DNA from: a virus
Reading direction: 5' to 3' (one strand)
Length of the DNA stretch: 45,493 nt
IMG/VR virus record: IMGVR_UViG_3300048912_000073
Span: 1 to 45,493 of that record
The notes beneath the pieces are model-generated. The model made no database searches. It was not told where the DNA came from and worked only from the letters and a program-made list of their open reading frames with translations. This document shows positions 1 to 45,493 of the stretch, in pieces. Position 1 is the first letter of the stretch; each line of letters opens with the position of its first letter. The translations under genes and the position numbers were made by a program.

Positions 1-132
1 CCCCAGGGCTGCGAAGCGGTCACTTGGTACAATCGCGCGGGCGGCGTAGTTAGCAAGGGATTAAGCGCGCGGCGCGCTCGCGAAGCGAATGTATGCCGCA
101 ATGGGCTAGGGGTTTTGTATGGTCGACGTTAA
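1..132 (+). CDS. Endolysin (lysozyme), C-terminal fragment at the contig edge
   Basis: Frame 1 is open from the first base and ends at the TAA at 130-132. It encodes the last 43 residues of the same lysozyme that is complete at 44180-44797. The last residue differs (Arg here, Pro in the full copy) because of the G/C difference at base 128, the first mismatch between the two terminal copies. The gene is cut only because the contig begins here. It is not a separate gene. Confidence 0.9.
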   Translation, partial: PQGCEAVTWYNRAGGVVSKGLSARRAREANVCRNGLGVLYGRR

Positions 133-223
133 CACGATTTACCGTTGCCTTTTCGCGGTACTTGGCATCGGCGTTGCTATCGTCGGCGCCATGGCCGAAG
201 GGCTGATAAAATGGCGTATGTAA
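119..223 (+). CDS. Small single-span membrane protein (34 aa)
   Basis: An ATG at 119 opens a 34-residue frame inside the end of the lysozyme gene. It closes with ATGTAA, overlapping the start of the inner spanin at 211. Residues about 9-24 are hydrophobic and Gly/Ala/Val/Ile-rich, enough for one membrane span, followed by a short amphipathic tail ending in Lys-Trp-Arg-Met. The diverged copy at 44784-44888 keeps the frame, with conservative changes only (Val to Leu, Leu to Ile, Ala to Gly, Arg to His). Position between endolysin and spanins suggests a lysis role such as an accessory holin or regulator. That role is inference; no family is recognised. Confidence 0.5.
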   Translation: MVDVNTIYRCLFAVLGIGVAIVGAMAEGLIKWRM

Positions 224-600
224 AGCTTGTCCTGAAATTCGGGCCATACATCGCAATCGCCCTATTGGTCGCGGCGGTCCTTTGGTATCGCGGCGACTTG
301 GCGAAGTCCGAAGGCGATAAGAAGGCGCTTGGGATCGAACTGCAAACGACGATCGAAGCGAACAAGGAAGCAAAGAAGACGGTCGACGCCATTCGGGCGC
401 AACGTGTCGATAACGACGCAATTGCCGACGAAATCGCGAAGAAGCTTGCTGCAAACCGGGCGTTATTCGATCGGACGACGGTTCTATTGAAAGAGGCGCG
501 CAATGATCCGAAAGTTCGCTCTTGGGCTGACACCCCTGTTCCTGACAGCGTGCGGGCCGCGCTTGCCGCCCCCGGTGAAGTACGCGAGCCGCCCCGCTGA
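211..600 (+). CDS. Rz-like inner-membrane spanin (i-spanin)
   Basis: The 129-residue protein has an N-terminal membrane anchor (residues about 9-25, FGPYIAIALLVAAVLW) followed by a charged, helix-prone periplasmic region. This is the standard i-spanin plan. The ATG at 211 is preferred over an upstream in-frame TTG because it puts the membrane segment at the N-terminus. The outer spanin gene starts inside its 3' end in another frame (503), the usual embedded Rz/Rz1 layout. Spanin pairs fuse the inner and outer membranes in the last step of lysis of Gram-negative hosts. A diverged allele lies at 44876-45265. Confidence 0.85.
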   Translation: MAYVKLVLKFGPYIAIALLVAAVLWYRGDLAKSEGDKKALGIELQTTIEANKEAKKTVDAIRAQRVDNDAIADEIAKKLAANRALFDRTTVLLKEARNDPKVRSWADTPVPDSVRAALAAPGEVREPPR

Positions 601-781
601 TTTGCCCGACGCGGCCCTTGTGGCGCCGTGCGACCGCAGCAACGGGGACGTGCCGACGAACGGCGATCTTGCCGACGAACTGAACCGCGCTCGCCGTCAA
701 CGCAACGATTGCGCGGCCCAGGTCGACGGGGTTCGTCAATGGCGAGCCGATGCGCTGAAGCGGTCCGAAGTCGACAAGTGA
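503..781 (+). CDS. Rz1-like outer-membrane lipoprotein spanin (o-spanin)
   Basis: The 92-residue protein starts with Met-Ile-Arg-Lys, a hydrophobic stretch and a lipobox (Leu-Thr-Ala-Cys, Cys17), so it should be processed by signal peptidase II. A Pro-rich segment (PRLPPPVKYASRP) follows the Cys, typical of Rz1 proteins. The first 98 bases lie inside the i-spanin gene in a different frame. It is predicted to sit in the inner leaflet of the outer membrane and bind the C-terminus of the i-spanin. The second allele (45168-45446) has the same length, with substitutions in the signal peptide and C-terminal half. Confidence 0.88.
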   Translation: MIRKFALGLTPLFLTACGPRLPPPVKYASRPADLPDAALVAPCDRSNGDVPTNGDLADELNRARRQRNDCAAQVDGVRQWRADALKRSEVDK

Positions 782-782
782 A

Positions 783-950
783 ATGGAATACGCAAGCACG
801 ATCGAAGCCGCTTTTCGGCTTGATCCTGAAAAGCCCGGCACCGTCCGGCTTTTGCGCGAAATCTTGTCCGCCGTTTGCGCAATCCCGATGCCCGACGAAA
901 AGCCGCCTATTGTGGGCAACAGGCTAGACCTTCGTAAAGGGATCGGTTAA
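783..950 (+). CDS. Hypothetical protein, 55 aa
   Basis: The ATG at 783 lies one base after the o-spanin stop. The frame runs 55 codons to TAA at 948-950, ten bases before the terminase small subunit gene. The product is mixed charged/hydrophobic, with a short helix-like centre and no recognisable motif or signal. The tight spacing on both sides supports translation within the late operon. The right terminal copy is cut at the contig end after 46 bases. No function can be assigned. Confidence 0.6.
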   Translation: MEYASTIEAAFRLDPEKPGTVRLLREILSAVCAIPMPDEKPPIVGNRLDLRKGIG

Positions 951-960
951 CGTCGCCCTT

Positions 961-1485
961 ATGTCTTGGGCACGCATTCCTCCCCCGATCTTCGACGACG
1001 AAGACGAATTGCAATTGAAGCTGAAATACGCGCGAATTGTTGCGCGTAACCCGAACGCGAAGCTTACCGCCGGATACCAAGTCTTCGAAGGACCGGATAA
1101 TTACGGGCGCGCGATGCAAGCGCAGGCTTGGCTTTCCGATCCGCTAGTTCAGGAAGAAATTTCACGCATTCGCGAAAGCGGCGAAGCGGAAAGCGTGCTG
1201 CCCGACGTTTCCGTTGTCAAACTCGAAATCTTGCAGGAAGCGCGAAGCGCAACCGACGCGAAGGACAAGGCTGCGCTTTACAAGCTTTACCTTGAAGCCG
1301 AAGGCGAGATTAAGAAGGGCGGAACTAGCGTCACGATTGCGCAAGATAACCGCGTTGTGAACGTGCTTCGCGTTCCCGCTCGCGACGTGACGCCCGAAGA
1401 TGACGAAGACTTTGATCGGCGCTTTTATGCGCAACAAACCGCGCTGATTGCCGATGCGAAATCAAGCCGACCCGCTGCCGCCTGA
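961..1485 (+). CDS. Terminase small subunit (putative)
   Basis: The 174-residue acidic protein lies directly before the large terminase gene and overlaps its start, the usual place for a small terminase subunit, which recognises phage DNA for packaging. The N-terminal half contains a helix-rich segment (about residues 20-70) that could form a DNA-binding domain. The middle carries charged helices (about 85-125) suited to oligomerisation. I see no diagnostic motif, so the call rests mainly on position and size. Confidence 0.6.
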   Translation: MSWARIPPPIFDDEDELQLKLKYARIVARNPNAKLTAGYQVFEGPDNYGRAMQAQAWLSDPLVQEEISRIRESGEAESVLPDVSVVKLEILQEARSATDAKDKAALYKLYLEAEGEIKKGGTSVTIAQDNRVVNVLRVPARDVTPEDDEDFDRRFYAQQTALIADAKSSRPAAA

Positions 1486-3013
1486 AGGCGTTACATACGA
1501 AGACGGTTGGGCGTTTCTTCCCGGCACGTCGCAGGAATTCGCGCTTCGGACGAACGCGAACCATATCCTTTATCACGGCACGCGCGGCCCAGGTAAGACC
1601 GATTGCCAGCTTACGCGCTTCGCGAAGAACGTCGGCGTCGGTTACGGTTCATATTGGCGCGGCGTGATCTTCGATCGTAAGTATAAGAACCTAGACGACC
1701 TTATCATTAAGTCGAAGCGTATCTTTAAAAAGATATTCGGCGACCGTTGCAAGTTCCTTGAAAGCAAGGGCGATTATAAATGGGTTTGGGATACTGGCGA
1801 AGAACTTATGTTTCGCCAATTCCTGAAGGCGGACGATTATTGGAATTACCACGGGCAGGAATTCCCTTTCATTGGTTGGAACGAACTTTGTAAGTATCCG
1901 AATTCGAATGCTTACGATGCGATGATGAGTTGCAACCGTTCGTCTTGGACACAAGAGAAGGACGGCGTTTACGACCACGAACGGCGATGCTGGAATTTGC
2001 CGCCGATCCCGCTTGAAGTCTTTTCGACGACGAACCCTTACGGGCCGGGGCACAATTGGGTTAAAGCCAAGTTTATTGACGTTGCCCCCGTCGGGCGCGT
2101 GTTCATTACCGAAGTCAAGGTATTTGATCCGCGTACGAAGCTTGATATAGTCGTTCGGCGAAAGCAAGTTGCGATCTTCGGTTCCTATAAGGAAAACCCT
2201 TATCTTGATCCGCTATACGTCGCCGAACTCGAAAGCATAAGCGACCCGAACAAGCGGGCCGCTTGGCTTGAAGGCGATTGGGATATTGTCGCAGGCGGCG
2301 CGATTGACGACGTTTGGCGCAAGCATATCCACATCCTCCCTAGGTTCGCTATTCCCGAAACTTGGCGCGTCGACCGTTCGCTTGATTGGGGTTCGTCGCA
2401 TCCTTGTTCGGTCGGATGGTGGGCCGAAGCCAACGGCGAGGAAGCAACAATTGAATACGACGACGGTTCGTCGGTTCCTTTCGCCCCGCCCGCTGGCACG
2501 CTTATTCAAATCGGCGAATTGTACCTAGCCGAGAAGATCGGTTCTAATGTGGGCTTGCGGCTTTCCGCCCCTTCGGTTGCGGAGCGTATTCGCGAGTACG
2601 AAATAAAGCTTTTGGCCGAAGGTTGGATTGAAGAACAACCATGGCCCGGTCCGGCGGACAATCAAATTCGCGACGTACGCGAAAGCGACGTTGACACGAT
2701 CGAAAAGAAGTTCAGCGACAACGGCGTTCGTTGGGAAAGGTCCGACAAATCCCCCGGTTCCCGCAAAAACGGGCTTCAGCTTATCCGCGATCGGCTTGAA
2801 GCTTCGATGAAAGCCAAGGAAGAACCGGGCTTGTTCTTTATGGACAATTGCCGGGCAACGATCGCAACTTTGCCCACACTTCCGCGCGACGAAGATAATC
2901 CCGATGACGTTGACACGGAAGCCGAGGATCATGCATATGACATGGTGCGTTATCGCGTCCTGAAGGGCGCAAACCGGCTTGCGAAAAAGCTTAAATCGAG
3001 TTGGGCAACATAG
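1454..3013 (+). CDS. terL: Terminase large subunit (packaging ATPase-nuclease)
   Basis: Counting from ATG 1454 (a TTG at 1448 is possible), the 519-residue protein has a Walker A loop GTRGPGKT at residues 42-49. A Walker B-like strand FPFIGWNE follows at 137-144, with the catalytic Glu last. A C-terminal RNase H-like nuclease region begins near the acidic SLDWG segment (about 310-315), with later acidic residues before the C-terminus. The enzyme powers DNA translocation into the prohead and cuts the concatemer. Length and gene order (small subunit before, portal after) fit the family. Confidence 0.93.
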   Translation: MRNQADPLPPEGVTYEDGWAFLPGTSQEFALRTNANHILYHGTRGPGKTDCQLTRFAKNVGVGYGSYWRGVIFDRKYKNLDDLIIKSKRIFKKIFGDRCKFLESKGDYKWVWDTGEELMFRQFLKADDYWNYHGQEFPFIGWNELCKYPNSNAYDAMMSCNRSSWTQEKDGVYDHERRCWNLPPIPLEVFSTTNPYGPGHNWVKAKFIDVAPVGRVFITEVKVFDPRTKLDIVVRRKQVAIFGSYKENPYLDPLYVAELESISDPNKRAAWLEGDWDIVAGGAIDDVWRKHIHILPRFAIPETWRVDRSLDWGSSHPCSVGWWAEANGEEATIEYDDGSSVPFAPPAGTLIQIGELYLAEKIGSNVGLRLSAPSVAERIREYEIKLLAEGWIEEQPWPGPADNQIRDVRESDVDTIEKKFSDNGVRWERSDKSPGSRKNGLQLIRDRLEASMKAKEEPGLFFMDNCRATIATLPTLPRDEDNPDDVDTEAEDHAYDMVRYRVLKGANRLAKKLKSSWAT

Positions 3014-3021
3014 GGGCTCTT

Positions 3022-4560
3022 ATGGCAAACGTCGCATTCGTACACCCCCAGGTTAAAGCCCTGTTGTCGTCGTACGAACAGATTTCCGACTGTCTAGCGG
3101 GCGAAGCGCGAGTTAAGCACCGTCGCGAAAAGTATTTGCCTCGTCCTGAAGGCAATACGCCGGACAACGTTACGCGCTATCAATCGTATTTGACGCGCGC
3201 TGTATTCTATAACGTTGCGCAGCGAACCCTAGGCGGCATGGTCGGGCAAGTCTTCCTTCGCGATCCGACGATTGAAGTTCCGCAATTGCTCGATAACGTC
3301 ATAACTGACGCAACCGGAAGCGGCGTTCCGCTAGCGCAACTCGCGCAACAGGCTTGCGGCTTCGGCGTGTCGCATGGGCGTTGCGGGCTGTACGTCGACT
3401 ATCCGTCGGTTCTCGCCCCGGTCGACCCTGGCGCCGATCCTGCCGCCCAAACCGAAGACGTTGCCCCGGCGGCAACGGTTGCGCAGCTTGAAAGCGGCGA
3501 AGTCCGGCCCGTGCTGAAGATCGTTGCGCCGTCCGACGGGATCAACTGGCGCGTAAAGAAGCGCGGCGCGAAGATCATTCTTTCGCTTGTCGTCTTTCGC
3601 GAAGACGCAATAGTTTCCGATGACGGTTTCGAAACGAAAACAATCGATCAATGGCGCGTGTTGCGCCTTGATCCCGTAACCGACGAATACATAATTGAGA
3701 TTTACCGTAACCGCAACGGTACGAAACCCGACGAAACGTACTTTCCGACAGATGCGACAGGCTCGCGTCTTCGCGAAATCCCCTTTACGTTTATCGGCGC
3801 CGTCAACAACGAACCGACGCCGGGCCCCATGCCGATGTACGATCTTTGCAGCGTCAATATCGCGCATTATCGCAATTCGGCGGATTACGAAGAAGCCGTT
3901 TATATGCTTGGGCAGCCTACGGCATGGTTCGGCGGGCTCACCGAAGAATGGGTTAAAAACGTAATGGGCGGAACCGTCGCGCTTGGCTCGCGATCGGTTA
4001 TCCCGCTGCCTGCGAATTCGTCCGCCGGTTTGCTTCAGGTTCAGCCCAACACTATGGCAAAAGAAGCCATGGACCAAAAAGAAGCGCAGATGCTCGCGCT
4101 TGGGGCGAAGCTTGTCGAAGGCTCGCAAGTCCAACGCACGGCAACTGAAGCGAATATTGACAACGTTTCGGAAACGTCGATTTTGTCGACCGTTGCAACG
4201 AACGTCGGCGCGGCATTCAAGTTCGGGCTTACATGGGCCGCCCGTTTCGCAGGCGCCGACGAAAACGCTATCGAATTCGATTTGAATACCGAATTCGACC
4301 TTGTGAACCTTACGCCCGAAGAACGCAAAACGCTTCTCGCTGAATGGCAGGCGGGCGGGATCGTTACCGAAGAATACCGTTCGAACCTTCGCCGGGCTGG
4401 CATCGCAACGCTTGACGATGCTGCATTCGAAAGCACAGCGGCAGCCGAAGACGCAAAGCGCATGGCCCAAGCGACGGCGGAAGCCGCAGCCTTGCACGCG
4501 GCGACGGGCGGTAATGATCCGAACAACGCTCCCCCAGGGGCAACTAATGGGCAAGGCTGA
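3022..4560 (+). CDS. Portal protein (DUF4055-like)
   Basis: The 512-residue protein follows the terminase and starts at ATG 3022 behind an AGGGG ribosome site; the in-frame TTG at 3001 is not needed. The N-terminal part (repeated basic and aromatic residues, then Gly-Gly-Met-Val-Gly near 70) and the central beta-rich region resemble DUF4055 portal proteins of siphoviruses. The last ~50 residues are Ala/Asn/Pro-rich and probably disordered. Twelve copies would form the DNA channel at the prohead vertex and dock the terminase. The 3' end overlaps the next small gene. Confidence 0.85.
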   Translation: MANVAFVHPQVKALLSSYEQISDCLAGEARVKHRREKYLPRPEGNTPDNVTRYQSYLTRAVFYNVAQRTLGGMVGQVFLRDPTIEVPQLLDNVITDATGSGVPLAQLAQQACGFGVSHGRCGLYVDYPSVLAPVDPGADPAAQTEDVAPAATVAQLESGEVRPVLKIVAPSDGINWRVKKRGAKIILSLVVFREDAIVSDDGFETKTIDQWRVLRLDPVTDEYIIEIYRNRNGTKPDETYFPTDATGSRLREIPFTFIGAVNNEPTPGPMPMYDLCSVNIAHYRNSADYEEAVYMLGQPTAWFGGLTEEWVKNVMGGTVALGSRSVIPLPANSSAGLLQVQPNTMAKEAMDQKEAQMLALGAKLVEGSQVQRTATEANIDNVSETSILSTVATNVGAAFKFGLTWAARFAGADENAIEFDLNTEFDLVNLTPEERKTLLAEWQAGGIVTEEYRSNLRRAGIATLDDAAFESTAAAEDAKRMAQATAEAAALHAATGGNDPNNAPPGATNGQG

Positions 4561-4753
4561 ACAAGCCGCGTTGAAATGGCTTCGCGATCATGGCGGCGAT
4601 TGTGCCGTTGCGAAGTCGAAGAAGGGCGGGCGCTTTTTCCTAGCGCAAGGCGAAACTGGACCGTTCACTTACGGAACCGTTAAAAAGCTTGTCGAAGCTG
4701 GAATTGCTGAATTTTACAACGGCAAACAAAGACTGCGATTGGTTTATGGCTGA
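4547..4753 (+). CDS. Small hypothetical protein, winged-helix-like (68 aa)
   Basis: The ATG at 4547 lies inside the portal gene end, 8-9 bases after an AGGGG site. The 68-residue product has an N-terminal helix, a glycine/lysine hairpin and a second helix (about 43-55) followed by a basic beta strand. This pattern is reminiscent of a small winged-helix fold. Its 3' end overlaps the following head gene. It may be a head accessory protein or a regulator; nothing decisive is visible. Confidence 0.6.
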   Translation: MGKAEQAALKWLRDHGGDCAVAKSKKGGRFFLAQGETGPFTYGTVKKLVEAGIAEFYNGKQRLRLVYG

Positions 4754-5690
4754 ACTTTTCGATATCGTCGTACGTCGGCAAATCTATATCGAAGGGCTTA
4801 AAGCGTCCAAGGGTTTGGAATTCGCCGACGTGCTTTCGAAGCTTCGGACGCAACTCGCGCACCGGCTTTCCGGCTTCGAATGGGAAGACTTAGGCAACGC
4901 GACGCGAACCGCGCTGAAGAAGCTTATCGTCGACCTTCGGACGATCGCGAAGACGATCTTCGATCCGTACCTAACCGCGTTGATCGATTGGCTTCAACGC
5001 TTCGTCAAGATCGATCTAGGGCTTCTCGGCGGGCTGTACCGCAGAAACGCCCCCAACGGCGACACGCTTGCCCAAGAACCCGACGACGGCCATTTGTGGG
5101 CACTTGCCATAGGCGCTCCGATGGCTGCCACGGGTACGCTCGCGCTGCCCTTCCTCTCGGCGTTACTGCCTTCGTTTTACGTGAAACTTGAACGCTTGGT
5201 ATTGCAGAATTACGCGCAACACGCGAAGCGATCGGACTTGATCGAAGCGATTATAGGAAACCCGAATTCCCCTAGAGCGCAAGGCGCACTTAGGCAACTG
5301 AACGCCCAAGCAACCGCCGCAACGAATACCGTTCTTCAGCATTTGGCGAACCAAGTAAACGAAGCGTTGGGCGAGAAGGTTGCGGGCTTTTACGAATGGG
5401 TTTCGGTACTTGACGACCGGACAACGAAGATTTGCCAATCGCGCGACGGTAAGCGTTTCGCATACGGGCGCGGCCCCGTGCCCCCTGCGCACGTCAATTG
5501 TCGGTCGACGATCGTTCCCGTTCGCATAGGCGACCCGAAGACGTCCGACAGCTTCGAAGTATGGGTTAGGGGACAACCTGAAGAATTCGTTGCCGACGCG
5601 CTAGACGGGCGGCGGGGTTCGGTTTATGACCGATCTTCGCCGGTATCGCTCGCCGAATACGGCAGGAAATCCGCCCTGATTGGGCTTTAA
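4746..5690 (+). CDS. Minor head protein, phage Mu F-like
   Basis: The 314-residue protein starts at ATG 4746, overlapping the preceding stop. The C-terminal third carries the Mu gpF / SPP1 gp7 signature: a strand and turn (WVSVLDDRTTKIC), a Gly-rich segment, then PPAHVNCRST. This Cys/His-containing motif is typical of the family. Members attach near the portal in a few copies and help head morphogenesis or DNA ejection. A central hydrophobic segment (about residues 120-150) is unusually nonpolar and may contact DNA or membrane. Position after the portal fits. Confidence 0.85.
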   Translation: MAELFDIVVRRQIYIEGLKASKGLEFADVLSKLRTQLAHRLSGFEWEDLGNATRTALKKLIVDLRTIAKTIFDPYLTALIDWLQRFVKIDLGLLGGLYRRNAPNGDTLAQEPDDGHLWALAIGAPMAATGTLALPFLSALLPSFYVKLERLVLQNYAQHAKRSDLIEAIIGNPNSPRAQGALRQLNAQATAATNTVLQHLANQVNEALGEKVAGFYEWVSVLDDRTTKICQSRDGKRFAYGRGPVPPAHVNCRSTIVPVRIGDPKTSDSFEVWVRGQPEEFVADALDGRRGSVYDRSSPVSLAEYGRKSALIGL

Positions 5691-5707
5691 GGAAGGACAA
5701 ACGCAAA

Positions 5708-6388
5708 ATGGCAATCCGCTTCAAGCTGACAAAAGCGCAGTACGACGCCCTTTCGGACGAAATGAAGTCCGAATATATCGCAGGCGACAAAGACGGCGAA
5801 TTCGTCCTTGACGTAACCGGCTTGCCTGCGCCTGAAGATAACGGGCCGCTGAAGCGTGCGCTTGAAGCCGAACGCAATGCCCACAAGGAAACCAAGACGG
5901 CCCTCGGCGCGGCGAACGACAAAATCGCAGCCTTTCCGAACGTCGAAGAATTGACGACAAAGCACGCTCAAGAAACAGGCAAGCTGAAGTCGTTCGCGGA
6001 TAAGACGCTGAAGGAAAGCGTCGCGGCTTCGATCGCAGGCAAGATTTCCACCGCGCCGACCTTGCTCGCGCCGAAGATTGCCGAACGCATTGCCGTCGAT
6101 ATGTCGGGCGATGAACCGAAGACGGTATTTCTCGGAAAGGACGGCAAACCGGACCCGTCGCTTACTGTGGAAAAAATTAGCGAAGAATTTGTTGCAAACG
6201 CCGATTATAAAGCTATCATCATCGCATCAAAGGCAACCGGCGGCGGCGCCCCGGCCCGACCTTTGGTCAATCCCTTGGGCGGCGGTGCCCCGCAAGGCGA
6301 ACAAGGCAATTTCAACGCTGCAAAGGCAAGCGGGGCCGATCTAGCCGCGCACCTGAAGGCGAAGAAGGAAGCCGCAGCGCAACAATAG
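5708..6388 (+). CDS. Capsid scaffold protein (putative)
   Basis: The 226-residue, highly charged protein sits immediately before the major capsid gene, the normal place for a scaffold. A strong AAGGAAGG site precedes ATG 5708. Residues about 45-110 are predicted coiled coil (Glu/Lys/Ala-rich heptads) and a Gly/Ala/Pro-rich hinge lies near residues 175-200. The C-terminal tail is short, basic and Ala-rich, as used by scaffolds to bind capsid subunits. It should assemble with the capsid protein and be lost on maturation. Confidence 0.75.
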   Translation: MAIRFKLTKAQYDALSDEMKSEYIAGDKDGEFVLDVTGLPAPEDNGPLKRALEAERNAHKETKTALGAANDKIAAFPNVEELTTKHAQETGKLKSFADKTLKESVAASIAGKISTAPTLLAPKIAERIAVDMSGDEPKTVFLGKDGKPDPSLTVEKISEEFVANADYKAIIIASKATGGGAPARPLVNPLGGGAPQGEQGNFNAAKASGADLAAHLKAKKEAAAQQ

Positions 6389-6444
6389 GCGCGGTTCGTC
6401 TTTCCCGTATTCGGGGAATGCCGCGCAGTTTAGGGGTTTCTCAA

Positions 6445-7407
6445 ATGGCTCTTTCCGATCTCGCGGTTTTCTCCGAATACGTCTATTCGGCGCTTTCCGA
6501 AGTCGTTTCGCAGCAGGTTCAGCTTTTCAACGCCGCTTCCGGCGGCGCGATCGTGCTTCGGCAGGCTGCCAACCAGGGCGATTATTCCGACATTGCCCTT
6601 TGGGCGAAGGTTTCCGGCCTTGTCCGCCGTCGCGACGCCTACGGCAGCGGTTCGCAGGCTGCGAAGGAACTCGAACACCTGATCGATACGATGGTGAAGG
6701 TTGCCGCCGGTACGCCGCCGGTTAACATTCCGCCTTCAATGTTTTCGTGGATTCAGCGCAACCAGGAAGAAGGCGGCGCCGTCATTGGCCAGCAGCTTGC
6801 CGGCGACATGATCGCGGATATGCTGAACACCGCAATCATGGCTTACGTCGCCGCCCTTACCGGCGAAACCGACGTGATCCACGATTATTCGGCGACCGGC
6901 ACGAACTCGCTTTCGGTCCTGAATACCGGCGCTTCGAAGTTCGGCGATCGTGCGAACGATCTTCGCGCATGGGTGATGCATTCGAAGTCGATGTTCGATA
7001 TCTTCGGCCATGCGCTGACGAATACCGAAGTCCTGTTTAACTTTGGCACTGTCAACGTTCGACAGGACGGTTTCGGCCGCCCGTTCGTCGTTACCGACAG
7101 TTCGTCGCTGGTCAACACGACGCCGAACCCCGACGTTTATCGCGCCCTCGGCTTGGTCGCGGGCGGGATTATCGTCGAACAGAACAACGACTTCGACGAT
7201 AACATTCAGACTTCGAACGGCGACGAAAACATTCAGCGCACCTATCAGGCCGAATGGACGTATAACCTGGGGATCAAGGGCTATTCCTGGGACAAGACTT
7301 CCGGCGGCAAGTCCCCGAACGACGCGGCGCTTGCGACCGCGAACAATTGGGATCGGTACGCGACTTCGTACAAGGATACGGCGGGCGTCTTGGTTCTTTC
7401 GCAGTAA
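6445..7407 (+). CDS. Major capsid protein
   Basis: The 320-residue protein follows the scaffold gene and is followed by a hairpin terminator, as expected for a highly expressed capsid gene. The start is ATG 6445 with TAGGGG upstream. Its sequence resembles the 'major capsid protein 13-like' group of siphoviruses in overall layout: Ala/Gln-rich N-terminal helices, a central Asn/Thr-rich region and a C-terminal YKDTAGVLVLS strand. I assign it by this resemblance, length and order. No protease gene or obvious pro-peptide is seen. One of the few GATTC sites of the genome lies at 6750-6754. Confidence 0.85.
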   Translation: MALSDLAVFSEYVYSALSEVVSQQVQLFNAASGGAIVLRQAANQGDYSDIALWAKVSGLVRRRDAYGSGSQAAKELEHLIDTMVKVAAGTPPVNIPPSMFSWIQRNQEEGGAVIGQQLAGDMIADMLNTAIMAYVAALTGETDVIHDYSATGTNSLSVLNTGASKFGDRANDLRAWVMHSKSMFDIFGHALTNTEVLFNFGTVNVRQDGFGRPFVVTDSSSLVNTTPNPDVYRALGLVAGGIIVEQNNDFDDNIQTSNGDENIQRTYQAEWTYNLGIKGYSWDKTSGGKSPNDAALATANNWDRYATSYKDTAGVLVLSQ

Positions 7408-7420
7408 CCGCGGAACGGTT

Positions 7421-7445
7421 GGGGCGGGCTTCGGTCCGCCCCTTT
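7421..7445 (+). terminator. Hairpin terminator after the major capsid gene
   Basis: Arms GGGGCGG (7421-7427) and CCGCCCC (7436-7442) enclose a TTCG-containing loop and are followed by TTT. The weak T run suggests partial termination, which would enrich capsid mRNA relative to downstream genes. Confidence 0.65.
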
Positions 7446-7500
7446 CGTCGCATTCGTATTCGGCGAGCGCGACGAAAGGTAAACCGGGGAAAGTCGAACA

Positions 7501-7938
7501 ATGGCAAAGCAAAAATTGAAGGTTCTTTTCTTCATTGCGGATACGGCGGCGACGCCAGAAGAAGAAGAAGCAATGTCGGAATTTAGCGCGAAGCATCAAA
7601 TCTGCATTCGCAACGCTTCGATGATCGGGGACGGCGACGCCCTTGAAAAGTTCGATATCGTCGCGGGTGCCGTGCCGCCGCGCTATGCCGAAGCCTTCGC
7701 CGCGAAGCCTCCGATCGTCGAACGCGAGCGTCCGAAGGCGCCTGTCGCTGCCGCGCCCCATGGAAGCCCCGTGGCGCCCCCGGCTGCCAATGTGGGCACC
7801 GCCCCGGTGAGCGACACGCCCGTTATCGATGCGGCGTCCGCTGCCATTGTCGCAGCCGCTGAAGCTGGCGCGGCTGCCAAGCCGAAGGCCCCGGCGCCGA
7901 AGCCGGACGCTGCGAAGGGCTGGAAGCCCAACGCCTAA
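7501..7938 (+). CDS. Hypothetical virion protein with Ala/Pro-rich tail (145 aa)
   Basis: The N-terminal ~65 residues look globular (a KVLFFIAD strand, acidic helix, second strand). The rest is Ala/Pro-rich low complexity ending in a basic KGWKPNA segment. It lies between the capsid protein and a predicted decoration protein, so a head accessory or joining role is plausible. A GGGGAAAG ribosome site precedes ATG 7501. No family recognised. Confidence 0.7.
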   Translation: MAKQKLKVLFFIADTAATPEEEEAMSEFSAKHQICIRNASMIGDGDALEKFDIVAGAVPPRYAEAFAAKPPIVERERPKAPVAAAPHGSPVAPPAANVGTAPVSDTPVIDAASAAIVAAAEAGAAAKPKAPAPKPDAAKGWKPNA

Positions 7939-7953
7939 ACGAAGGGAAGTCAA

Positions 7954-8505
7954 ATGGCCCGTAAAATTCTGTATTTCACCGCCGGTATCGAAGCGACGGC
8001 GGGCGAACTTCTCGAAGCCGCCGCGATCGTCGGCGACGTTTATCTTCGCAACGGTTCCGTTTCGGCGAAGTACGGTTCGCGGCTTGAAGAAGCCGACGGG
8101 CTCGCCGGTACAATACCTGCCGCGTACCTTACGGGCGTTGGCGATACCGTCGATACCGCCGTATTTCCAGACGGCGACGTAACGCCGACGAATACCGCAG
8201 GCATTGCCGCGCTAAAGGTTTTCAACCTTGGCGGGAACATCACTGCGAACGGCGGAACGCGGCAGCTTGTCGCGGTCAAGGCCGAAGTCGACGAAGATAC
8301 CGGCGCCGTCACCTTGACGGACGTTACGACTACTTGCGCTTGGACTTCGGCAACCGAAGCGAAGGGCACCGTCGGCGCGTCGACCGGCATTGTTACCGGC
8401 GCCAATGGCGGCGCGGGTACGTCGGTTATTACCGCTTCGCTCGATTGGGACGGTGCAGGCAGCGAAACGCCGTTGACCGCAACCGTTACCGCAACCTTCG
8501 CGTAA
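7954..8505 (+). CDS. Head decoration protein with bacterial Ig-like (Big-type) domain
   Basis: The 183-residue protein is beta-rich. Residues about 95-180 follow the Big_2-type Ig-like pattern: a Gly-Gly-Thr-Arg-Gln-Leu strand, then a Cys-Ala-Trp-Thr-Ser turn, then a Gly-Ile-Val-Thr-Gly turn and a Ser-Val-Ile-Thr-Ala strand. Phages use such domains on capsid or tail surfaces for weak attachment to glycans. Position right after the head genes favours a capsid decoration role. The N-terminal ~80 residues would be the capsid-binding part. Confidence 0.7.
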   Translation: MARKILYFTAGIEATAGELLEAAAIVGDVYLRNGSVSAKYGSRLEEADGLAGTIPAAYLTGVGDTVDTAVFPDGDVTPTNTAGIAALKVFNLGGNITANGGTRQLVAVKAEVDEDTGAVTLTDVTTTCAWTSATEAKGTVGASTGIVTGANGGAGTSVITASLDWDGAGSETPLTATVTATFA

Positions 8506-8525
8506 GCTTGACGGGGGGACGCCGC

Positions 8526-9026
8526 GTGTCGCTGACTATCGAAGACGGAACCAATGTTGCAGACGCTAACAGCTATGCAACGCGGGCCGAAATCGTCGAA
8601 TATGCAGCGGTGCGCGGCGTAACTATTGCCGACGTTGACGCTTCAGACGTATTCGCCGTCAAGGCGATGGACTACATCGAACGGCAGGCTTTCAAAGGCT
8701 CGCCGTCGTATGGTCCGCCGGGCGTAATTCAGGCTTTGCAGTTTCCGCGAACGGGGATCGAATATCAAGGCGCGTTTCTAGCCGCCGACGCGATCCCGCC
8801 GCTTTTGAAGAAGGCCCAATGCGAAGCGGCAATGCTGATTTCGAAGGGCATCGAACTTGAACCGAACCGCGCTGCCGACGCGCAATCGATCAAGGTCGAC
8901 AAGATAGGGCCGCTGCAAACCGAATACTTCGCGCCCGTCGACTATTCCGCCACGACGCCGAACCTTGACGCCCTGTTGAAGCCCCTTCTTAGTGTGGGCT
9001 TCGGGCTTACCGTCATTCGGGCCTAA
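8526..9026 (+). CDS. Head-tail connector / adaptor (putative)
   Basis: The 166-residue frame is best started at GTG 8526, preceded by GGGGGAC. Longer frames run back into the decoration gene. The start (SLTIEDGTNVADANSYATRA) matches a pattern seen in phage proteins often labelled 'DnaT-like' or head-tail adaptor. In this position an adaptor docking on the portal is more likely than a replication protein. It ends by overlapping the next ATG (TAATG). Confidence 0.7.
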   Translation: MSLTIEDGTNVADANSYATRAEIVEYAAVRGVTIADVDASDVFAVKAMDYIERQAFKGSPSYGPPGVIQALQFPRTGIEYQGAFLAADAIPPLLKKAQCEAAMLISKGIELEPNRAADAQSIKVDKIGPLQTEYFAPVDYSATTPNLDALLKPLLSVGFGLTVIRA

Positions 9027-9427
9027 TGGGCTACGAACGCGCCCAAGCGAGCGCACGGCGCATAATCGCAGCCAAGGGGCAGGCGTGCTTGTGGCGCAAG
9101 CCCGCTGCCCAAGACGACGCTGCCGACGAATGGCGCGACGTTCGGGAAGGCGACCCGACGGACACCCCTTGTTCGATCGCATGGTTCGCGCCTCGCGATC
9201 TTGGACGCGGAACCGAAAACTTCCTTTCGGCGATTGCGGGGCAAAACCTTGACGTTCCCGACGGTTACGAAATAGGGCTTATGGCGGCGGGCGATTTCGA
9301 ACCCCTTCCTTCCGACAAGATTGTTAAGGGGACCGATCCCGACGGGGCCGAAATCGCAATTACGACGATTGACCGGCTTGCGCCTGACGGAACGCCGATC
9401 TTTTATTTCGTGAAGGTGAAGCGATAA
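9026..9427 (+). CDS. Head closure / neck protein (putative)
   Basis: The 133-residue, beta-rich protein lies between the adaptor and the tail terminator genes with 1-base overlaps on both sides. This is the slot for a head-closure (stopper) protein of siphoviruses. No catalytic motif is visible. The assignment is positional. Confidence 0.6.
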   Translation: MGYERAQASARRIIAAKGQACLWRKPAAQDDAADEWRDVREGDPTDTPCSIAWFAPRDLGRGTENFLSAIAGQNLDVPDGYEIGLMAAGDFEPLPSDKIVKGTDPDGAEIAITTIDRLAPDGTPIFYFVKVKR

Positions 9428-9870
9428 TGTTCACTTCGCCAATCGACGCTGCCGACGAAATGCGAAACCTGTTCAAGACAGGTTGGAACGCGCTCACGAT
9501 CGTAACCCCGACGCCTGAAATCCGTTGGCGCGGCAAGGAAAAGGGCAGCTTGCCCACAACCTATTTTGCCCGGTTCGTCATTCGCGGTGCGGGAACCGAT
9601 GGCGCGGGCTTCATGGAAAACGGCGAAGGTCCAAGCCCCCAGGTATTCGACAGCTTCGGCAACGTCTTCGTTCAGGTATTCGCGCCAATCGATGCGGAAG
9701 ACAGTTTTCGCAATGGCGAGTTGCTTGCAATCGCGGCCCGCGATATATTCCTAGGCGCTTCGACAAGCGGCGGGGTTTGGTTTCGCAAAGCCCGTTATTC
9801 CGAAGTCGACGACGACGGCAAGTTCTATTGTTGGAACGTCGTCGCAGAATACGAATTTTGCGAAACCTAA
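9427..9870 (+). CDS. Tail terminator protein (putative)
   Basis: The 147-residue protein with alternating helix and beta strands directly precedes the major tail (tube) gene, the usual place for the tail terminator that caps the tube and joins it to the head. Assigned by size and gene order only. Confidence 0.6.
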   Translation: MFTSPIDAADEMRNLFKTGWNALTIVTPTPEIRWRGKEKGSLPTTYFARFVIRGAGTDGAGFMENGEGPSPQVFDSFGNVFVQVFAPIDAEDSFRNGELLAIAARDIFLGASTSGGVWFRKARYSEVDDDGKFYCWNVVAEYEFCET

Positions 9871-9885
9871 GCAAAGGGGTTTACA

Positions 9886-11391
9886 ATGACAGTCGAAAAA
9901 CAGGACAGCAATAACGTCGGCTTCTTCGTCGCTCGCGAGGAAACGAACCGCGTTCTTCCCGGTTCGCCGGAATGGAAGACGCGCGAGCCGAACAGCTTCA
10001 ACGATATGGGCGGCGATTATTCGCTTCTCGCCCGGCGCCCGTTCAACCCGTCGCGGCAGCGGAAGAAAGGCGCAATCGTCGACCTTGACGCTAACGGCGG
10101 TTGGAACGAAGACGTTACCCTTTCGAATTCGGTCGACACGATCGAAGCCGTTTGCTTTGCCGCTGCCCGCGCGAAGACGACCGAAACGGGCGTTGCAGCC
10201 GTCGCTGCAACTGACGATTTCACCGTTGCCGATAGCGCCGATTATATTGTCGGCAATATCGTCTTCGCCGAAGGCTTCGACAACACGGCAAACAACGGCC
10301 TTCACGTCGTCAACGGCCTTACCGACGGAACGCACATTTCGACGGCTTCGGCCCTTACCGACGAAGCGGGCGCCGCTGCGCAGTCGCTTACCGTCGTCGG
10401 CTATCAGTTCCCGGCTGCCGATGTTGTCGCATCGGTTGTCGGCGCAACCTTCGTCCTGACTTCGACGACGATCAACCCGACGACCTTCGGCTTGATCCCT
10501 GGCGAATGGGCTTTCATCGGCGGCGACGACGCTGGCAACCAGCTTTCGGCAACGCTGGTCGGCTTTGCTCGCGTCAAGAGCGTGAACACGACGCAAATCA
10601 TCTTCGACAAGACGACTTTTGCAGCCGGGGCAGATACGGGCGTCGGTACGACCCTTCGCATCTTCTTCGGCACCGTCGTTCGCAACGAAGACGATCCCGA
10701 CGATATCGTTAAGTTCACCCATACGATCGAACGTACGCTTGGGCGTGACGACGACGGGCGGCAGTCGGAATACGTCGACGGGTTCGTTTACAACGAACTT
10801 ACTTGGAACTCGCCGCTTGCCGATAAGGTGAACGTTGACGTTGCAGGGATCGGCGCCAATTACGGCACGCGCACCGGGGCCGAAGGGCCGCTTAACGCCG
10901 CGTCGGGAACGATCATCGCCGCCCTGGGGGAAGACCCGCTTAACACGTCTTCGAACGTCTATCGGCTTCGCATGGCGAAGGTTGATCCTGCTACCCTGAA
11001 CCCGTCGCCGCTTTTCGCGCGCGTCGAGGAATGGACCGGCAAGATTAACAACAACGTATCGCCCGCGAAGGCGCAGGGCACGCTTGGCGCGTTCGACACG
11101 ACGGCGGGCGTTTTCGAAGTCAACCTTGAACTTTCGGCGTACTTCGCGACCGTCTCGCCGATGACTTCGATTAGCGAAAACGACGACGTTACCTTTGACG
11201 CGATTTACTCGGCGCGGAACAAAGCAATCGTTGTCGACTTCCCGTTGATCGCGCTTGGCGGCGGACGCCTGAAAATCGAAATGGACGCGCCGATTATGGT
11301 TCCGCTGGAAAACAGCGCAGCCGAAAGCGATTTCGGGCATACCGTCCTTTTCAACTTCTTTCCGTATATCCCTAGTGTGGGCAACGCCTAA
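9886..11391 (+). CDS. Major tail tube protein
   Basis: The 501-residue protein is large for a tube subunit. It is Thr/Asn/Val-rich and beta-rich, with a Ribosome site AAAGGGG before ATG 9886. It is followed by a strong terminator and then by the frameshifting tail-assembly chaperone. That order (tube, G/GT, tape measure) is highly conserved. The extra length suggests an inserted domain, roughly residues 90-300, that could project from the tail surface. Tail tube copies polymerise around the tape measure. Confidence 0.8.
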   Translation: MTVEKQDSNNVGFFVAREETNRVLPGSPEWKTREPNSFNDMGGDYSLLARRPFNPSRQRKKGAIVDLDANGGWNEDVTLSNSVDTIEAVCFAAARAKTTETGVAAVAATDDFTVADSADYIVGNIVFAEGFDNTANNGLHVVNGLTDGTHISTASALTDEAGAAAQSLTVVGYQFPAADVVASVVGATFVLTSTTINPTTFGLIPGEWAFIGGDDAGNQLSATLVGFARVKSVNTTQIIFDKTTFAAGADTGVGTTLRIFFGTVVRNEDDPDDIVKFTHTIERTLGRDDDGRQSEYVDGFVYNELTWNSPLADKVNVDVAGIGANYGTRTGAEGPLNAASGTIIAALGEDPLNTSSNVYRLRMAKVDPATLNPSPLFARVEEWTGKINNNVSPAKAQGTLGAFDTTAGVFEVNLELSAYFATVSPMTSISENDDVTFDAIYSARNKAIVVDFPLIALGGGRLKIEMDAPIMVPLENSAAESDFGHTVLFNFFPYIPSVGNA

Positions 11392-11428
11392 GCGGCATTG
11401 CTTCGCACCGGATAGCGGGCTAGAGATA

Positions 11429-11455
11429 GGGGCGGGCTTAGGCTCGCCCCTTTTT
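11429..11455 (+). terminator. Rho-independent terminator after the tail tube gene
   Basis: Arms GGGGCG (11429-11434) and CGCCCC (11445-11450) flank a loop containing CTTAGG and are followed by TTTTT. The same 18-base hairpin core recurs at 40526-40543. Readthrough must occur for downstream tail genes unless an internal promoter exists. Confidence 0.75.
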
Positions 11456-11476
11456 CTTTAGGAAGGACGAAATAAA

Positions 11477-11932
11477 ATGGGACTTCGCAGCACGTTCAAG
11501 ACGAACGCAACGAAGGAAGTCGAAGGCGTCGATATCGTCGTTTCGATGAACGAACACAACAATCAGCCGATTTCAATTCGCGTCGCGCGTATGTCGCGTT
11601 CGAACAAGCGATATGCAAAAGCGCTTGAAGAAGCAACCCGCCCGCATTCGGCGGCAATCGCGAACGAAACGCTCGACAACGATCTAGGCAACGCGCTCCT
11701 TCGGAACGTGTTCGTCGACACAATCCTTCTCGGCTGGACGAACTTGCCGAAGTCGGAACTTACCGGCGACGAAGCCGATAGCGATCTTCTCCCCTTCACT
11801 CGCGAAAACGCGATTGCCCTGTTCGATGAAATGCCCGACATGTACGACGATTGGGAAAAGCGGGCGAAGGCGACCGCGAACTTCCGCGACGCCGAACGCG
11901 AGAAGGCGGCGGGAAACTCGCGCAAGTCCTAA
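11477..11932 (+). CDS. Tail assembly chaperone, short form (gpG-like)
   Basis: The 151-residue protein sits between the tube and tape measure genes. It has a GGAAGGAC ribosome site before ATG 11477. Near its 3' end is a canonical -1 slippery heptamer in the correct register, so a fraction of ribosomes make a longer fusion. As in lambda G/GT, the short form and the fusion would coat the tape measure and recruit tube subunits. The protein is not expected in mature virions. Confidence 0.85.
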   Translation: MGLRSTFKTNATKEVEGVDIVVSMNEHNNQPISIRVARMSRSNKRYAKALEEATRPHSAAIANETLDNDLGNALLRNVFVDTILLGWTNLPKSELTGDEADSDLLPFTRENAIALFDEMPDMYDDWEKRAKATANFRDAEREKAAGNSRKS

Positions 11933-12303
11933 TTCATTCGGTCAAATGGCCGGATGATAGGGCGAACGTAACCCGCAAAGAATGCGCTAGGTTCGGCGAC
12001 ACGTTGCCGCCGGACCTAGCTAACCCTCCCAGGTTGCAACTAGGGCTTGCACTGTACCTGAACGCTTGGTTCGATTTGGACTTTGAACGCGATGCGAGCG
12101 AATACCGACCTATAAAACGTTCGGATTGTTTCGAATACGCAAGAGACTATGACTTTGACGAATGGCAATCGGACGACCTTTGGTTTTACATCGCAAGGAT
12201 GGACCGGGCTTATTTGAAATGGCGCAAAGAAACGGCGCCGAAGAAGCCGGAAATGCCCACATTGCCGGGCGGAAAGGTTAGAAAGCGTGGCGGGAAGTCT
12301 TAA
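11477..12303 (+). CDS. Tail assembly chaperone, -1 frameshift fusion (gpGT-like)
   Basis: Slippage on GGGAAAC (11911-11917) moves ribosomes from the chaperone frame into an overlapping -1 frame. That frame reads LAQVLIHSVKWPDD and continues to TGA/TAA at 12303. The predicted fusion is about 275 residues: 147 shared and 128 new. The second frame has no good start of its own near the overlap, and its long open length supports the fusion. The extension is Trp/Tyr/Asp-rich, consistent with a T domain that binds the tube protein. Coordinates cover the fusion including the re-read base. Confidence 0.82.
11911..11917 (+). promoter_or_regulatory. Programmed -1 ribosomal frameshift site
   Basis: The heptamer G GGA AAC fits X XXY YYZ and its codon register matches the upstream gene. 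It occurs 5 codons before that gene's stop. A small hairpin can form about 20 bases downstream (CGGTC and GGCCG arms, 11939-11952), though its role is uncertain. Confidence 0.85.
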
Positions 12304-12736
12304 AACCCTTGCGAAGCGTGTACGCAAAATCGACAAGGAACTTCCCGCCCGCGTTTCGAAGCTGACAGTCGACACGACAATTCGCCTTGTATCGGACCTT
12401 GCGTCGGAACGAACGCCCGTCGATACGTCGCAAGCGTTGTCAAACTGGCAAGTATCGTACGGCTTTCGTCCGCCGTCGTTTCTGCCGCCATATGTCGAAG
12501 GTTCGCGCGGATCAACGCGAAACGCGAGCGCGAAGGCGACAATTTCCATTGCGAAATACAGCCTTGAAGGGCGCAAGGCTGGACAAGTCATTTACTTAAC
12601 GAATAATGCCCCGTATATAGTCAACCTTGCAAGGGGCAGTTCGAAGCAAGCGCCTTCGGGATGGGTAGAAGCTTCGGTACTGCGCGCAAAGAAGTTTGTC
12701 GGTTCGATTAAGTCGCGAGTATTGCGCGGGCTTTAA
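12287..12736 (+). CDS. HK97 gp10-like tail/neck completion protein (putative)
   Basis: The 149-residue basic protein starts at GTG 12287, overlapping the end of the frameshift extension. The first ~55 residues form a long basic helix. The C-terminal part has a strand plus NNAPYIVNLARGSS and a Pro-Ser-Gly-Trp segment, a pattern found in gp10/minor tail completion proteins. Its position between the chaperone and tape measure genes is less usual than the neck cluster, so the call is tentative. Confidence 0.55.
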   Translation: MAGSLKTLAKRVRKIDKELPARVSKLTVDTTIRLVSDLASERTPVDTSQALSNWQVSYGFRPPSFLPPYVEGSRGSTRNASAKATISIAKYSLEGRKAGQVIYLTNNAPYIVNLARGSSKQAPSGWVEASVLRAKKFVGSIKSRVLRGL

Positions 12737-12748
12737 GGGGCGGGTTTC

Positions 12749-15469
12749 ATGGCGGACGATCGGATTGATATTGAAATCAACGACGCTATTGATCCGAAGA
12801 TTTCGACAAAGCTTCGCGAGATTGCGGCGGGCGCCGATCAAGGCGAAAACGCAGTTAAGCGTCTGAAGGCTGCCCTTGCCGATATCAACAGTTCGCCCGC
12901 TTCTCGCTTGAAGGCAGCAACCGACGAAGTTACGTCTTCGCTCAATCGCGAGTTGAACGCGCAACGTTCGGTTGCCAGCGCACGCGAAGCGACGACTTCG
13001 ACGCTTTCGAAGGAAGTTGCGCAGCGCGACAGAATTTCGAAGATGGTCGACGCTTCGATTGCGCAGATGGAACGCGAGGCAGCGGCCCGGCGCGCGGCGT
13101 CGATACAGTCCGGCCCGGTTGCCCAGGCGATCGGAACCCCTTCGCAGGCTGCCGCCCAAACCGCCGAAATGCGCAGCACGACGCTTCAGCTTGCCCAGGC
13201 TCGCGAGAAGGACGCCGCAGCCGCCAAGCTTCAGGAAGCGGCGCAGAACGGCACAACGAACGCGCTGAACAAGGGCACCGCTGCCACGGGGCTTGCGCGG
13301 CATCATATGGCGAACCTTGGGTTCCAAATCCAAGATATCATTGTCTCGCTTCAGGCGGGGCAGAACCCGCTTACCGTCTTCATTCAACAGGGCGGGCAAA
13401 TCGGGCAGATCATGGGGCAAGCCGGGATCGGCGTCGGCGGGCTGGCCCGTGCCCTTGTTGCGTTGCTCGCCCCGTTCGCGCCGCTTATCATTGCGGCGGG
13501 CGTCTTGCTCGGTGCATTCAAGCTTGTGCAATCGCAGTTCAATTCGGACGCTTCGTCGAAGTACGCGAATTCACTCGGCTTGACGCACAAGGAAATGAAG
13601 AAGCTTGGCGATACGTCGGTTACGGCTGGCGATATGATTAAGGGACTTTGGCAAACGATCGTCGACCGAACGGGCGTTGATGGCGCTTTGTCGGACCTGA
13701 AAAAAGGTTTTCTTGACGCCTTCAAGGCGGTTCTAATGCGAGGCGTTGACGCCGTTGCGGCGCTGTACGCTGCATTTGTGGGCACCTATCGCGCGGTTAA
13801 GAACAATTGGCAGGATTTGCCGGGGATGCTTGGCGGCTTTGCGCTAGCTGCCGCTAATCTCGCGATCGGCTATTTCGAAGGCATGGCAAACAAAGTCGTC
13901 GGATTGCTTAACTTGATCGGCGGCGGAATTAACAAAGTCTTCGGATCGAACATTGGTCAAATTTCCGAAGTGCATCTTCCGCGCCTTCAGGCGGCGGCTG
14001 GCACGACGGCGCGTAAGGTGCAAGACGAATTTGCGGGCGCGTTCGACGAAGCAAAGGGTTCGATGAAGCGGTTTTACAATGATTGGGAGAAGAACAGCAT
14101 TGCCGCGCGCGATAAGCGTTTGAAGGACAAGGCTGGCGAAATCATCGCAGACCGCACGCCTAAGAAGGCGAAGGCCGATCATACCGCCGAAAACCGTGCT
14201 CAGGCGCTTCGCCTTGTCAACCTTGAACTCGATAACGAATTGAAGCGTATGCAGGAATTGAAGCCTGAACGCGAAGTTTCGCAACGCATGGATCAAATCG
14301 AACAGCAGCTTGCGGCGAAGAAGATCACTCTTTCGCAGACTGAACGTGCTGAAATTGAAAAGAAGGTTAGGGCAATTCGGGATTACGCCGAAGTTCAATC
14401 ACAAGTCGACCGCATTTACGAAGCTTCAACCGGGCCGCTTCGGACGTACACCGCGACGCTTGCGGCTGCGAACAAGTTGCTTGCCGATGGTAAGATTACG
14501 CAACAGGATTACGCGCGCGAAGTCGGTAACGCCTCGCGTACGTACGCCGAAGCGATTGATCCGTTCATGCGGCTAAAGGAAGAAATGAGCAAAGCCGAAA
14601 ACGCTTCGACGTTGTACGGCAAGGCAGTTCAGCAGGCGAATTATTACGATCAAATTCGGCAACAGCTTCTTTCCCAATACCCGAACCTTTCGACGACGTA
14701 CGTTGCAGGCGTGAACGCCGAAGTTGACGCACTTATGCGGCGTAACGACGCGCTTCAGCAACAGCAGTTCGTTCAGCAGCAAACCGCGTCGGTTGTCGAT
14801 CCGATCCTTCAGCAACAGCAGTTGCTAGATAGCAAGACGGCGGTTTATGCTGAAATCGATAGGCTTCGGCAAATGGACGTGCTGAACGAAGAACAAGCGC
14901 AGCGGGCGAAGCTTGCTTTTCAAATCAAGGCGGACGAACAGCGTCTAGGGGCGGCGTCGGACTTCTTCGGCGCACTTGCCGACGTTACGAAAGGCGGCAA
15001 CGGCGCAATCGGCGCGATCAACAAGGCGGCGGCAATCGCGCAGGCGACTATCGACGGCTTCGTTGCGACGCAAAAGGCGCTTGCGTCGGCTCCCCCGCCA
15101 TGGAACTTCGTCGCGGCTGCCGCCGTCGCGCTCAAAACGGGCATGACGGTCGCAAAGATCGCGTCAACCAATGTGGGCAGCTATCAGAACGGCGGCGCCT
15201 TCGTTGTTGACGGGAAGGCAGGCGTCGACCGCAACAACATCAACATGAACGTTTCGCGCGGCGAGCGCGTCACGATCGAAACCCCTGCGCAACAGCGGGC
15301 GAGCGATAAGAACGGCGGCGGGGCGAGCGTATCGGTAAACCCGAAGATCGTTAACCTTTTCGACGAAAAGTCCTTCCTTGGCGCAATAGACAGCGAAGAC
15401 GGCGAAGAAGTGATTATGAACGTAATCGCCCGTCGCAAGTCGGACGTTAAGCAAATGATGGGCGGGTAA
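12749..15469 (+). CDS. Tape measure protein
   Basis: At 906 residues this is the longest gene in the tail region. The N-terminal 200 residues are coiled coil (Ala/Glu/Lys/Arg). A hydrophobic Gly-rich block lies at about residues 220-260, with a strong membrane-like span (ALLAPFAPLIIAAGVLLGAF). Long helical regions rich in Gln repeats (near 660-700) precede a Gly-rich C-terminus. These are tape measure hallmarks. At roughly 0.15 nm per residue the tail would be about 135 nm (family rule of thumb). It should sit inside the tail tube and exit on infection. Confidence 0.92.
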   Translation: MADDRIDIEINDAIDPKISTKLREIAAGADQGENAVKRLKAALADINSSPASRLKAATDEVTSSLNRELNAQRSVASAREATTSTLSKEVAQRDRISKMVDASIAQMEREAAARRAASIQSGPVAQAIGTPSQAAAQTAEMRSTTLQLAQAREKDAAAAKLQEAAQNGTTNALNKGTAATGLARHHMANLGFQIQDIIVSLQAGQNPLTVFIQQGGQIGQIMGQAGIGVGGLARALVALLAPFAPLIIAAGVLLGAFKLVQSQFNSDASSKYANSLGLTHKEMKKLGDTSVTAGDMIKGLWQTIVDRTGVDGALSDLKKGFLDAFKAVLMRGVDAVAALYAAFVGTYRAVKNNWQDLPGMLGGFALAAANLAIGYFEGMANKVVGLLNLIGGGINKVFGSNIGQISEVHLPRLQAAAGTTARKVQDEFAGAFDEAKGSMKRFYNDWEKNSIAARDKRLKDKAGEIIADRTPKKAKADHTAENRAQALRLVNLELDNELKRMQELKPEREVSQRMDQIEQQLAAKKITLSQTERAEIEKKVRAIRDYAEVQSQVDRIYEASTGPLRTYTATLAAANKLLADGKITQQDYAREVGNASRTYAEAIDPFMRLKEEMSKAENASTLYGKAVQQANYYDQIRQQLLSQYPNLSTTYVAGVNAEVDALMRRNDALQQQQFVQQQTASVVDPILQQQQLLDSKTAVYAEIDRLRQMDVLNEEQAQRAKLAFQIKADEQRLGAASDFFGALADVTKGGNGAIGAINKAAAIAQATIDGFVATQKALASAPPPWNFVAAAAVALKTGMTVAKIASTNVGSYQNGGAFVVDGKAGVDRNNINMNVSRGERVTIETPAQQRASDKNGGGASVSVNPKIVNLFDEKSFLGAIDSEDGEEVIMNVIARRKSDVKQMMGG

Positions 15470-15470
15470 C

Positions 15471-16640
15471 ATGTCGTTCGATATCCTGTTGCAAAATCCC
15501 GAAACCGACATAACGGAACGTTGGGTTCATTCCAGCGAAACGCTAACGGCGGACAACGGGAAAGAGCAACGGATATCACTCGCAAGCCTGCCCAAACGCT
15601 CTTGGTCGGGATCGTTTTTGTTTGACGACGAAGGCGACGTTCGGCGCCATGTCGCGACTATGTTTAACAAGTTCGCGACTTCGTTTAACTGGCCCTTATG
15701 GACCGAACAAACGAAGCTGAAGGCTGCCGCTGCGATCGGCGCCAACGCCCTAGTATGCAATACGGTCCGTTCGGACCTTCGCGAAGGTGCGCTTGCGATC
15801 GTCGCCGAAGGTGCAAAATACGAAGTCGTAACCGTCAACGCGATAGCGTCCGACGGTTTTACAATCACCGGCACGCTTGCAAACAGCTTTACTAAGCGAG
15901 CGCGAGTTTGCCCGATCGTTCCTGTCTATTCGGCGAACAACGCGGCGATAATTCGCAAGACTTCGAACGATTATGCGCAAGTAAACTTTTCGTTTTACGA
16001 ATACGGGTTTCAAGACCCTTTCCTAACCGAAGACGCAACGCAAACACTTGAAATGTTTGCTGGTTATCCGGTATTGAATAAGCGCGCCTTCGGTACAGAT
16101 TTTCAGGAAAACTTGATTACCGGGCTTGAAGTGACCGATTACGGCGGGCAACCGTCGTTGCGCTCGCGTTGGGATAATTCGCAATTCGGAAGGGCGCTTT
16201 CGTTCCTCTGCAATCGAACATTCGATCCAAACGATTGGGCGTGGTGGAAGACGTTCGCCGACTATTGCCGGGGATCAACGAACCCGTTCTTCATACCCAC
16301 ATTCAGGCCCGACTTTGAAATCTATACGGCTGCCGTCGGCGGGGGATCAACGATCGTCATTGCCGACACGGCGTACAGCACCGTTTTTCAGGGCAAGGAA
16401 GCCTTCAGCACGATCGCCATTACCAAACCCGACGGCACGCAACACTTTGCGACCGTGACGGGAGTTACAACCGCCCTGGGGCGCGATACGCTCACCTTTT
16501 CCCCGGCTCTGCCCGCTGGCACTTGGACGGGGCAAACTCTCGGCTTGCTCTTGAAGTGTCGCATTGCCGACGATACAGTTTCGATCTTGCATAGCGCGTC
16601 GCATTCGGTTGTGACGATCAACCTTCGGACGGTCGACTAA
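15471..16640 (+). CDS. Distal tail protein, GTA gp12-like (putative)
   Basis: The 389-residue beta-rich protein follows the tape measure gene and precedes the DUF2163/BR0599-type hub. In gene transfer agents and related siphoviruses this slot holds the distal tail protein that starts the baseplate. It contains aromatic-rich strands and a WDNSQFGRALSFLCNRTF segment. Assignment rests on order and general character. It ends by overlapping the next ATG. Confidence 0.65.
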   Translation: MSFDILLQNPETDITERWVHSSETLTADNGKEQRISLASLPKRSWSGSFLFDDEGDVRRHVATMFNKFATSFNWPLWTEQTKLKAAAAIGANALVCNTVRSDLREGALAIVAEGAKYEVVTVNAIASDGFTITGTLANSFTKRARVCPIVPVYSANNAAIIRKTSNDYAQVNFSFYEYGFQDPFLTEDATQTLEMFAGYPVLNKRAFGTDFQENLITGLEVTDYGGQPSLRSRWDNSQFGRALSFLCNRTFDPNDWAWWKTFADYCRGSTNPFFIPTFRPDFEIYTAAVGGGSTIVIADTAYSTVFQGKEAFSTIAITKPDGTQHFATVTGVTTALGRDTLTFSPALPAGTWTGQTLGLLLKCRIADDTVSILHSASHSVVTINLRTVD

Positions 16641-17923
16641 TGCCAACTTACGAAGACAGCGAAGTTTCGAAGCATGGCGGAAAGCCAATCGAACTTTATC
16701 GCTTCGTCGGCACGTACCAAAACTTCTATTACACGTCGGGGCAGCGCGTCGTAAACTTTCAAGCGCCGGACGAAGACGCACCGAACGATTATCTTCCGCT
16801 TGCGCTAAAGCGTTCCGCGTTCACGTCGACAACAACCGACGACAGCGACGGCGCCGAAATCACCGTTGATCTTCCGGTTTCAACCGATCTTGTTGCGATA
16901 TACGGATTTCAAATCTCGCCGCCTGAACTTGTGTTGACGATCTTTCGCGGCCATACGGCGGGCGAATTCGTTCAAGCTTGGAAAGGCGATGTTGATAACG
17001 TATCCGTCGTACGCGGAACCGCAACAATTCGCGTTCCTTCGAAACTCGCTTCAGCCTTAAGCGCCGACTTCCCGAACGTCTATTATCAAACGCCGTGCAA
17101 TCACACCTTGTACGACCCGCGTTGCGGTATCGACTTTGAAGCTTGGTCGGAAACTGCCGAAATTGCAGCAATTGACGGCAAGTCGATTACGCTGGACACG
17201 CTGCCGCCTGAACTTGACGGCAACTTGATCGGCGGCGACGCAATCCTTACGTCGGGTGAACGCCGAATGATCGTCGCACAAGTCGACGAAGTTATTACCG
17301 TAAACTATCCCTTCGCAGGGGCTGAAGTCGGCGGTTCGATCGTTGTTGCAGCGGGCTGCGATCTTGCTTGGGCGGGAGATTGCCTTACCCGCTTCGACAA
17401 CACGAAGCGGCACGGCGGCTATCCGTTCATTCCGCCGAAGAATATCTTCGCCGATGGCATCGAACCGGGCAAAGACGTTGCAGACGAAGCTTGTTTGCCT
17501 GCGATCTTTGACGGCGTTTATGCGACGCTTTCGATTGAAATTACGGAACCTGGAGATTGGTCGGCGGTTGGCGCCCATCCTTCTTCGGGCTTCAATTTTC
17601 CAAACCATTACGCAAATCCCGGCGGCGTTCATCTTGATTACATTAACAACGTTTTTCCTTATACGATAGACGAAACAAATTCGCCTGATCCTTACGATTA
17701 TTTGGACGGGCAAGTGCTTGTGACAGCAACGCGGGCCGGTAGTACATTTTTGTTTGAATTTCATTATCCGATAAACGAAATTGTGCCTCTAGGTTCTACT
17801 TGGGATTACCAATTGATAATGGGGCTTTCAAGCGCGCCTAGATACAAATTGCGCTTTACAATGATCGACGGGCGTTCCTATTCGCAGGACGACGTTATTG
17901 TTGAAGCAACTTGGACGCTCTGA
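16640..17923 (+). CDS. Tail hub protein, DUF2163/BR0599 family with putative Fe-S site
   Basis: Residues 1-270 match the pattern of the GTA gp13-like family (DUF2163 plus BR0599 C-terminal domain). Four cysteines are arranged as C153-x8-C162 (CNHTLYDPRC) and C240-x7-C248 (CDLAWAGDC). In lambda gpL and GTA hub proteins such cysteines hold a 4Fe-4S cluster. A conserved-looking GGYPFIPP turn follows. Residues about 285-427 form an extra beta-rich domain of lower GC and no clear family, probably a surface extension. The protein should join tail tube and tip. Confidence 0.8.
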   Translation: MPTYEDSEVSKHGGKPIELYRFVGTYQNFYYTSGQRVVNFQAPDEDAPNDYLPLALKRSAFTSTTTDDSDGAEITVDLPVSTDLVAIYGFQISPPELVLTIFRGHTAGEFVQAWKGDVDNVSVVRGTATIRVPSKLASALSADFPNVYYQTPCNHTLYDPRCGIDFEAWSETAEIAAIDGKSITLDTLPPELDGNLIGGDAILTSGERRMIVAQVDEVITVNYPFAGAEVGGSIVVAAGCDLAWAGDCLTRFDNTKRHGGYPFIPPKNIFADGIEPGKDVADEACLPAIFDGVYATLSIEITEPGDWSAVGAHPSSGFNFPNHYANPGGVHLDYINNVFPYTIDETNSPDPYDYLDGQVLVTATRAGSTFLFEFHYPINEIVPLGSTWDYQLIMGLSSAPRYKLRFTMIDGRSYSQDDVIVEATWTL

Positions 17924-17926
17924 AAT

Positions 17927-20404
17927 ATGTTCTTCTTCCTCGCCTTTTTCGCGATAGGGTTCATCTTGACGGCGTTTCTCGCGCCGAAGATGAAGGTCGA
18001 AAACGCTAAAGCCGCAGGGCTTGACGAATTCAAGTTTCCGCGATCGGAAGAAGGTTCGCCGGTCGGGCGCTTTTACGGAACGCTAAAGCTTCTTTCGCCG
18101 AATACGATCGCGATTACGGGCTATCGTGCGGTTCCGATCAAAAAGAAGGTCAAGACGGGGCTTTTCAGTTCGAAAACGATCATTACCGGATATAGATACT
18201 ATCTCACGGTTGATCTTGCTTGGGCGCTTGGACCGGGCGTCGTTTACCGCAAAATGTGGTTCGGCAATAATCTAGTGTGGGCAGGCTGCTTATACGACAG
18301 CACCTGCCTTAACGTAATCCCTATCAATCTTCCTGAATTATACGGCGGTTCGGACGACGGCAATCGCGGCGGTATATTCGGCGATGTTGCAATGTATTGC
18401 GGCGACTTCGATCAAGATCGCGACGAATATCTAGTTGCAAATATGGACCCGAACGTTCCGGCGTACGTCGGCGTCGCGCACATGGTATTCCGCGATTTTT
18501 GGTGGGGCAACTCGCCTTCGATCGATACCGTCGCCGTTGAAGGCGCTTACTTCGTCAACAGCCTAGGGGTTTCAGCCGGGCGCCATATCATGCCCAACGG
18601 CCTTGATATGAACCCGGTTTGCGTACTGTACGATATTCTTTGCGAGGATTGGGGAAATCTCGGTTATGATCCGGCTCGCATTAACGTTACCCAATGGCGC
18701 GAAATTGCGATTAAAATCTTCGACGAAAACAATGGCATATCGATTTCGATTGCAAGCGCGACCGAAGCAAAGGACGCCGTGAAAACAATATTGCGGCAAA
18801 TCAATGCGGTTGTTTACGAAGATCAATCGACAGGGCTTGCTAATCTGAAGCTTCTTCGCAACGATTATACGATTGCAGAATTGCCGGTTATTGGCCCCGA
18901 TCAAGTTATCGAAGTTCGCAAGTTCACTAAAAAGCTTTGGGCTGAAACGAACAACGTTGTTCGCGTCAAATATACCGATCGTGAAGGCGGCTACGCACAA
19001 GGCAAGCTTGCAACCGCAAAAGACAGTTCGCTTCTCCGCTTTCAAGGCAAGCAGCGCCCTCTCGAAATTAATATGCCAGGTATCTTCGTTTCGGACCTTG
19101 CCAACGCTATCGCAGCGCGCGAGTTGTCAAACCTGAACATTCCGCTTTATTCGGCTGAACTCACGTTGAACCGCGAAGCCGTTACGCTTCGCCCCGGCGA
19201 CGCTTTCGTTTTCCATTGGCCGGAATACGGCTTTGAACAAATAGTTATGCGCGCCAAGCGTCCGAACTTCGGAACGCTTGAAAGCGGCTCGATTTCGATA
19301 AGCGCAGTTCAGGACGAATTTTCGCTAGACACTACAGTCGTTAGCGCGCCGCCGATTTCAGGCTATGTTCCGACAACGCTTGCGCCGGTTGACGTTTCGA
19401 CCTTCTATATTTTCGAACTTCCCGCGTTCCTTGATTATAAATCAAGCTTGGGAACGCGCGTCGGCTATACTCGCTTCGCTTCATTCGTGCTTGCGCCTTC
19501 GTCGTACACCCTTGGTTATAACGCATACATTGAAGAAACGCCCGACGACGTTGAAGTTTTGTCGTTGGCGCCTTACACGCCTAGCGCCAAGCTTGCGGCG
19601 CCGCTTGGGCGCTTTGACGGCTTTGCGACAGGCATTGCCGACGCGATCACGATCAAGGAAGTTTCGGACGTTGGCGCGCTGGCCCTAGGGGATAGTGAGC
19701 GCCAAGGCGGCGGTTTGATCGTCATCGGTAACGAAATTCTTTCGTATTCGTCGTCGACCGATAACGGGGACGATACATATGATTTGAACGATGTTCGCCG
19801 GGCGATGATCGATACCGGATGGTTTGCCCACAATACCGACGATCGCGTTTGGTTCTTCAACGGGGCTGAAGGCTTCTTTGAAAGCGACACGCTAACCGGC
19901 GATATAGCGAGCGTCTATTTCATCGATCGGACTGCCACGGGCCGCAGCGCCGTTGCCGATGCCACGGTGACGCCAGAAACGGCCTTGGGAAGGGTAGAAC
20001 GGGTTATCGCGCCCGATTGGGCAACTGCCGACGGGGACCGTACCCCTTGGCGGATTTTCGACCCTGGGGACGTGGTTTCGATCGATGCCCGCGCCCGCTC
20101 GCGCTTGGACCTTACCGAACTATGGTTTGAAGACGACGCGGCGTCGACGGCTGAAGCTGGCACGACTTACCGCATATCGTTCGAAGTCGAAGACGTGACG
20201 ACGGTTGTTGCCGACGATGAAGCTTTGCCGTATAGCTTGACGATAACGGAAGATATGGGCGGTTACTGCATTATTCACATCGAAGCCAAAAAAGGCGGCT
20301 TGTATTCGATCGCATCAACCCCGATGCCGATTTTCGTAAATAGCGCGGCTTTGATCGTAGATAGTGAAATAGTTCGCATCGATGGCGAAAGGATCGATTT
20401 CTAA
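17927..20404 (+). CDS. Tail tip / megatron-like host-contact protein
   Basis: The 825-residue protein opens with a hydrophobic span (MFFFLAFFAIGFILTAFLAP) followed by a Pro-Val-Gly-Arg-Phe-Tyr-Gly strand. Tip proteins next to GTA-like hubs (the 'megatron' class) start in this way. The rest is beta-rich, with many Tyr/Asp/Gly residues. It is shorter than GTA gp15 and lacks an obvious TIM barrel. It would form the central spike or fibre hub and contact the cell envelope; the N-terminal span could help penetrate the membrane. The 1-base overlap with the fibre gene suggests coupled expression. Confidence 0.75.
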   Translation: MFFFLAFFAIGFILTAFLAPKMKVENAKAAGLDEFKFPRSEEGSPVGRFYGTLKLLSPNTIAITGYRAVPIKKKVKTGLFSSKTIITGYRYYLTVDLAWALGPGVVYRKMWFGNNLVWAGCLYDSTCLNVIPINLPELYGGSDDGNRGGIFGDVAMYCGDFDQDRDEYLVANMDPNVPAYVGVAHMVFRDFWWGNSPSIDTVAVEGAYFVNSLGVSAGRHIMPNGLDMNPVCVLYDILCEDWGNLGYDPARINVTQWREIAIKIFDENNGISISIASATEAKDAVKTILRQINAVVYEDQSTGLANLKLLRNDYTIAELPVIGPDQVIEVRKFTKKLWAETNNVVRVKYTDREGGYAQGKLATAKDSSLLRFQGKQRPLEINMPGIFVSDLANAIAARELSNLNIPLYSAELTLNREAVTLRPGDAFVFHWPEYGFEQIVMRAKRPNFGTLESGSISISAVQDEFSLDTTVVSAPPISGYVPTTLAPVDVSTFYIFELPAFLDYKSSLGTRVGYTRFASFVLAPSSYTLGYNAYIEETPDDVEVLSLAPYTPSAKLAAPLGRFDGFATGIADAITIKEVSDVGALALGDSERQGGGLIVIGNEILSYSSSTDNGDDTYDLNDVRRAMIDTGWFAHNTDDRVWFFNGAEGFFESDTLTGDIASVYFIDRTATGRSAVADATVTPETALGRVERVIAPDWATADGDRTPWRIFDPGDVVSIDARARSRLDLTELWFEDDAASTAEAGTTYRISFEVEDVTTVVADDEALPYSLTITEDMGGYCIIHIEAKKGGLYSIASTPMPIFVNSAALIVDSEIVRIDGERIDF

Positions 20405-22065
20405 TGACCGAACTTACAACCGCAACCGCCCTTGATATTCTTGAAGACGGTGATCTTATCGCAGTTCGCAAGGCGGGCGCGTCGGGCGTTAAGAAGGGAA
20501 CCGCAAGCCAACTTCGCGACTATATCCTTTCAAACCTGAAATGGAAAAACCCTGTTCGCGCCAAGACGACGGCGGCACTCGCTGCAAACACTTACTCTAA
20601 CGGTGCAAGCGGCGTAGGCGCAACGCTAACCGGAAATGCGAACGGCGCGCTTGCCGCGCAAGACGGCGTAACGCTGGTTGCAAACGATCGCTTGCTTGTC
20701 GCGGACGAAGGAACCGGATCGCACAACGGCATTTACACCGTAACCCAAGTTGGCGACGGTTCACACCCTTACATCCTAACGCGTGCTGCCGATGCCGATC
20801 AAGCGAGCGAACTTGTTAGCGCCGCCGTGAAGGTTAGCGAAGGCTCTACCCAGGCGGATAACGAATATTCATGCACGACGGATGGACCGTTGACGATCGG
20901 CACAACCGCGCTTGTATGGGGCGTCCTGTCTAGCGGCGGAAGCTTGGCCAGCACGACCGAACAGCTTGCCGGAACCGACGCTTCGAAAAGGTCGACGCCT
21001 GACAGCGTTGCTGCATTGTGGGAAAAAGGCGCCGACGTTGCCAGTTCAGGCACGCTTACCGTAGGCGAAGGCGGTTATTTTCACATCACCGGCACGACGG
21101 CGATTACGGCGCTCGCGTTGTCGGTCGATAAGGCCGGGCGCAAGGTTTGGCTGAAGTTCGACGGCGCTTTGACGCTAACGCATAATGCGACAAGCTTGAT
21201 CCTTCCGACGGGAGCGAACATCGCGACGGCGGCGGGGGATATTGCGGGCTTCGTATCCGAAGGTTCGGGCAATTTCCGTTGTTTCGTTTATCAGCGGGCG
21301 GACGGCACGGCCTTGGCTTCGTCCGGTGGAGGCGGTTCCGCGCTTACAGTTAAGGACGAAGGCACAGACCTTGACACGGCGGTTACGTCTTTCGACTTTG
21401 TTGGCGCTGGCGTCACTACCACAAATTCGGGCCATGCGGTTACTGTAACTATTCCGGGCGGCGGTGGAACTGCTTGGGACTTCTCGCCTCCCGCTGCAAG
21501 TTATTTTACTCTACAGTCAAGTGATGCAACACAGCTAACGTTAACCGATGATGCAGACGTAGGCCTATTGATTGACCCCGGCGCGCTAAGTTCGAATTGT
21601 GTTAGAATGGCGCGCAAATCTCTAACGACTAAAGCGTCCGCGTGGGATTTAAAAGCCAAGATAAAAGGCGTCACTACGACAGACTCATACTCCGATTACG
21701 GGATTATGGTCCGTGACAGTATTGGCGGAAAATATTATCGATTGGCAGTGGCAAGTAATGCTCCGCTAGGAGTTTCGCATTTTTCCGGGTACAATACATT
21801 CGTCGGGACTGACTACGGCACGGGAACGTTGCAACTAACAGGTATCCCGTTACAATGGTTTCGGATTGCCTTCGACGGAACCAATCTTGTGTTTTATACT
21901 TCTGCTGAAGGCAAGCTATGGACTTCGTTGTGTTCGGTAACTTATGCTAGTTATCTTGGAGTACAGCCGGACCAAGTTATGCTATATGCGAGTTACCTGC
22001 GCACTACTGGACAAAAATTGGTAATGTCGTGCCCTTACTGGTCGCTGACAGGGCCTGGCGTGTAA
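20404..22065 (+). CDS. Tail fibre / receptor-binding protein with exchanged C-terminus
   Basis: The 553-residue protein ends the late operon. Residues 1-190 look like a tail-attachment region (DILEDGDLIAVRKAG and a repeat-rich stretch seen in many tail-fibre N-termini). The middle is a beta-rich shaft with a Gly-rich hinge at about residue 350-358. The last ~195 residues form an aromatic and Ser/Thr-rich domain resembling a jelly-roll/LamG-like sandwich. DNA from about 21480 on is more AT-rich with different codon choice than the rest, and contains the genome's only GACTC. This fits receptor-domain swapping. Host range is probably set here. Confidence 0.8.
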   Translation: MTELTTATALDILEDGDLIAVRKAGASGVKKGTASQLRDYILSNLKWKNPVRAKTTAALAANTYSNGASGVGATLTGNANGALAAQDGVTLVANDRLLVADEGTGSHNGIYTVTQVGDGSHPYILTRAADADQASELVSAAVKVSEGSTQADNEYSCTTDGPLTIGTTALVWGVLSSGGSLASTTEQLAGTDASKRSTPDSVAALWEKGADVASSGTLTVGEGGYFHITGTTAITALALSVDKAGRKVWLKFDGALTLTHNATSLILPTGANIATAAGDIAGFVSEGSGNFRCFVYQRADGTALASSGGGGSALTVKDEGTDLDTAVTSFDFVGAGVTTTNSGHAVTVTIPGGGGTAWDFSPPAASYFTLQSSDATQLTLTDDADVGLLIDPGALSSNCVRMARKSLTTKASAWDLKAKIKGVTTTDSYSDYGIMVRDSIGGKYYRLAVASNAPLGVSHFSGYNTFVGTDYGTGTLQLTGIPLQWFRIAFDGTNLVFYTSAEGKLWTSLCSVTYASYLGVQPDQVMLYASYLRTTGQKLVMSCPYWSLTGPGV

Positions 22066-22092
22066 AATTCGACAATTGCGAAGCAAAGCAGG

Positions 22093-24054
22093 TTAGAAAA
22101 GCCCGCCTTGTTTCGTCGAACCGAAATACCCTAGATCGCCAAGCATTCCGAAAGCCCGATCGATGTAGTATTCATATGCGATATCGGTCGGGCATTCGTC
22201 GGGCAGTTCCATAAGAGGGCAAGCGCCTTCAGAATTCGGAACCTTGTTGCCGGTTGCGATATAGTTGATTACGCCTTGCACGCCTTGCGCATAGTACCAA
22301 CGAATTGTTTTGCCTAGAAAATAGCCGTCTTTATGCGCGCCGCCTCGCACGTTGCGAACGACGACAAAGCGGCGGATATCCTGGCACGCGCGAACCGTCT
22401 TTTCGATCGGCGTTCCCTTCGACAAGAAAGCCTGCACCGCGTCCGAACATATTAACGCTTCGGGGTTTTTCGACATTGCGGAATTTTGGGCCGAACCGCG
22501 TTCGGAATACGCGCCCTTTGCCTTCGTCGAACCGTCTTCCTTGATCGCGATATAATTGTTCACGTCGCGCGAGTAAACGGCGGCGTAACGCGTTTCTTCA
22601 GTCTGAAGCGACGTTATGCGCTCCCATTCGGCGATAACAGCGCCTAACATATTGCCCATGCGCTTAGGGCACTTGATAATAACGCCGTCGGTATTAGCCG
22701 ACACGATCGGAATTCCTGCCGCTTCGATCATTTCGATTAGCTTTAGGATAACAAGCTGGCCCGTTATCGTAACCTGAATTAGAAGATCGGGCGAGAAGAT
22801 TGACGAATAGAACGACCCTAGCTTGCCGAAGATGCCGTTAATCGCGATCTTCAATCCTGCCTCTAGCTTGTCCTTCAGCTTCTTCAGTTCCATTCGACGA
22901 AGAACAAGCCCGTCGCGGAAGATTTCAATAAACAGCTTGCCGATATGCTTCGGAAAGAAACCCGAATTGATTATAAGCCAAGGGTAAAACGATACAACGT
23001 CGCGGTCGATTAGATCGGTTTCGTCATCGGCTTTGTGAACTGCCGTCTTCTCGCTGGAATGAAGCCCTCCCATGCCCATTTTATAGACGCAAGAGCCAAT
23101 CCGTATCGACAGCTTGGACAGGGCTTCAGGCATGACCGGGGCGCCGCTGCCGTCCAGCCTAAAGGGGACGGCCTGGACAATCCGCAAGGCTTCCTGAAGC
23201 TGTGGATTGTCAAACGACAGATATTCCGGCGGCTGATAGAAGAATTCGTAATCGTCCGGCAAATCCGGCTTCTTCGGCGAGAAGCCGCGCGCTTCGCGTA
23301 TCTTCGCGTTAATGAACGCTTCGCCCACCTGGGCATCGGATTTCGAACGGATATCCTGATTGATTTCGGCGCCCAACCGCTCGCGCAATTCGACATGCGG
23401 CTTTAGCCCGTATGTGGGGTGCGAGTATAAAAGTTCGGTATTATCAAGATCGTTGAAACAATAATCTCGCGTATCAATCACGTCTTGCGGCGACAAATCC
23501 GAATGCGGATCGATCGGCAATTCCTGCATTCGCTTGCAATGAAGCCGGGCAGCATAAAGCTTCAACGAACCTTCAAGCGGTGCGACTTCGATCAAGTCGA
23601 TATGATTGTACGGCGCCCGCCAATTCGCCTTGCGTTCGTCGCGAATGATTATGTCGTCGCTAAGTTCCTTCAGTTCGTACAGCGTCGCACCTTTGCAAGC
23701 CGCTTCGATCATCGGGATATCGTACGAAATCGAGTTAAACCCGATAATCTTGAACCAATGCAACGCCCTATGCAGTTCGGTTCGCATCCATTCGGGAAGC
23801 GGACCTTCGCCGCAGTGTTCGACGTAAAAATATTCTCCGGTTCCAATGTTCTTAAAGGCGCAAAGGAAGTAGTTTCGATAACATTCAACGTCGAAAACGA
23901 CTTCGGTTCCGACAGAATAATTCCACGGCGAAACGCTGAACTTGCGCAAAACCGGCGAGTACGACAGGCGCTTTAGAACGCCGTCGTATCGCTTGGCTTT
24001 GCGCTTCGTCGGAAGCGGCGCGTAATCGTCTAACGTTGAATTGTCAAAGAACAT
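22093..24054 (-). CDS. DNA polymerase, family B
   Basis: The 653-residue protein carries exonuclease motifs: Exo I FDVE (Asp55, Glu57), Exo II around Asn107-Asp112, and Exo III YCFND (Tyr198, Asp202). The polymerase motifs follow: motif A DVVSFYP (Asp352), motif B KIAINGIFG (Lys402-Gly410) and motif C SANTDGV (Asp456). Motif C has Asn-Thr-Asp-Gly where YxDTDS is usual, so one aspartate is replaced. Proofreading residues appear intact. It should replicate the phage genome with the clamp-like protein encoded just upstream. Convergent with the tail fibre gene across only 27 bases; no terminator seen between them. Confidence 0.92.
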   Translation of the reverse strand: MFFDNSTLDDYAPLPTKRKAKRYDGVLKRLSYSPVLRKFSVSPWNYSVGTEVVFDVECYRNYFLCAFKNIGTGEYFYVEHCGEGPLPEWMRTELHRALHWFKIIGFNSISYDIPMIEAACKGATLYELKELSDDIIIRDERKANWRAPYNHIDLIEVAPLEGSLKLYAARLHCKRMQELPIDPHSDLSPQDVIDTRDYCFNDLDNTELLYSHPTYGLKPHVELRERLGAEINQDIRSKSDAQVGEAFINAKIREARGFSPKKPDLPDDYEFFYQPPEYLSFDNPQLQEALRIVQAVPFRLDGSGAPVMPEALSKLSIRIGSCVYKMGMGGLHSSEKTAVHKADDETDLIDRDVVSFYPWLIINSGFFPKHIGKLFIEIFRDGLVLRRMELKKLKDKLEAGLKIAINGIFGKLGSFYSSIFSPDLLIQVTITGQLVILKLIEMIEAAGIPIVSANTDGVIIKCPKRMGNMLGAVIAEWERITSLQTEETRYAAVYSRDVNNYIAIKEDGSTKAKGAYSERGSAQNSAMSKNPEALICSDAVQAFLSKGTPIEKTVRACQDIRRFVVVRNVRGGAHKDGYFLGKTIRWYYAQGVQGVINYIATGNKVPNSEGACPLMELPDECPTDIAYEYYIDRAFGMLGDLGYFGSTKQGGLF

Positions 24055-24063
24055 AACGAAGCC

Positions 24064-25332
24064 TTAGAACGGCACGTCGTCATCGTCAATATCAACGAAG
24101 CCGGGGACCGTGCCCACGATAGCCGCCCAAGGGTTCGCCGGATCGCCCGCCGGGGCTTCAGCGGTCGACGGTTCGGGAACGCCCCAGGTGCCCGCCTGAA
24201 CGCCGCTGCGCAGGGATGCGAAGGCTTCGCCGACTTGCTCCCCCGTCGCGCCTTCGGGCAGCGTCCAAGCCGCCACGACGGCAGGCGGTTCCGGGGCAGG
24301 CTCGCGCGCTTCGGCCCGCGCCTTCATAATGCAGCCGCGAAGGCTTCCGGTTTCGTCGAAGAAAAACGCGCGATCGTCATTCGACGTGTAATCAAGTTGG
24401 GCGCAAACGGGTTCGATTGATCGGAACAGCTTCGCCGTGAACGAATGCCCTTTTTGCAAACCCGGAACGTCAAACGTCGCGCCGTAAACCGGGCTTCCGA
24501 AGTCTTGGTACTTGTCGTACGTCGACTTAACCTTTTCGTCGTGGAAGTGGATAAGCCCGTCTTTGCTGAAGCTTTCCACGGCCTTGACGGCTTCGAACAA
24601 TCCTTCTGGCACCGGGGCCGGATAAGCGGGATAATTGAAAAGGTGCGAAGTTTCCGGCCATTTGTCGCCGTACTGTTGCGTTTTATACCAAGAGCCGTCT
24701 TCGAAATAGAACGTAACCGACTTGTTCGAGAAGCCGAAGCCTTCAAGCTTCTTTCCGCAACCCGCCACGGCTGCCGCGAACGTCTTTGGGATCACAAGCC
24801 CCGGCGGAAGGTCAATGCCGTGCCAATATTCGAAGATTACCTTACCGTTCGTCGAAGTCATCGAATTAGCTTGAAGCAACACCGACACTTCAACAACGCG
24901 CTCGCCTTCGTTGTCGATAAGCGGCAACAGCCGGGCGAACCCGTCCTTCAGCCGATCGTCAATCGCAGCGCACCGGGGATCGGGCATCGCCTGGGGGATT
25001 TGATCGCCCGCAAGGCAAGGAACCGTCGCGCGAATACGATCGCCTTTGACTAGCAGCGTACCGTTTTCGTTTTCGGTTAGCGCGAGCGTCGAACCGGCCC
25101 GGTTCAAGGCGTCGATAAAGCGCCCGATATGTGGGCAAAGGGCAAGTTCTTCTTCGACGCTATGCCCGGCGGAAAATACGCCGTCGGTTGCGGTTATCAT
25201 CTTGCCAGCTAGGCGAGCGTGCGCCTTGTACGCTTCTTCGCCGTCTTTGTACGCGGGCGCAATGAAGTTCAACGCTTCGGCGAGTTTCGACGCCGCTTCG
25301 GATTTTGCCTTGCGGCTTGGACGCTTTGCCAT
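24064..25332 (-). CDS. DnaN-like sliding clamp (putative) with SSB-like acidic tip
   Basis: The 422-residue protein has a beta-clamp flavour: TATDGVFSAG near residue 48, and a second-domain motif with TNGKVIFEYWHGIDLP (about 160-175) like the aTDg/TNGk strands of clamps. Length fits a three-domain clamp. After residue ~330 a Pro/Ala/Glu-rich linker leads to the C-terminus DIDDDDVPF, which closely matches the SSB C-terminal tip (DDDIPF) used to recruit repair and replication enzymes. It lies directly upstream of the polymerase gene. The clamp fold is inference from pattern; the tip is plain in the sequence. Confidence 0.6.
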   Translation of the reverse strand: MAKRPSRKAKSEAASKLAEALNFIAPAYKDGEEAYKAHARLAGKMITATDGVFSAGHSVEEELALCPHIGRFIDALNRAGSTLALTENENGTLLVKGDRIRATVPCLAGDQIPQAMPDPRCAAIDDRLKDGFARLLPLIDNEGERVVEVSVLLQANSMTSTNGKVIFEYWHGIDLPPGLVIPKTFAAAVAGCGKKLEGFGFSNKSVTFYFEDGSWYKTQQYGDKWPETSHLFNYPAYPAPVPEGLFEAVKAVESFSKDGLIHFHDEKVKSTYDKYQDFGSPVYGATFDVPGLQKGHSFTAKLFRSIEPVCAQLDYTSNDDRAFFFDETGSLRGCIMKARAEAREPAPEPPAVVAAWTLPEGATGEQVGEAFASLRSGVQAGTWGVPEPSTAEAPAGDPANPWAAIVGTVPGFVDIDDDDVPF

Positions 25333-25333
25333 T

Positions 25334-25540
25334 TCAATTGCCCTTTCGCTGTACGGCGACGGCCCAAGTTCCGCGAAGCGTTTCGGGAACGTCCCCGCGA
25401 AACTCGAATTTCAACGTAACCGCTTCAACGTCGTACCCGTCGGGAACATTAGCGTCGGCGTCGGCATACATTGACATTCCTTCAAGAATGTTTCGCCCGA
25501 AATTCTCGCAAAAGTCGCGATCAACTTCAATCTTTGCCAT
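25334..25540 (-). CDS. Hypothetical protein, 68 aa
   Basis: The acidic 68-residue product has a single beta-rich C-terminal half and no recognisable motif. Its stop overlaps the start region of the clamp-like gene and it starts three bases after the next upstream gene, so it is clearly part of the replication operon. Function unknown. Confidence 0.65.
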   Translation of the reverse strand: MAKIEVDRDFCENFGRNILEGMSMYADADANVPDGYDVEAVTLKFEFRGDVPETLRGTWAVAVQRKGN

Positions 25541-25543
25541 TGT

Positions 25544-25756
25544 TCAGCCTTTCAGTTCGAAACATTCGCAACCGTATGCGATAACTCGCGCGGGCGGTCG
25601 CTGCCCGTTCAGTCGGCAGGCTTCCGACGGTTCGTCGAAGTTCCTGCAAAGGACGCAAGTTCGCGCCGTCTTGATTACATATCCGGCAAGACATTCGGCC
25701 ATATAGCGCGAAAGGTCCGCTATCCCTTCAGGGCTGCGATTGCGCCAATCGGTCAA
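25544..25756 (-). CDS. Hypothetical Cys-rich protein, 70 aa (possible zinc site)
   Basis: Residues carry the pattern Cys-x2-Cys (CVLC) then further Cys residues in EACRLN and the C-terminal YGCECFEL. This could bind zinc. The start overlaps the stop of the helicase gene (4 bases). Small proteins of this type are common in phage replication operons. No assigned role. Confidence 0.65.
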   Translation of the reverse strand: MTDWRNRSPEGIADLSRYMAECLAGYVIKTARTCVLCRNFDEPSEACRLNGQRPPARVIAYGCECFELKG

Positions 25757-27504
25757 AATTCATATCCTAACACTTGGGGATTTTTAGTGTTCAACCAAAC
25801 CCGAATGCGGCGAGGCGTGCGAAGGTATCCGGCATTTGCGAGAATTTCGGCGTTGCTTTCCGGCGGTTCGACGGGCGCCCGTTGGCGAAACCAATCGCGA
25901 CCCTTCTTCCTGGGGAAGCCGTCACCTTCGACCGTAATCCATTCGTAAAAGGTCCGAAGATCGGCGGTAAAGTACGAAACCTTAATTGACGCTCTGCCGG
26001 ACGAACGCGACGTATGCGGCGAATACACGACGCGTAAAACGTCGAAGTATTCGACAACCGGCAAATCGGACCTAAGAAGTTCTTCGTTGCTGGAAGTGCC
26101 GTCGATATTCGGCCCTTCGTATTGAATGTCGAATGTTTCCCCACAAACAACGCATTCTTTGGCTGTAGTGTGAGCGTAGGCCCCGCAACCGGCTTGCTTG
26201 TCTATCATCTTGCCGACTGAACAAATCTTAACAGGCGCATCGCCCGGCTTGCCGTTGCCTTTCGGTTTCGGGATTACCGGATCATTGATCGGCCCCAGGC
26301 GGCGCGTATTGCCAGCGAAGTCCAACACTAAGCAATGATGCTTAATGAATTCGAAACCGGGGATATACTGTTGCGGGTTCGTATAGTCGTACGGGCGCGT
26401 TCCTCGCCCTAGCATCTGAACCCATAGCCCGGTTGACATAGTTGGCCGAAGCATGGCGATTAGATCAATCGGGGGATGATCGAAGCCCGTCGTAAGAATG
26501 TCTTTGTTGACAATACAACGCAACTCGCCGCGCTTGAACGCCGCAATAATTTCGTCGCGCTGCCCCTGGGGCATCTTTGAATGAACCGCAGCCGCCGGAA
26601 CGCCGAAGGTCGACCGCAGCATTTCCGCGATGTGTTCGGCGTGTTCAATGCCGCTCGCGAAGATAAGCCAAGATCGCCGCTGCATTCCCTGTTGAACGAC
26701 TTCGCAAAGGGCTTCGTACGTAATGTCGTCTTTGTCGACGGCAGCTTGCAATGCGCCTTCGATAAAATCGCCAGTCGACGACATGCCGACGCCCGATACG
26801 TCAAGTTCGGTCGCCGTTTTCTTCGGGAAGATCGGGCAAAGGTAACCTTCGGCAATAAGGCGCGAGAAACCTTGAATATCGCAAAGGTTGTACGCAATGT
26901 CGGTAAATATCGGCCCGTTCGTTAAAAGCCCCATGCCTAGACGATAGATTGTCGCACTAAGTCCAATGATCTTCAGATAAGGATTGATCGCCTTTAGCTG
27001 AAGGATGAAGTCGCCGTAAGAACTATCCGCCGAAGGTCCAACTAGGTGCGCTTCGTCGATAATCATTAGATCGCGAAAGCCGAAGATCGAACGCCCGTCT
27101 TCGTCGACGCCGCGAACCATCGATTTAACGCCGCCGAAGATGATCGGTTGTATGAAGTCCTTTTGCTTTAGCCCGGCGGAATAGATACCAAGCGGCGCAT
27201 TCGGCCAAACCCTTTGAAGTTGCTTCGCGTTTTGTTCGATCAACTCTTTGACGTGAGTTGACATGATAACCCGCGTTTGGGGAAACACGTCGTACACTCG
27301 CCGAAGAAACTTCGCGATAACGAACGACTTACCTGTTCCCGTCGGCAGGGCGATAAGCGGGTTCGCTTCGATCGGGCGCCCTTCGAAGTCGGTTCCGCCG
27401 TGTTCGTCGAAGTACCGAAAAAGCGTATCAACCGCTTCCTCTTGATACCATCGATCAAGCGACGGCCCGCCGTTGTGCCCGATTGTCGCGAACGGCGCGT
27501 TCAT
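25753..27504 (-). CDS. SF2 helicase (DEAH/DEAD type)
   Basis: Started at ATG 27504, which overlaps the upstream stop as ATGA; a longer in-frame extension would run into the nuclease gene. The 583-residue protein has motif I LPTGTGKS (about 53-60), motif II DEAH (150-153), motif III GLSATIYR and motif VI QMLGRGTR. A late Cys pair region (GCGAYAHTTAKECVVCG) suggests a zinc ribbon. The enzyme should unwind DNA or remodel replication/recombination intermediates. It resembles RecG/UvsW-style phage helicases in size. Confidence 0.9.
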   Translation of the reverse strand: MNAPFATIGHNGGPSLDRWYQEEAVDTLFRYFDEHGGTDFEGRPIEANPLIALPTGTGKSFVIAKFLRRVYDVFPQTRVIMSTHVKELIEQNAKQLQRVWPNAPLGIYSAGLKQKDFIQPIIFGGVKSMVRGVDEDGRSIFGFRDLMIIDEAHLVGPSADSSYGDFILQLKAINPYLKIIGLSATIYRLGMGLLTNGPIFTDIAYNLCDIQGFSRLIAEGYLCPIFPKKTATELDVSGVGMSSTGDFIEGALQAAVDKDDITYEALCEVVQQGMQRRSWLIFASGIEHAEHIAEMLRSTFGVPAAAVHSKMPQGQRDEIIAAFKRGELRCIVNKDILTTGFDHPPIDLIAMLRPTMSTGLWVQMLGRGTRPYDYTNPQQYIPGFEFIKHHCLVLDFAGNTRRLGPINDPVIPKPKGNGKPGDAPVKICSVGKMIDKQAGCGAYAHTTAKECVVCGETFDIQYEGPNIDGTSSNEELLRSDLPVVEYFDVLRVVYSPHTSRSSGRASIKVSYFTADLRTFYEWITVEGDGFPRKKGRDWFRQRAPVEPPESNAEILANAGYLRTPRRIRVWLNTKNPQVLGYEF

Positions 27505-28403
27505 ACAATCCGGCGCCATTGTGGGCAGCCCTGGGGGACTAACTCGCGCTGAATGATGCCGTCGAAGATGCGACAATGCCACTCGCCCCCGTCGACGGGC
27601 GAAGCGTGTTCACAGCTTCGGCAATTGACTTCGGGCGCGGCCCCGTGATGGCATATCGGCGAATAGTGGCAAAGCTTGCATTCGCCGAACGCGGCGCTTT
27701 GCGCGATCTTCGCGGGCGGGATTTGGCTGAAGATCACGCGGCCCGCCTTTTCGTACAAGCGAACGCCGTGGTTGAAATCAAGTTGAATGATTTCGAAATA
27801 AAGTTCGTCGGTTTCCTTATTGACGGCACAATACAGCCCGTACGGCAAAGCGTACGCCTGCCCGTACGACGACATTTGCGAGAAATGCACCGGCTTCGAC
27901 TTGCGCATACCTTCAGCCTTAGCCGTGTTGCGCGTCAATACTGGCCATTTCGAAGTGATCGGCCCTGCAAGCTTGGCGAATGACTTTTCGTTATGCGTTT
28001 TGAATTCGACAAGCAACGGCCCCGGCAAGCCATAGCGCACGGGAGCAATTGCGATGCCGTCAAGGGAACCGCCATAATGCCCCATATGTCCGCTGATTTT
28101 GTATTGTTTGCCGTCGGCGTCGAACTCGAAAACTTCAAAGCCAATCCGACGAAGCCGCTTAATAAATTTCGGTTCTTCGTAATGACCGCGCTTAAACAGC
28201 CGGTGCTTTCGCCCGTCGTGCTTTTCCTGCCGAAGCCAACGAAAGCCCGCCCAAAGCTGCATTTCGCAAGGCTTGCCGATTTCGGAACCGCCAAGATGCC
28301 AGCGCGGCCCTTCTTCGTATTCGGCAACGCTATCGGCTTCGACTTCCGCGCTTATAGTCGCGGCGAGCCTTTCGCGTTCCGTTTGAAACGACAAGTCGAA
28401 CAC
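27501..28403 (-). CDS. Cas4/RecB-like PD-(D/E)XK exonuclease
   Basis: The best start is GTG 28403, behind AAAGGGG; the longer open frame upstream is a shadow of the neighbouring Gly-rich gene. The 300-residue protein has GGSEIGKPCEMQLW near the N-terminus, an SLDG aspartate and an EFKTH Glu-x-Lys motif. These are the core of the PD-(D/E)XK fold. A Cys-rich C-terminal region (CKLCHYSPIC, then CRSC) resembles the iron-sulphur/zinc cluster of Cas4-type nucleases. Next to a DUF669 protein and a Sak4-like ATPase it probably makes ssDNA ends for phage recombination. Confidence 0.82.
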   Translation of the reverse strand: MFDLSFQTERERLAATISAEVEADSVAEYEEGPRWHLGGSEIGKPCEMQLWAGFRWLRQEKHDGRKHRLFKRGHYEEPKFIKRLRRIGFEVFEFDADGKQYKISGHMGHYGGSLDGIAIAPVRYGLPGPLLVEFKTHNEKSFAKLAGPITSKWPVLTRNTAKAEGMRKSKPVHFSQMSSYGQAYALPYGLYCAVNKETDELYFEIIQLDFNHGVRLYEKAGRVIFSQIPPAKIAQSAAFGECKLCHYSPICHHGAAPEVNCRSCEHASPVDGGEWHCRIFDGIIQRELVPQGCPQWRRIV

Positions 28404-28496
28404 GTCAAATCCCCTTTGTCGGACTGTGCCAGTAAGGCGAACGGCAGTCGTACCCGTTCGATTACGTCGGGGGACGCCCGGCACGGCCCGACAAAG

Positions 28497-28518
28497 GGCA
28501 GGGACCGAAGCCCCTGCC
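28497..28518 (-). terminator. Hairpin between DUF669 and nuclease genes
   Basis: On the minus strand GGCAGGG and CCCTGCC arms flank a TTCG-containing loop and are followed by CTTT. It lies just after the DUF669 stop, so it may act as a partial terminator that lowers nuclease expression relative to the abundant ssDNA-binding protein. Weak T run. Confidence 0.45.
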
Positions 28519-28527
28519 GATTGACGC

Positions 28528-29244
28528 TTAACGCTGGCCCCAACCGGGCGCCCCGCCGCCGGAACCCTGCGACCAAGCCTGTTGACCATTGCCGCCCGCT
28601 GCCGCGCCGCCGCCCTGGGCACCGGCCCCGCCGCCTTGCGCGCCCCAACCGCCGCCGGTTGTCTGCCCGCCCTGGGGCTGTTGTCCCGGCTGGCCCTGCG
28701 CAGCACCGGCGCCCGGCTGGAAACCGCCGCCCGGCTGACCCTGGGGCTGCTGGCCCTGGGGATTGCCGCTTGCGCCGCCAAAGCCTGCCGAACCGCCGCC
28801 AAAGCCGCCGCCCTGCTGCGCACCGGCACCGGCCTTGTTCGGTTCGTTGCCGTTGATATCGTAAAGCTTGCCGATCTTTGTACGGTTGGCGTTGCGTTCG
28901 TCGGGATCGGGGGCAATGTCGACGACGAACGGCTTCCCGTGCAGTTCTTCGGTTGCCTGGAAGCGGAAGACGCCGATTACGTGACAATACGCCGAAAGCT
29001 GCCCGTTAGCGATACGAACCGTGTCGGGGTTCTTGTTGTGAAGGTTCAGGCGGTCGATATGCTGAACGCCCTTCGCCGGACCATCGATCGCTTCAAGCGT
29101 AAGTGCGAGAAAACCGCCGGTTCCGTCCTTAGTCGGCTTCAGTTCGCTCCCCACAATAACGACGGGATGCTTGCCGACGGGCAGTTGCGAGCCGCCGCCG
29201 TACGACGGATCGATGCCGTTGCTATCAAACTGGAATGCAGGCAT
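28528..29244 (-). CDS. DUF669 single-stranded DNA-binding-type protein
   Basis: The first ~140 residues match DUF669 in pattern (GSQLPVGKHPVVIVGSELKPT, then TGGFLALTLEAIDGPAKG, then RLNLHNKNP). The rest, about 100 residues, is a Gly/Gln/Ala low-complexity tail like that of SSB linkers. It ends in GAPGWGQR and lacks the acidic tip. DUF669 proteins usually sit beside phage recombination ATPases and are thought to bind ssDNA. An AAGGAAGTCAA leader precedes ATG 29244. The missing acidic tip appears at the end of the clamp-like protein instead. Confidence 0.8.
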   Translation of the reverse strand: MPAFQFDSNGIDPSYGGGSQLPVGKHPVVIVGSELKPTKDGTGGFLALTLEAIDGPAKGVQHIDRLNLHNKNPDTVRIANGQLSAYCHVIGVFRFQATEELHGKPFVVDIAPDPDERNANRTKIGKLYDINGNEPNKAGAGAQQGGGFGGGSAGFGGASGNPQGQQPQGQPGGGFQPGAGAAQGQPGQQPQGGQTTGGGWGAQGGGAGAQGGGAAAGGNGQQAWSQGSGGGAPGWGQR

Positions 29245-29259
29245 TTGACTTCCTTTCGA

Positions 29260-30234
29260 TTATACGTCGCGATTGAAAAGATCGATTGCCCCGCCCGTCG
29301 CGACGTTTACGGCGTTGGCGATTTGGTTCCACGAATGCCCTGCGATCAAATTCGAAGGCGTACCCTGGGGAGCCGTTGGAAGCGGGATTTCGCCGGATAT
29401 GCCGAAGCGGTTGCCTGCGACATACGACGGCTTGCGAACAACGCCCGCAACTCGCCCTTGGTTCATTGAAGTAGCCTGTTGAATTTGATCGCCCTTCGTA
29501 ATGAACATTGGTTCATGAACAAACGCGATCATATCCGCCCATTGCGTCAACATTTCGCGTTTGCCGTAGTTCTTATTATTCTTCGGCGAATGCAAGAGCA
29601 AATCCCAAGCGTCATATTCGCCGAACGCGGGATCGATCGCCTTCGACGCAAAAACATGCGCGGTGAAGATTACGTTAATGCCGCCGTAAAACGCTAGTTC
29701 GTCAAGTGCGGTCAACAGCTTGCCGAACTGTTCGTTCGCATAGCCGTACGCCTTGCCGTATCCTCCTAGCGCGCTTTCCATTGTAACGCCCTTGGGATTG
29801 CCCGGCTTGTAATCCTTGTCGCTCGCAATCGTCTTTTCGTGAATGCGCTGTTCGGTCGCCGTGGCGCTATCGAGTACGATCGATCGGAAGGGGAATTGCC
29901 CCGCCTGGGCACGGCGCTTGATATCGTCGACCGTCGCAAGCAATTCGTCGAACGTTTCGATTTGCTTCGTCTTCGGAACGACGATTGATCCATATCCCAT
30001 TTCAAGAGGGATCAACAGGGCGCTCGGCGCCCCGCAAGCGAGCGTTGTCTTGCCGATCTTTTCAACGCCCGACACGACGATACGTGCGCCGACTTGCCGC
30101 GTTACGCTTTCGATCGTGTCAAGCGCGCTCTTGCCCGGCGCCTGGGGAGCGAAGCCGCCGAACGCTGCCGCGTTGTTTGTGGGCTGCCCGAAACCGGGAT
30201 TGTTCGCGCCTAGGGCGTCGGCAAAAGCGTTCAT
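29260..30234 (-). CDS. Sak4-like / AAA_24 RecA-fold ATPase
   Basis: From ATG 30234 (overlapping the upstream stop as TAATG) the protein is 324 residues. A Walker A loop SGVEKIGKTT lies at about 55-64 and a Walker B strand FRSIVLDS ends at Asp122. The Gly/Ala-rich first 35 residues are probably disordered. The family (Sak4/AAA_24) includes phage single-strand annealing and RecA-like proteins. With DUF669 and a Cas4-type nuclease it forms a typical phage recombination trio. Confidence 0.85.
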   Translation of the reverse strand: MNAFADALGANNPGFGQPTNNAAAFGGFAPQAPGKSALDTIESVTRQVGARIVVSGVEKIGKTTLACGAPSALLIPLEMGYGSIVVPKTKQIETFDELLATVDDIKRRAQAGQFPFRSIVLDSATATEQRIHEKTIASDKDYKPGNPKGVTMESALGGYGKAYGYANEQFGKLLTALDELAFYGGINVIFTAHVFASKAIDPAFGEYDAWDLLLHSPKNNKNYGKREMLTQWADMIAFVHEPMFITKGDQIQQATSMNQGRVAGVVRKPSYVAGNRFGISGEIPLPTAPQGTPSNLIAGHSWNQIANAVNVATGGAIDLFNRDV

Positions 30235-30476
30235 TAGTTCATTGCCTTTCGTGCAGCGGTGCAAGCTTCGCAGTTGCAACCTTCCTTCGGCGTCGGCTTT
30301 CCGAACAACAAATCGAATAAATCGCCGCCTTCAAGATCGTCAAGCGAAACGATCACAACGCGCGGCGGTTTCGAACTTTCAATTTCGGCTAGTTCGTCGA
30401 CGATAGGCTTTGCCTTCGCGTCGTATTCTTCCTGCAACGCGCGCAATTGCTCTTTCAGTTCCGTTTCACGGTCCAT
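30234..30476 (-). CDS. Hypothetical protein, 80 aa, coiled coil plus Cys motif
   Basis: Starts at ATG 30476 behind AAAGGAACCGGCACT, a minus-strand version of the leader common in the right-hand block. Residues 3-35 are a charged coiled coil. A short beta/acidic segment follows, then GCNCEAC near the C-terminus, a possible metal site. Translationally coupled to the Sak4-like gene. Function unknown. Confidence 0.65.
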   Translation of the reverse strand: MDRETELKEQLRALQEEYDAKAKPIVDELAEIESSKPPRVVIVSLDDLEGGDLFDLLFGKPTPKEGCNCEACTAARKAMN

Positions 30477-30499
30477 AGTGCCGGTTCCTTTCAGGAAGT

Positions 30500-30548
30500 G
30501 CCGGGGCAGGTACGTTGCCCTTTTTGAATGCCCGTACCCTGCCCCGGC
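30500..30548. repeat. Inverted repeat in an intergenic gap
   Basis: A 15-base arm at 30500-30514 pairs with 30533-30548 with one bulged base. The arms are GC-rich and the loop is 18 bases. It lies in the 97-base gap of the minus operon and lacks a T run on either strand, so it is more likely an mRNA stabiliser, processing or attenuation structure than an intrinsic terminator. Confidence 0.7.
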
Positions 30549-30573
30549 GCCCGTGGTGCGACCCGTCGGGCTA

Positions 30574-31197
30574 TCAGCGAAGCGCCGCCTTCGGTTCCTT
30601 GATTTCCAGCGACGGCGAACCGGGCGTAATTTCGAGGATTTCGTCGACAAGCTTCTTCACGGCGCTATGCGTTGGAAGCGAAGCGTCAAGCTTATTATAT
30701 TCGGACTTGCTGAAGTCCGCCTTCCAAACGATAATACGTTCGACAAGGAACTTGCCTTCGTTGCCCAAGGCTTCGCACTTGTCTTCGACGGCTTCGATTG
30801 CTTCAACGTCGCCGCGAAGCTTATAGTTCAGCTTATGGCCAAGCTTCAGCATATAGCCGCCGCCTAGATCGTGATTGTTAACGCCTTCCTTCGGCGTCGG
30901 GAAGACGTACGCGCCGACCGCCTTGCGAATTTCCATTTCGGAATTCTTGGCAGCTTCAAGCGTCGCTTTGGCGGCTTCCCAACGCTTCAAGAGCATATCG
31001 CGAGCGACTTCATTGAACGGTGCGCCTTCGACAGCGCCGACGATAGTGCAACCTTCCGCGTGTTCGCAACACGAATTCGCAGGTTCGTTAAACGGCGTTT
31101 CGATCCGAAGAAAAGCAACGTTGTTGCAGTTCGGCGCATCGCACATTGCGACCGACGGCGCCGACGGTTCGGCGGTTGCAGGGGTTCCCCATGCCAT
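30574..31197 (-). CDS. Hypothetical protein, 207 aa, first gene of the replication operon
   Basis: The N-terminal ~50 residues hold a Cys/His cluster (CDAPNCNN and CCEHAEGC), a likely zinc site. Residues 65-95 are a helical charged stretch and the C-terminal half is alpha/beta (HKLNYKLRGDVEAIEAVEDKC). Proteins like this often head phage recombination operons next to Sak4 and DUF669 genes, but no function is known to me. The start ATG 31197 follows a GCAAAGGAATTC region. Confidence 0.65.
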   Translation of the reverse strand: MAWGTPATAEPSAPSVAMCDAPNCNNVAFLRIETPFNEPANSCCEHAEGCTIVGAVEGAPFNEVARDMLLKRWEAAKATLEAAKNSEMEIRKAVGAYVFPTPKEGVNNHDLGGGYMLKLGHKLNYKLRGDVEAIEAVEDKCEALGNEGKFLVERIIVWKADFSKSEYNKLDASLPTHSAVKKLVDEILEITPGSPSLEIKEPKAALR

Positions 31198-31258
31198 GAT
31201 TTGAATTCCTTTGCCCGGTTACGACTGTTGCGATCGATTAGGCGTCGACCGCCTGCCC

Positions 31259-31287
31259 TATGTGCCCCTGCCGTTATCCCCTGTCAA
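31259..31287 (-). promoter_or_regulatory. Candidate promoter for the leftward replication operon
   Basis: On the minus strand TTGACA (31287 down to 31282) is followed after 17 bases by CACATA. The -35 is perfect and the spacing matches the other promoters of this phage. The -10 is poor, so it may need an activator. It lies in the 159-base divergent region (31198-31356). A weaker rightward candidate there is TTGTGC-16-TACGGT, before the HTH gene. Confidence 0.45.
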
Positions 31288-31356
31288 CGATATTTTGCGG
31301 CTTGTGCAAAAAATTATTCCCGGTACGGTGCGCGCAAACTAGCTGAAGGGCATTCA

Positions 31357-31566
31357 ATGACAACCCCTAGCGATAGCGTGCCGCTGCTAGAGCGGACGCT
31401 TTATCTTGTGAACAACGCGCCCCGATCGATCACGTTCGCCGAAATGGCGAGGCAAATCGACGTTTCGCCTTCATGGGTAAGCGCGTTCGCAAAAGACCTT
31501 ATTCCCGACCCTGGCGTTCGGAAGGTTCAAGCGTTGCATGATTACCTTTCAGGGCTGCAAATCTAA
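31357..31566 (+). CDS. Small helix-turn-helix protein (69 aa)
   Basis: Residues about 22-46 (ITFAEMARQIDVSPSWVSAF) have the classic helix-turn-helix spacing of Cro/LacI-type DNA-binding proteins. The gene lies in the divergent control region and overlaps the start of the primase-helicase gene by TAATG. It could regulate the divergent promoters or act at the origin. No C-terminal repressor domain is present, so it does not by itself imply lysogeny. Confidence 0.7.
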   Translation: MTTPSDSVPLLERTLYLVNNAPRSITFAEMARQIDVSPSWVSAFAKDLIPDPGVRKVQALHDYLSGLQI

Positions 31567-33938
31567 TGGCGTTCGATGCAATCCCTTCCGAAATGCGCTT
31601 TTACCGCCAATGGATCGTGTGGCGGCTGGAAGATCAAGGCGGGCCGAAACCGACGAAGGTTCCGTACTCACCTATCGTCGCTGGCGCTAAGGCTGCCGTC
31701 GACAAGGCGTCGACCTGGGGCACGTTTGAAGACGCCTTGCGCGCGTTCGATAGCGGCGCCTTTAGCGGTATCGGCTTCGTCCTTACCGACGATGATCCTT
31801 ACGTTTTTATCGACCTTGACGACCCCAAGGGCGACGACGAAATCTTTCAACGTCAACAGCGCATCTTTCACGAAATCCAATCGTACGCCGAACGCTCGCC
31901 ATCGGGCACCGGCTTGCACATCATTGGCAAGGGCAGCATTCCGCGCGGTCGCAAGCGGGCGCAAATCGAAATCTATTCAAACCTTCGCTTCATGACCATG
32001 ACCGGCGACGTTTATCGCGACGCGCCGATTATCGAATGCCAAGATGCGGCAATGTTGCTTTGGCATCAAATGGGCGGACCGGCTTCGATCCACCAATACG
32101 GCGGCAACGCCGAACAGAAAGAAGACGACGCAAGCGTTATCGGTAAGGCGCTGTCTGCCCTGAACGGCGACAAGTTCCGCGCGCTGTACGAAGGCGATTG
32201 GGAAAGCCTTTACGCCTCGCAATCTGAAGCCGATTTCGCGCTTGTCGATATCGTCGCGTTTTATACGCAAAACCGCGATCAAATCGCACGCATCTTCCGC
32301 GCGTCGAAGCTTGGCGAGCGCGACAAAGCGAAGCGCGACGATTACGTTTCGTACATGGTGAACAAGTCGTTCGATCGGCAGTTGCCCGAAATCGATATCG
32401 AAGGGCTAAAGGTCCAGTTCGACGACCTTTTGCAGCCGGAAGAACAGATTGAATTGCCGGGGTTCCTGAACGGTAACGGGGCGGTGGAAGGACCAACCGC
32501 CCCGACCGATGCGGAACCGGGCAGGACCGCGCTTCAGGCGACGCCACAAGTCGCACAAGGCCCTGAAGGCGTCAACCCGTCCGACATAATTTTACCCCCA
32601 GGCTTGCTAGGGGAAGTCGCGAACTTCATTTACGAAGCCGCGCCGCGTCCAGTGCGTGAAATTGCCCTAGTCGGCGCGATCGGCCTTGTTGCCGGTATTG
32701 TGGGCAAGGCGTTCAACATATCAGCAACCGGCCTGAATATGTACGTCCTTTGCCTCGCCCCAACGGGCACGGGTAAAGAAGCCATCAACGCGGGCGTATC
32801 GAAGTTGATTAGCGCGTGTCTGCCGACGTGCCCCGTAATTGCCGATTTCGTCGGACCGGGCGAAACACGATCGGACGCGGCGCTTATCAAATGGCTCGCC
32901 CGTCAACCTTGCGTGTTCAGCGTACAAGGCGAATGGGGAATGCGTCTAAAACAGATGGCAAGCCCGTTCGCGAACTCGAACGAAATCGGCGTTAAGAAGG
33001 TCGTAATGGACCTGTTTAACAAGTCCGGTCACGGCAACATCCTAAACCCGATGGCGTATTCGGATAAGGATAAGAACACGCCGCCGATCGCCGCCCCTTC
33101 ATTTACCCTAATCGGCGAAAGCACGCCCGAAAAGTTTTACGAAGCCCTTGACGAAGGCATGATTGCCGACGGCTTCCTTCCTCGCTTCCTAACGATCGAA
33201 TATCAGGGCAAGCGGCCCGCTATGTCCAAAAGCGCGGCATATGCGAAACCGTCGTTCGCCCTAATCGATATGGTCACCGAACTAACCGCGCACGTCAAAC
33301 AGGTTATGTCATCGGGCGGCGTCGTTCAGGTGCGAGCCGATCCATACGCCGAAAAGCTGCTAGACGACTTCGACAAGTTTGCAGATGCCCACATTAACGA
33401 CGGTCAAGCAAACGAAGTCGTTCGGCATATGTGGAACCGTGCGCACGTCAAGGCGCTGAAGCTTGCCGCCCTGGTCGCCGTTGGCCAGTACCCGTACGAT
33501 CCCTGCATTGATATCGACGCGGCCCGTTGGGCTTGCGATCTTGTCGCTCGCGATATCGTGTCTGTCATCAACCGCTTTCAAACCGGCGACATTGGCGCTG
33601 GCGTCATGGGCACGACCGAAGCGAAGCAAGTCGCGGATATGGTTCGCGCAATCTCGCGTTGGGCGAAGGACGAAACCGGGCAGGAAGCGGCTAAGTACGG
33701 CATACCGGGCAATATGCACGCGGCAGGCGTATTCCCGTTGTCGGCGCTAACGCAAAGGCTCTTTCAGCTTGCGTCGTATCGCAACGATAAGGTCGGCGCG
33801 ACAAATGCGATCAAGCGCGCATTGCAGCATTTGTTAGATGCCGATGATCTTCGCGAGTTGCCGCGTAAGCAAATGCAAGACACATTCGGAACCGCCGCAC
33901 GCGCATTCGTAATATCGAAACCGCAGAATTTTGTATAG
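31566..33938 (+). CDS. Primase-polymerase / DUF3987-type helicase fusion
   Basis: The 790-residue protein has an N-terminal AEP-type primase-polymerase: RQWIVWRLE, the VPYSP turn, GIGFVLTDDDPYVFIDLDD (Asp83 and Asp85 as likely metal ligands) and SPSGTGLHII with His118. A Pro/Ala-rich linker (about 290-335) leads to a DUF3987-like helicase half. Its Walker A loop APTGTGKE is at about 397-404 and GESTPEKFYEALDEGMIADGF is a family hallmark. It should prime and unwind DNA at the fork, next to the candidate origin immediately downstream. Confidence 0.85.
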   Translation: MAFDAIPSEMRFYRQWIVWRLEDQGGPKPTKVPYSPIVAGAKAAVDKASTWGTFEDALRAFDSGAFSGIGFVLTDDDPYVFIDLDDPKGDDEIFQRQQRIFHEIQSYAERSPSGTGLHIIGKGSIPRGRKRAQIEIYSNLRFMTMTGDVYRDAPIIECQDAAMLLWHQMGGPASIHQYGGNAEQKEDDASVIGKALSALNGDKFRALYEGDWESLYASQSEADFALVDIVAFYTQNRDQIARIFRASKLGERDKAKRDDYVSYMVNKSFDRQLPEIDIEGLKVQFDDLLQPEEQIELPGFLNGNGAVEGPTAPTDAEPGRTALQATPQVAQGPEGVNPSDIILPPGLLGEVANFIYEAAPRPVREIALVGAIGLVAGIVGKAFNISATGLNMYVLCLAPTGTGKEAINAGVSKLISACLPTCPVIADFVGPGETRSDAALIKWLARQPCVFSVQGEWGMRLKQMASPFANSNEIGVKKVVMDLFNKSGHGNILNPMAYSDKDKNTPPIAAPSFTLIGESTPEKFYEALDEGMIADGFLPRFLTIEYQGKRPAMSKSAAYAKPSFALIDMVTELTAHVKQVMSSGGVVQVRADPYAEKLLDDFDKFADAHINDGQANEVVRHMWNRAHVKALKLAALVAVGQYPYDPCIDIDAARWACDLVARDIVSVINRFQTGDIGAGVMGTTEAKQVADMVRAISRWAKDETGQEAAKYGIPGNMHAAGVFPLSALTQRLFQLASYRNDKVGATNAIKRALQHLLDADDLRELPRKQMQDTFGTAARAFVISKPQNFV

Positions 33939-34146
33939 TATTGTAGGGCGTTTATAGGCTGAAAGCCGCAGAAATCCGCCAATTTGTATGTTTTGTAGGT
34001 TGTATGGCCATTGTGTGATTGGAGACCATCCCATGCCCGGCCTGATAGTGAATTTCCTCTACCCCTTATATACAAACATACAAAATATACAAAATGGCAG
34101 ATTTCCAAGGGTTTAGCTATACAATGATCCATACAATACAATACAA
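33931..34146. repeat. AT-rich TTGTA/TACAA repeat cluster, candidate replication origin
   Basis: Five TTGTA copies (33931, 33941, 33984, 33993, 34000) are followed by seven TACAA copies (34071, 34079, 34088, 34120, 34132, 34137, 34142). The two halves are therefore inverted around a centre near 34035. The stretch is far more AT-rich than the rest of the genome and carries no convincing gene from 33939 to 34268. It lies just after the primase-helicase gene. An origin with iteron-like sites is the best explanation; a complex operator is the alternative. Confidence 0.6.
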
Positions 34147-34211
34147 AGGAACCGCCGAAGGGCTAAACGAACGATCGATCGTATATCCGATAAAAATTTT
34201 GTCGATTTCGC

Positions 34212-34240
34212 TTGACAGGTACGACGAATGCGATTAGACA
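34212..34240 (+). promoter_or_regulatory. Promoter P1 of the accessory block
   Basis: TTGACA (34212-34217), 17 bases, TAGACA (34235-34240). It precedes the 72-residue gene and the Mom-like gene and belongs to a family of promoters with identical spacing in this block. Confidence 0.7.
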
Positions 34241-34268
34241 GGGGTTATCAAGACCGAAAGGACGACCG

Positions 34269-34487
34269 ATGTTGGAACCATGGTATATCAAACACGATCG
34301 CAAGGTTATCGCGAATATGCGCCGCGTTATCGAAGGCAAGGGCGACAACGAAACCGTTCGTTACTTGGGCGATCAACTTCCGGTTCTTGTTTCGGAAGTG
34401 AAGCGCCGGATTGTCGAGCGCGAAGCGCGTATTGAAGCCGATATTGCCAAGTTCAACGAAGTCGGCGGCGATTACGACAAGATGTAA
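34269..34487 (+). CDS. Hypothetical charged helical protein (72 aa)
   Basis: Starts at ATG 34269 behind GAAAGGACG. The product is almost wholly charged helix (RRVIEGKGDNETVRYLGDQL and a Glu/Arg-rich second half) and probably forms a coiled coil. It is the first gene after promoter P1 and is followed 24 bases later by the Mom-like gene, so it may be co-expressed with it. Unknown function. Confidence 0.6.
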   Translation: MLEPWYIKHDRKVIANMRRVIEGKGDNETVRYLGDQLPVLVSEVKRRIVEREARIEADIAKFNEVGGDYDKM

Positions 34488-34511
34488 TGTGGGCACAAGG
34501 AAGCAATATCG

Positions 34512-35063
34512 ATGCAAGGTGCGAAGGTTGTTCCGATTGATAAGGCGACAGCCGATCGATTGATTGTCGCTAGGCATTATAGCAAGCGCGCTTCGATCTT
34601 TTGGAAAGGCTTCGCGCTTGTGTTCGACGGGCGCGTTTATGGCGTTGTCGTGTACGGGCAGCCTTCTCCGCCTATTCAAAAGCATTCGTTTAAAGATCGC
34701 GATTTTCGCTTGTACGAATTGTCGCGCCTTGTCATTCAAACAACGAAGCGCAACGCGGCGAGTTACCTTGTCGCGCAAAGTTTGAAGATGCTCGAACAGC
34801 CTTGCGCGGTTGTGTCGTATGCCGATAGCGAACACGGGCACGCGGGCATTGTCTATCAAGCGACGAATTGGATTTACACCGGCGCGACGAAATCGCACGA
34901 TCATGCCTATCTTGTCGACGGCAAGCGCGTTCATCCGATTTCGCTTCGTGACAAAGGGATAACCGATCCGAAGCGATGGGCGAAAGAAAACGGGATCAAG
35001 ACGTTACCCCCCCTGCGACAAACATCGTTATTTCTTCATTTGCGGCAATCGTCGGCAGCGTAA
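34512..35063 (+). CDS. Mom-like DNA-modification protein, C-terminus lost by frameshift
   Basis: Residues 1-165 match the Mom family (GNAT-like adenine methylcarbamoyl transferase of phage Mu): HYSKRASIFWKGFALVFDG, LYELSRLVI, ASYLVAQSLKML, VVSYADSEHGHAGIVYQATN and WIYTG. These proteins hypermodify phage DNA to resist restriction. The frame leaves the family pattern at a run of seven C (35007-35013) and stops at 35063. The missing family C-terminus is intact in the +1 frame (see 35014-35172). With six C the protein would be 219 residues, close to Mu Mom. Ribosome site AAGGAAG, ATG 34512. Confidence 0.85.
   Translation: MQGAKVVPIDKATADRLIVARHYSKRASIFWKGFALVFDGRVYGVVVYGQPSPPIQKHSFKDRDFRLYELSRLVIQTTKRNAASYLVAQSLKMLEQPCAVVSYADSEHGHAGIVYQATNWIYTGATKSHDHAYLVDGKRVHPISLRDKGITDPKRWAKENGIKTLPPLRQTSLFLHLRQSSAA
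35007..35013 (+). other. Seven-C homopolymer inside the Mom-like gene
   Basis: The run CCCCCCC splits the gene into two frames. Such tracts are hot spots for slipped-strand mutation and for sequencing/assembly error, and can cause phase variation. Confidence 0.8.
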
Positions 35064-35172
35064 GGACATGCTTGCAAAGCTGACATATCCGATCGTTGCG
35101 GAATATCCCAAGCTTCCGAAATCGATGTATGAAAACGGCGATTTCGTCGAAATCTTGCACGAAACCGCTTGA
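35014..35172 (+). pseudogene. Out-of-frame C-terminal part of the Mom-like gene
   Basis: The +1 frame after the C7 tract reads CDKHRYFFICGNRRQRKDM, then LTYPIVAEYPK, and ends TGA at 35170-35172. HRYFF-G-(N/K)RRQ(R/K) and a Tyr-Pro end are what Mom-family proteins show at this point. A one-base length change in the homopolymer, or +1 slippage, would join it to the upstream frame. The TGA stop is part of the TTGACA of promoter P2. Confidence 0.85.
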
Positions 35173-35197
35173 CAGCGAAACGCAATCGTCGTAACCG
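35169..35197 (+). promoter_or_regulatory. Promoter P2
   Basis: TTGACA (35169-35174), 17 bases, TAACCG (35192-35197), with the shared ATCGTCGTA block at the -10 edge. It drives the 44-residue gene at 35225 and followers. Confidence 0.7.
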
Positions 35198-35224
35198 TTG
35201 GATATCAAGACGGAAGGAACGAAG

Positions 35225-35359
35225 ATGCCTTATTCGGAACTCGCCTACTTCGAAGGATACGCCTTCGCTCACATCGCCGCTTTCGAAGAACGCGAACGCC
35301 TCGCGCGCAAGAAAGCCATTGCGATCGCACATCGCGACCGCCGCAGCCATCGCCGCTAA
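35225..35359 (+). CDS. Small basic protein (44 aa)
   Basis: ATG 35225 follows CGGAAGGAACGAAG, a good ribosome site, and promoter P2. The product has an aromatic N-terminus and a strongly basic C-terminal half (RLARKKAIAI... HRDRRSHRR). It may bind nucleic acid. No family recognised; too short for strong support. Confidence 0.5.
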   Translation: MPYSELAYFEGYAFAHIAAFEERERLARKKAIAIAHRDRRSHRR

Positions 35360-35370
35360 GGGGAAGTGAA

Positions 35371-35673
35371 ATGGCAAAGCTAACCAAGAGCCGCGCACGC
35401 AAGCCGCTTTGCGAAGGTGAAGTTTCGTTTTCGAACAGCGGAACCCAGGGCGGGCGCGAATACGGGCTTTCGATGGCAACGCGCAACGATGAAGGCGATA
35501 TTCTCGCATACTTCAACGTCAAGCTTTCGTCTGCCGAAGCCCTTCGCTTCGCTGGATTGATCGCAGGCGGCGAAACGCACGATCCGTTTGAAAGCGGTTA
35601 TTTCGTCGTCGACAACCGCAAGCCCTGGGAAAAGCTTAGGGCGCTTGCTGACAAGCTGGAAAGGGAAGCGTAA
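35371..35673 (+). CDS. Hypothetical protein (100 aa)
   Basis: A GGGGAAGTGAA leader precedes ATG 35371. The product has a basic N-terminus (about 1-12), a beta-rich middle (GREYGLSMATRNDEGDILAY) and an amphipathic C-terminal helix. It overlaps the next gene by TAATG. Function unknown. Confidence 0.6.
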   Translation: MAKLTKSRARKPLCEGEVSFSNSGTQGGREYGLSMATRNDEGDILAYFNVKLSSAEALRFAGLIAGGETHDPFESGYFVVDNRKPWEKLRALADKLEREA

Positions 35674-35840
35674 TGGACGACGCAATTAAGGACTTGTTAG
35701 CCCAAGCCGAACGCCTGTTAAGGCGAGCCGATAACGCGGTTGAAAACGCCGCAACGCCAGCCGTACGACAGCGACGCCGCAAGCAACGCAACGCGATCAA
35801 CGCGGCGTGTAACGCATTATTTCGCGCGACAAAGGCTTGA
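35673..35840 (+). CDS. Small Arg-rich helical protein (55 aa)
   Basis: ATG 35673 overlaps the preceding stop. Nearly the whole product is predicted helix, with a run of basic residues (VRQRRRKQRN) in the second half, suggesting nucleic-acid contact. Its TGA stop lies inside the -35 element of the next promoter. Confidence 0.5.
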   Translation: MDDAIKDLLAQAERLLRRADNAVENAATPAVRQRRRKQRNAINAACNALFRATKA

Positions 35841-35865
35841 CGACCGATCGAATACGTCGTATTCG
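35837..35865 (+). promoter_or_regulatory. Promoter P5, likely giving a leaderless mRNA
   Basis: TTGACG (35837-35842), 17 bases, TATTCG (35860-35865), embedded in TACGTCGTATTCGTCG. The next ATG is at 35872, exactly where transcription would begin, and no ribosome site separates them. Confidence 0.7.
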
Positions 35866-35871
35866 TCGTAC

Positions 35872-36048
35872 ATGAACCGCGCCGCTTTCATCGCTGAAAC
35901 CGTCCTAAGCCTGGGGCTGAACATCGCTTTGCGGCGTTTGGGCGGAAACCCCTGGATGATATGGGGATTACTCGCGTTGAATGAGTTGCGCGGCGCGGCA
36001 GTCGTCTATAGGTTCGGCGGCATCGCATGGCGAGCCGTTCACGGCTGA
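35872..36048 (+). CDS. Small membrane protein (58 aa)
   Basis: Two hydrophobic stretches (about residues 5-20, and 27-48 with WMIWGLLALNEL) suggest one or two membrane spans. The ATG coincides with the predicted start of transcription from P5, so translation may be leaderless. Unknown role; small phage membrane proteins often act on host envelope or superinfection, which is speculative here. Confidence 0.55.
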   Translation: MNRAAFIAETVLSLGLNIALRRLGGNPWMIWGLLALNELRGAAVVYRFGGIAWRAVHG

Positions 36049-36066
36049 AGCGAAGGACCGGGCATA

Positions 36067-36237
36067 ATGAACGAACGACGCATTCAACTTGACTGTTGCG
36101 ACGACGGGCGGCTTTGCGTCTTTGTCGAAGAATTCAAGGGCGGTAAATGGGAGCGCGTCGACAGTCTTCGCGGCGACATGGCGTTCTTAAACCGGCTTCT
36201 TTCAACCTATCGGATCGGCCCGCGTCGTGCGGTATAA
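36067..36237 (+). CDS. Hypothetical protein (56 aa)
   Basis: ATG 36067 is preceded by GAAGGACCGGGCATA, a form of the shared leader. The product has a beta-rich start (RIQLDCCDDGRLCVFVEEF) and a basic helical tail. Its 3' end overlaps a short GTG-started frame. No family recognised. Confidence 0.55.
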   Translation: MNERRIQLDCCDDGRLCVFVEEFKGGKWERVDSLRGDMAFLNRLLSTYRIGPRRAV

Positions 36238-36361
36238 CCCGCGCAACCGCAACGAACTTCGTCGCGAACTGCCGAAGTCGTCGGGCGCTTGGTTCGATCG
36301 TCGCATACAAGAGCGAACGAAGCCGATCGGCTTCGAACCTGAACGTTGGGGGCAGAAATGA
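36227..36361 (+). CDS. Small Arg-rich protein (44 aa), GTG start
   Basis: The frame from GTG 36227 to TGA 36361 overlaps the gene before it and joins the next by ATGA, as expected for translational coupling. The product is Arg/Asn/Pro-rich (MRYNPRNRNELRRELPKSS). It would otherwise leave a 120-base gap in a densely packed block. Support is contextual only. Confidence 0.4.
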   Translation: MRYNPRNRNELRRELPKSSGAWFDRRIQERTKPIGFEPERWGQK

Positions 36362-36846
36362 CGATCGCATATATCGACGACGCAAAGGACGACGAACCCG
36401 GCTTCGTGGCGGCTCGCTTGATCGCCCGGCTATGGCTGCCCGAACCGCGTTACACCCTGGGGACGCCTTCGGGCGGCGTAACGACCGTCGGCGAGCATGA
36501 ACGCTTGTTCGATGTTGCGGAAGACTTCGGCGACGGTTATTGCCATGAATGCGACGTACTCTTGGCAGATTGCCATTGCTTCGACGGCTTCGACTTTGGC
36601 GATTACGATCAAGACGCGCCGCAGCATGGTTATCATCGCGGTTCGGATGGAAATGTTATCGCCTTGTTCGGCAGTTTTCGCGATTGGCACGACAAGGGCG
36701 ACGGGAATACGTCTCATTACCGCATTCTTTCCGACGCTTACGACGCACGTTTGAAAGCGCATAGGGCCGAAGCCAAGTTCGCGTTGTATTCGTTCCTTAT
36801 CGCCGTGTTCGGTTCGATCGCGCTTGTCGTCTTGACGGCGCATTGA
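36358..36846 (+). CDS. Hypothetical protein with metal-like cluster and C-terminal membrane span (162 aa)
   Basis: Residues about 64-78 (CHECDVLLADCHCFD) hold four closely spaced Cys plus His, a plausible zinc site. The last ~22 residues (ALYSFLIAVFGSIALVVL) form a tail-anchor membrane span. The body is acidic. This layout suggests a cytoplasmic domain held at the inner membrane. No family recognised. Confidence 0.6.
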   Translation: MTIAYIDDAKDDEPGFVAARLIARLWLPEPRYTLGTPSGGVTTVGEHERLFDVAEDFGDGYCHECDVLLADCHCFDGFDFGDYDQDAPQHGYHRGSDGNVIALFGSFRDWHDKGDGNTSHYRILSDAYDARLKAHRAEAKFALYSFLIAVFGSIALVVLTAH

Positions 36847-36885
36847 TCTTCGGCCATAGGGCGACGACAACGAAGGGGAATGCGA

Positions 36886-37242
36886 ATGCCACGGAAGAAG
36901 ACAGGCGACGCCGCGTCGAAGATCGCCGCCCGCGTGCTGGCAACCGACAAGCCGGTTCACGCTCACACCAGCGCCCTGACAATCGCGATCCAGCAATGTG
37001 GGCTCCCTCTCTCGCCGCGTGCGATCGACAGCTTCGTTGACGCCGTGGCGGACGCCCTGGCACCAATGGTCGACGACCTGAAGACGCTTGCCGCGTCGGT
37101 GTTGGCGCAGGACGAAACCTCCATTCGTAACGCCGTGCATGATGAAATGGCTTCGAAGCTTGAAGCGCATTTGACGCCGCGTTGTACGTGCGGCGAAAGC
37201 AAAGGCTTTTGCCCCGTACATGAAGGCGGATCAATCAACTAA
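36886..37242 (+). CDS. Hypothetical protein with C-terminal Cys/His cluster (118 aa)
   Basis: ATG 36886 is chosen over 36880 because of spacing to GAAGGGG. The first 20 residues are basic; the centre is helical (about 45-95). The end carries CTCGESKGFCPVH, a likely zinc knuckle. Unknown function. Confidence 0.6.
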   Translation: MPRKKTGDAASKIAARVLATDKPVHAHTSALTIAIQQCGLPLSPRAIDSFVDAVADALAPMVDDLKTLAASVLAQDETSIRNAVHDEMASKLEAHLTPRCTCGESKGFCPVHEGGSIN

Positions 37243-37262
37243 CGCGCAAAGGAACCGGGCAA

Positions 37263-37592
37263 ATGAAAAAGGCACTATTTTACGCCCTTCGTCGGGCTTT
37301 GTATTCGCCGGTAATCGCAGTCACGACGTACAAACCGTCGGGCCGCTGGCACGGTCGACGCTGCGATTACAACGAAGTAACGCACGGCATATCGTCGGAC
37401 CTATGCGGACTTTTTGCGACGCAAGAGCAAGCCGAAGCTTGCCGCGCGCATGTTCGCGAACTTGAAGCCGAATACGATAAAAAGATAAAGGTTCATCGCG
37501 ACGCAATATCAATCTTGAACCGCGATCAACGTCGCGATATCGAAGCGTATATTAAGCACGCGACCGAAGAAGCGGCAAAGGTGCCCGCGTGA
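37263..37592 (+). CDS. Hypothetical protein (109 aa)
   Basis: The leader AAAGGAACCGGGCAA precedes ATG 37263, a perfect example of the shared leader. The N-terminal half is aromatic/basic; the C-terminal half (about 55-105) is a long charged helix. Overlaps the next GTG by 4 bases. No family recognised. Confidence 0.6.
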   Translation: MKKALFYALRRALYSPVIAVTTYKPSGRWHGRRCDYNEVTHGISSDLCGLFATQEQAEACRAHVRELEAEYDKKIKVHRDAISILNRDQRRDIEAYIKHATEEAAKVPA

Positions 37593-37900
37593 ACTTCGCC
37601 GAAGCCCGATCCGAAGCCGTACAAGGCGCCTGGATACGCCACGACGGCATGGCCGAAGGTTCGTACATTTCGTACAACTTCGCCGGGCTGCGCATCAACT
37701 TTCCGCATTCGTCGTCCGGCTGGACGCCAACCGACGCCGACCTTGCGGCAGATTGGACGATTTGCGGTCCGATGGAAGCGCCGAAGCCTAGGCCCGATCC
37801 TTGGCGGAATAAGAAGGGTTATTGCAACAATTGCGGCCATTTGCTTTGCGAATGCGATCCGCCGAAACCGCAACGCGACAAATGGGGGCGCGCATTGTGA
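37589..37900 (+). CDS. Tad2-like (DUF2829) protein with C-terminal Cys cluster, candidate anti-Thoeris
   Basis: Starting at GTG 37589, residues 1-62 follow the Tad2/DUF2829 pattern: MNFAEARSEAVQGAWIRHDG at the start and W-x3-D-x-DLAADW near the end. Tad2 proteins sequester the cyclic nucleotide signal of Thoeris defence. An extra ~40-residue tail contains CNNCGHLLCEC, a zinc-ribbon-like cluster not part of the Tad2 fold. The family call is by pattern; the key spacing is shorter than in typical Tad2, so it is moderate. It lies among other small genes of the early block. Confidence 0.5.
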   Translation: MNFAEARSEAVQGAWIRHDGMAEGSYISYNFAGLRINFPHSSSGWTPTDADLAADWTICGPMEAPKPRPDPWRNKKGYCNNCGHLLCECDPPKPQRDKWGRAL

Positions 37901-38070
37901 AACCTTGGCTTGCGAGTTGGATCATTCAACAGGGGCTTGCGATCGGCGGTATTGCCGCGATCCTTTTCGGCTATTCGACAGCGGGCTTGATTATGCTTGT
38001 TGCCGCTTTGGTATTGGATGGCGTTCGGCTTATGATCCTGGGGGCGCCGCGTCATGATGCTGCCGACTAA
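37897..38070 (+). CDS. Small two-span membrane protein (57 aa)
   Basis: GTG 37897 overlaps the preceding TGA (GTGA). An in-frame ATG at 37882 is an alternative. Two hydrophobic segments (WIIQQGLAIGGIAAILFG and AGLIMLVAALVLDGV) give two membrane spans with short loops. Unknown function; not in the lysis cassette. Confidence 0.55.
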   Translation: MKPWLASWIIQQGLAIGGIAAILFGYSTAGLIMLVAALVLDGVRLMILGAPRHDAAD

Positions 38071-38263
38071 GGGCGAACTGGACAAGGTTGCGGCGTTGAT
38101 CGGCGGCGAGGGTACGACCTTCGACGCGCTCCCGCCTGAAAACCGCGTTCAGGTTATGACGCTCGCGATTGCTGCGAAACACAACGACCTGTTGAACGAT
38201 ATCGATAGTTCGCTTTCGCATGTCGGCAGTTGGTTCGAACAATCCAAGATATATTGGCCGTGA
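38054..38263 (+). CDS. Hypothetical protein (69 aa)
   Basis: Starts at ATG 38054 inside the previous gene. Helix-rich, acidic, with a C-terminal WFEQSKIYWP tail. Overlaps the next GTG start by GTGA. No family recognised. Confidence 0.55.
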   Translation: MMLPTKGELDKVAALIGGEGTTFDALPPENRVQVMTLAIAAKHNDLLNDIDSSLSHVGSWFEQSKIYWP

Positions 38264-38484
38264 CAACGCTTCGCTATACGACGAACGGCAAACAGCTTTT
38301 GCTTGACGGTTTGCACCTTGCCGACGTGCGATCGGAACGCGAGGCGGGCTTGCTTGCGGTTATCCTGAACAGTCGCGAACGTGACCTTGCGCCGGGCCAA
38401 CGCTTCCCGCATGATGCCCACGGGCAGCGGGGGCAATCGCCATGTACGAAGACGCCGGATGTACGGGAAAAACCCGATACGTAA
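38260..38484 (+). CDS. Hypothetical protein (74 aa)
   Basis: GTG 38260 is coupled to the preceding stop. The first ~45 residues look globular (TNGKQLLLDGLHLADV and a helix); the remainder is polar and may be disordered. The 3' end overlaps the next gene by ~40 bases. Unknown function. Confidence 0.5.
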   Translation: MTTLRYTTNGKQLLLDGLHLADVRSEREAGLLAVILNSRERDLAPGQRFPHDAHGQRGQSPCTKTPDVREKPDT

Positions 38485-38627
38485 GCCCAGGCGAAGCGTA
38501 TAATCGCGTCGTACTCGCCCAACGCAAGCCGCATAAGAAGCACAAGCGAAATAATCGCGGGCACCTGAAAGTTTACCGTTGCGTTTTCTGTAAAATGTGG
38601 CACGTCGGATCGTCCTTTGAGCCATGA
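38442..38627 (+). CDS. Small basic zinc-finger-like protein (61 aa)
   Basis: ATG 38442 follows GGGGGCAATCGCC. The product has Cys7, a Lys/Arg/His-rich centre (KPHKKHKRNN) and a C-terminal RCVFCKMWHVG, so Cys-x2-Cys with a nearby His can form a zinc site. Similar small proteins occur in many phages of proteobacteria. Possibly nucleic-acid binding. Confidence 0.55.
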   Translation: MYEDAGCTGKTRYVSPGEAYNRVVLAQRKPHKKHKRNNRGHLKVYRCVFCKMWHVGSSFEP

Positions 38628-38640
38628 AGGAAACCGGGCA

Positions 38641-38910
38641 ATGGTTAAGCACGACTTGAAGACGCAACCGCAGTTTTGGGAAGCATTGGTTAACGGTTCG
38701 CGACCGTTCGAAGTCCGCCGCAATGATCGGAAATTCTCGCCGGGCGACGTGCTGATATTGCGCGAATGGACGCCTGAATTCGGGTACACGGGCGAAGAAA
38801 CTTGCCGCCAAGTGTCATACGTCCTTCGGCATGAAGACTTCCCCCAGGGCGTACCGATCGGCTTCGTCGTACTCGGCTTCGGCATTATGCAAAGGAGCGA
38901 CGACGTATGA
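38641..38910 (+). CDS. DUF3850 (ASCH/PUA-like) protein
   Basis: The start ATG 38641 follows GAAGGAAACCGGGCA. Residues 3-80 match DUF3850 closely: HDLKTQPQFWEALVNGSRPF, then EVRRNDRKFSPGDVLILREW, a GYTGE turn, and VSYVLR with a GFVVLGFG end. The fold is PUA-like and members are thought to bind RNA or modified bases. Role in phage is unknown. Overlaps the next ATG by ATGA. Confidence 0.85.
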   Translation: MVKHDLKTQPQFWEALVNGSRPFEVRRNDRKFSPGDVLILREWTPEFGYTGEETCRQVSYVLRHEDFPQGVPIGFVVLGFGIMQRSDDV

Positions 38911-39077
38911 CAACGCCGGAAATGCGGGCGCTTATCAAAGCCGCCGAAGAACTTCGCCAAGATTTGCTAATGCGAGGCGAACACGAAAAAGATGGAACGA
39001 TTGTCGTGAACGCTTCGCATGGGCGATGGATGCGCTTTTGCGAGGCTTTGCGCGAAGCAAAGGTTAAGCACGGATGA
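38907..39077 (+). CDS. Hypothetical helical protein (56 aa)
   Basis: Linked to DUF3850 by ATGA and to the VRR-NUC gene by ATGA. Helical, charged (LIKAAEELRQDLL, then a turn, then WMRFCEALREAKVK). No family recognised. Tight coupling on both sides supports it as a real gene. Confidence 0.55.
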   Translation: MTTPEMRALIKAAEELRQDLLMRGEHEKDGTIVVNASHGRWMRFCEALREAKVKHG

Positions 39078-39592
39078 CGCCCGACACACTCGCCAAAAGC
39101 GGAACCGAACATTCGCAGCAACGCGCGCTTTTCGCTTGGGCGAATATGGCACAACGCTTCGGCTTCGCTGCCGCTTGGGATGACTTGTCGTACACGGTTG
39201 CGAAACACGCTGAAACGACATACGGGCGACCGGGTTGGGCAATCCCTCGCGTTGTTATCTTGGCCCGTCTTCACGCAATCCCGAACGGGGGCTATCGCGA
39301 CAAGATCACGGCTGGCAAGCTGAAGGCCGAAGGCGTCAAGCAAGGCGTGCCCGACGTGTTCCTTCCGCTGCCCTGCCCGTCGACGATCGGCGGTCACACT
39401 CGCTATTGTGGGCTGTACGTCGAAATGAAGCGGCCCAAGACCGGAACGCAACGCAAAGGCACGACCAGCGCCGAACAGGATGATTGGATTGCTTACCTTC
39501 GGCAAGCCGGATACGCCGTTGGCGTCGTCTTCGATTGGCGCGAGGCAGCTAGAACAATCGAACAGTATATTCGCGAAGCGGGGGCCGCATGA
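39074..39592 (+). CDS. VRR-NUC domain nuclease
   Basis: The 172-residue protein has the VRR-NUC core: HAIPNGGYRDKITAGKLKAE, then GVKQGVPDVFLPLP (catalytic Asp in GVPD), then GLYVEMKRP (Glu-x-Lys), then a Gln/Trp helix and AGYAVGVVFDW. The domain is a PD-(D/E)XK nuclease found in phage Holliday-junction resolvases and recombination enzymes. Expressed in a run of ATGA-overlapping genes, it may process recombination or concatemer intermediates. Confidence 0.85.
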   Translation: MTPDTLAKSGTEHSQQRALFAWANMAQRFGFAAAWDDLSYTVAKHAETTYGRPGWAIPRVVILARLHAIPNGGYRDKITAGKLKAEGVKQGVPDVFLPLPCPSTIGGHTRYCGLYVEMKRPKTGTQRKGTTSAEQDDWIAYLRQAGYAVGVVFDWREAARTIEQYIREAGAA

Positions 39593-39852
39593 ACCTTCAG
39601 AAATTCCCGCCGCAACAGCGCAGCGCACTGTTTTACGTACGACAACATCAAACCGCCGAATACGGCGTAATTGTGCGAGCCGTAACCGCACGCGCTTTAA
39701 TCGATCGCGGATACGCCGTCGAAGCTGAACGTCGCGGCTTTGCTCGCCGGGAAGGCGTATGCATTCGATTGACAGAAACCGGGCTTGACGTTTGCCGCAT
39801 GGTCGAAGGCGAAATTGCCTTGCCCCAGGCTGCGAAGCGTGCCACAAGCTAG
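39589..39852 (+). CDS. Winged-helix-like hypothetical protein (87 aa)
   Basis: Coupled to the nuclease gene by ATGA. Pattern helix-helix-basic turn-strand (VRAVTARALIDRGYAVEAERR) resembles a winged-helix DNA-binding fold. It ends the transcription unit before a strong terminator. Confidence 0.6.
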   Translation: MNLQKFPPQQRSALFYVRQHQTAEYGVIVRAVTARALIDRGYAVEAERRGFARREGVCIRLTETGLDVCRMVEGEIALPQAAKRATS

Positions 39853-39885
39853 GCGCCTTTCAGGCATCCTCTCCCAAACTTCTCG

Positions 39886-39920
39886 CCCCGCTTGGCTTCG
39901 GCCCGGCGGGGTTTCTTTTT
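39886..39920 (+). terminator. Rho-independent terminator with TTCG loop
   Basis: Outer stem CCCCGC/GCGGGG, inner stem GGC-TTCG-GCC (39894-39903), followed by TTTCTTTTT. Promoter P3 begins five bases later, forming a terminator-promoter cassette. Confidence 0.85.
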
Positions 39921-39924
39921 GCGC

Positions 39925-39953
39925 TTGACAGGGGTTCGGATACGACGTATTCG
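39925..39953 (+). promoter_or_regulatory. Promoter P3
   Basis: TTGACA (39925-39930), 17 bases, TATTCG (39948-39953), with the block TACGACGTATTCG shared by P4 and P5. Confidence 0.75.
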
Positions 39954-39984
39954 ACGAACAACATTAACGAAGGGAACCGGGCAA

Positions 39985-40266
39985 ATGACTGACGAAGAAT
40001 GGGCGATGGTCCAAAAAACTCCCGAATACGCTGCCGCTAGGCAATCACATGCGGAACTTACTTTGAAGCTTAGCCGAAAACTTATTAATAAACATGTTCG
40101 CATTGAACAAGCAATGTGCGAAAGGCATGAGCGCGAACATAAGATAAGGCGGCAAAAGCGCGACGAAGAACGCAAAAAGCTTGACGAATTGCTTTTCGAA
40201 AAGGAAAACGAATCGCTTCGCAAAGTTTACGCAAAATACGGTCTGAAGGAAGGGCGCGAACAATGA
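39985..40266 (+). CDS. Coiled-coil protein (93 aa)
   Basis: ATG 39985 follows GAAGGGAACCGGGCAA. Residues about 25-85 are highly charged helix (Lys/Arg/Glu-rich, KIRRQKRDEERKKLDELLF), a long coiled coil. It is the first gene after promoter P3. Function unknown. Contains GAATC at 40210-40214, one of only five GANTC sites found. Confidence 0.6.
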   Translation: MTDEEWAMVQKTPEYAAARQSHAELTLKLSRKLINKHVRIEQAMCERHEREHKIRRQKRDEERKKLDELLFEKENESLRKVYAKYGLKEGREQ

Positions 40267-40514
40267 CGCTTCGCGAATTGATCCACGGGGCGCCGACGCC
40301 GCCGAACCCGCCGCAATACGTCGCATGGTATCGCGACGGCTGGCAAGGTTCGATCCAGTACCTTGCCGCCGAAGTTGAACCGGGCGAATGGGCAACGACT
40401 TCGAAGATCGCCCTCGCGCATCGCTTCGACACGCGCGAGGAAGCCGACGCGGCAACGCCCGACGGGATACTTCGACGCGGCGTCCTTCAGGTACGCGGCA
40501 GCCGCGACAGTTGA
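40263..40514 (+). CDS. Hypothetical protein (83 aa)
   Basis: Coupled to the coiled-coil gene by ATGA. Pro-rich near the start (APTPPNPPQYVAWYRDGWQG), beta-rich middle, and an acidic/Ala turn. No family recognised. Confidence 0.55.
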   Translation: MTLRELIHGAPTPPNPPQYVAWYRDGWQGSIQYLAAEVEPGEWATTSKIALAHRFDTREEADAATPDGILRRGVLQVRGSRDS

Positions 40515-40521
40515 ACCAATG

Positions 40522-40547
40522 CGAAGGCGGGCTTAGGCTCGCCTTCG
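40522..40547. repeat. Hairpin sharing a core with the tail-tube terminator
   Basis: CGAAGGCG (40522-40529) pairs with CGCCTTCG (40540-40547). The 18-base core at 40526-40543 is the same as in the terminator at 11429-11455, but no T run follows. It may be a transcript end-structure or weak terminator. Confidence 0.55.
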
Positions 40548-40566
40548 TCGCATAGGGGGACGGCGA

Positions 40567-40728
40567 ATGTACCGATCGAACAAGCGCAGCAAACCAGCCC
40601 AGGGCTTCCCGCATTACGCCCAATGTGGGCAGATTGCCGAAGGCGACGAATATGTTTGCCGGGGATGCTTCATGCGTTGGGATCGGGGCGAGGAACGTCC
40701 GCCGTGCCCTAAGTCAACGCCTCGTTAG
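40567..40728 (+). CDS. Small Cys-rich protein (53 aa)
   Basis: ATG 40567 follows AGGGGGACGGCGA. Cys20, then CRGC (31-34), then Cys47 can form a four-Cys zinc site. Basic first 10 residues. Unknown role. Confidence 0.5.
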   Translation: MYRSNKRSKPAQGFPHYAQCGQIAEGDEYVCRGCFMRWDRGEERPPCPKSTPR

Positions 40729-40747
40729 CGTTAAATCTGTGGAAAAC

Positions 40748-40776
40748 TTGACAGGAACCAATTTGCTCGCCAAAGC
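40748..40776 (+). promoter_or_regulatory. Weak promoter candidate P7
   Basis: TTGACA (40748-40753) with the usual 17-base spacing, but the -10 is CAAAGC, unlike the rest of the family. It precedes the AT-hook gene. Could be a decayed or activator-dependent member. Confidence 0.35.
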
Positions 40777-40825
40777 TTCAAGTGACGACGGGGGATGATT
40801 CGCAACCCGAAAGGATACCGGGCAA

Positions 40826-41266
40826 ATGGGAATGATGGACAGCAGCGAAGCGTTTCTTCGGGCGTTTGAAAGCGCCGATTGCGAAACACTCGAAAGCCAT
40901 ATCCGCGAATGGTTCGCACGGCCCTATCGCACGCCTGAAAACTCAATTGACGTTGCCGCGTGTATGCATACCGCAATGATCGCGGCGTTCATCGATCGCG
41001 AAACGGAATGCCGGTCGCATTGGCGCGACGCCGAAGCCGAACGTTGGAGGCAAGCGCGGCAGAACTTTGACGCGGGAATGCGCGGCTTCCTTGAAGCCGT
41101 CGGCAAGTCGCCGAAGCCTGAACCGTACCACGGCGAGGCAAGCGAACAACCTGCGAACCGCAAGCCTGCGATCGGTTCCGGCTGGCGTATCCCCGAACCC
41201 GTGAAGCGCGGGCGCGGTCGACCGCGTAAGACGCCTTCGGCTTGGGGCAGCCAAGCGCGGGCATAA
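40826..41266 (+). CDS. AT-hook DNA-binding protein (146 aa)
   Basis: The C-terminal segment contains KRGRGRPRK, a textbook AT-hook (Gly-Arg-Pro core). The N-terminal ~100 residues are helical and acidic/aromatic with no known family. AT-hooks bind the minor groove of AT-rich DNA, and this genome's one prominent AT-rich stretch is the repeat cluster near 34 kb. The leader AAAGGATACCGGGCAA precedes ATG 40826. Ends before a terminator. Confidence 0.65.
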   Translation: MGMMDSSEAFLRAFESADCETLESHIREWFARPYRTPENSIDVAACMHTAMIAAFIDRETECRSHWRDAEAERWRQARQNFDAGMRGFLEAVGKSPKPEPYHGEASEQPANRKPAIGSGWRIPEPVKRGRGRPRKTPSAWGSQARA

Positions 41267-41290
41267 CGCGCAAGGGATCGTCAAACTTTG

Positions 41291-41318
41291 AAGGGCGCTT
41301 TCGGGCGTCCTTCTTTTT
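41291..41318 (+). terminator. Rho-independent terminator
   Basis: AAGGGCGC and a nearly perfect partner GCGTCCTT flank a short TTTC-GG loop, followed by TTCTTTTT. Promoter P4 starts five bases later. Confidence 0.8.
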
Positions 41319-41322
41319 GTGC

Positions 41323-41351
41323 TTGACGAACGTTCGTAATCGTCGTATTCG
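41323..41351 (+). promoter_or_regulatory. Promoter P4
   Basis: TTGACG (41323-41328), 17 bases, TATTCG (41346-41351), with the TCGTCGTATTCG block shared with P5. Confidence 0.75.
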
Positions 41352-41382
41352 TTGAACATTGAAACGAAGGAAGGACGAAAAC

Positions 41383-41538
41383 ATGAAAAAGAGCATTTCC
41401 CTTGAACTCGGCGAACTCGCTTACATTGCCGACGTATTGGACGGTCGCCACTCTGCGAATTTTTGGGCGGACGCGAGCCGCGTTGCATTGGTCGACAAAC
41501 TTCGCGCTGCGATCGCCGAACGCTTGAAGGGGAATTGA
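41383..41538 (+). CDS. Hypothetical protein (51 aa)
   Basis: ATG 41383 follows AAGGAAGGACGAAAAC, a strong ribosome site, 32 bases after P4. Helix-rich (ELGELAYIADVLDGR and VDKLRAAIAERLK). No family recognised; position supports expression. Confidence 0.55.
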   Translation: MKKSISLELGELAYIADVLDGRHSANFWADASRVALVDKLRAAIAERLKGN

Positions 41539-41539
41539 A

Positions 41540-41719
41540 ATGTCGACAATTTACCTTGTCGTCGAAAACGATTGGGAAAGCAACGTCGTGTTAGAAGCTT
41601 GGACAACAGAAGCGAAAGCCAACGAAAGCGCCGAAGCTTTAATGAAGGCTCGAAAATCTAAACCCGGCCCGCATTCTGTTTGGTCAATTGACGTTGAAGA
41701 AGTGGAGTTGAAACAATGA
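41540..41719 (+). CDS. Hypothetical alpha/beta protein (59 aa)
   Basis: Starts two bases after the previous stop. Pattern strand-helix-strand (TIYLVVENDWE, then TTEAKANESAEALMK, then SVWSIDVEEVEL). Overlaps the next gene by ATGA. Unknown function. Confidence 0.55.
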   Translation: MSTIYLVVENDWESNVVLEAWTTEAKANESAEALMKARKSKPGPHSVWSIDVEEVELKQ

Positions 41720-41967
41720 GCGAAGAACGCCGTTGCGATAAGTGCGATCGTCTTATTTACCAATGGGGCGCGCATGACGGATTTAACTGCGAAGCTTGGC
41801 CCGAAATGGGAATCGGGCAAACGTCGGTTGCATACAAGGGCTTCGAAGTCGTTCGGTTTAATGGGCGTTGGGCGTATTCGGTCCATGGTCGGGATGAATG
41901 GGTTTACGTCGCTTCGCCGGTCGACGCTTTTGCGGAAATCGACAGCTTGCACGATCGCAAGGCTTGA
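41716..41967 (+). CDS. Hypothetical protein with N-terminal Cys pair (83 aa)
   Basis: CDKCDRLIYQ near the N-terminus plus a later Cys in FNCEAW suggest a small zinc site. The rest is beta-rich. Contains GAATC at 41810-41814. No family recognised. Confidence 0.55.
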   Translation: MSEERRCDKCDRLIYQWGAHDGFNCEAWPEMGIGQTSVAYKGFEVVRFNGRWAYSVHGRDEWVYVASPVDAFAEIDSLHDRKA

Positions 41968-41976
41968 CTGCCCAAG

Positions 41977-42008
41977 GGGAGCGCGGCAAACGTCGCGTTC
42001 CTCTTTTT
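41977..42008 (+). terminator. Rho-independent terminator
   Basis: GGGAGCGCG and CGCGTTCCT pair with two wobble positions around a GCAAACGT-type loop, followed by CTTTTT. Marks the end of the P4 unit. Confidence 0.7.
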
Positions 42009-42031
42009 GCATAGGGCAGGGGCAAAACAGC

Positions 42032-42700
42032 ATGAACAGAATTACCGCCGAAGGCTTCGACTATCAGGGCGAAGCCGATAAAACGTGTTCGATCGAATGG
42101 GGCGCGCACAAGGTCAATCGCGCGGACTTCCTTGCGCAGCTTCGGGTTTTCGCCGTAACCGCGCAAATCCTGAACCTTTATAAGAAGCTTCTCTTTCGCG
42201 GCAAGCTGCCTGAAGACGTTGGATTGCTTCAGCCGTCGAATGCGGCGAGCCTTTTGGACTTCATTCCCGACGCCGACGTTGATCTTGTCCATGGGATCGT
42301 CGGCATTGCGACCGAAGCGGGCGAAGCCGTCGAAATCCTTATTGCGATGATCGAAGGCACGCCGCCCGATCGCGTCAACGCCGTTGAAGAAGCGGGCGAT
42401 CTTCGTTGGTATATCAACCGCGTGCTTCGTTGGGCGAACGTTACCGACGAAGAATGCGAGCGCGCGAACATCGCCAAGCTTCACGGGCGCGGCTTCGCCT
42501 TCGGCTTCAATGCCCAGGCGGATAGCAACCGCGACCTTCAGGCCGAACGCGCGATCTTGGAAAGCGCGACGCTGCCCGGCATTGTCGAACCGCGTACGTC
42601 CGATATGGCCGATATGTGCGACGCGGAACGCGCGGGCTATCGCGACCCCATGCTTCGGCTTCCGTCGGGCGTGTACGGCGATGAACCCGGCAATGGGTAA
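42032..42700 (+). CDS. MazG-like nucleotide pyrophosphohydrolase (putative)
   Basis: The 222-residue protein starts at ATG 42032. Residues about 85-140 carry the all-alpha NTP pyrophosphatase pattern: GIATEAGEAVEIL (Glu-x2-Glu style metal ligands) and AVEEAGDLRWYINRVLRW. MazG-like enzymes hydrolyse non-canonical or alarmone-related nucleotides, and phages may use them to keep the host metabolically active. The N-terminal 80 residues and the C-terminal 60 are family-atypical. Confidence 0.75.
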   Translation: MNRITAEGFDYQGEADKTCSIEWGAHKVNRADFLAQLRVFAVTAQILNLYKKLLFRGKLPEDVGLLQPSNAASLLDFIPDADVDLVHGIVGIATEAGEAVEILIAMIEGTPPDRVNAVEEAGDLRWYINRVLRWANVTDEECERANIAKLHGRGFAFGFNAQADSNRDLQAERAILESATLPGIVEPRTSDMADMCDAERAGYRDPMLRLPSGVYGDEPGNG

Positions 42701-42854
42701 GCTTCGGCGCATTATGGACGCCTTGCGGCTGCGCAGGGCGTCCAAGGGGGTCAGCGCGCCCGAACAGGCCCCCAAGCCGCCCCAGGCGCCGCCTTGCACC
42801 GCTCGCGCGCCCGACGGGGGCGTTCGGCGTCGGTACATGAAACAAGCCGATTGA
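42693..42854 (+). CDS. Small Arg/Pro-rich protein (53 aa)
   Basis: ATG 42693 (42681 is an alternative) overlaps the MazG-like gene end and follows AACCCGGCA, close to the shared leader. The product is basic and Pro/Ala-rich with likely disorder. No function assignable. Confidence 0.45.
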   Translation: MGKLRRIMDALRLRRASKGVSAPEQAPKPPQAPPCTARAPDGGVRRRYMKQAD

Positions 42855-42900
42855 TCGTCGTCGCCGAATGCGGTAAGCATTTGTAAAGGAAACCGGGCAA

Positions 42901-43230
42901 ATGATCGAAGACGACGACCTAAAGCGCACGATCGGCGCCGTCATGCACGACGGCAATTTGTGGGCATTCCTGCCCGACGGCTCGATTGTCCAGGCGGCAG
43001 GCGACGGGGCCGATCCCCGATACCGCAACCTTCGGAACGCTTCGCTTGTCATGTACCACACCCTAAGCAATGCCGAAGGTTGGATTGAAAAGCTGATTAC
43101 ATGGCTTGAAGCGGCAGGCGCCGAAGATGCGGTGGACGGAACGTTGAAGATGCAAGCTGCAATCAGCGTAACCCGTCGCATCGCTCGCGAAGGCTTGGAA
43201 ACTTTAGCTGTGGATAAAAAAGACGATTGA
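42901..43230 (+). CDS. Hypothetical protein (109 aa)
   Basis: Leader AAAGGAAACCGGGCAA before ATG 42901, the most complete shared leader. Beta-rich start (GAVMHDGNLWAFLPDGSIVQ), then helical. Its TGA stop is inside the TTGACA of promoter P6. No family recognised. Confidence 0.6.
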   Translation: MIEDDDLKRTIGAVMHDGNLWAFLPDGSIVQAAGDGADPRYRNLRNASLVMYHTLSNAEGWIEKLITWLEAAGAEDAVDGTLKMQAAISVTRRIAREGLETLAVDKKDD

Positions 43231-43255
43231 CATTCGCCGTAACCGTCGCTTATGT
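43227..43255 (+). promoter_or_regulatory. Promoter P6
   Basis: TTGACA (43227-43232), 17 bases, TTATGT (43250-43255). It overlaps the stop codon of the preceding gene and precedes the 185-residue gene at 43311. Confidence 0.6.
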
Positions 43256-43310
43256 CGGTTTCGGCTTAACCGGGCACGGTTGCCCACAACAGCAAACGAA
43301 GGAAAGTCAA

Positions 43311-43868
43311 ATGGCAAAAATTTCGAAGGCAAATTTGACGCTTCTCGCGTCGATCGTCGCCGCCATGCAGATTGAAGCGACCCCGTATGCAATGCTTACG
43401 GAAGCCGAGATTGCCGGGCTGGCGAGGGAGGGACTTGTCGAAACCAATGCCGAAATTCGCGACGGTGAAAAGGTCGCGGTTCGTGCAACCGACAAGGGGA
43501 TTACCGTGAACAACGAAAACACCGCTTCGACCGATACTGCCGCCCATGCTGCCGCCCCCGTCGCCATGCCGTCGACCTTCGTTACCGGATCGGGCTTCGT
43601 TCCGTCGCAGTCGCGCGGCGGTCGCGGTCGCAGTCTGTACGACTTCGACAGCCTTGCCGTCGGCGGCTTTATCTTCGTTCCGGCGACCGAAGCCAAGCCG
43701 AACCCGGCGAAGTCGCTCGCTTCGACCGTTTCCAGCGCGACGAAGCGCAGCAAGCCGAAGAAGTTCGGCGTCCAGTCGGTCGAAGCTGGCAAGGTGTACG
43801 GCGAATTCACCGCTCCCGCGAACGGCGCCGTGATCTATCGCGCTGCCGACGAAGCCGCTGCCGCCTAA
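43311..43868 (+). CDS. Hypothetical protein with Arg/Gly-rich centre (185 aa)
   Basis: ATG 43311 follows AAGGAAAGTCAA. N-terminal 60 residues are helical, a TAAHAAAPVAMP linker follows, then a basic SRGGRGRSLYDF segment and a second half with KRSKPKKFG and a beta-rich end. The basic segments suggest nucleic-acid binding. It is the last gene before the terminator that separates early and late blocks. Could be a phage nucleoid or regulatory protein; uncertain. Confidence 0.6.
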   Translation: MAKISKANLTLLASIVAAMQIEATPYAMLTEAEIAGLAREGLVETNAEIRDGEKVAVRATDKGITVNNENTASTDTAAHAAAPVAMPSTFVTGSGFVPSQSRGGRGRSLYDFDSLAVGGFIFVPATEAKPNPAKSLASTVSSATKRSKPKKFGVQSVEAGKVYGEFTAPANGAVIYRAADEAAAA

Positions 43869-43893
43869 CCAACGGCTCGCCGAAAAAATAGGG

Positions 43894-43930
43894 AACCCCC
43901 GGCGGTTTTAACCGTTGGGGGTTTCTTTTT
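43894..43930 (+). terminator. Strong rho-independent terminator between early and late blocks
   Basis: AACCCCC and GGGGGTT arms with an inner CGGT/ACCG stem and TTTA loop, followed by TTTCTTTTT. A TTGACA occurs 7-12 bases later (43939-43944) but no matching -10 lies at the 17-base spacing. A late promoter needing an activator is possible. Confidence 0.85.
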
Positions 43931-43977
43931 GCCTGCCGTTTTGACATACCTTGCCAAACAGGGCGGCGGGGCGCGTT

Positions 43978-44193
43978 ATGGATAGTTCGGGTTCGACTTT
44001 TTCAACCGATTTCGCAAGAGAAGCGGCGTTCGGAACTCCCGTCGTTGCGGCGGCAGCTTGGACAATGAACGACGTTTTAATATACGTTTCGATTGCGTAC
44101 GTACTTCTTCAAACGGCCTATCTTCTTTGGAAATGGTCGGGCGAATACAAGGCGCGCAAGGCTGCGAAAGCGGGCGGCAATGCAACGGCCTGA
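43978..44193 (+). CDS. Holin (putative)
   Basis: The 71-residue protein has a hydrophobic stretch at about residues 17-28 and a strong membrane span at about 30-52 (DVLIYVSIAYVLLQTAYLLW), then a charged basic tail (KARKAAKAGG). That is a class II/III holin plan. It overlaps the endolysin gene by 14 bases, the standard lysis layout. Short upstream extension in the frame is ignored. Holin would time lysis and depolarise or pierce the inner membrane. Confidence 0.75.
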   Translation: MDSSGSTFSTDFAREAAFGTPVVAAAAWTMNDVLIYVSIAYVLLQTAYLLWKWSGEYKARKAAKAGGNATA

Positions 44194-44797
44194 ACTTCCG
44201 CCGTCGGGCAAAGCAACGCTTGTCGGGATCGTCGGAACCGCCGTTGCGCTCGCGCTTGGCATGGCCATTCCGGCAAACGAAAGCGGTCGCAGCGTTCGCG
44301 CCGAAGTCACAACCGACGGGCACCTTCAGCTAACCCATTTAAGCGGCAAGCAATACCTTCGCGCGTACCTTGACGTTGTGAATGTCGCAACGGCTTGCGA
44401 TGGTTTGACGCGATATCAAGGTAAGCCGATCAAGGTCGGCGATCGGTTTACCGAAGCGCAATGCGTATCGATGCTTGAAGCCGAGTTGACCGAAACCGCG
44501 CGCGGCGTCATGGCGTGTTCGCCGGGGCTGGCGCTATCTTCGAACTTGACAAGCGAAACCATGCGGCAGGGGCCGCGCTTCGCTGCCGTATCGCTCGCGT
44601 ACAACGTCGGCGTTCCGACCTATTGCAAGTCGACCGCTCGCGCTCGCTTCAACGCCGGGGCTTATCCCCAGGGCTGCGAAGCGGTCACTTGGTACAATCG
44701 CGCGGGCGGCGTAGTTAGCAAGGGATTAAGCGCGCGGCGCGCTCGCGAAGCGAATGTATGCCGCAATGGGCTAGGGGTTTTGTATGGTCGACCTTAA
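44180..44797 (+). CDS. GH24-type SAR endolysin (lysozyme)
   Basis: The start ATG 44180 overlaps the holin end. Residues about 12-30 (ATLVGIVGTAVALALGMAI) form a signal-anchor-release segment, so export may not need the holin channel. Lysozyme features follow: LRAYLDVV (Asp65), TACDG with Thr71, FTEAQC, SLAYNVG and WNRAGG. The usual catalytic Glu about nine residues before the Asp is not present; the segment reads HLSGKQ. Either the family uses another acid or activity is altered. The 205-residue length fits. Confidence 0.8.
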   Translation: MQRPELPPSGKATLVGIVGTAVALALGMAIPANESGRSVRAEVTTDGHLQLTHLSGKQYLRAYLDVVNVATACDGLTRYQGKPIKVGDRFTEAQCVSMLEAELTETARGVMACSPGLALSSNLTSETMRQGPRFAAVSLAYNVGVPTYCKSTARARFNAGAYPQGCEAVTWYNRAGGVVSKGLSARRAREANVCRNGLGVLYGRP

Positions 44798-44888
44798 CAC
44801 GATTTACCGTTGCCTTTTCGCGGTAATTGGCATCGGCGTTGCTATCGTCGGCGGCATGGCCGAAGGGTTGATAAAATGGCATATGTAA
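44784..44888 (+). CDS. Small single-span membrane protein (34 aa), second allele
   Basis: Diverged copy of the 119-223 frame, same length, overlapping lysozyme and i-spanin genes. Conservation of the frame with conservative changes supports translation. Confidence 0.5.
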   Translation: MVDLNTIYRCLFAVIGIGVAIVGGMAEGLIKWHM

Positions 44889-45265
44889 AGCTTGCGCTGA
44901 AGTTCGGCCCTTACGTCGTAATCGCCGCTTTGATCGCGCTTGTCCTTTGGTATCGCGGCGACATGGCCAAGGCGAACGGCGATAAGCACGCATTGGCCGT
45001 CGAACTTCAAAGCGCAATTGACGCGAACAAGGAAGCGCAAAAGACGGTGGACGCCGTTCGTGCGCAACGTGTTGACAACGACGCAATCGCCGAAGCGGTC
45101 GCAAACAAGCTAGAAACCAACCGGGCGTTATTCGATCGGCGCACGGTCCTATTGAGGGAAGCGCGCAATGATCCGCAAGTTCGCAGTTGGGCTGATACTC
45201 CCGTTCCTGGCAGCGTGCGGGCCGCGCTTGCCGCCCCCGGTGAAGTACGCCAGCCGCCCCGCTGA
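44876..45265 (+). CDS. Rz-like i-spanin, second allele
   Basis: Same length (129 residues) and layout as 211-600. The membrane segment here reads FGPYVVIAALIALVLWY. Many charged positions differ, but the embedded o-spanin frame is preserved too. Confidence 0.85.
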   Translation: MAYVKLALKFGPYVVIAALIALVLWYRGDMAKANGDKHALAVELQSAIDANKEAQKTVDAVRAQRVDNDAIAEAVANKLETNRALFDRRTVLLREARNDPQVRSWADTPVPGSVRAALAAPGEVRQPPR

Positions 45266-45446
45266 TTTGCCCGACGCGGCCCTTGTGGCGCCGTGCGACA
45301 CGTCCGACCGCGATGTACCGACCAACGGCGATCTAGCGGACGAATTGAACCGCACGCGGCGGCAGCGCAACGATTGTGCGACCAATGTCGACGGGCTTAG
45401 GCAATGGCGAGCCGACGCGCTGAAGCGGTCCGAAGTCGACAAGTGA
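45168..45446 (+). CDS. Rz1-like o-spanin, second allele
   Basis: Same length (92 residues) as 503-781, with lipobox Leu-Ala-Ala-Cys (Cys17) and the PRLPPPVKY Pro-rich segment. Differences cluster in the signal peptide and at residues about 44-75. Confidence 0.85.
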   Translation: MIRKFAVGLILPFLAACGPRLPPPVKYASRPADLPDAALVAPCDTSDRDVPTNGDLADELNRTRRQRNDCATNVDGLRQWRADALKRSEVDK

Positions 45447-45447
45447 A

Positions 45448-45493
45448 ATGGAATACGCAAGCACGATCGAAGCCGCTTTTCGGCTTGATCCTG
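45448..45493 (+). CDS. Hypothetical 55-aa protein, start only (contig end)
   Basis: The first 46 bases match 783-828 exactly. The gene is cut by the end of the contig; the full version is at 783-950. Confidence 0.55.
   Translation, partial: MEYASTIEAAFRLDP

Follow-up and report, generated by a model that had tools for sequence, protein, structure and literature searches.

A Mom-family gene of a tailed phage broken by one extra nucleotide at a C7 tract, and possible homopolymer switching of mom in other lineages

Introduction

Phage Mu Mom is the closest described counterpart of the gene considered here; the activity that marks the Mom family is N6-carbamoylmethyl modification of adenine in virion DNA. 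In Mu, mom is under very tight control because Mom is costly to the host cell, with transcription governed by Dam and OxyR and translation by Com. The gene in our window (the whole 45,493-base stretch of DNA that was analysed) resembles Mu Mom (8bv8; PF25680/PHROG 1384) in profile, in full-length coverage once its two frames are joined, in GNAT-like fold and in size; the frame of Mu mom is intact, however, whereas that of the window mom is broken at a run of seven C. Com control of Mu mom translation is among the subjects of PMC6483171.

The second point of reference is the poly-G/C contingency loci of Neisseria, Campylobacter and Helicobacter, together with phase-variable methyltransferases. 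In these loci, as in some mom genes described below, the length of a tract within the reading frame sets the frame, rare tract codons are kept, and in-frame and out-of-frame alleles occur in close relatives. Unlike bacterial phase-variable methyltransferases, Mom is a phage-borne hypermodification enzyme, and unlike contingency loci in general the window has a tract of only C7, with one length in two contigs. Much is known of Mom and of slipped-strand phase variation separately, and no paper combining them was found in the open-access literature searched, the coverage of which is incomplete.

A Mom-family gene in two frames

The record encodes a tailed phage, with genes for terminase, portal, major head protein, tape measure, DNA polymerase, helicase and primase. 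Among cultured phages, the DNA around mom had no match apart from an 87-nt stretch in Proteus phages, 75% identical. The mom gene lies on the plus strand, and direct reading of the sequence places a Shine–Dalgarno-like AAGGAAG at 34497–34503, 8 nt before the ATG. The frame that opens there (34512–35063) encodes 183 amino acids, the first 167 of which are Mom sequence (PF25680, E 3e-28) and the final 16 out of frame. The change of frame falls at the C7 tract (35007–35013), in the context TTA CCC CCC C-TGC GAC. Beginning at 35014, the +1 frame encodes CDKHRYFFICGNRRQRKDMLAKLTYPIVAEYPK... and ends at the TGA at 35170–35172, so that 35014–35172 holds the 52 C-terminal codons of mom, with the stop, including the KHRYFF, GNRRQR and YPK motifs and the invariant Tyr173.

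Joining the frames by reading CCCC as one Pro, with one C skipped, gives a protein of 219 amino acids. Against PF25680, for which the curated cut-off is 27.1 bits, this protein scores 111.5 bits (E 5.6e-32) and covers positions 4–201 of 202; the first part alone scores 99.3 bits and its match ends at position 164. With the ‘Mom-like’ profile PHROG 1384 the joined protein scores 145 bits, and the C-terminal piece by itself still reaches E=0.0021. A sequence search of the PDB returned Mu Mom 8bv8 as the sole notable match (profile E 5e-28; single sequence 2e-8). An AlphaFold model built with 43 homologues (pLDDT 87.7, pTM 0.80) has the Mu Mom fold: a Foldseek search places 8bv8 at the top (E 6.7e-10, probability 1.00, TM 0.63–0.68), followed by GNAT acetyltransferases. 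A preliminary description, made from the letters alone, had assigned the upstream frame to the Mom family, had seen the C-terminal Mom motifs resume in the +1 frame right at CCCCCCC, and had predicted a Mom-sized product upon loss of one C. All of this was reproduced, and an extra nucleotide at CCCCCCC does break a Mom-family gene in 34512–35172.

The break removes much of what is best conserved. Among 43 family sequences Tyr173 is invariant, and Lys170, Arg172 and Tyr198-Pro199-Lys200 are near-invariant; all lie downstream of the tract, as do a strand (170–177) and a helix (180–189) modelled with pLDDT of about 90–98. The frame-0 product replaces the 52 C-terminal residues with 16 unrelated ones after codon 167, so it stops before both Tyr173 and YPK, and no single intact frame contains them. 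This truncated product is very probably inactive. Judged from its sequence, the window gene belongs to the Mom family but is broken or switched off, a predicted enzyme and no proven active Mom.

Support for the seventh C

Indel errors arise most often in homopolymers, and the analysis covered assembled contigs; a true C6 was one of the options, as in the preliminary description. A second contig, IMGVR_UViG_3300048916_000081 (28,431 bp), matches window positions 16362–44792 with 25 substitutions and has the same C7. It stops exactly at the 127-mer that occupies 44666–44792 of the window and also forms the first 127 bases of the window, and such an exact 127-nt overlap at contig ends looks like the product of a SPAdes k=127 graph and hence of Illumina reads. 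With such reads a wrong 7-mer in the consensus is unlikely. With a second contig that differs from the window elsewhere and still has C7, and with SPAdes-like contig ends, an error of sequencing or assembly is therefore improbable.

These two contigs, otherwise nearly identical, are the only ones known for this phage, and there is no length variant between them. A scan of IMG/VR with the window flanks and C6 to C9 between them returned only the sister contig (C7), and no C6, C8 or C9 copy. All 25 differences between the contigs fall within 415 bases (22216–22630), where the C-terminal part of DNA polymerase is encoded (gene at 22093–24054, minus strand), a cluster that could reflect either local recombination or a chimeric join. 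Positions 1–127 of the window are identical to 44666–44792 and the sequences diverge thereafter, the two ends of the record being 87.7% identical over 828 bp (1–828 against 44666–45493). They are two versions of one region; the genome is probably circular, about 44.7 kb long, and the join of the assembly falls on a variant from a co-occurring strain.

Age of the break and translational frameshifting

Over 43 aligned residues after the break, the window protein is 60% identical to its two nearest relatives, which are 58% identical to each other. Substitutions over 42 codons of this part are distributed 11/12/30 among codon positions 1/2/3. This retained identity and codon-structured pattern show that the downstream piece is more than a chance match, and the +1 frame still looks like constrained coding sequence with no decay, which suggests that the change is recent.

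All 15 of the relatives of the same clade (L003–L017), which are 52–71% identical over the alignment, have an intact gene. The tract is missing from those compared codon by codon, which have for instance CCG CCG ATG or CCC CCG ATG where the window has CCC CCC C TGC; the Pro-Pro or equivalent region uses other codons, and the tract is not one that selection has maintained in this clade. Homologues missing the C-terminal motifs as well as the tract would, according to the preliminary description, have refuted its reading; the relatives do lack the tract, but they keep the motifs. In the window phage CCC occurs 12.1 times per 1000 codons and makes up 23% of Pro codons, and because it is not rare, selection is not required to account for the C run. 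The tract is the sole G/C run of seven in the whole 45.5 kb, and is short for the phase-variable class.

The downstream frame, still constrained, would also fit ribosomal slippage from CCC to CCC at CCC-CCC-CUG, which would yield full-length Mom at some rate. The sequence CCC-C permits perfect re-pairing of tRNA-Pro one base on, and there are precedents for +1 shifts at CCC in the Listeria phages PSA, A118 and A500 (PMC5009743) and in E. coli, where a +1-nt rpoB mutation is suppressed by about 66% at CCC-AGG-C (PMC7022156). In PSA, the nearest parallel, a phage gene likewise slips in the +1 direction at CCC; the PSA site, however, adjoins a stop codon or pseudoknot, and the tsh site is common to A118 and A500 (PMC5009743). 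More generally, in the Listeria phage and rpoB cases the shift is favoured by a stop codon, a rare codon or structure. At the window site the A site offers neither a stop nor a rare codon (CUG 10.9 and CCC 12.1 per 1000), RNA folds of 35014–35110 and 34970–35070 are no better than those of shuffled sequences (z -0.47 and +1.76), and the C7 site is missing from relatives. Programmed +1 frameshifting, another option of the preliminary description, is accordingly not supported, the slip codon being present with no pause or stimulator and at an unconserved site. Low-level translational leakage at C7 is possible, and as an account of how Mom would be made we regard ribosomal slippage as rather unlikely.

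Poly-G tracts in other mom lineages

The wider family was surveyed at 375 loci, representing 245 distinct mom DNAs, in which frame-changing profile matches were sought. The loci came from eight IMG/VR scans (seven with proteins, one with a pattern), one scan of bacterial genomes and single fetches. Poly-A runs of eight or more, frequent in the mom genes of AT-rich phages, did not count as evidence. Tract lengths are assembly consensus calls, and long G runs are prone to miscalling.

Of the 245 mom DNAs, those from a MAG or from metagenome-derived virus contigs include nine that change frame at one site, and each of the nine does so at a G/C run of seven or more. One is the C7 of the window and the others are in poly-G. 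Sense-strand poly-G tracts of 7–10 recur at no fewer than four positions in mom, and at three of these the frame is in or out according to tract length among relatives. At the first, near profile position 150, six genes with G8 are in frame (L136, L137, L138, L139, L217 and L223) and two are off, L102 with G9 and L224 with G7; L340, also off, has G9 and a break near this position. Sister genes (L220–L222 and L140–L142) encode the same Gly-Gly with no run. The tract codons are rare in the same contigs, GGG accounting for 7–15% of Gly codons and AGG for 1–18% of Arg codons. The tightest comparison is between L223 (G8, in frame) and L102 (G9, out of frame): their contigs show 97% identity over 5.8 kb, and inside mom three substitutions and the one G separate them; here, then, close relatives differ both in tract length and in frame. 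In the order to which the L102 MAG belongs, mom was found in 2 of 189 genomes, and the second has no G/C run of six or more.

Near profile position 60, L145 with G8 is in frame while L177 and L236, both G9, are off. Near position 34, L116 with G9 is in frame, L069 (G10) and L380 (G8) are off, and the relatives L115, L117 and L118 have no run. Members at these two positions are about 70% identical or less, and are thus relatives, not strains. At the fourth position, near 128, the one tract is the G9 of L187, which is off.

Counting G/C runs of eight or more, with mom clustered at 90% identity, gave 11 in 129 kb of mom against 11 in 1,243 kb of flanks (p=1.3e-6), an enrichment that is partly ascertained, as later scans were queried with tract-bearing genes. 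From the first query alone there were two tracts in mom and four in flanks (p=0.07), and counting four or so origins instead of eleven gave p=0.03 on an earlier set. The recurrence of tracts at the same position with varied lengths, the in-frame and out-of-frame states and the rare codons outweigh the p-value as evidence.

Several broken mom genes were set aside as candidate switches. The Paenibacillus chromosomal copies L103, L108 and L110 are decayed and have no tract, and mom of the cultured Salinibacter phage B2_17 is frame-broken, again with no tract. The mom gene of a Taibaiella lutea prophage (L105, 7958–8549; also L183 and L270) has no tract and is interrupted by an in-frame TGA at about profile position 155, before and after which the sequence is conserved.

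Switching or inactivation

Mom phase variation is likely in the family, because there are pairs in which tract length and frame change together and because all nine breaks sit at G/C runs; for the window phage it is plausible but unproven. In the poly-G lineages a change of homopolymer length by one would turn full-length Mom on or off. In the window, polymerase slippage from C6 to C7 in the Pro-Pro codon run would have shifted the frame, so that the product ends 16 residues past codon 167, short of the conserved strand and helix at the C terminus and of Tyr173. Mom would then be held OFF by one extra C, and the same slippage could in principle revert; we infer that such reversion may occur in nature. 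A switch of this kind would allow particles with and without the modification to coexist in one phage population.

Recent inactivation and slipped-strand switching, the two remaining options of the preliminary description, both fit the locus. The former would be a one-way event, a routine +1 indel where the gene is most prone to slippage, with no selected switching. It is consistent with a clade that has no selected tract, with the shortness of C7, with two otherwise nearly identical contigs that are both off, and with the decayed, tract-less mom copies found elsewhere, L103, L108 and L110 among them. Against it, the gene is otherwise undamaged, with normal coding constraint downstream, and broken mom genes in metagenome-derived virus contigs sit at G/C runs and not at scattered lesions. 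We consider one-way inactivation a doubtful but serious alternative. The argument against a switch in the window is drawn from much the same facts, namely a tract of only C7, of the same length in both contigs, in a clade that lacks it.

For the window phage taken alone, the best supported statement is that a real and recent slippage indel turned mom off, its reversibility being unproven. The preferred joint reading, that window Mom is OFF through recent C7 slippage, revertible in principle, in the way that poly-G members of the family appear to be switched, is given a probability of about 0.5. The broader proposal, in which Mom is a recurrent contingency locus where homopolymer tracts arose at least four times and were kept for on/off switching, with the window C7 as a nascent or minimal case, is perhaps slightly better than an even bet. 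The preliminary description had thought Mom phase variation new to the family, and it gains support from the sequences of other Mom lineages, though not directly from the window phage.

If switching is real, separate phage lineages would be gambling on DNA modification much as bacteria do with phase-variable restriction-modification, and the question of when modification pays would become testable by read tract-length counts across hosts and restriction backgrounds. The poly-G mom genes are a set of candidate phase-variable phage modification genes.

Gene neighbourhoods

Two features of gene arrangement were also seen. Eight contigs (L026, L028, L032, L035, L051, L054, L062 and L096) contain two diverged mom genes on the same strand, a few kilobases apart, and in most of these the paired genes are adjacent or nearly so. 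In L137 (2432–3040) and L145 (2288–3046) a gene that looks ParB-like overlaps or abuts the start of mom, and ParB-like proteins are annotated beside mom in Enterococcus phage phiEf11 and a Lactobacillus amylovorus plasmid, which suggests that the two genes may form a unit. The junction of the ParB-like gene and mom has a G9 or G7 run in L147 and L236.
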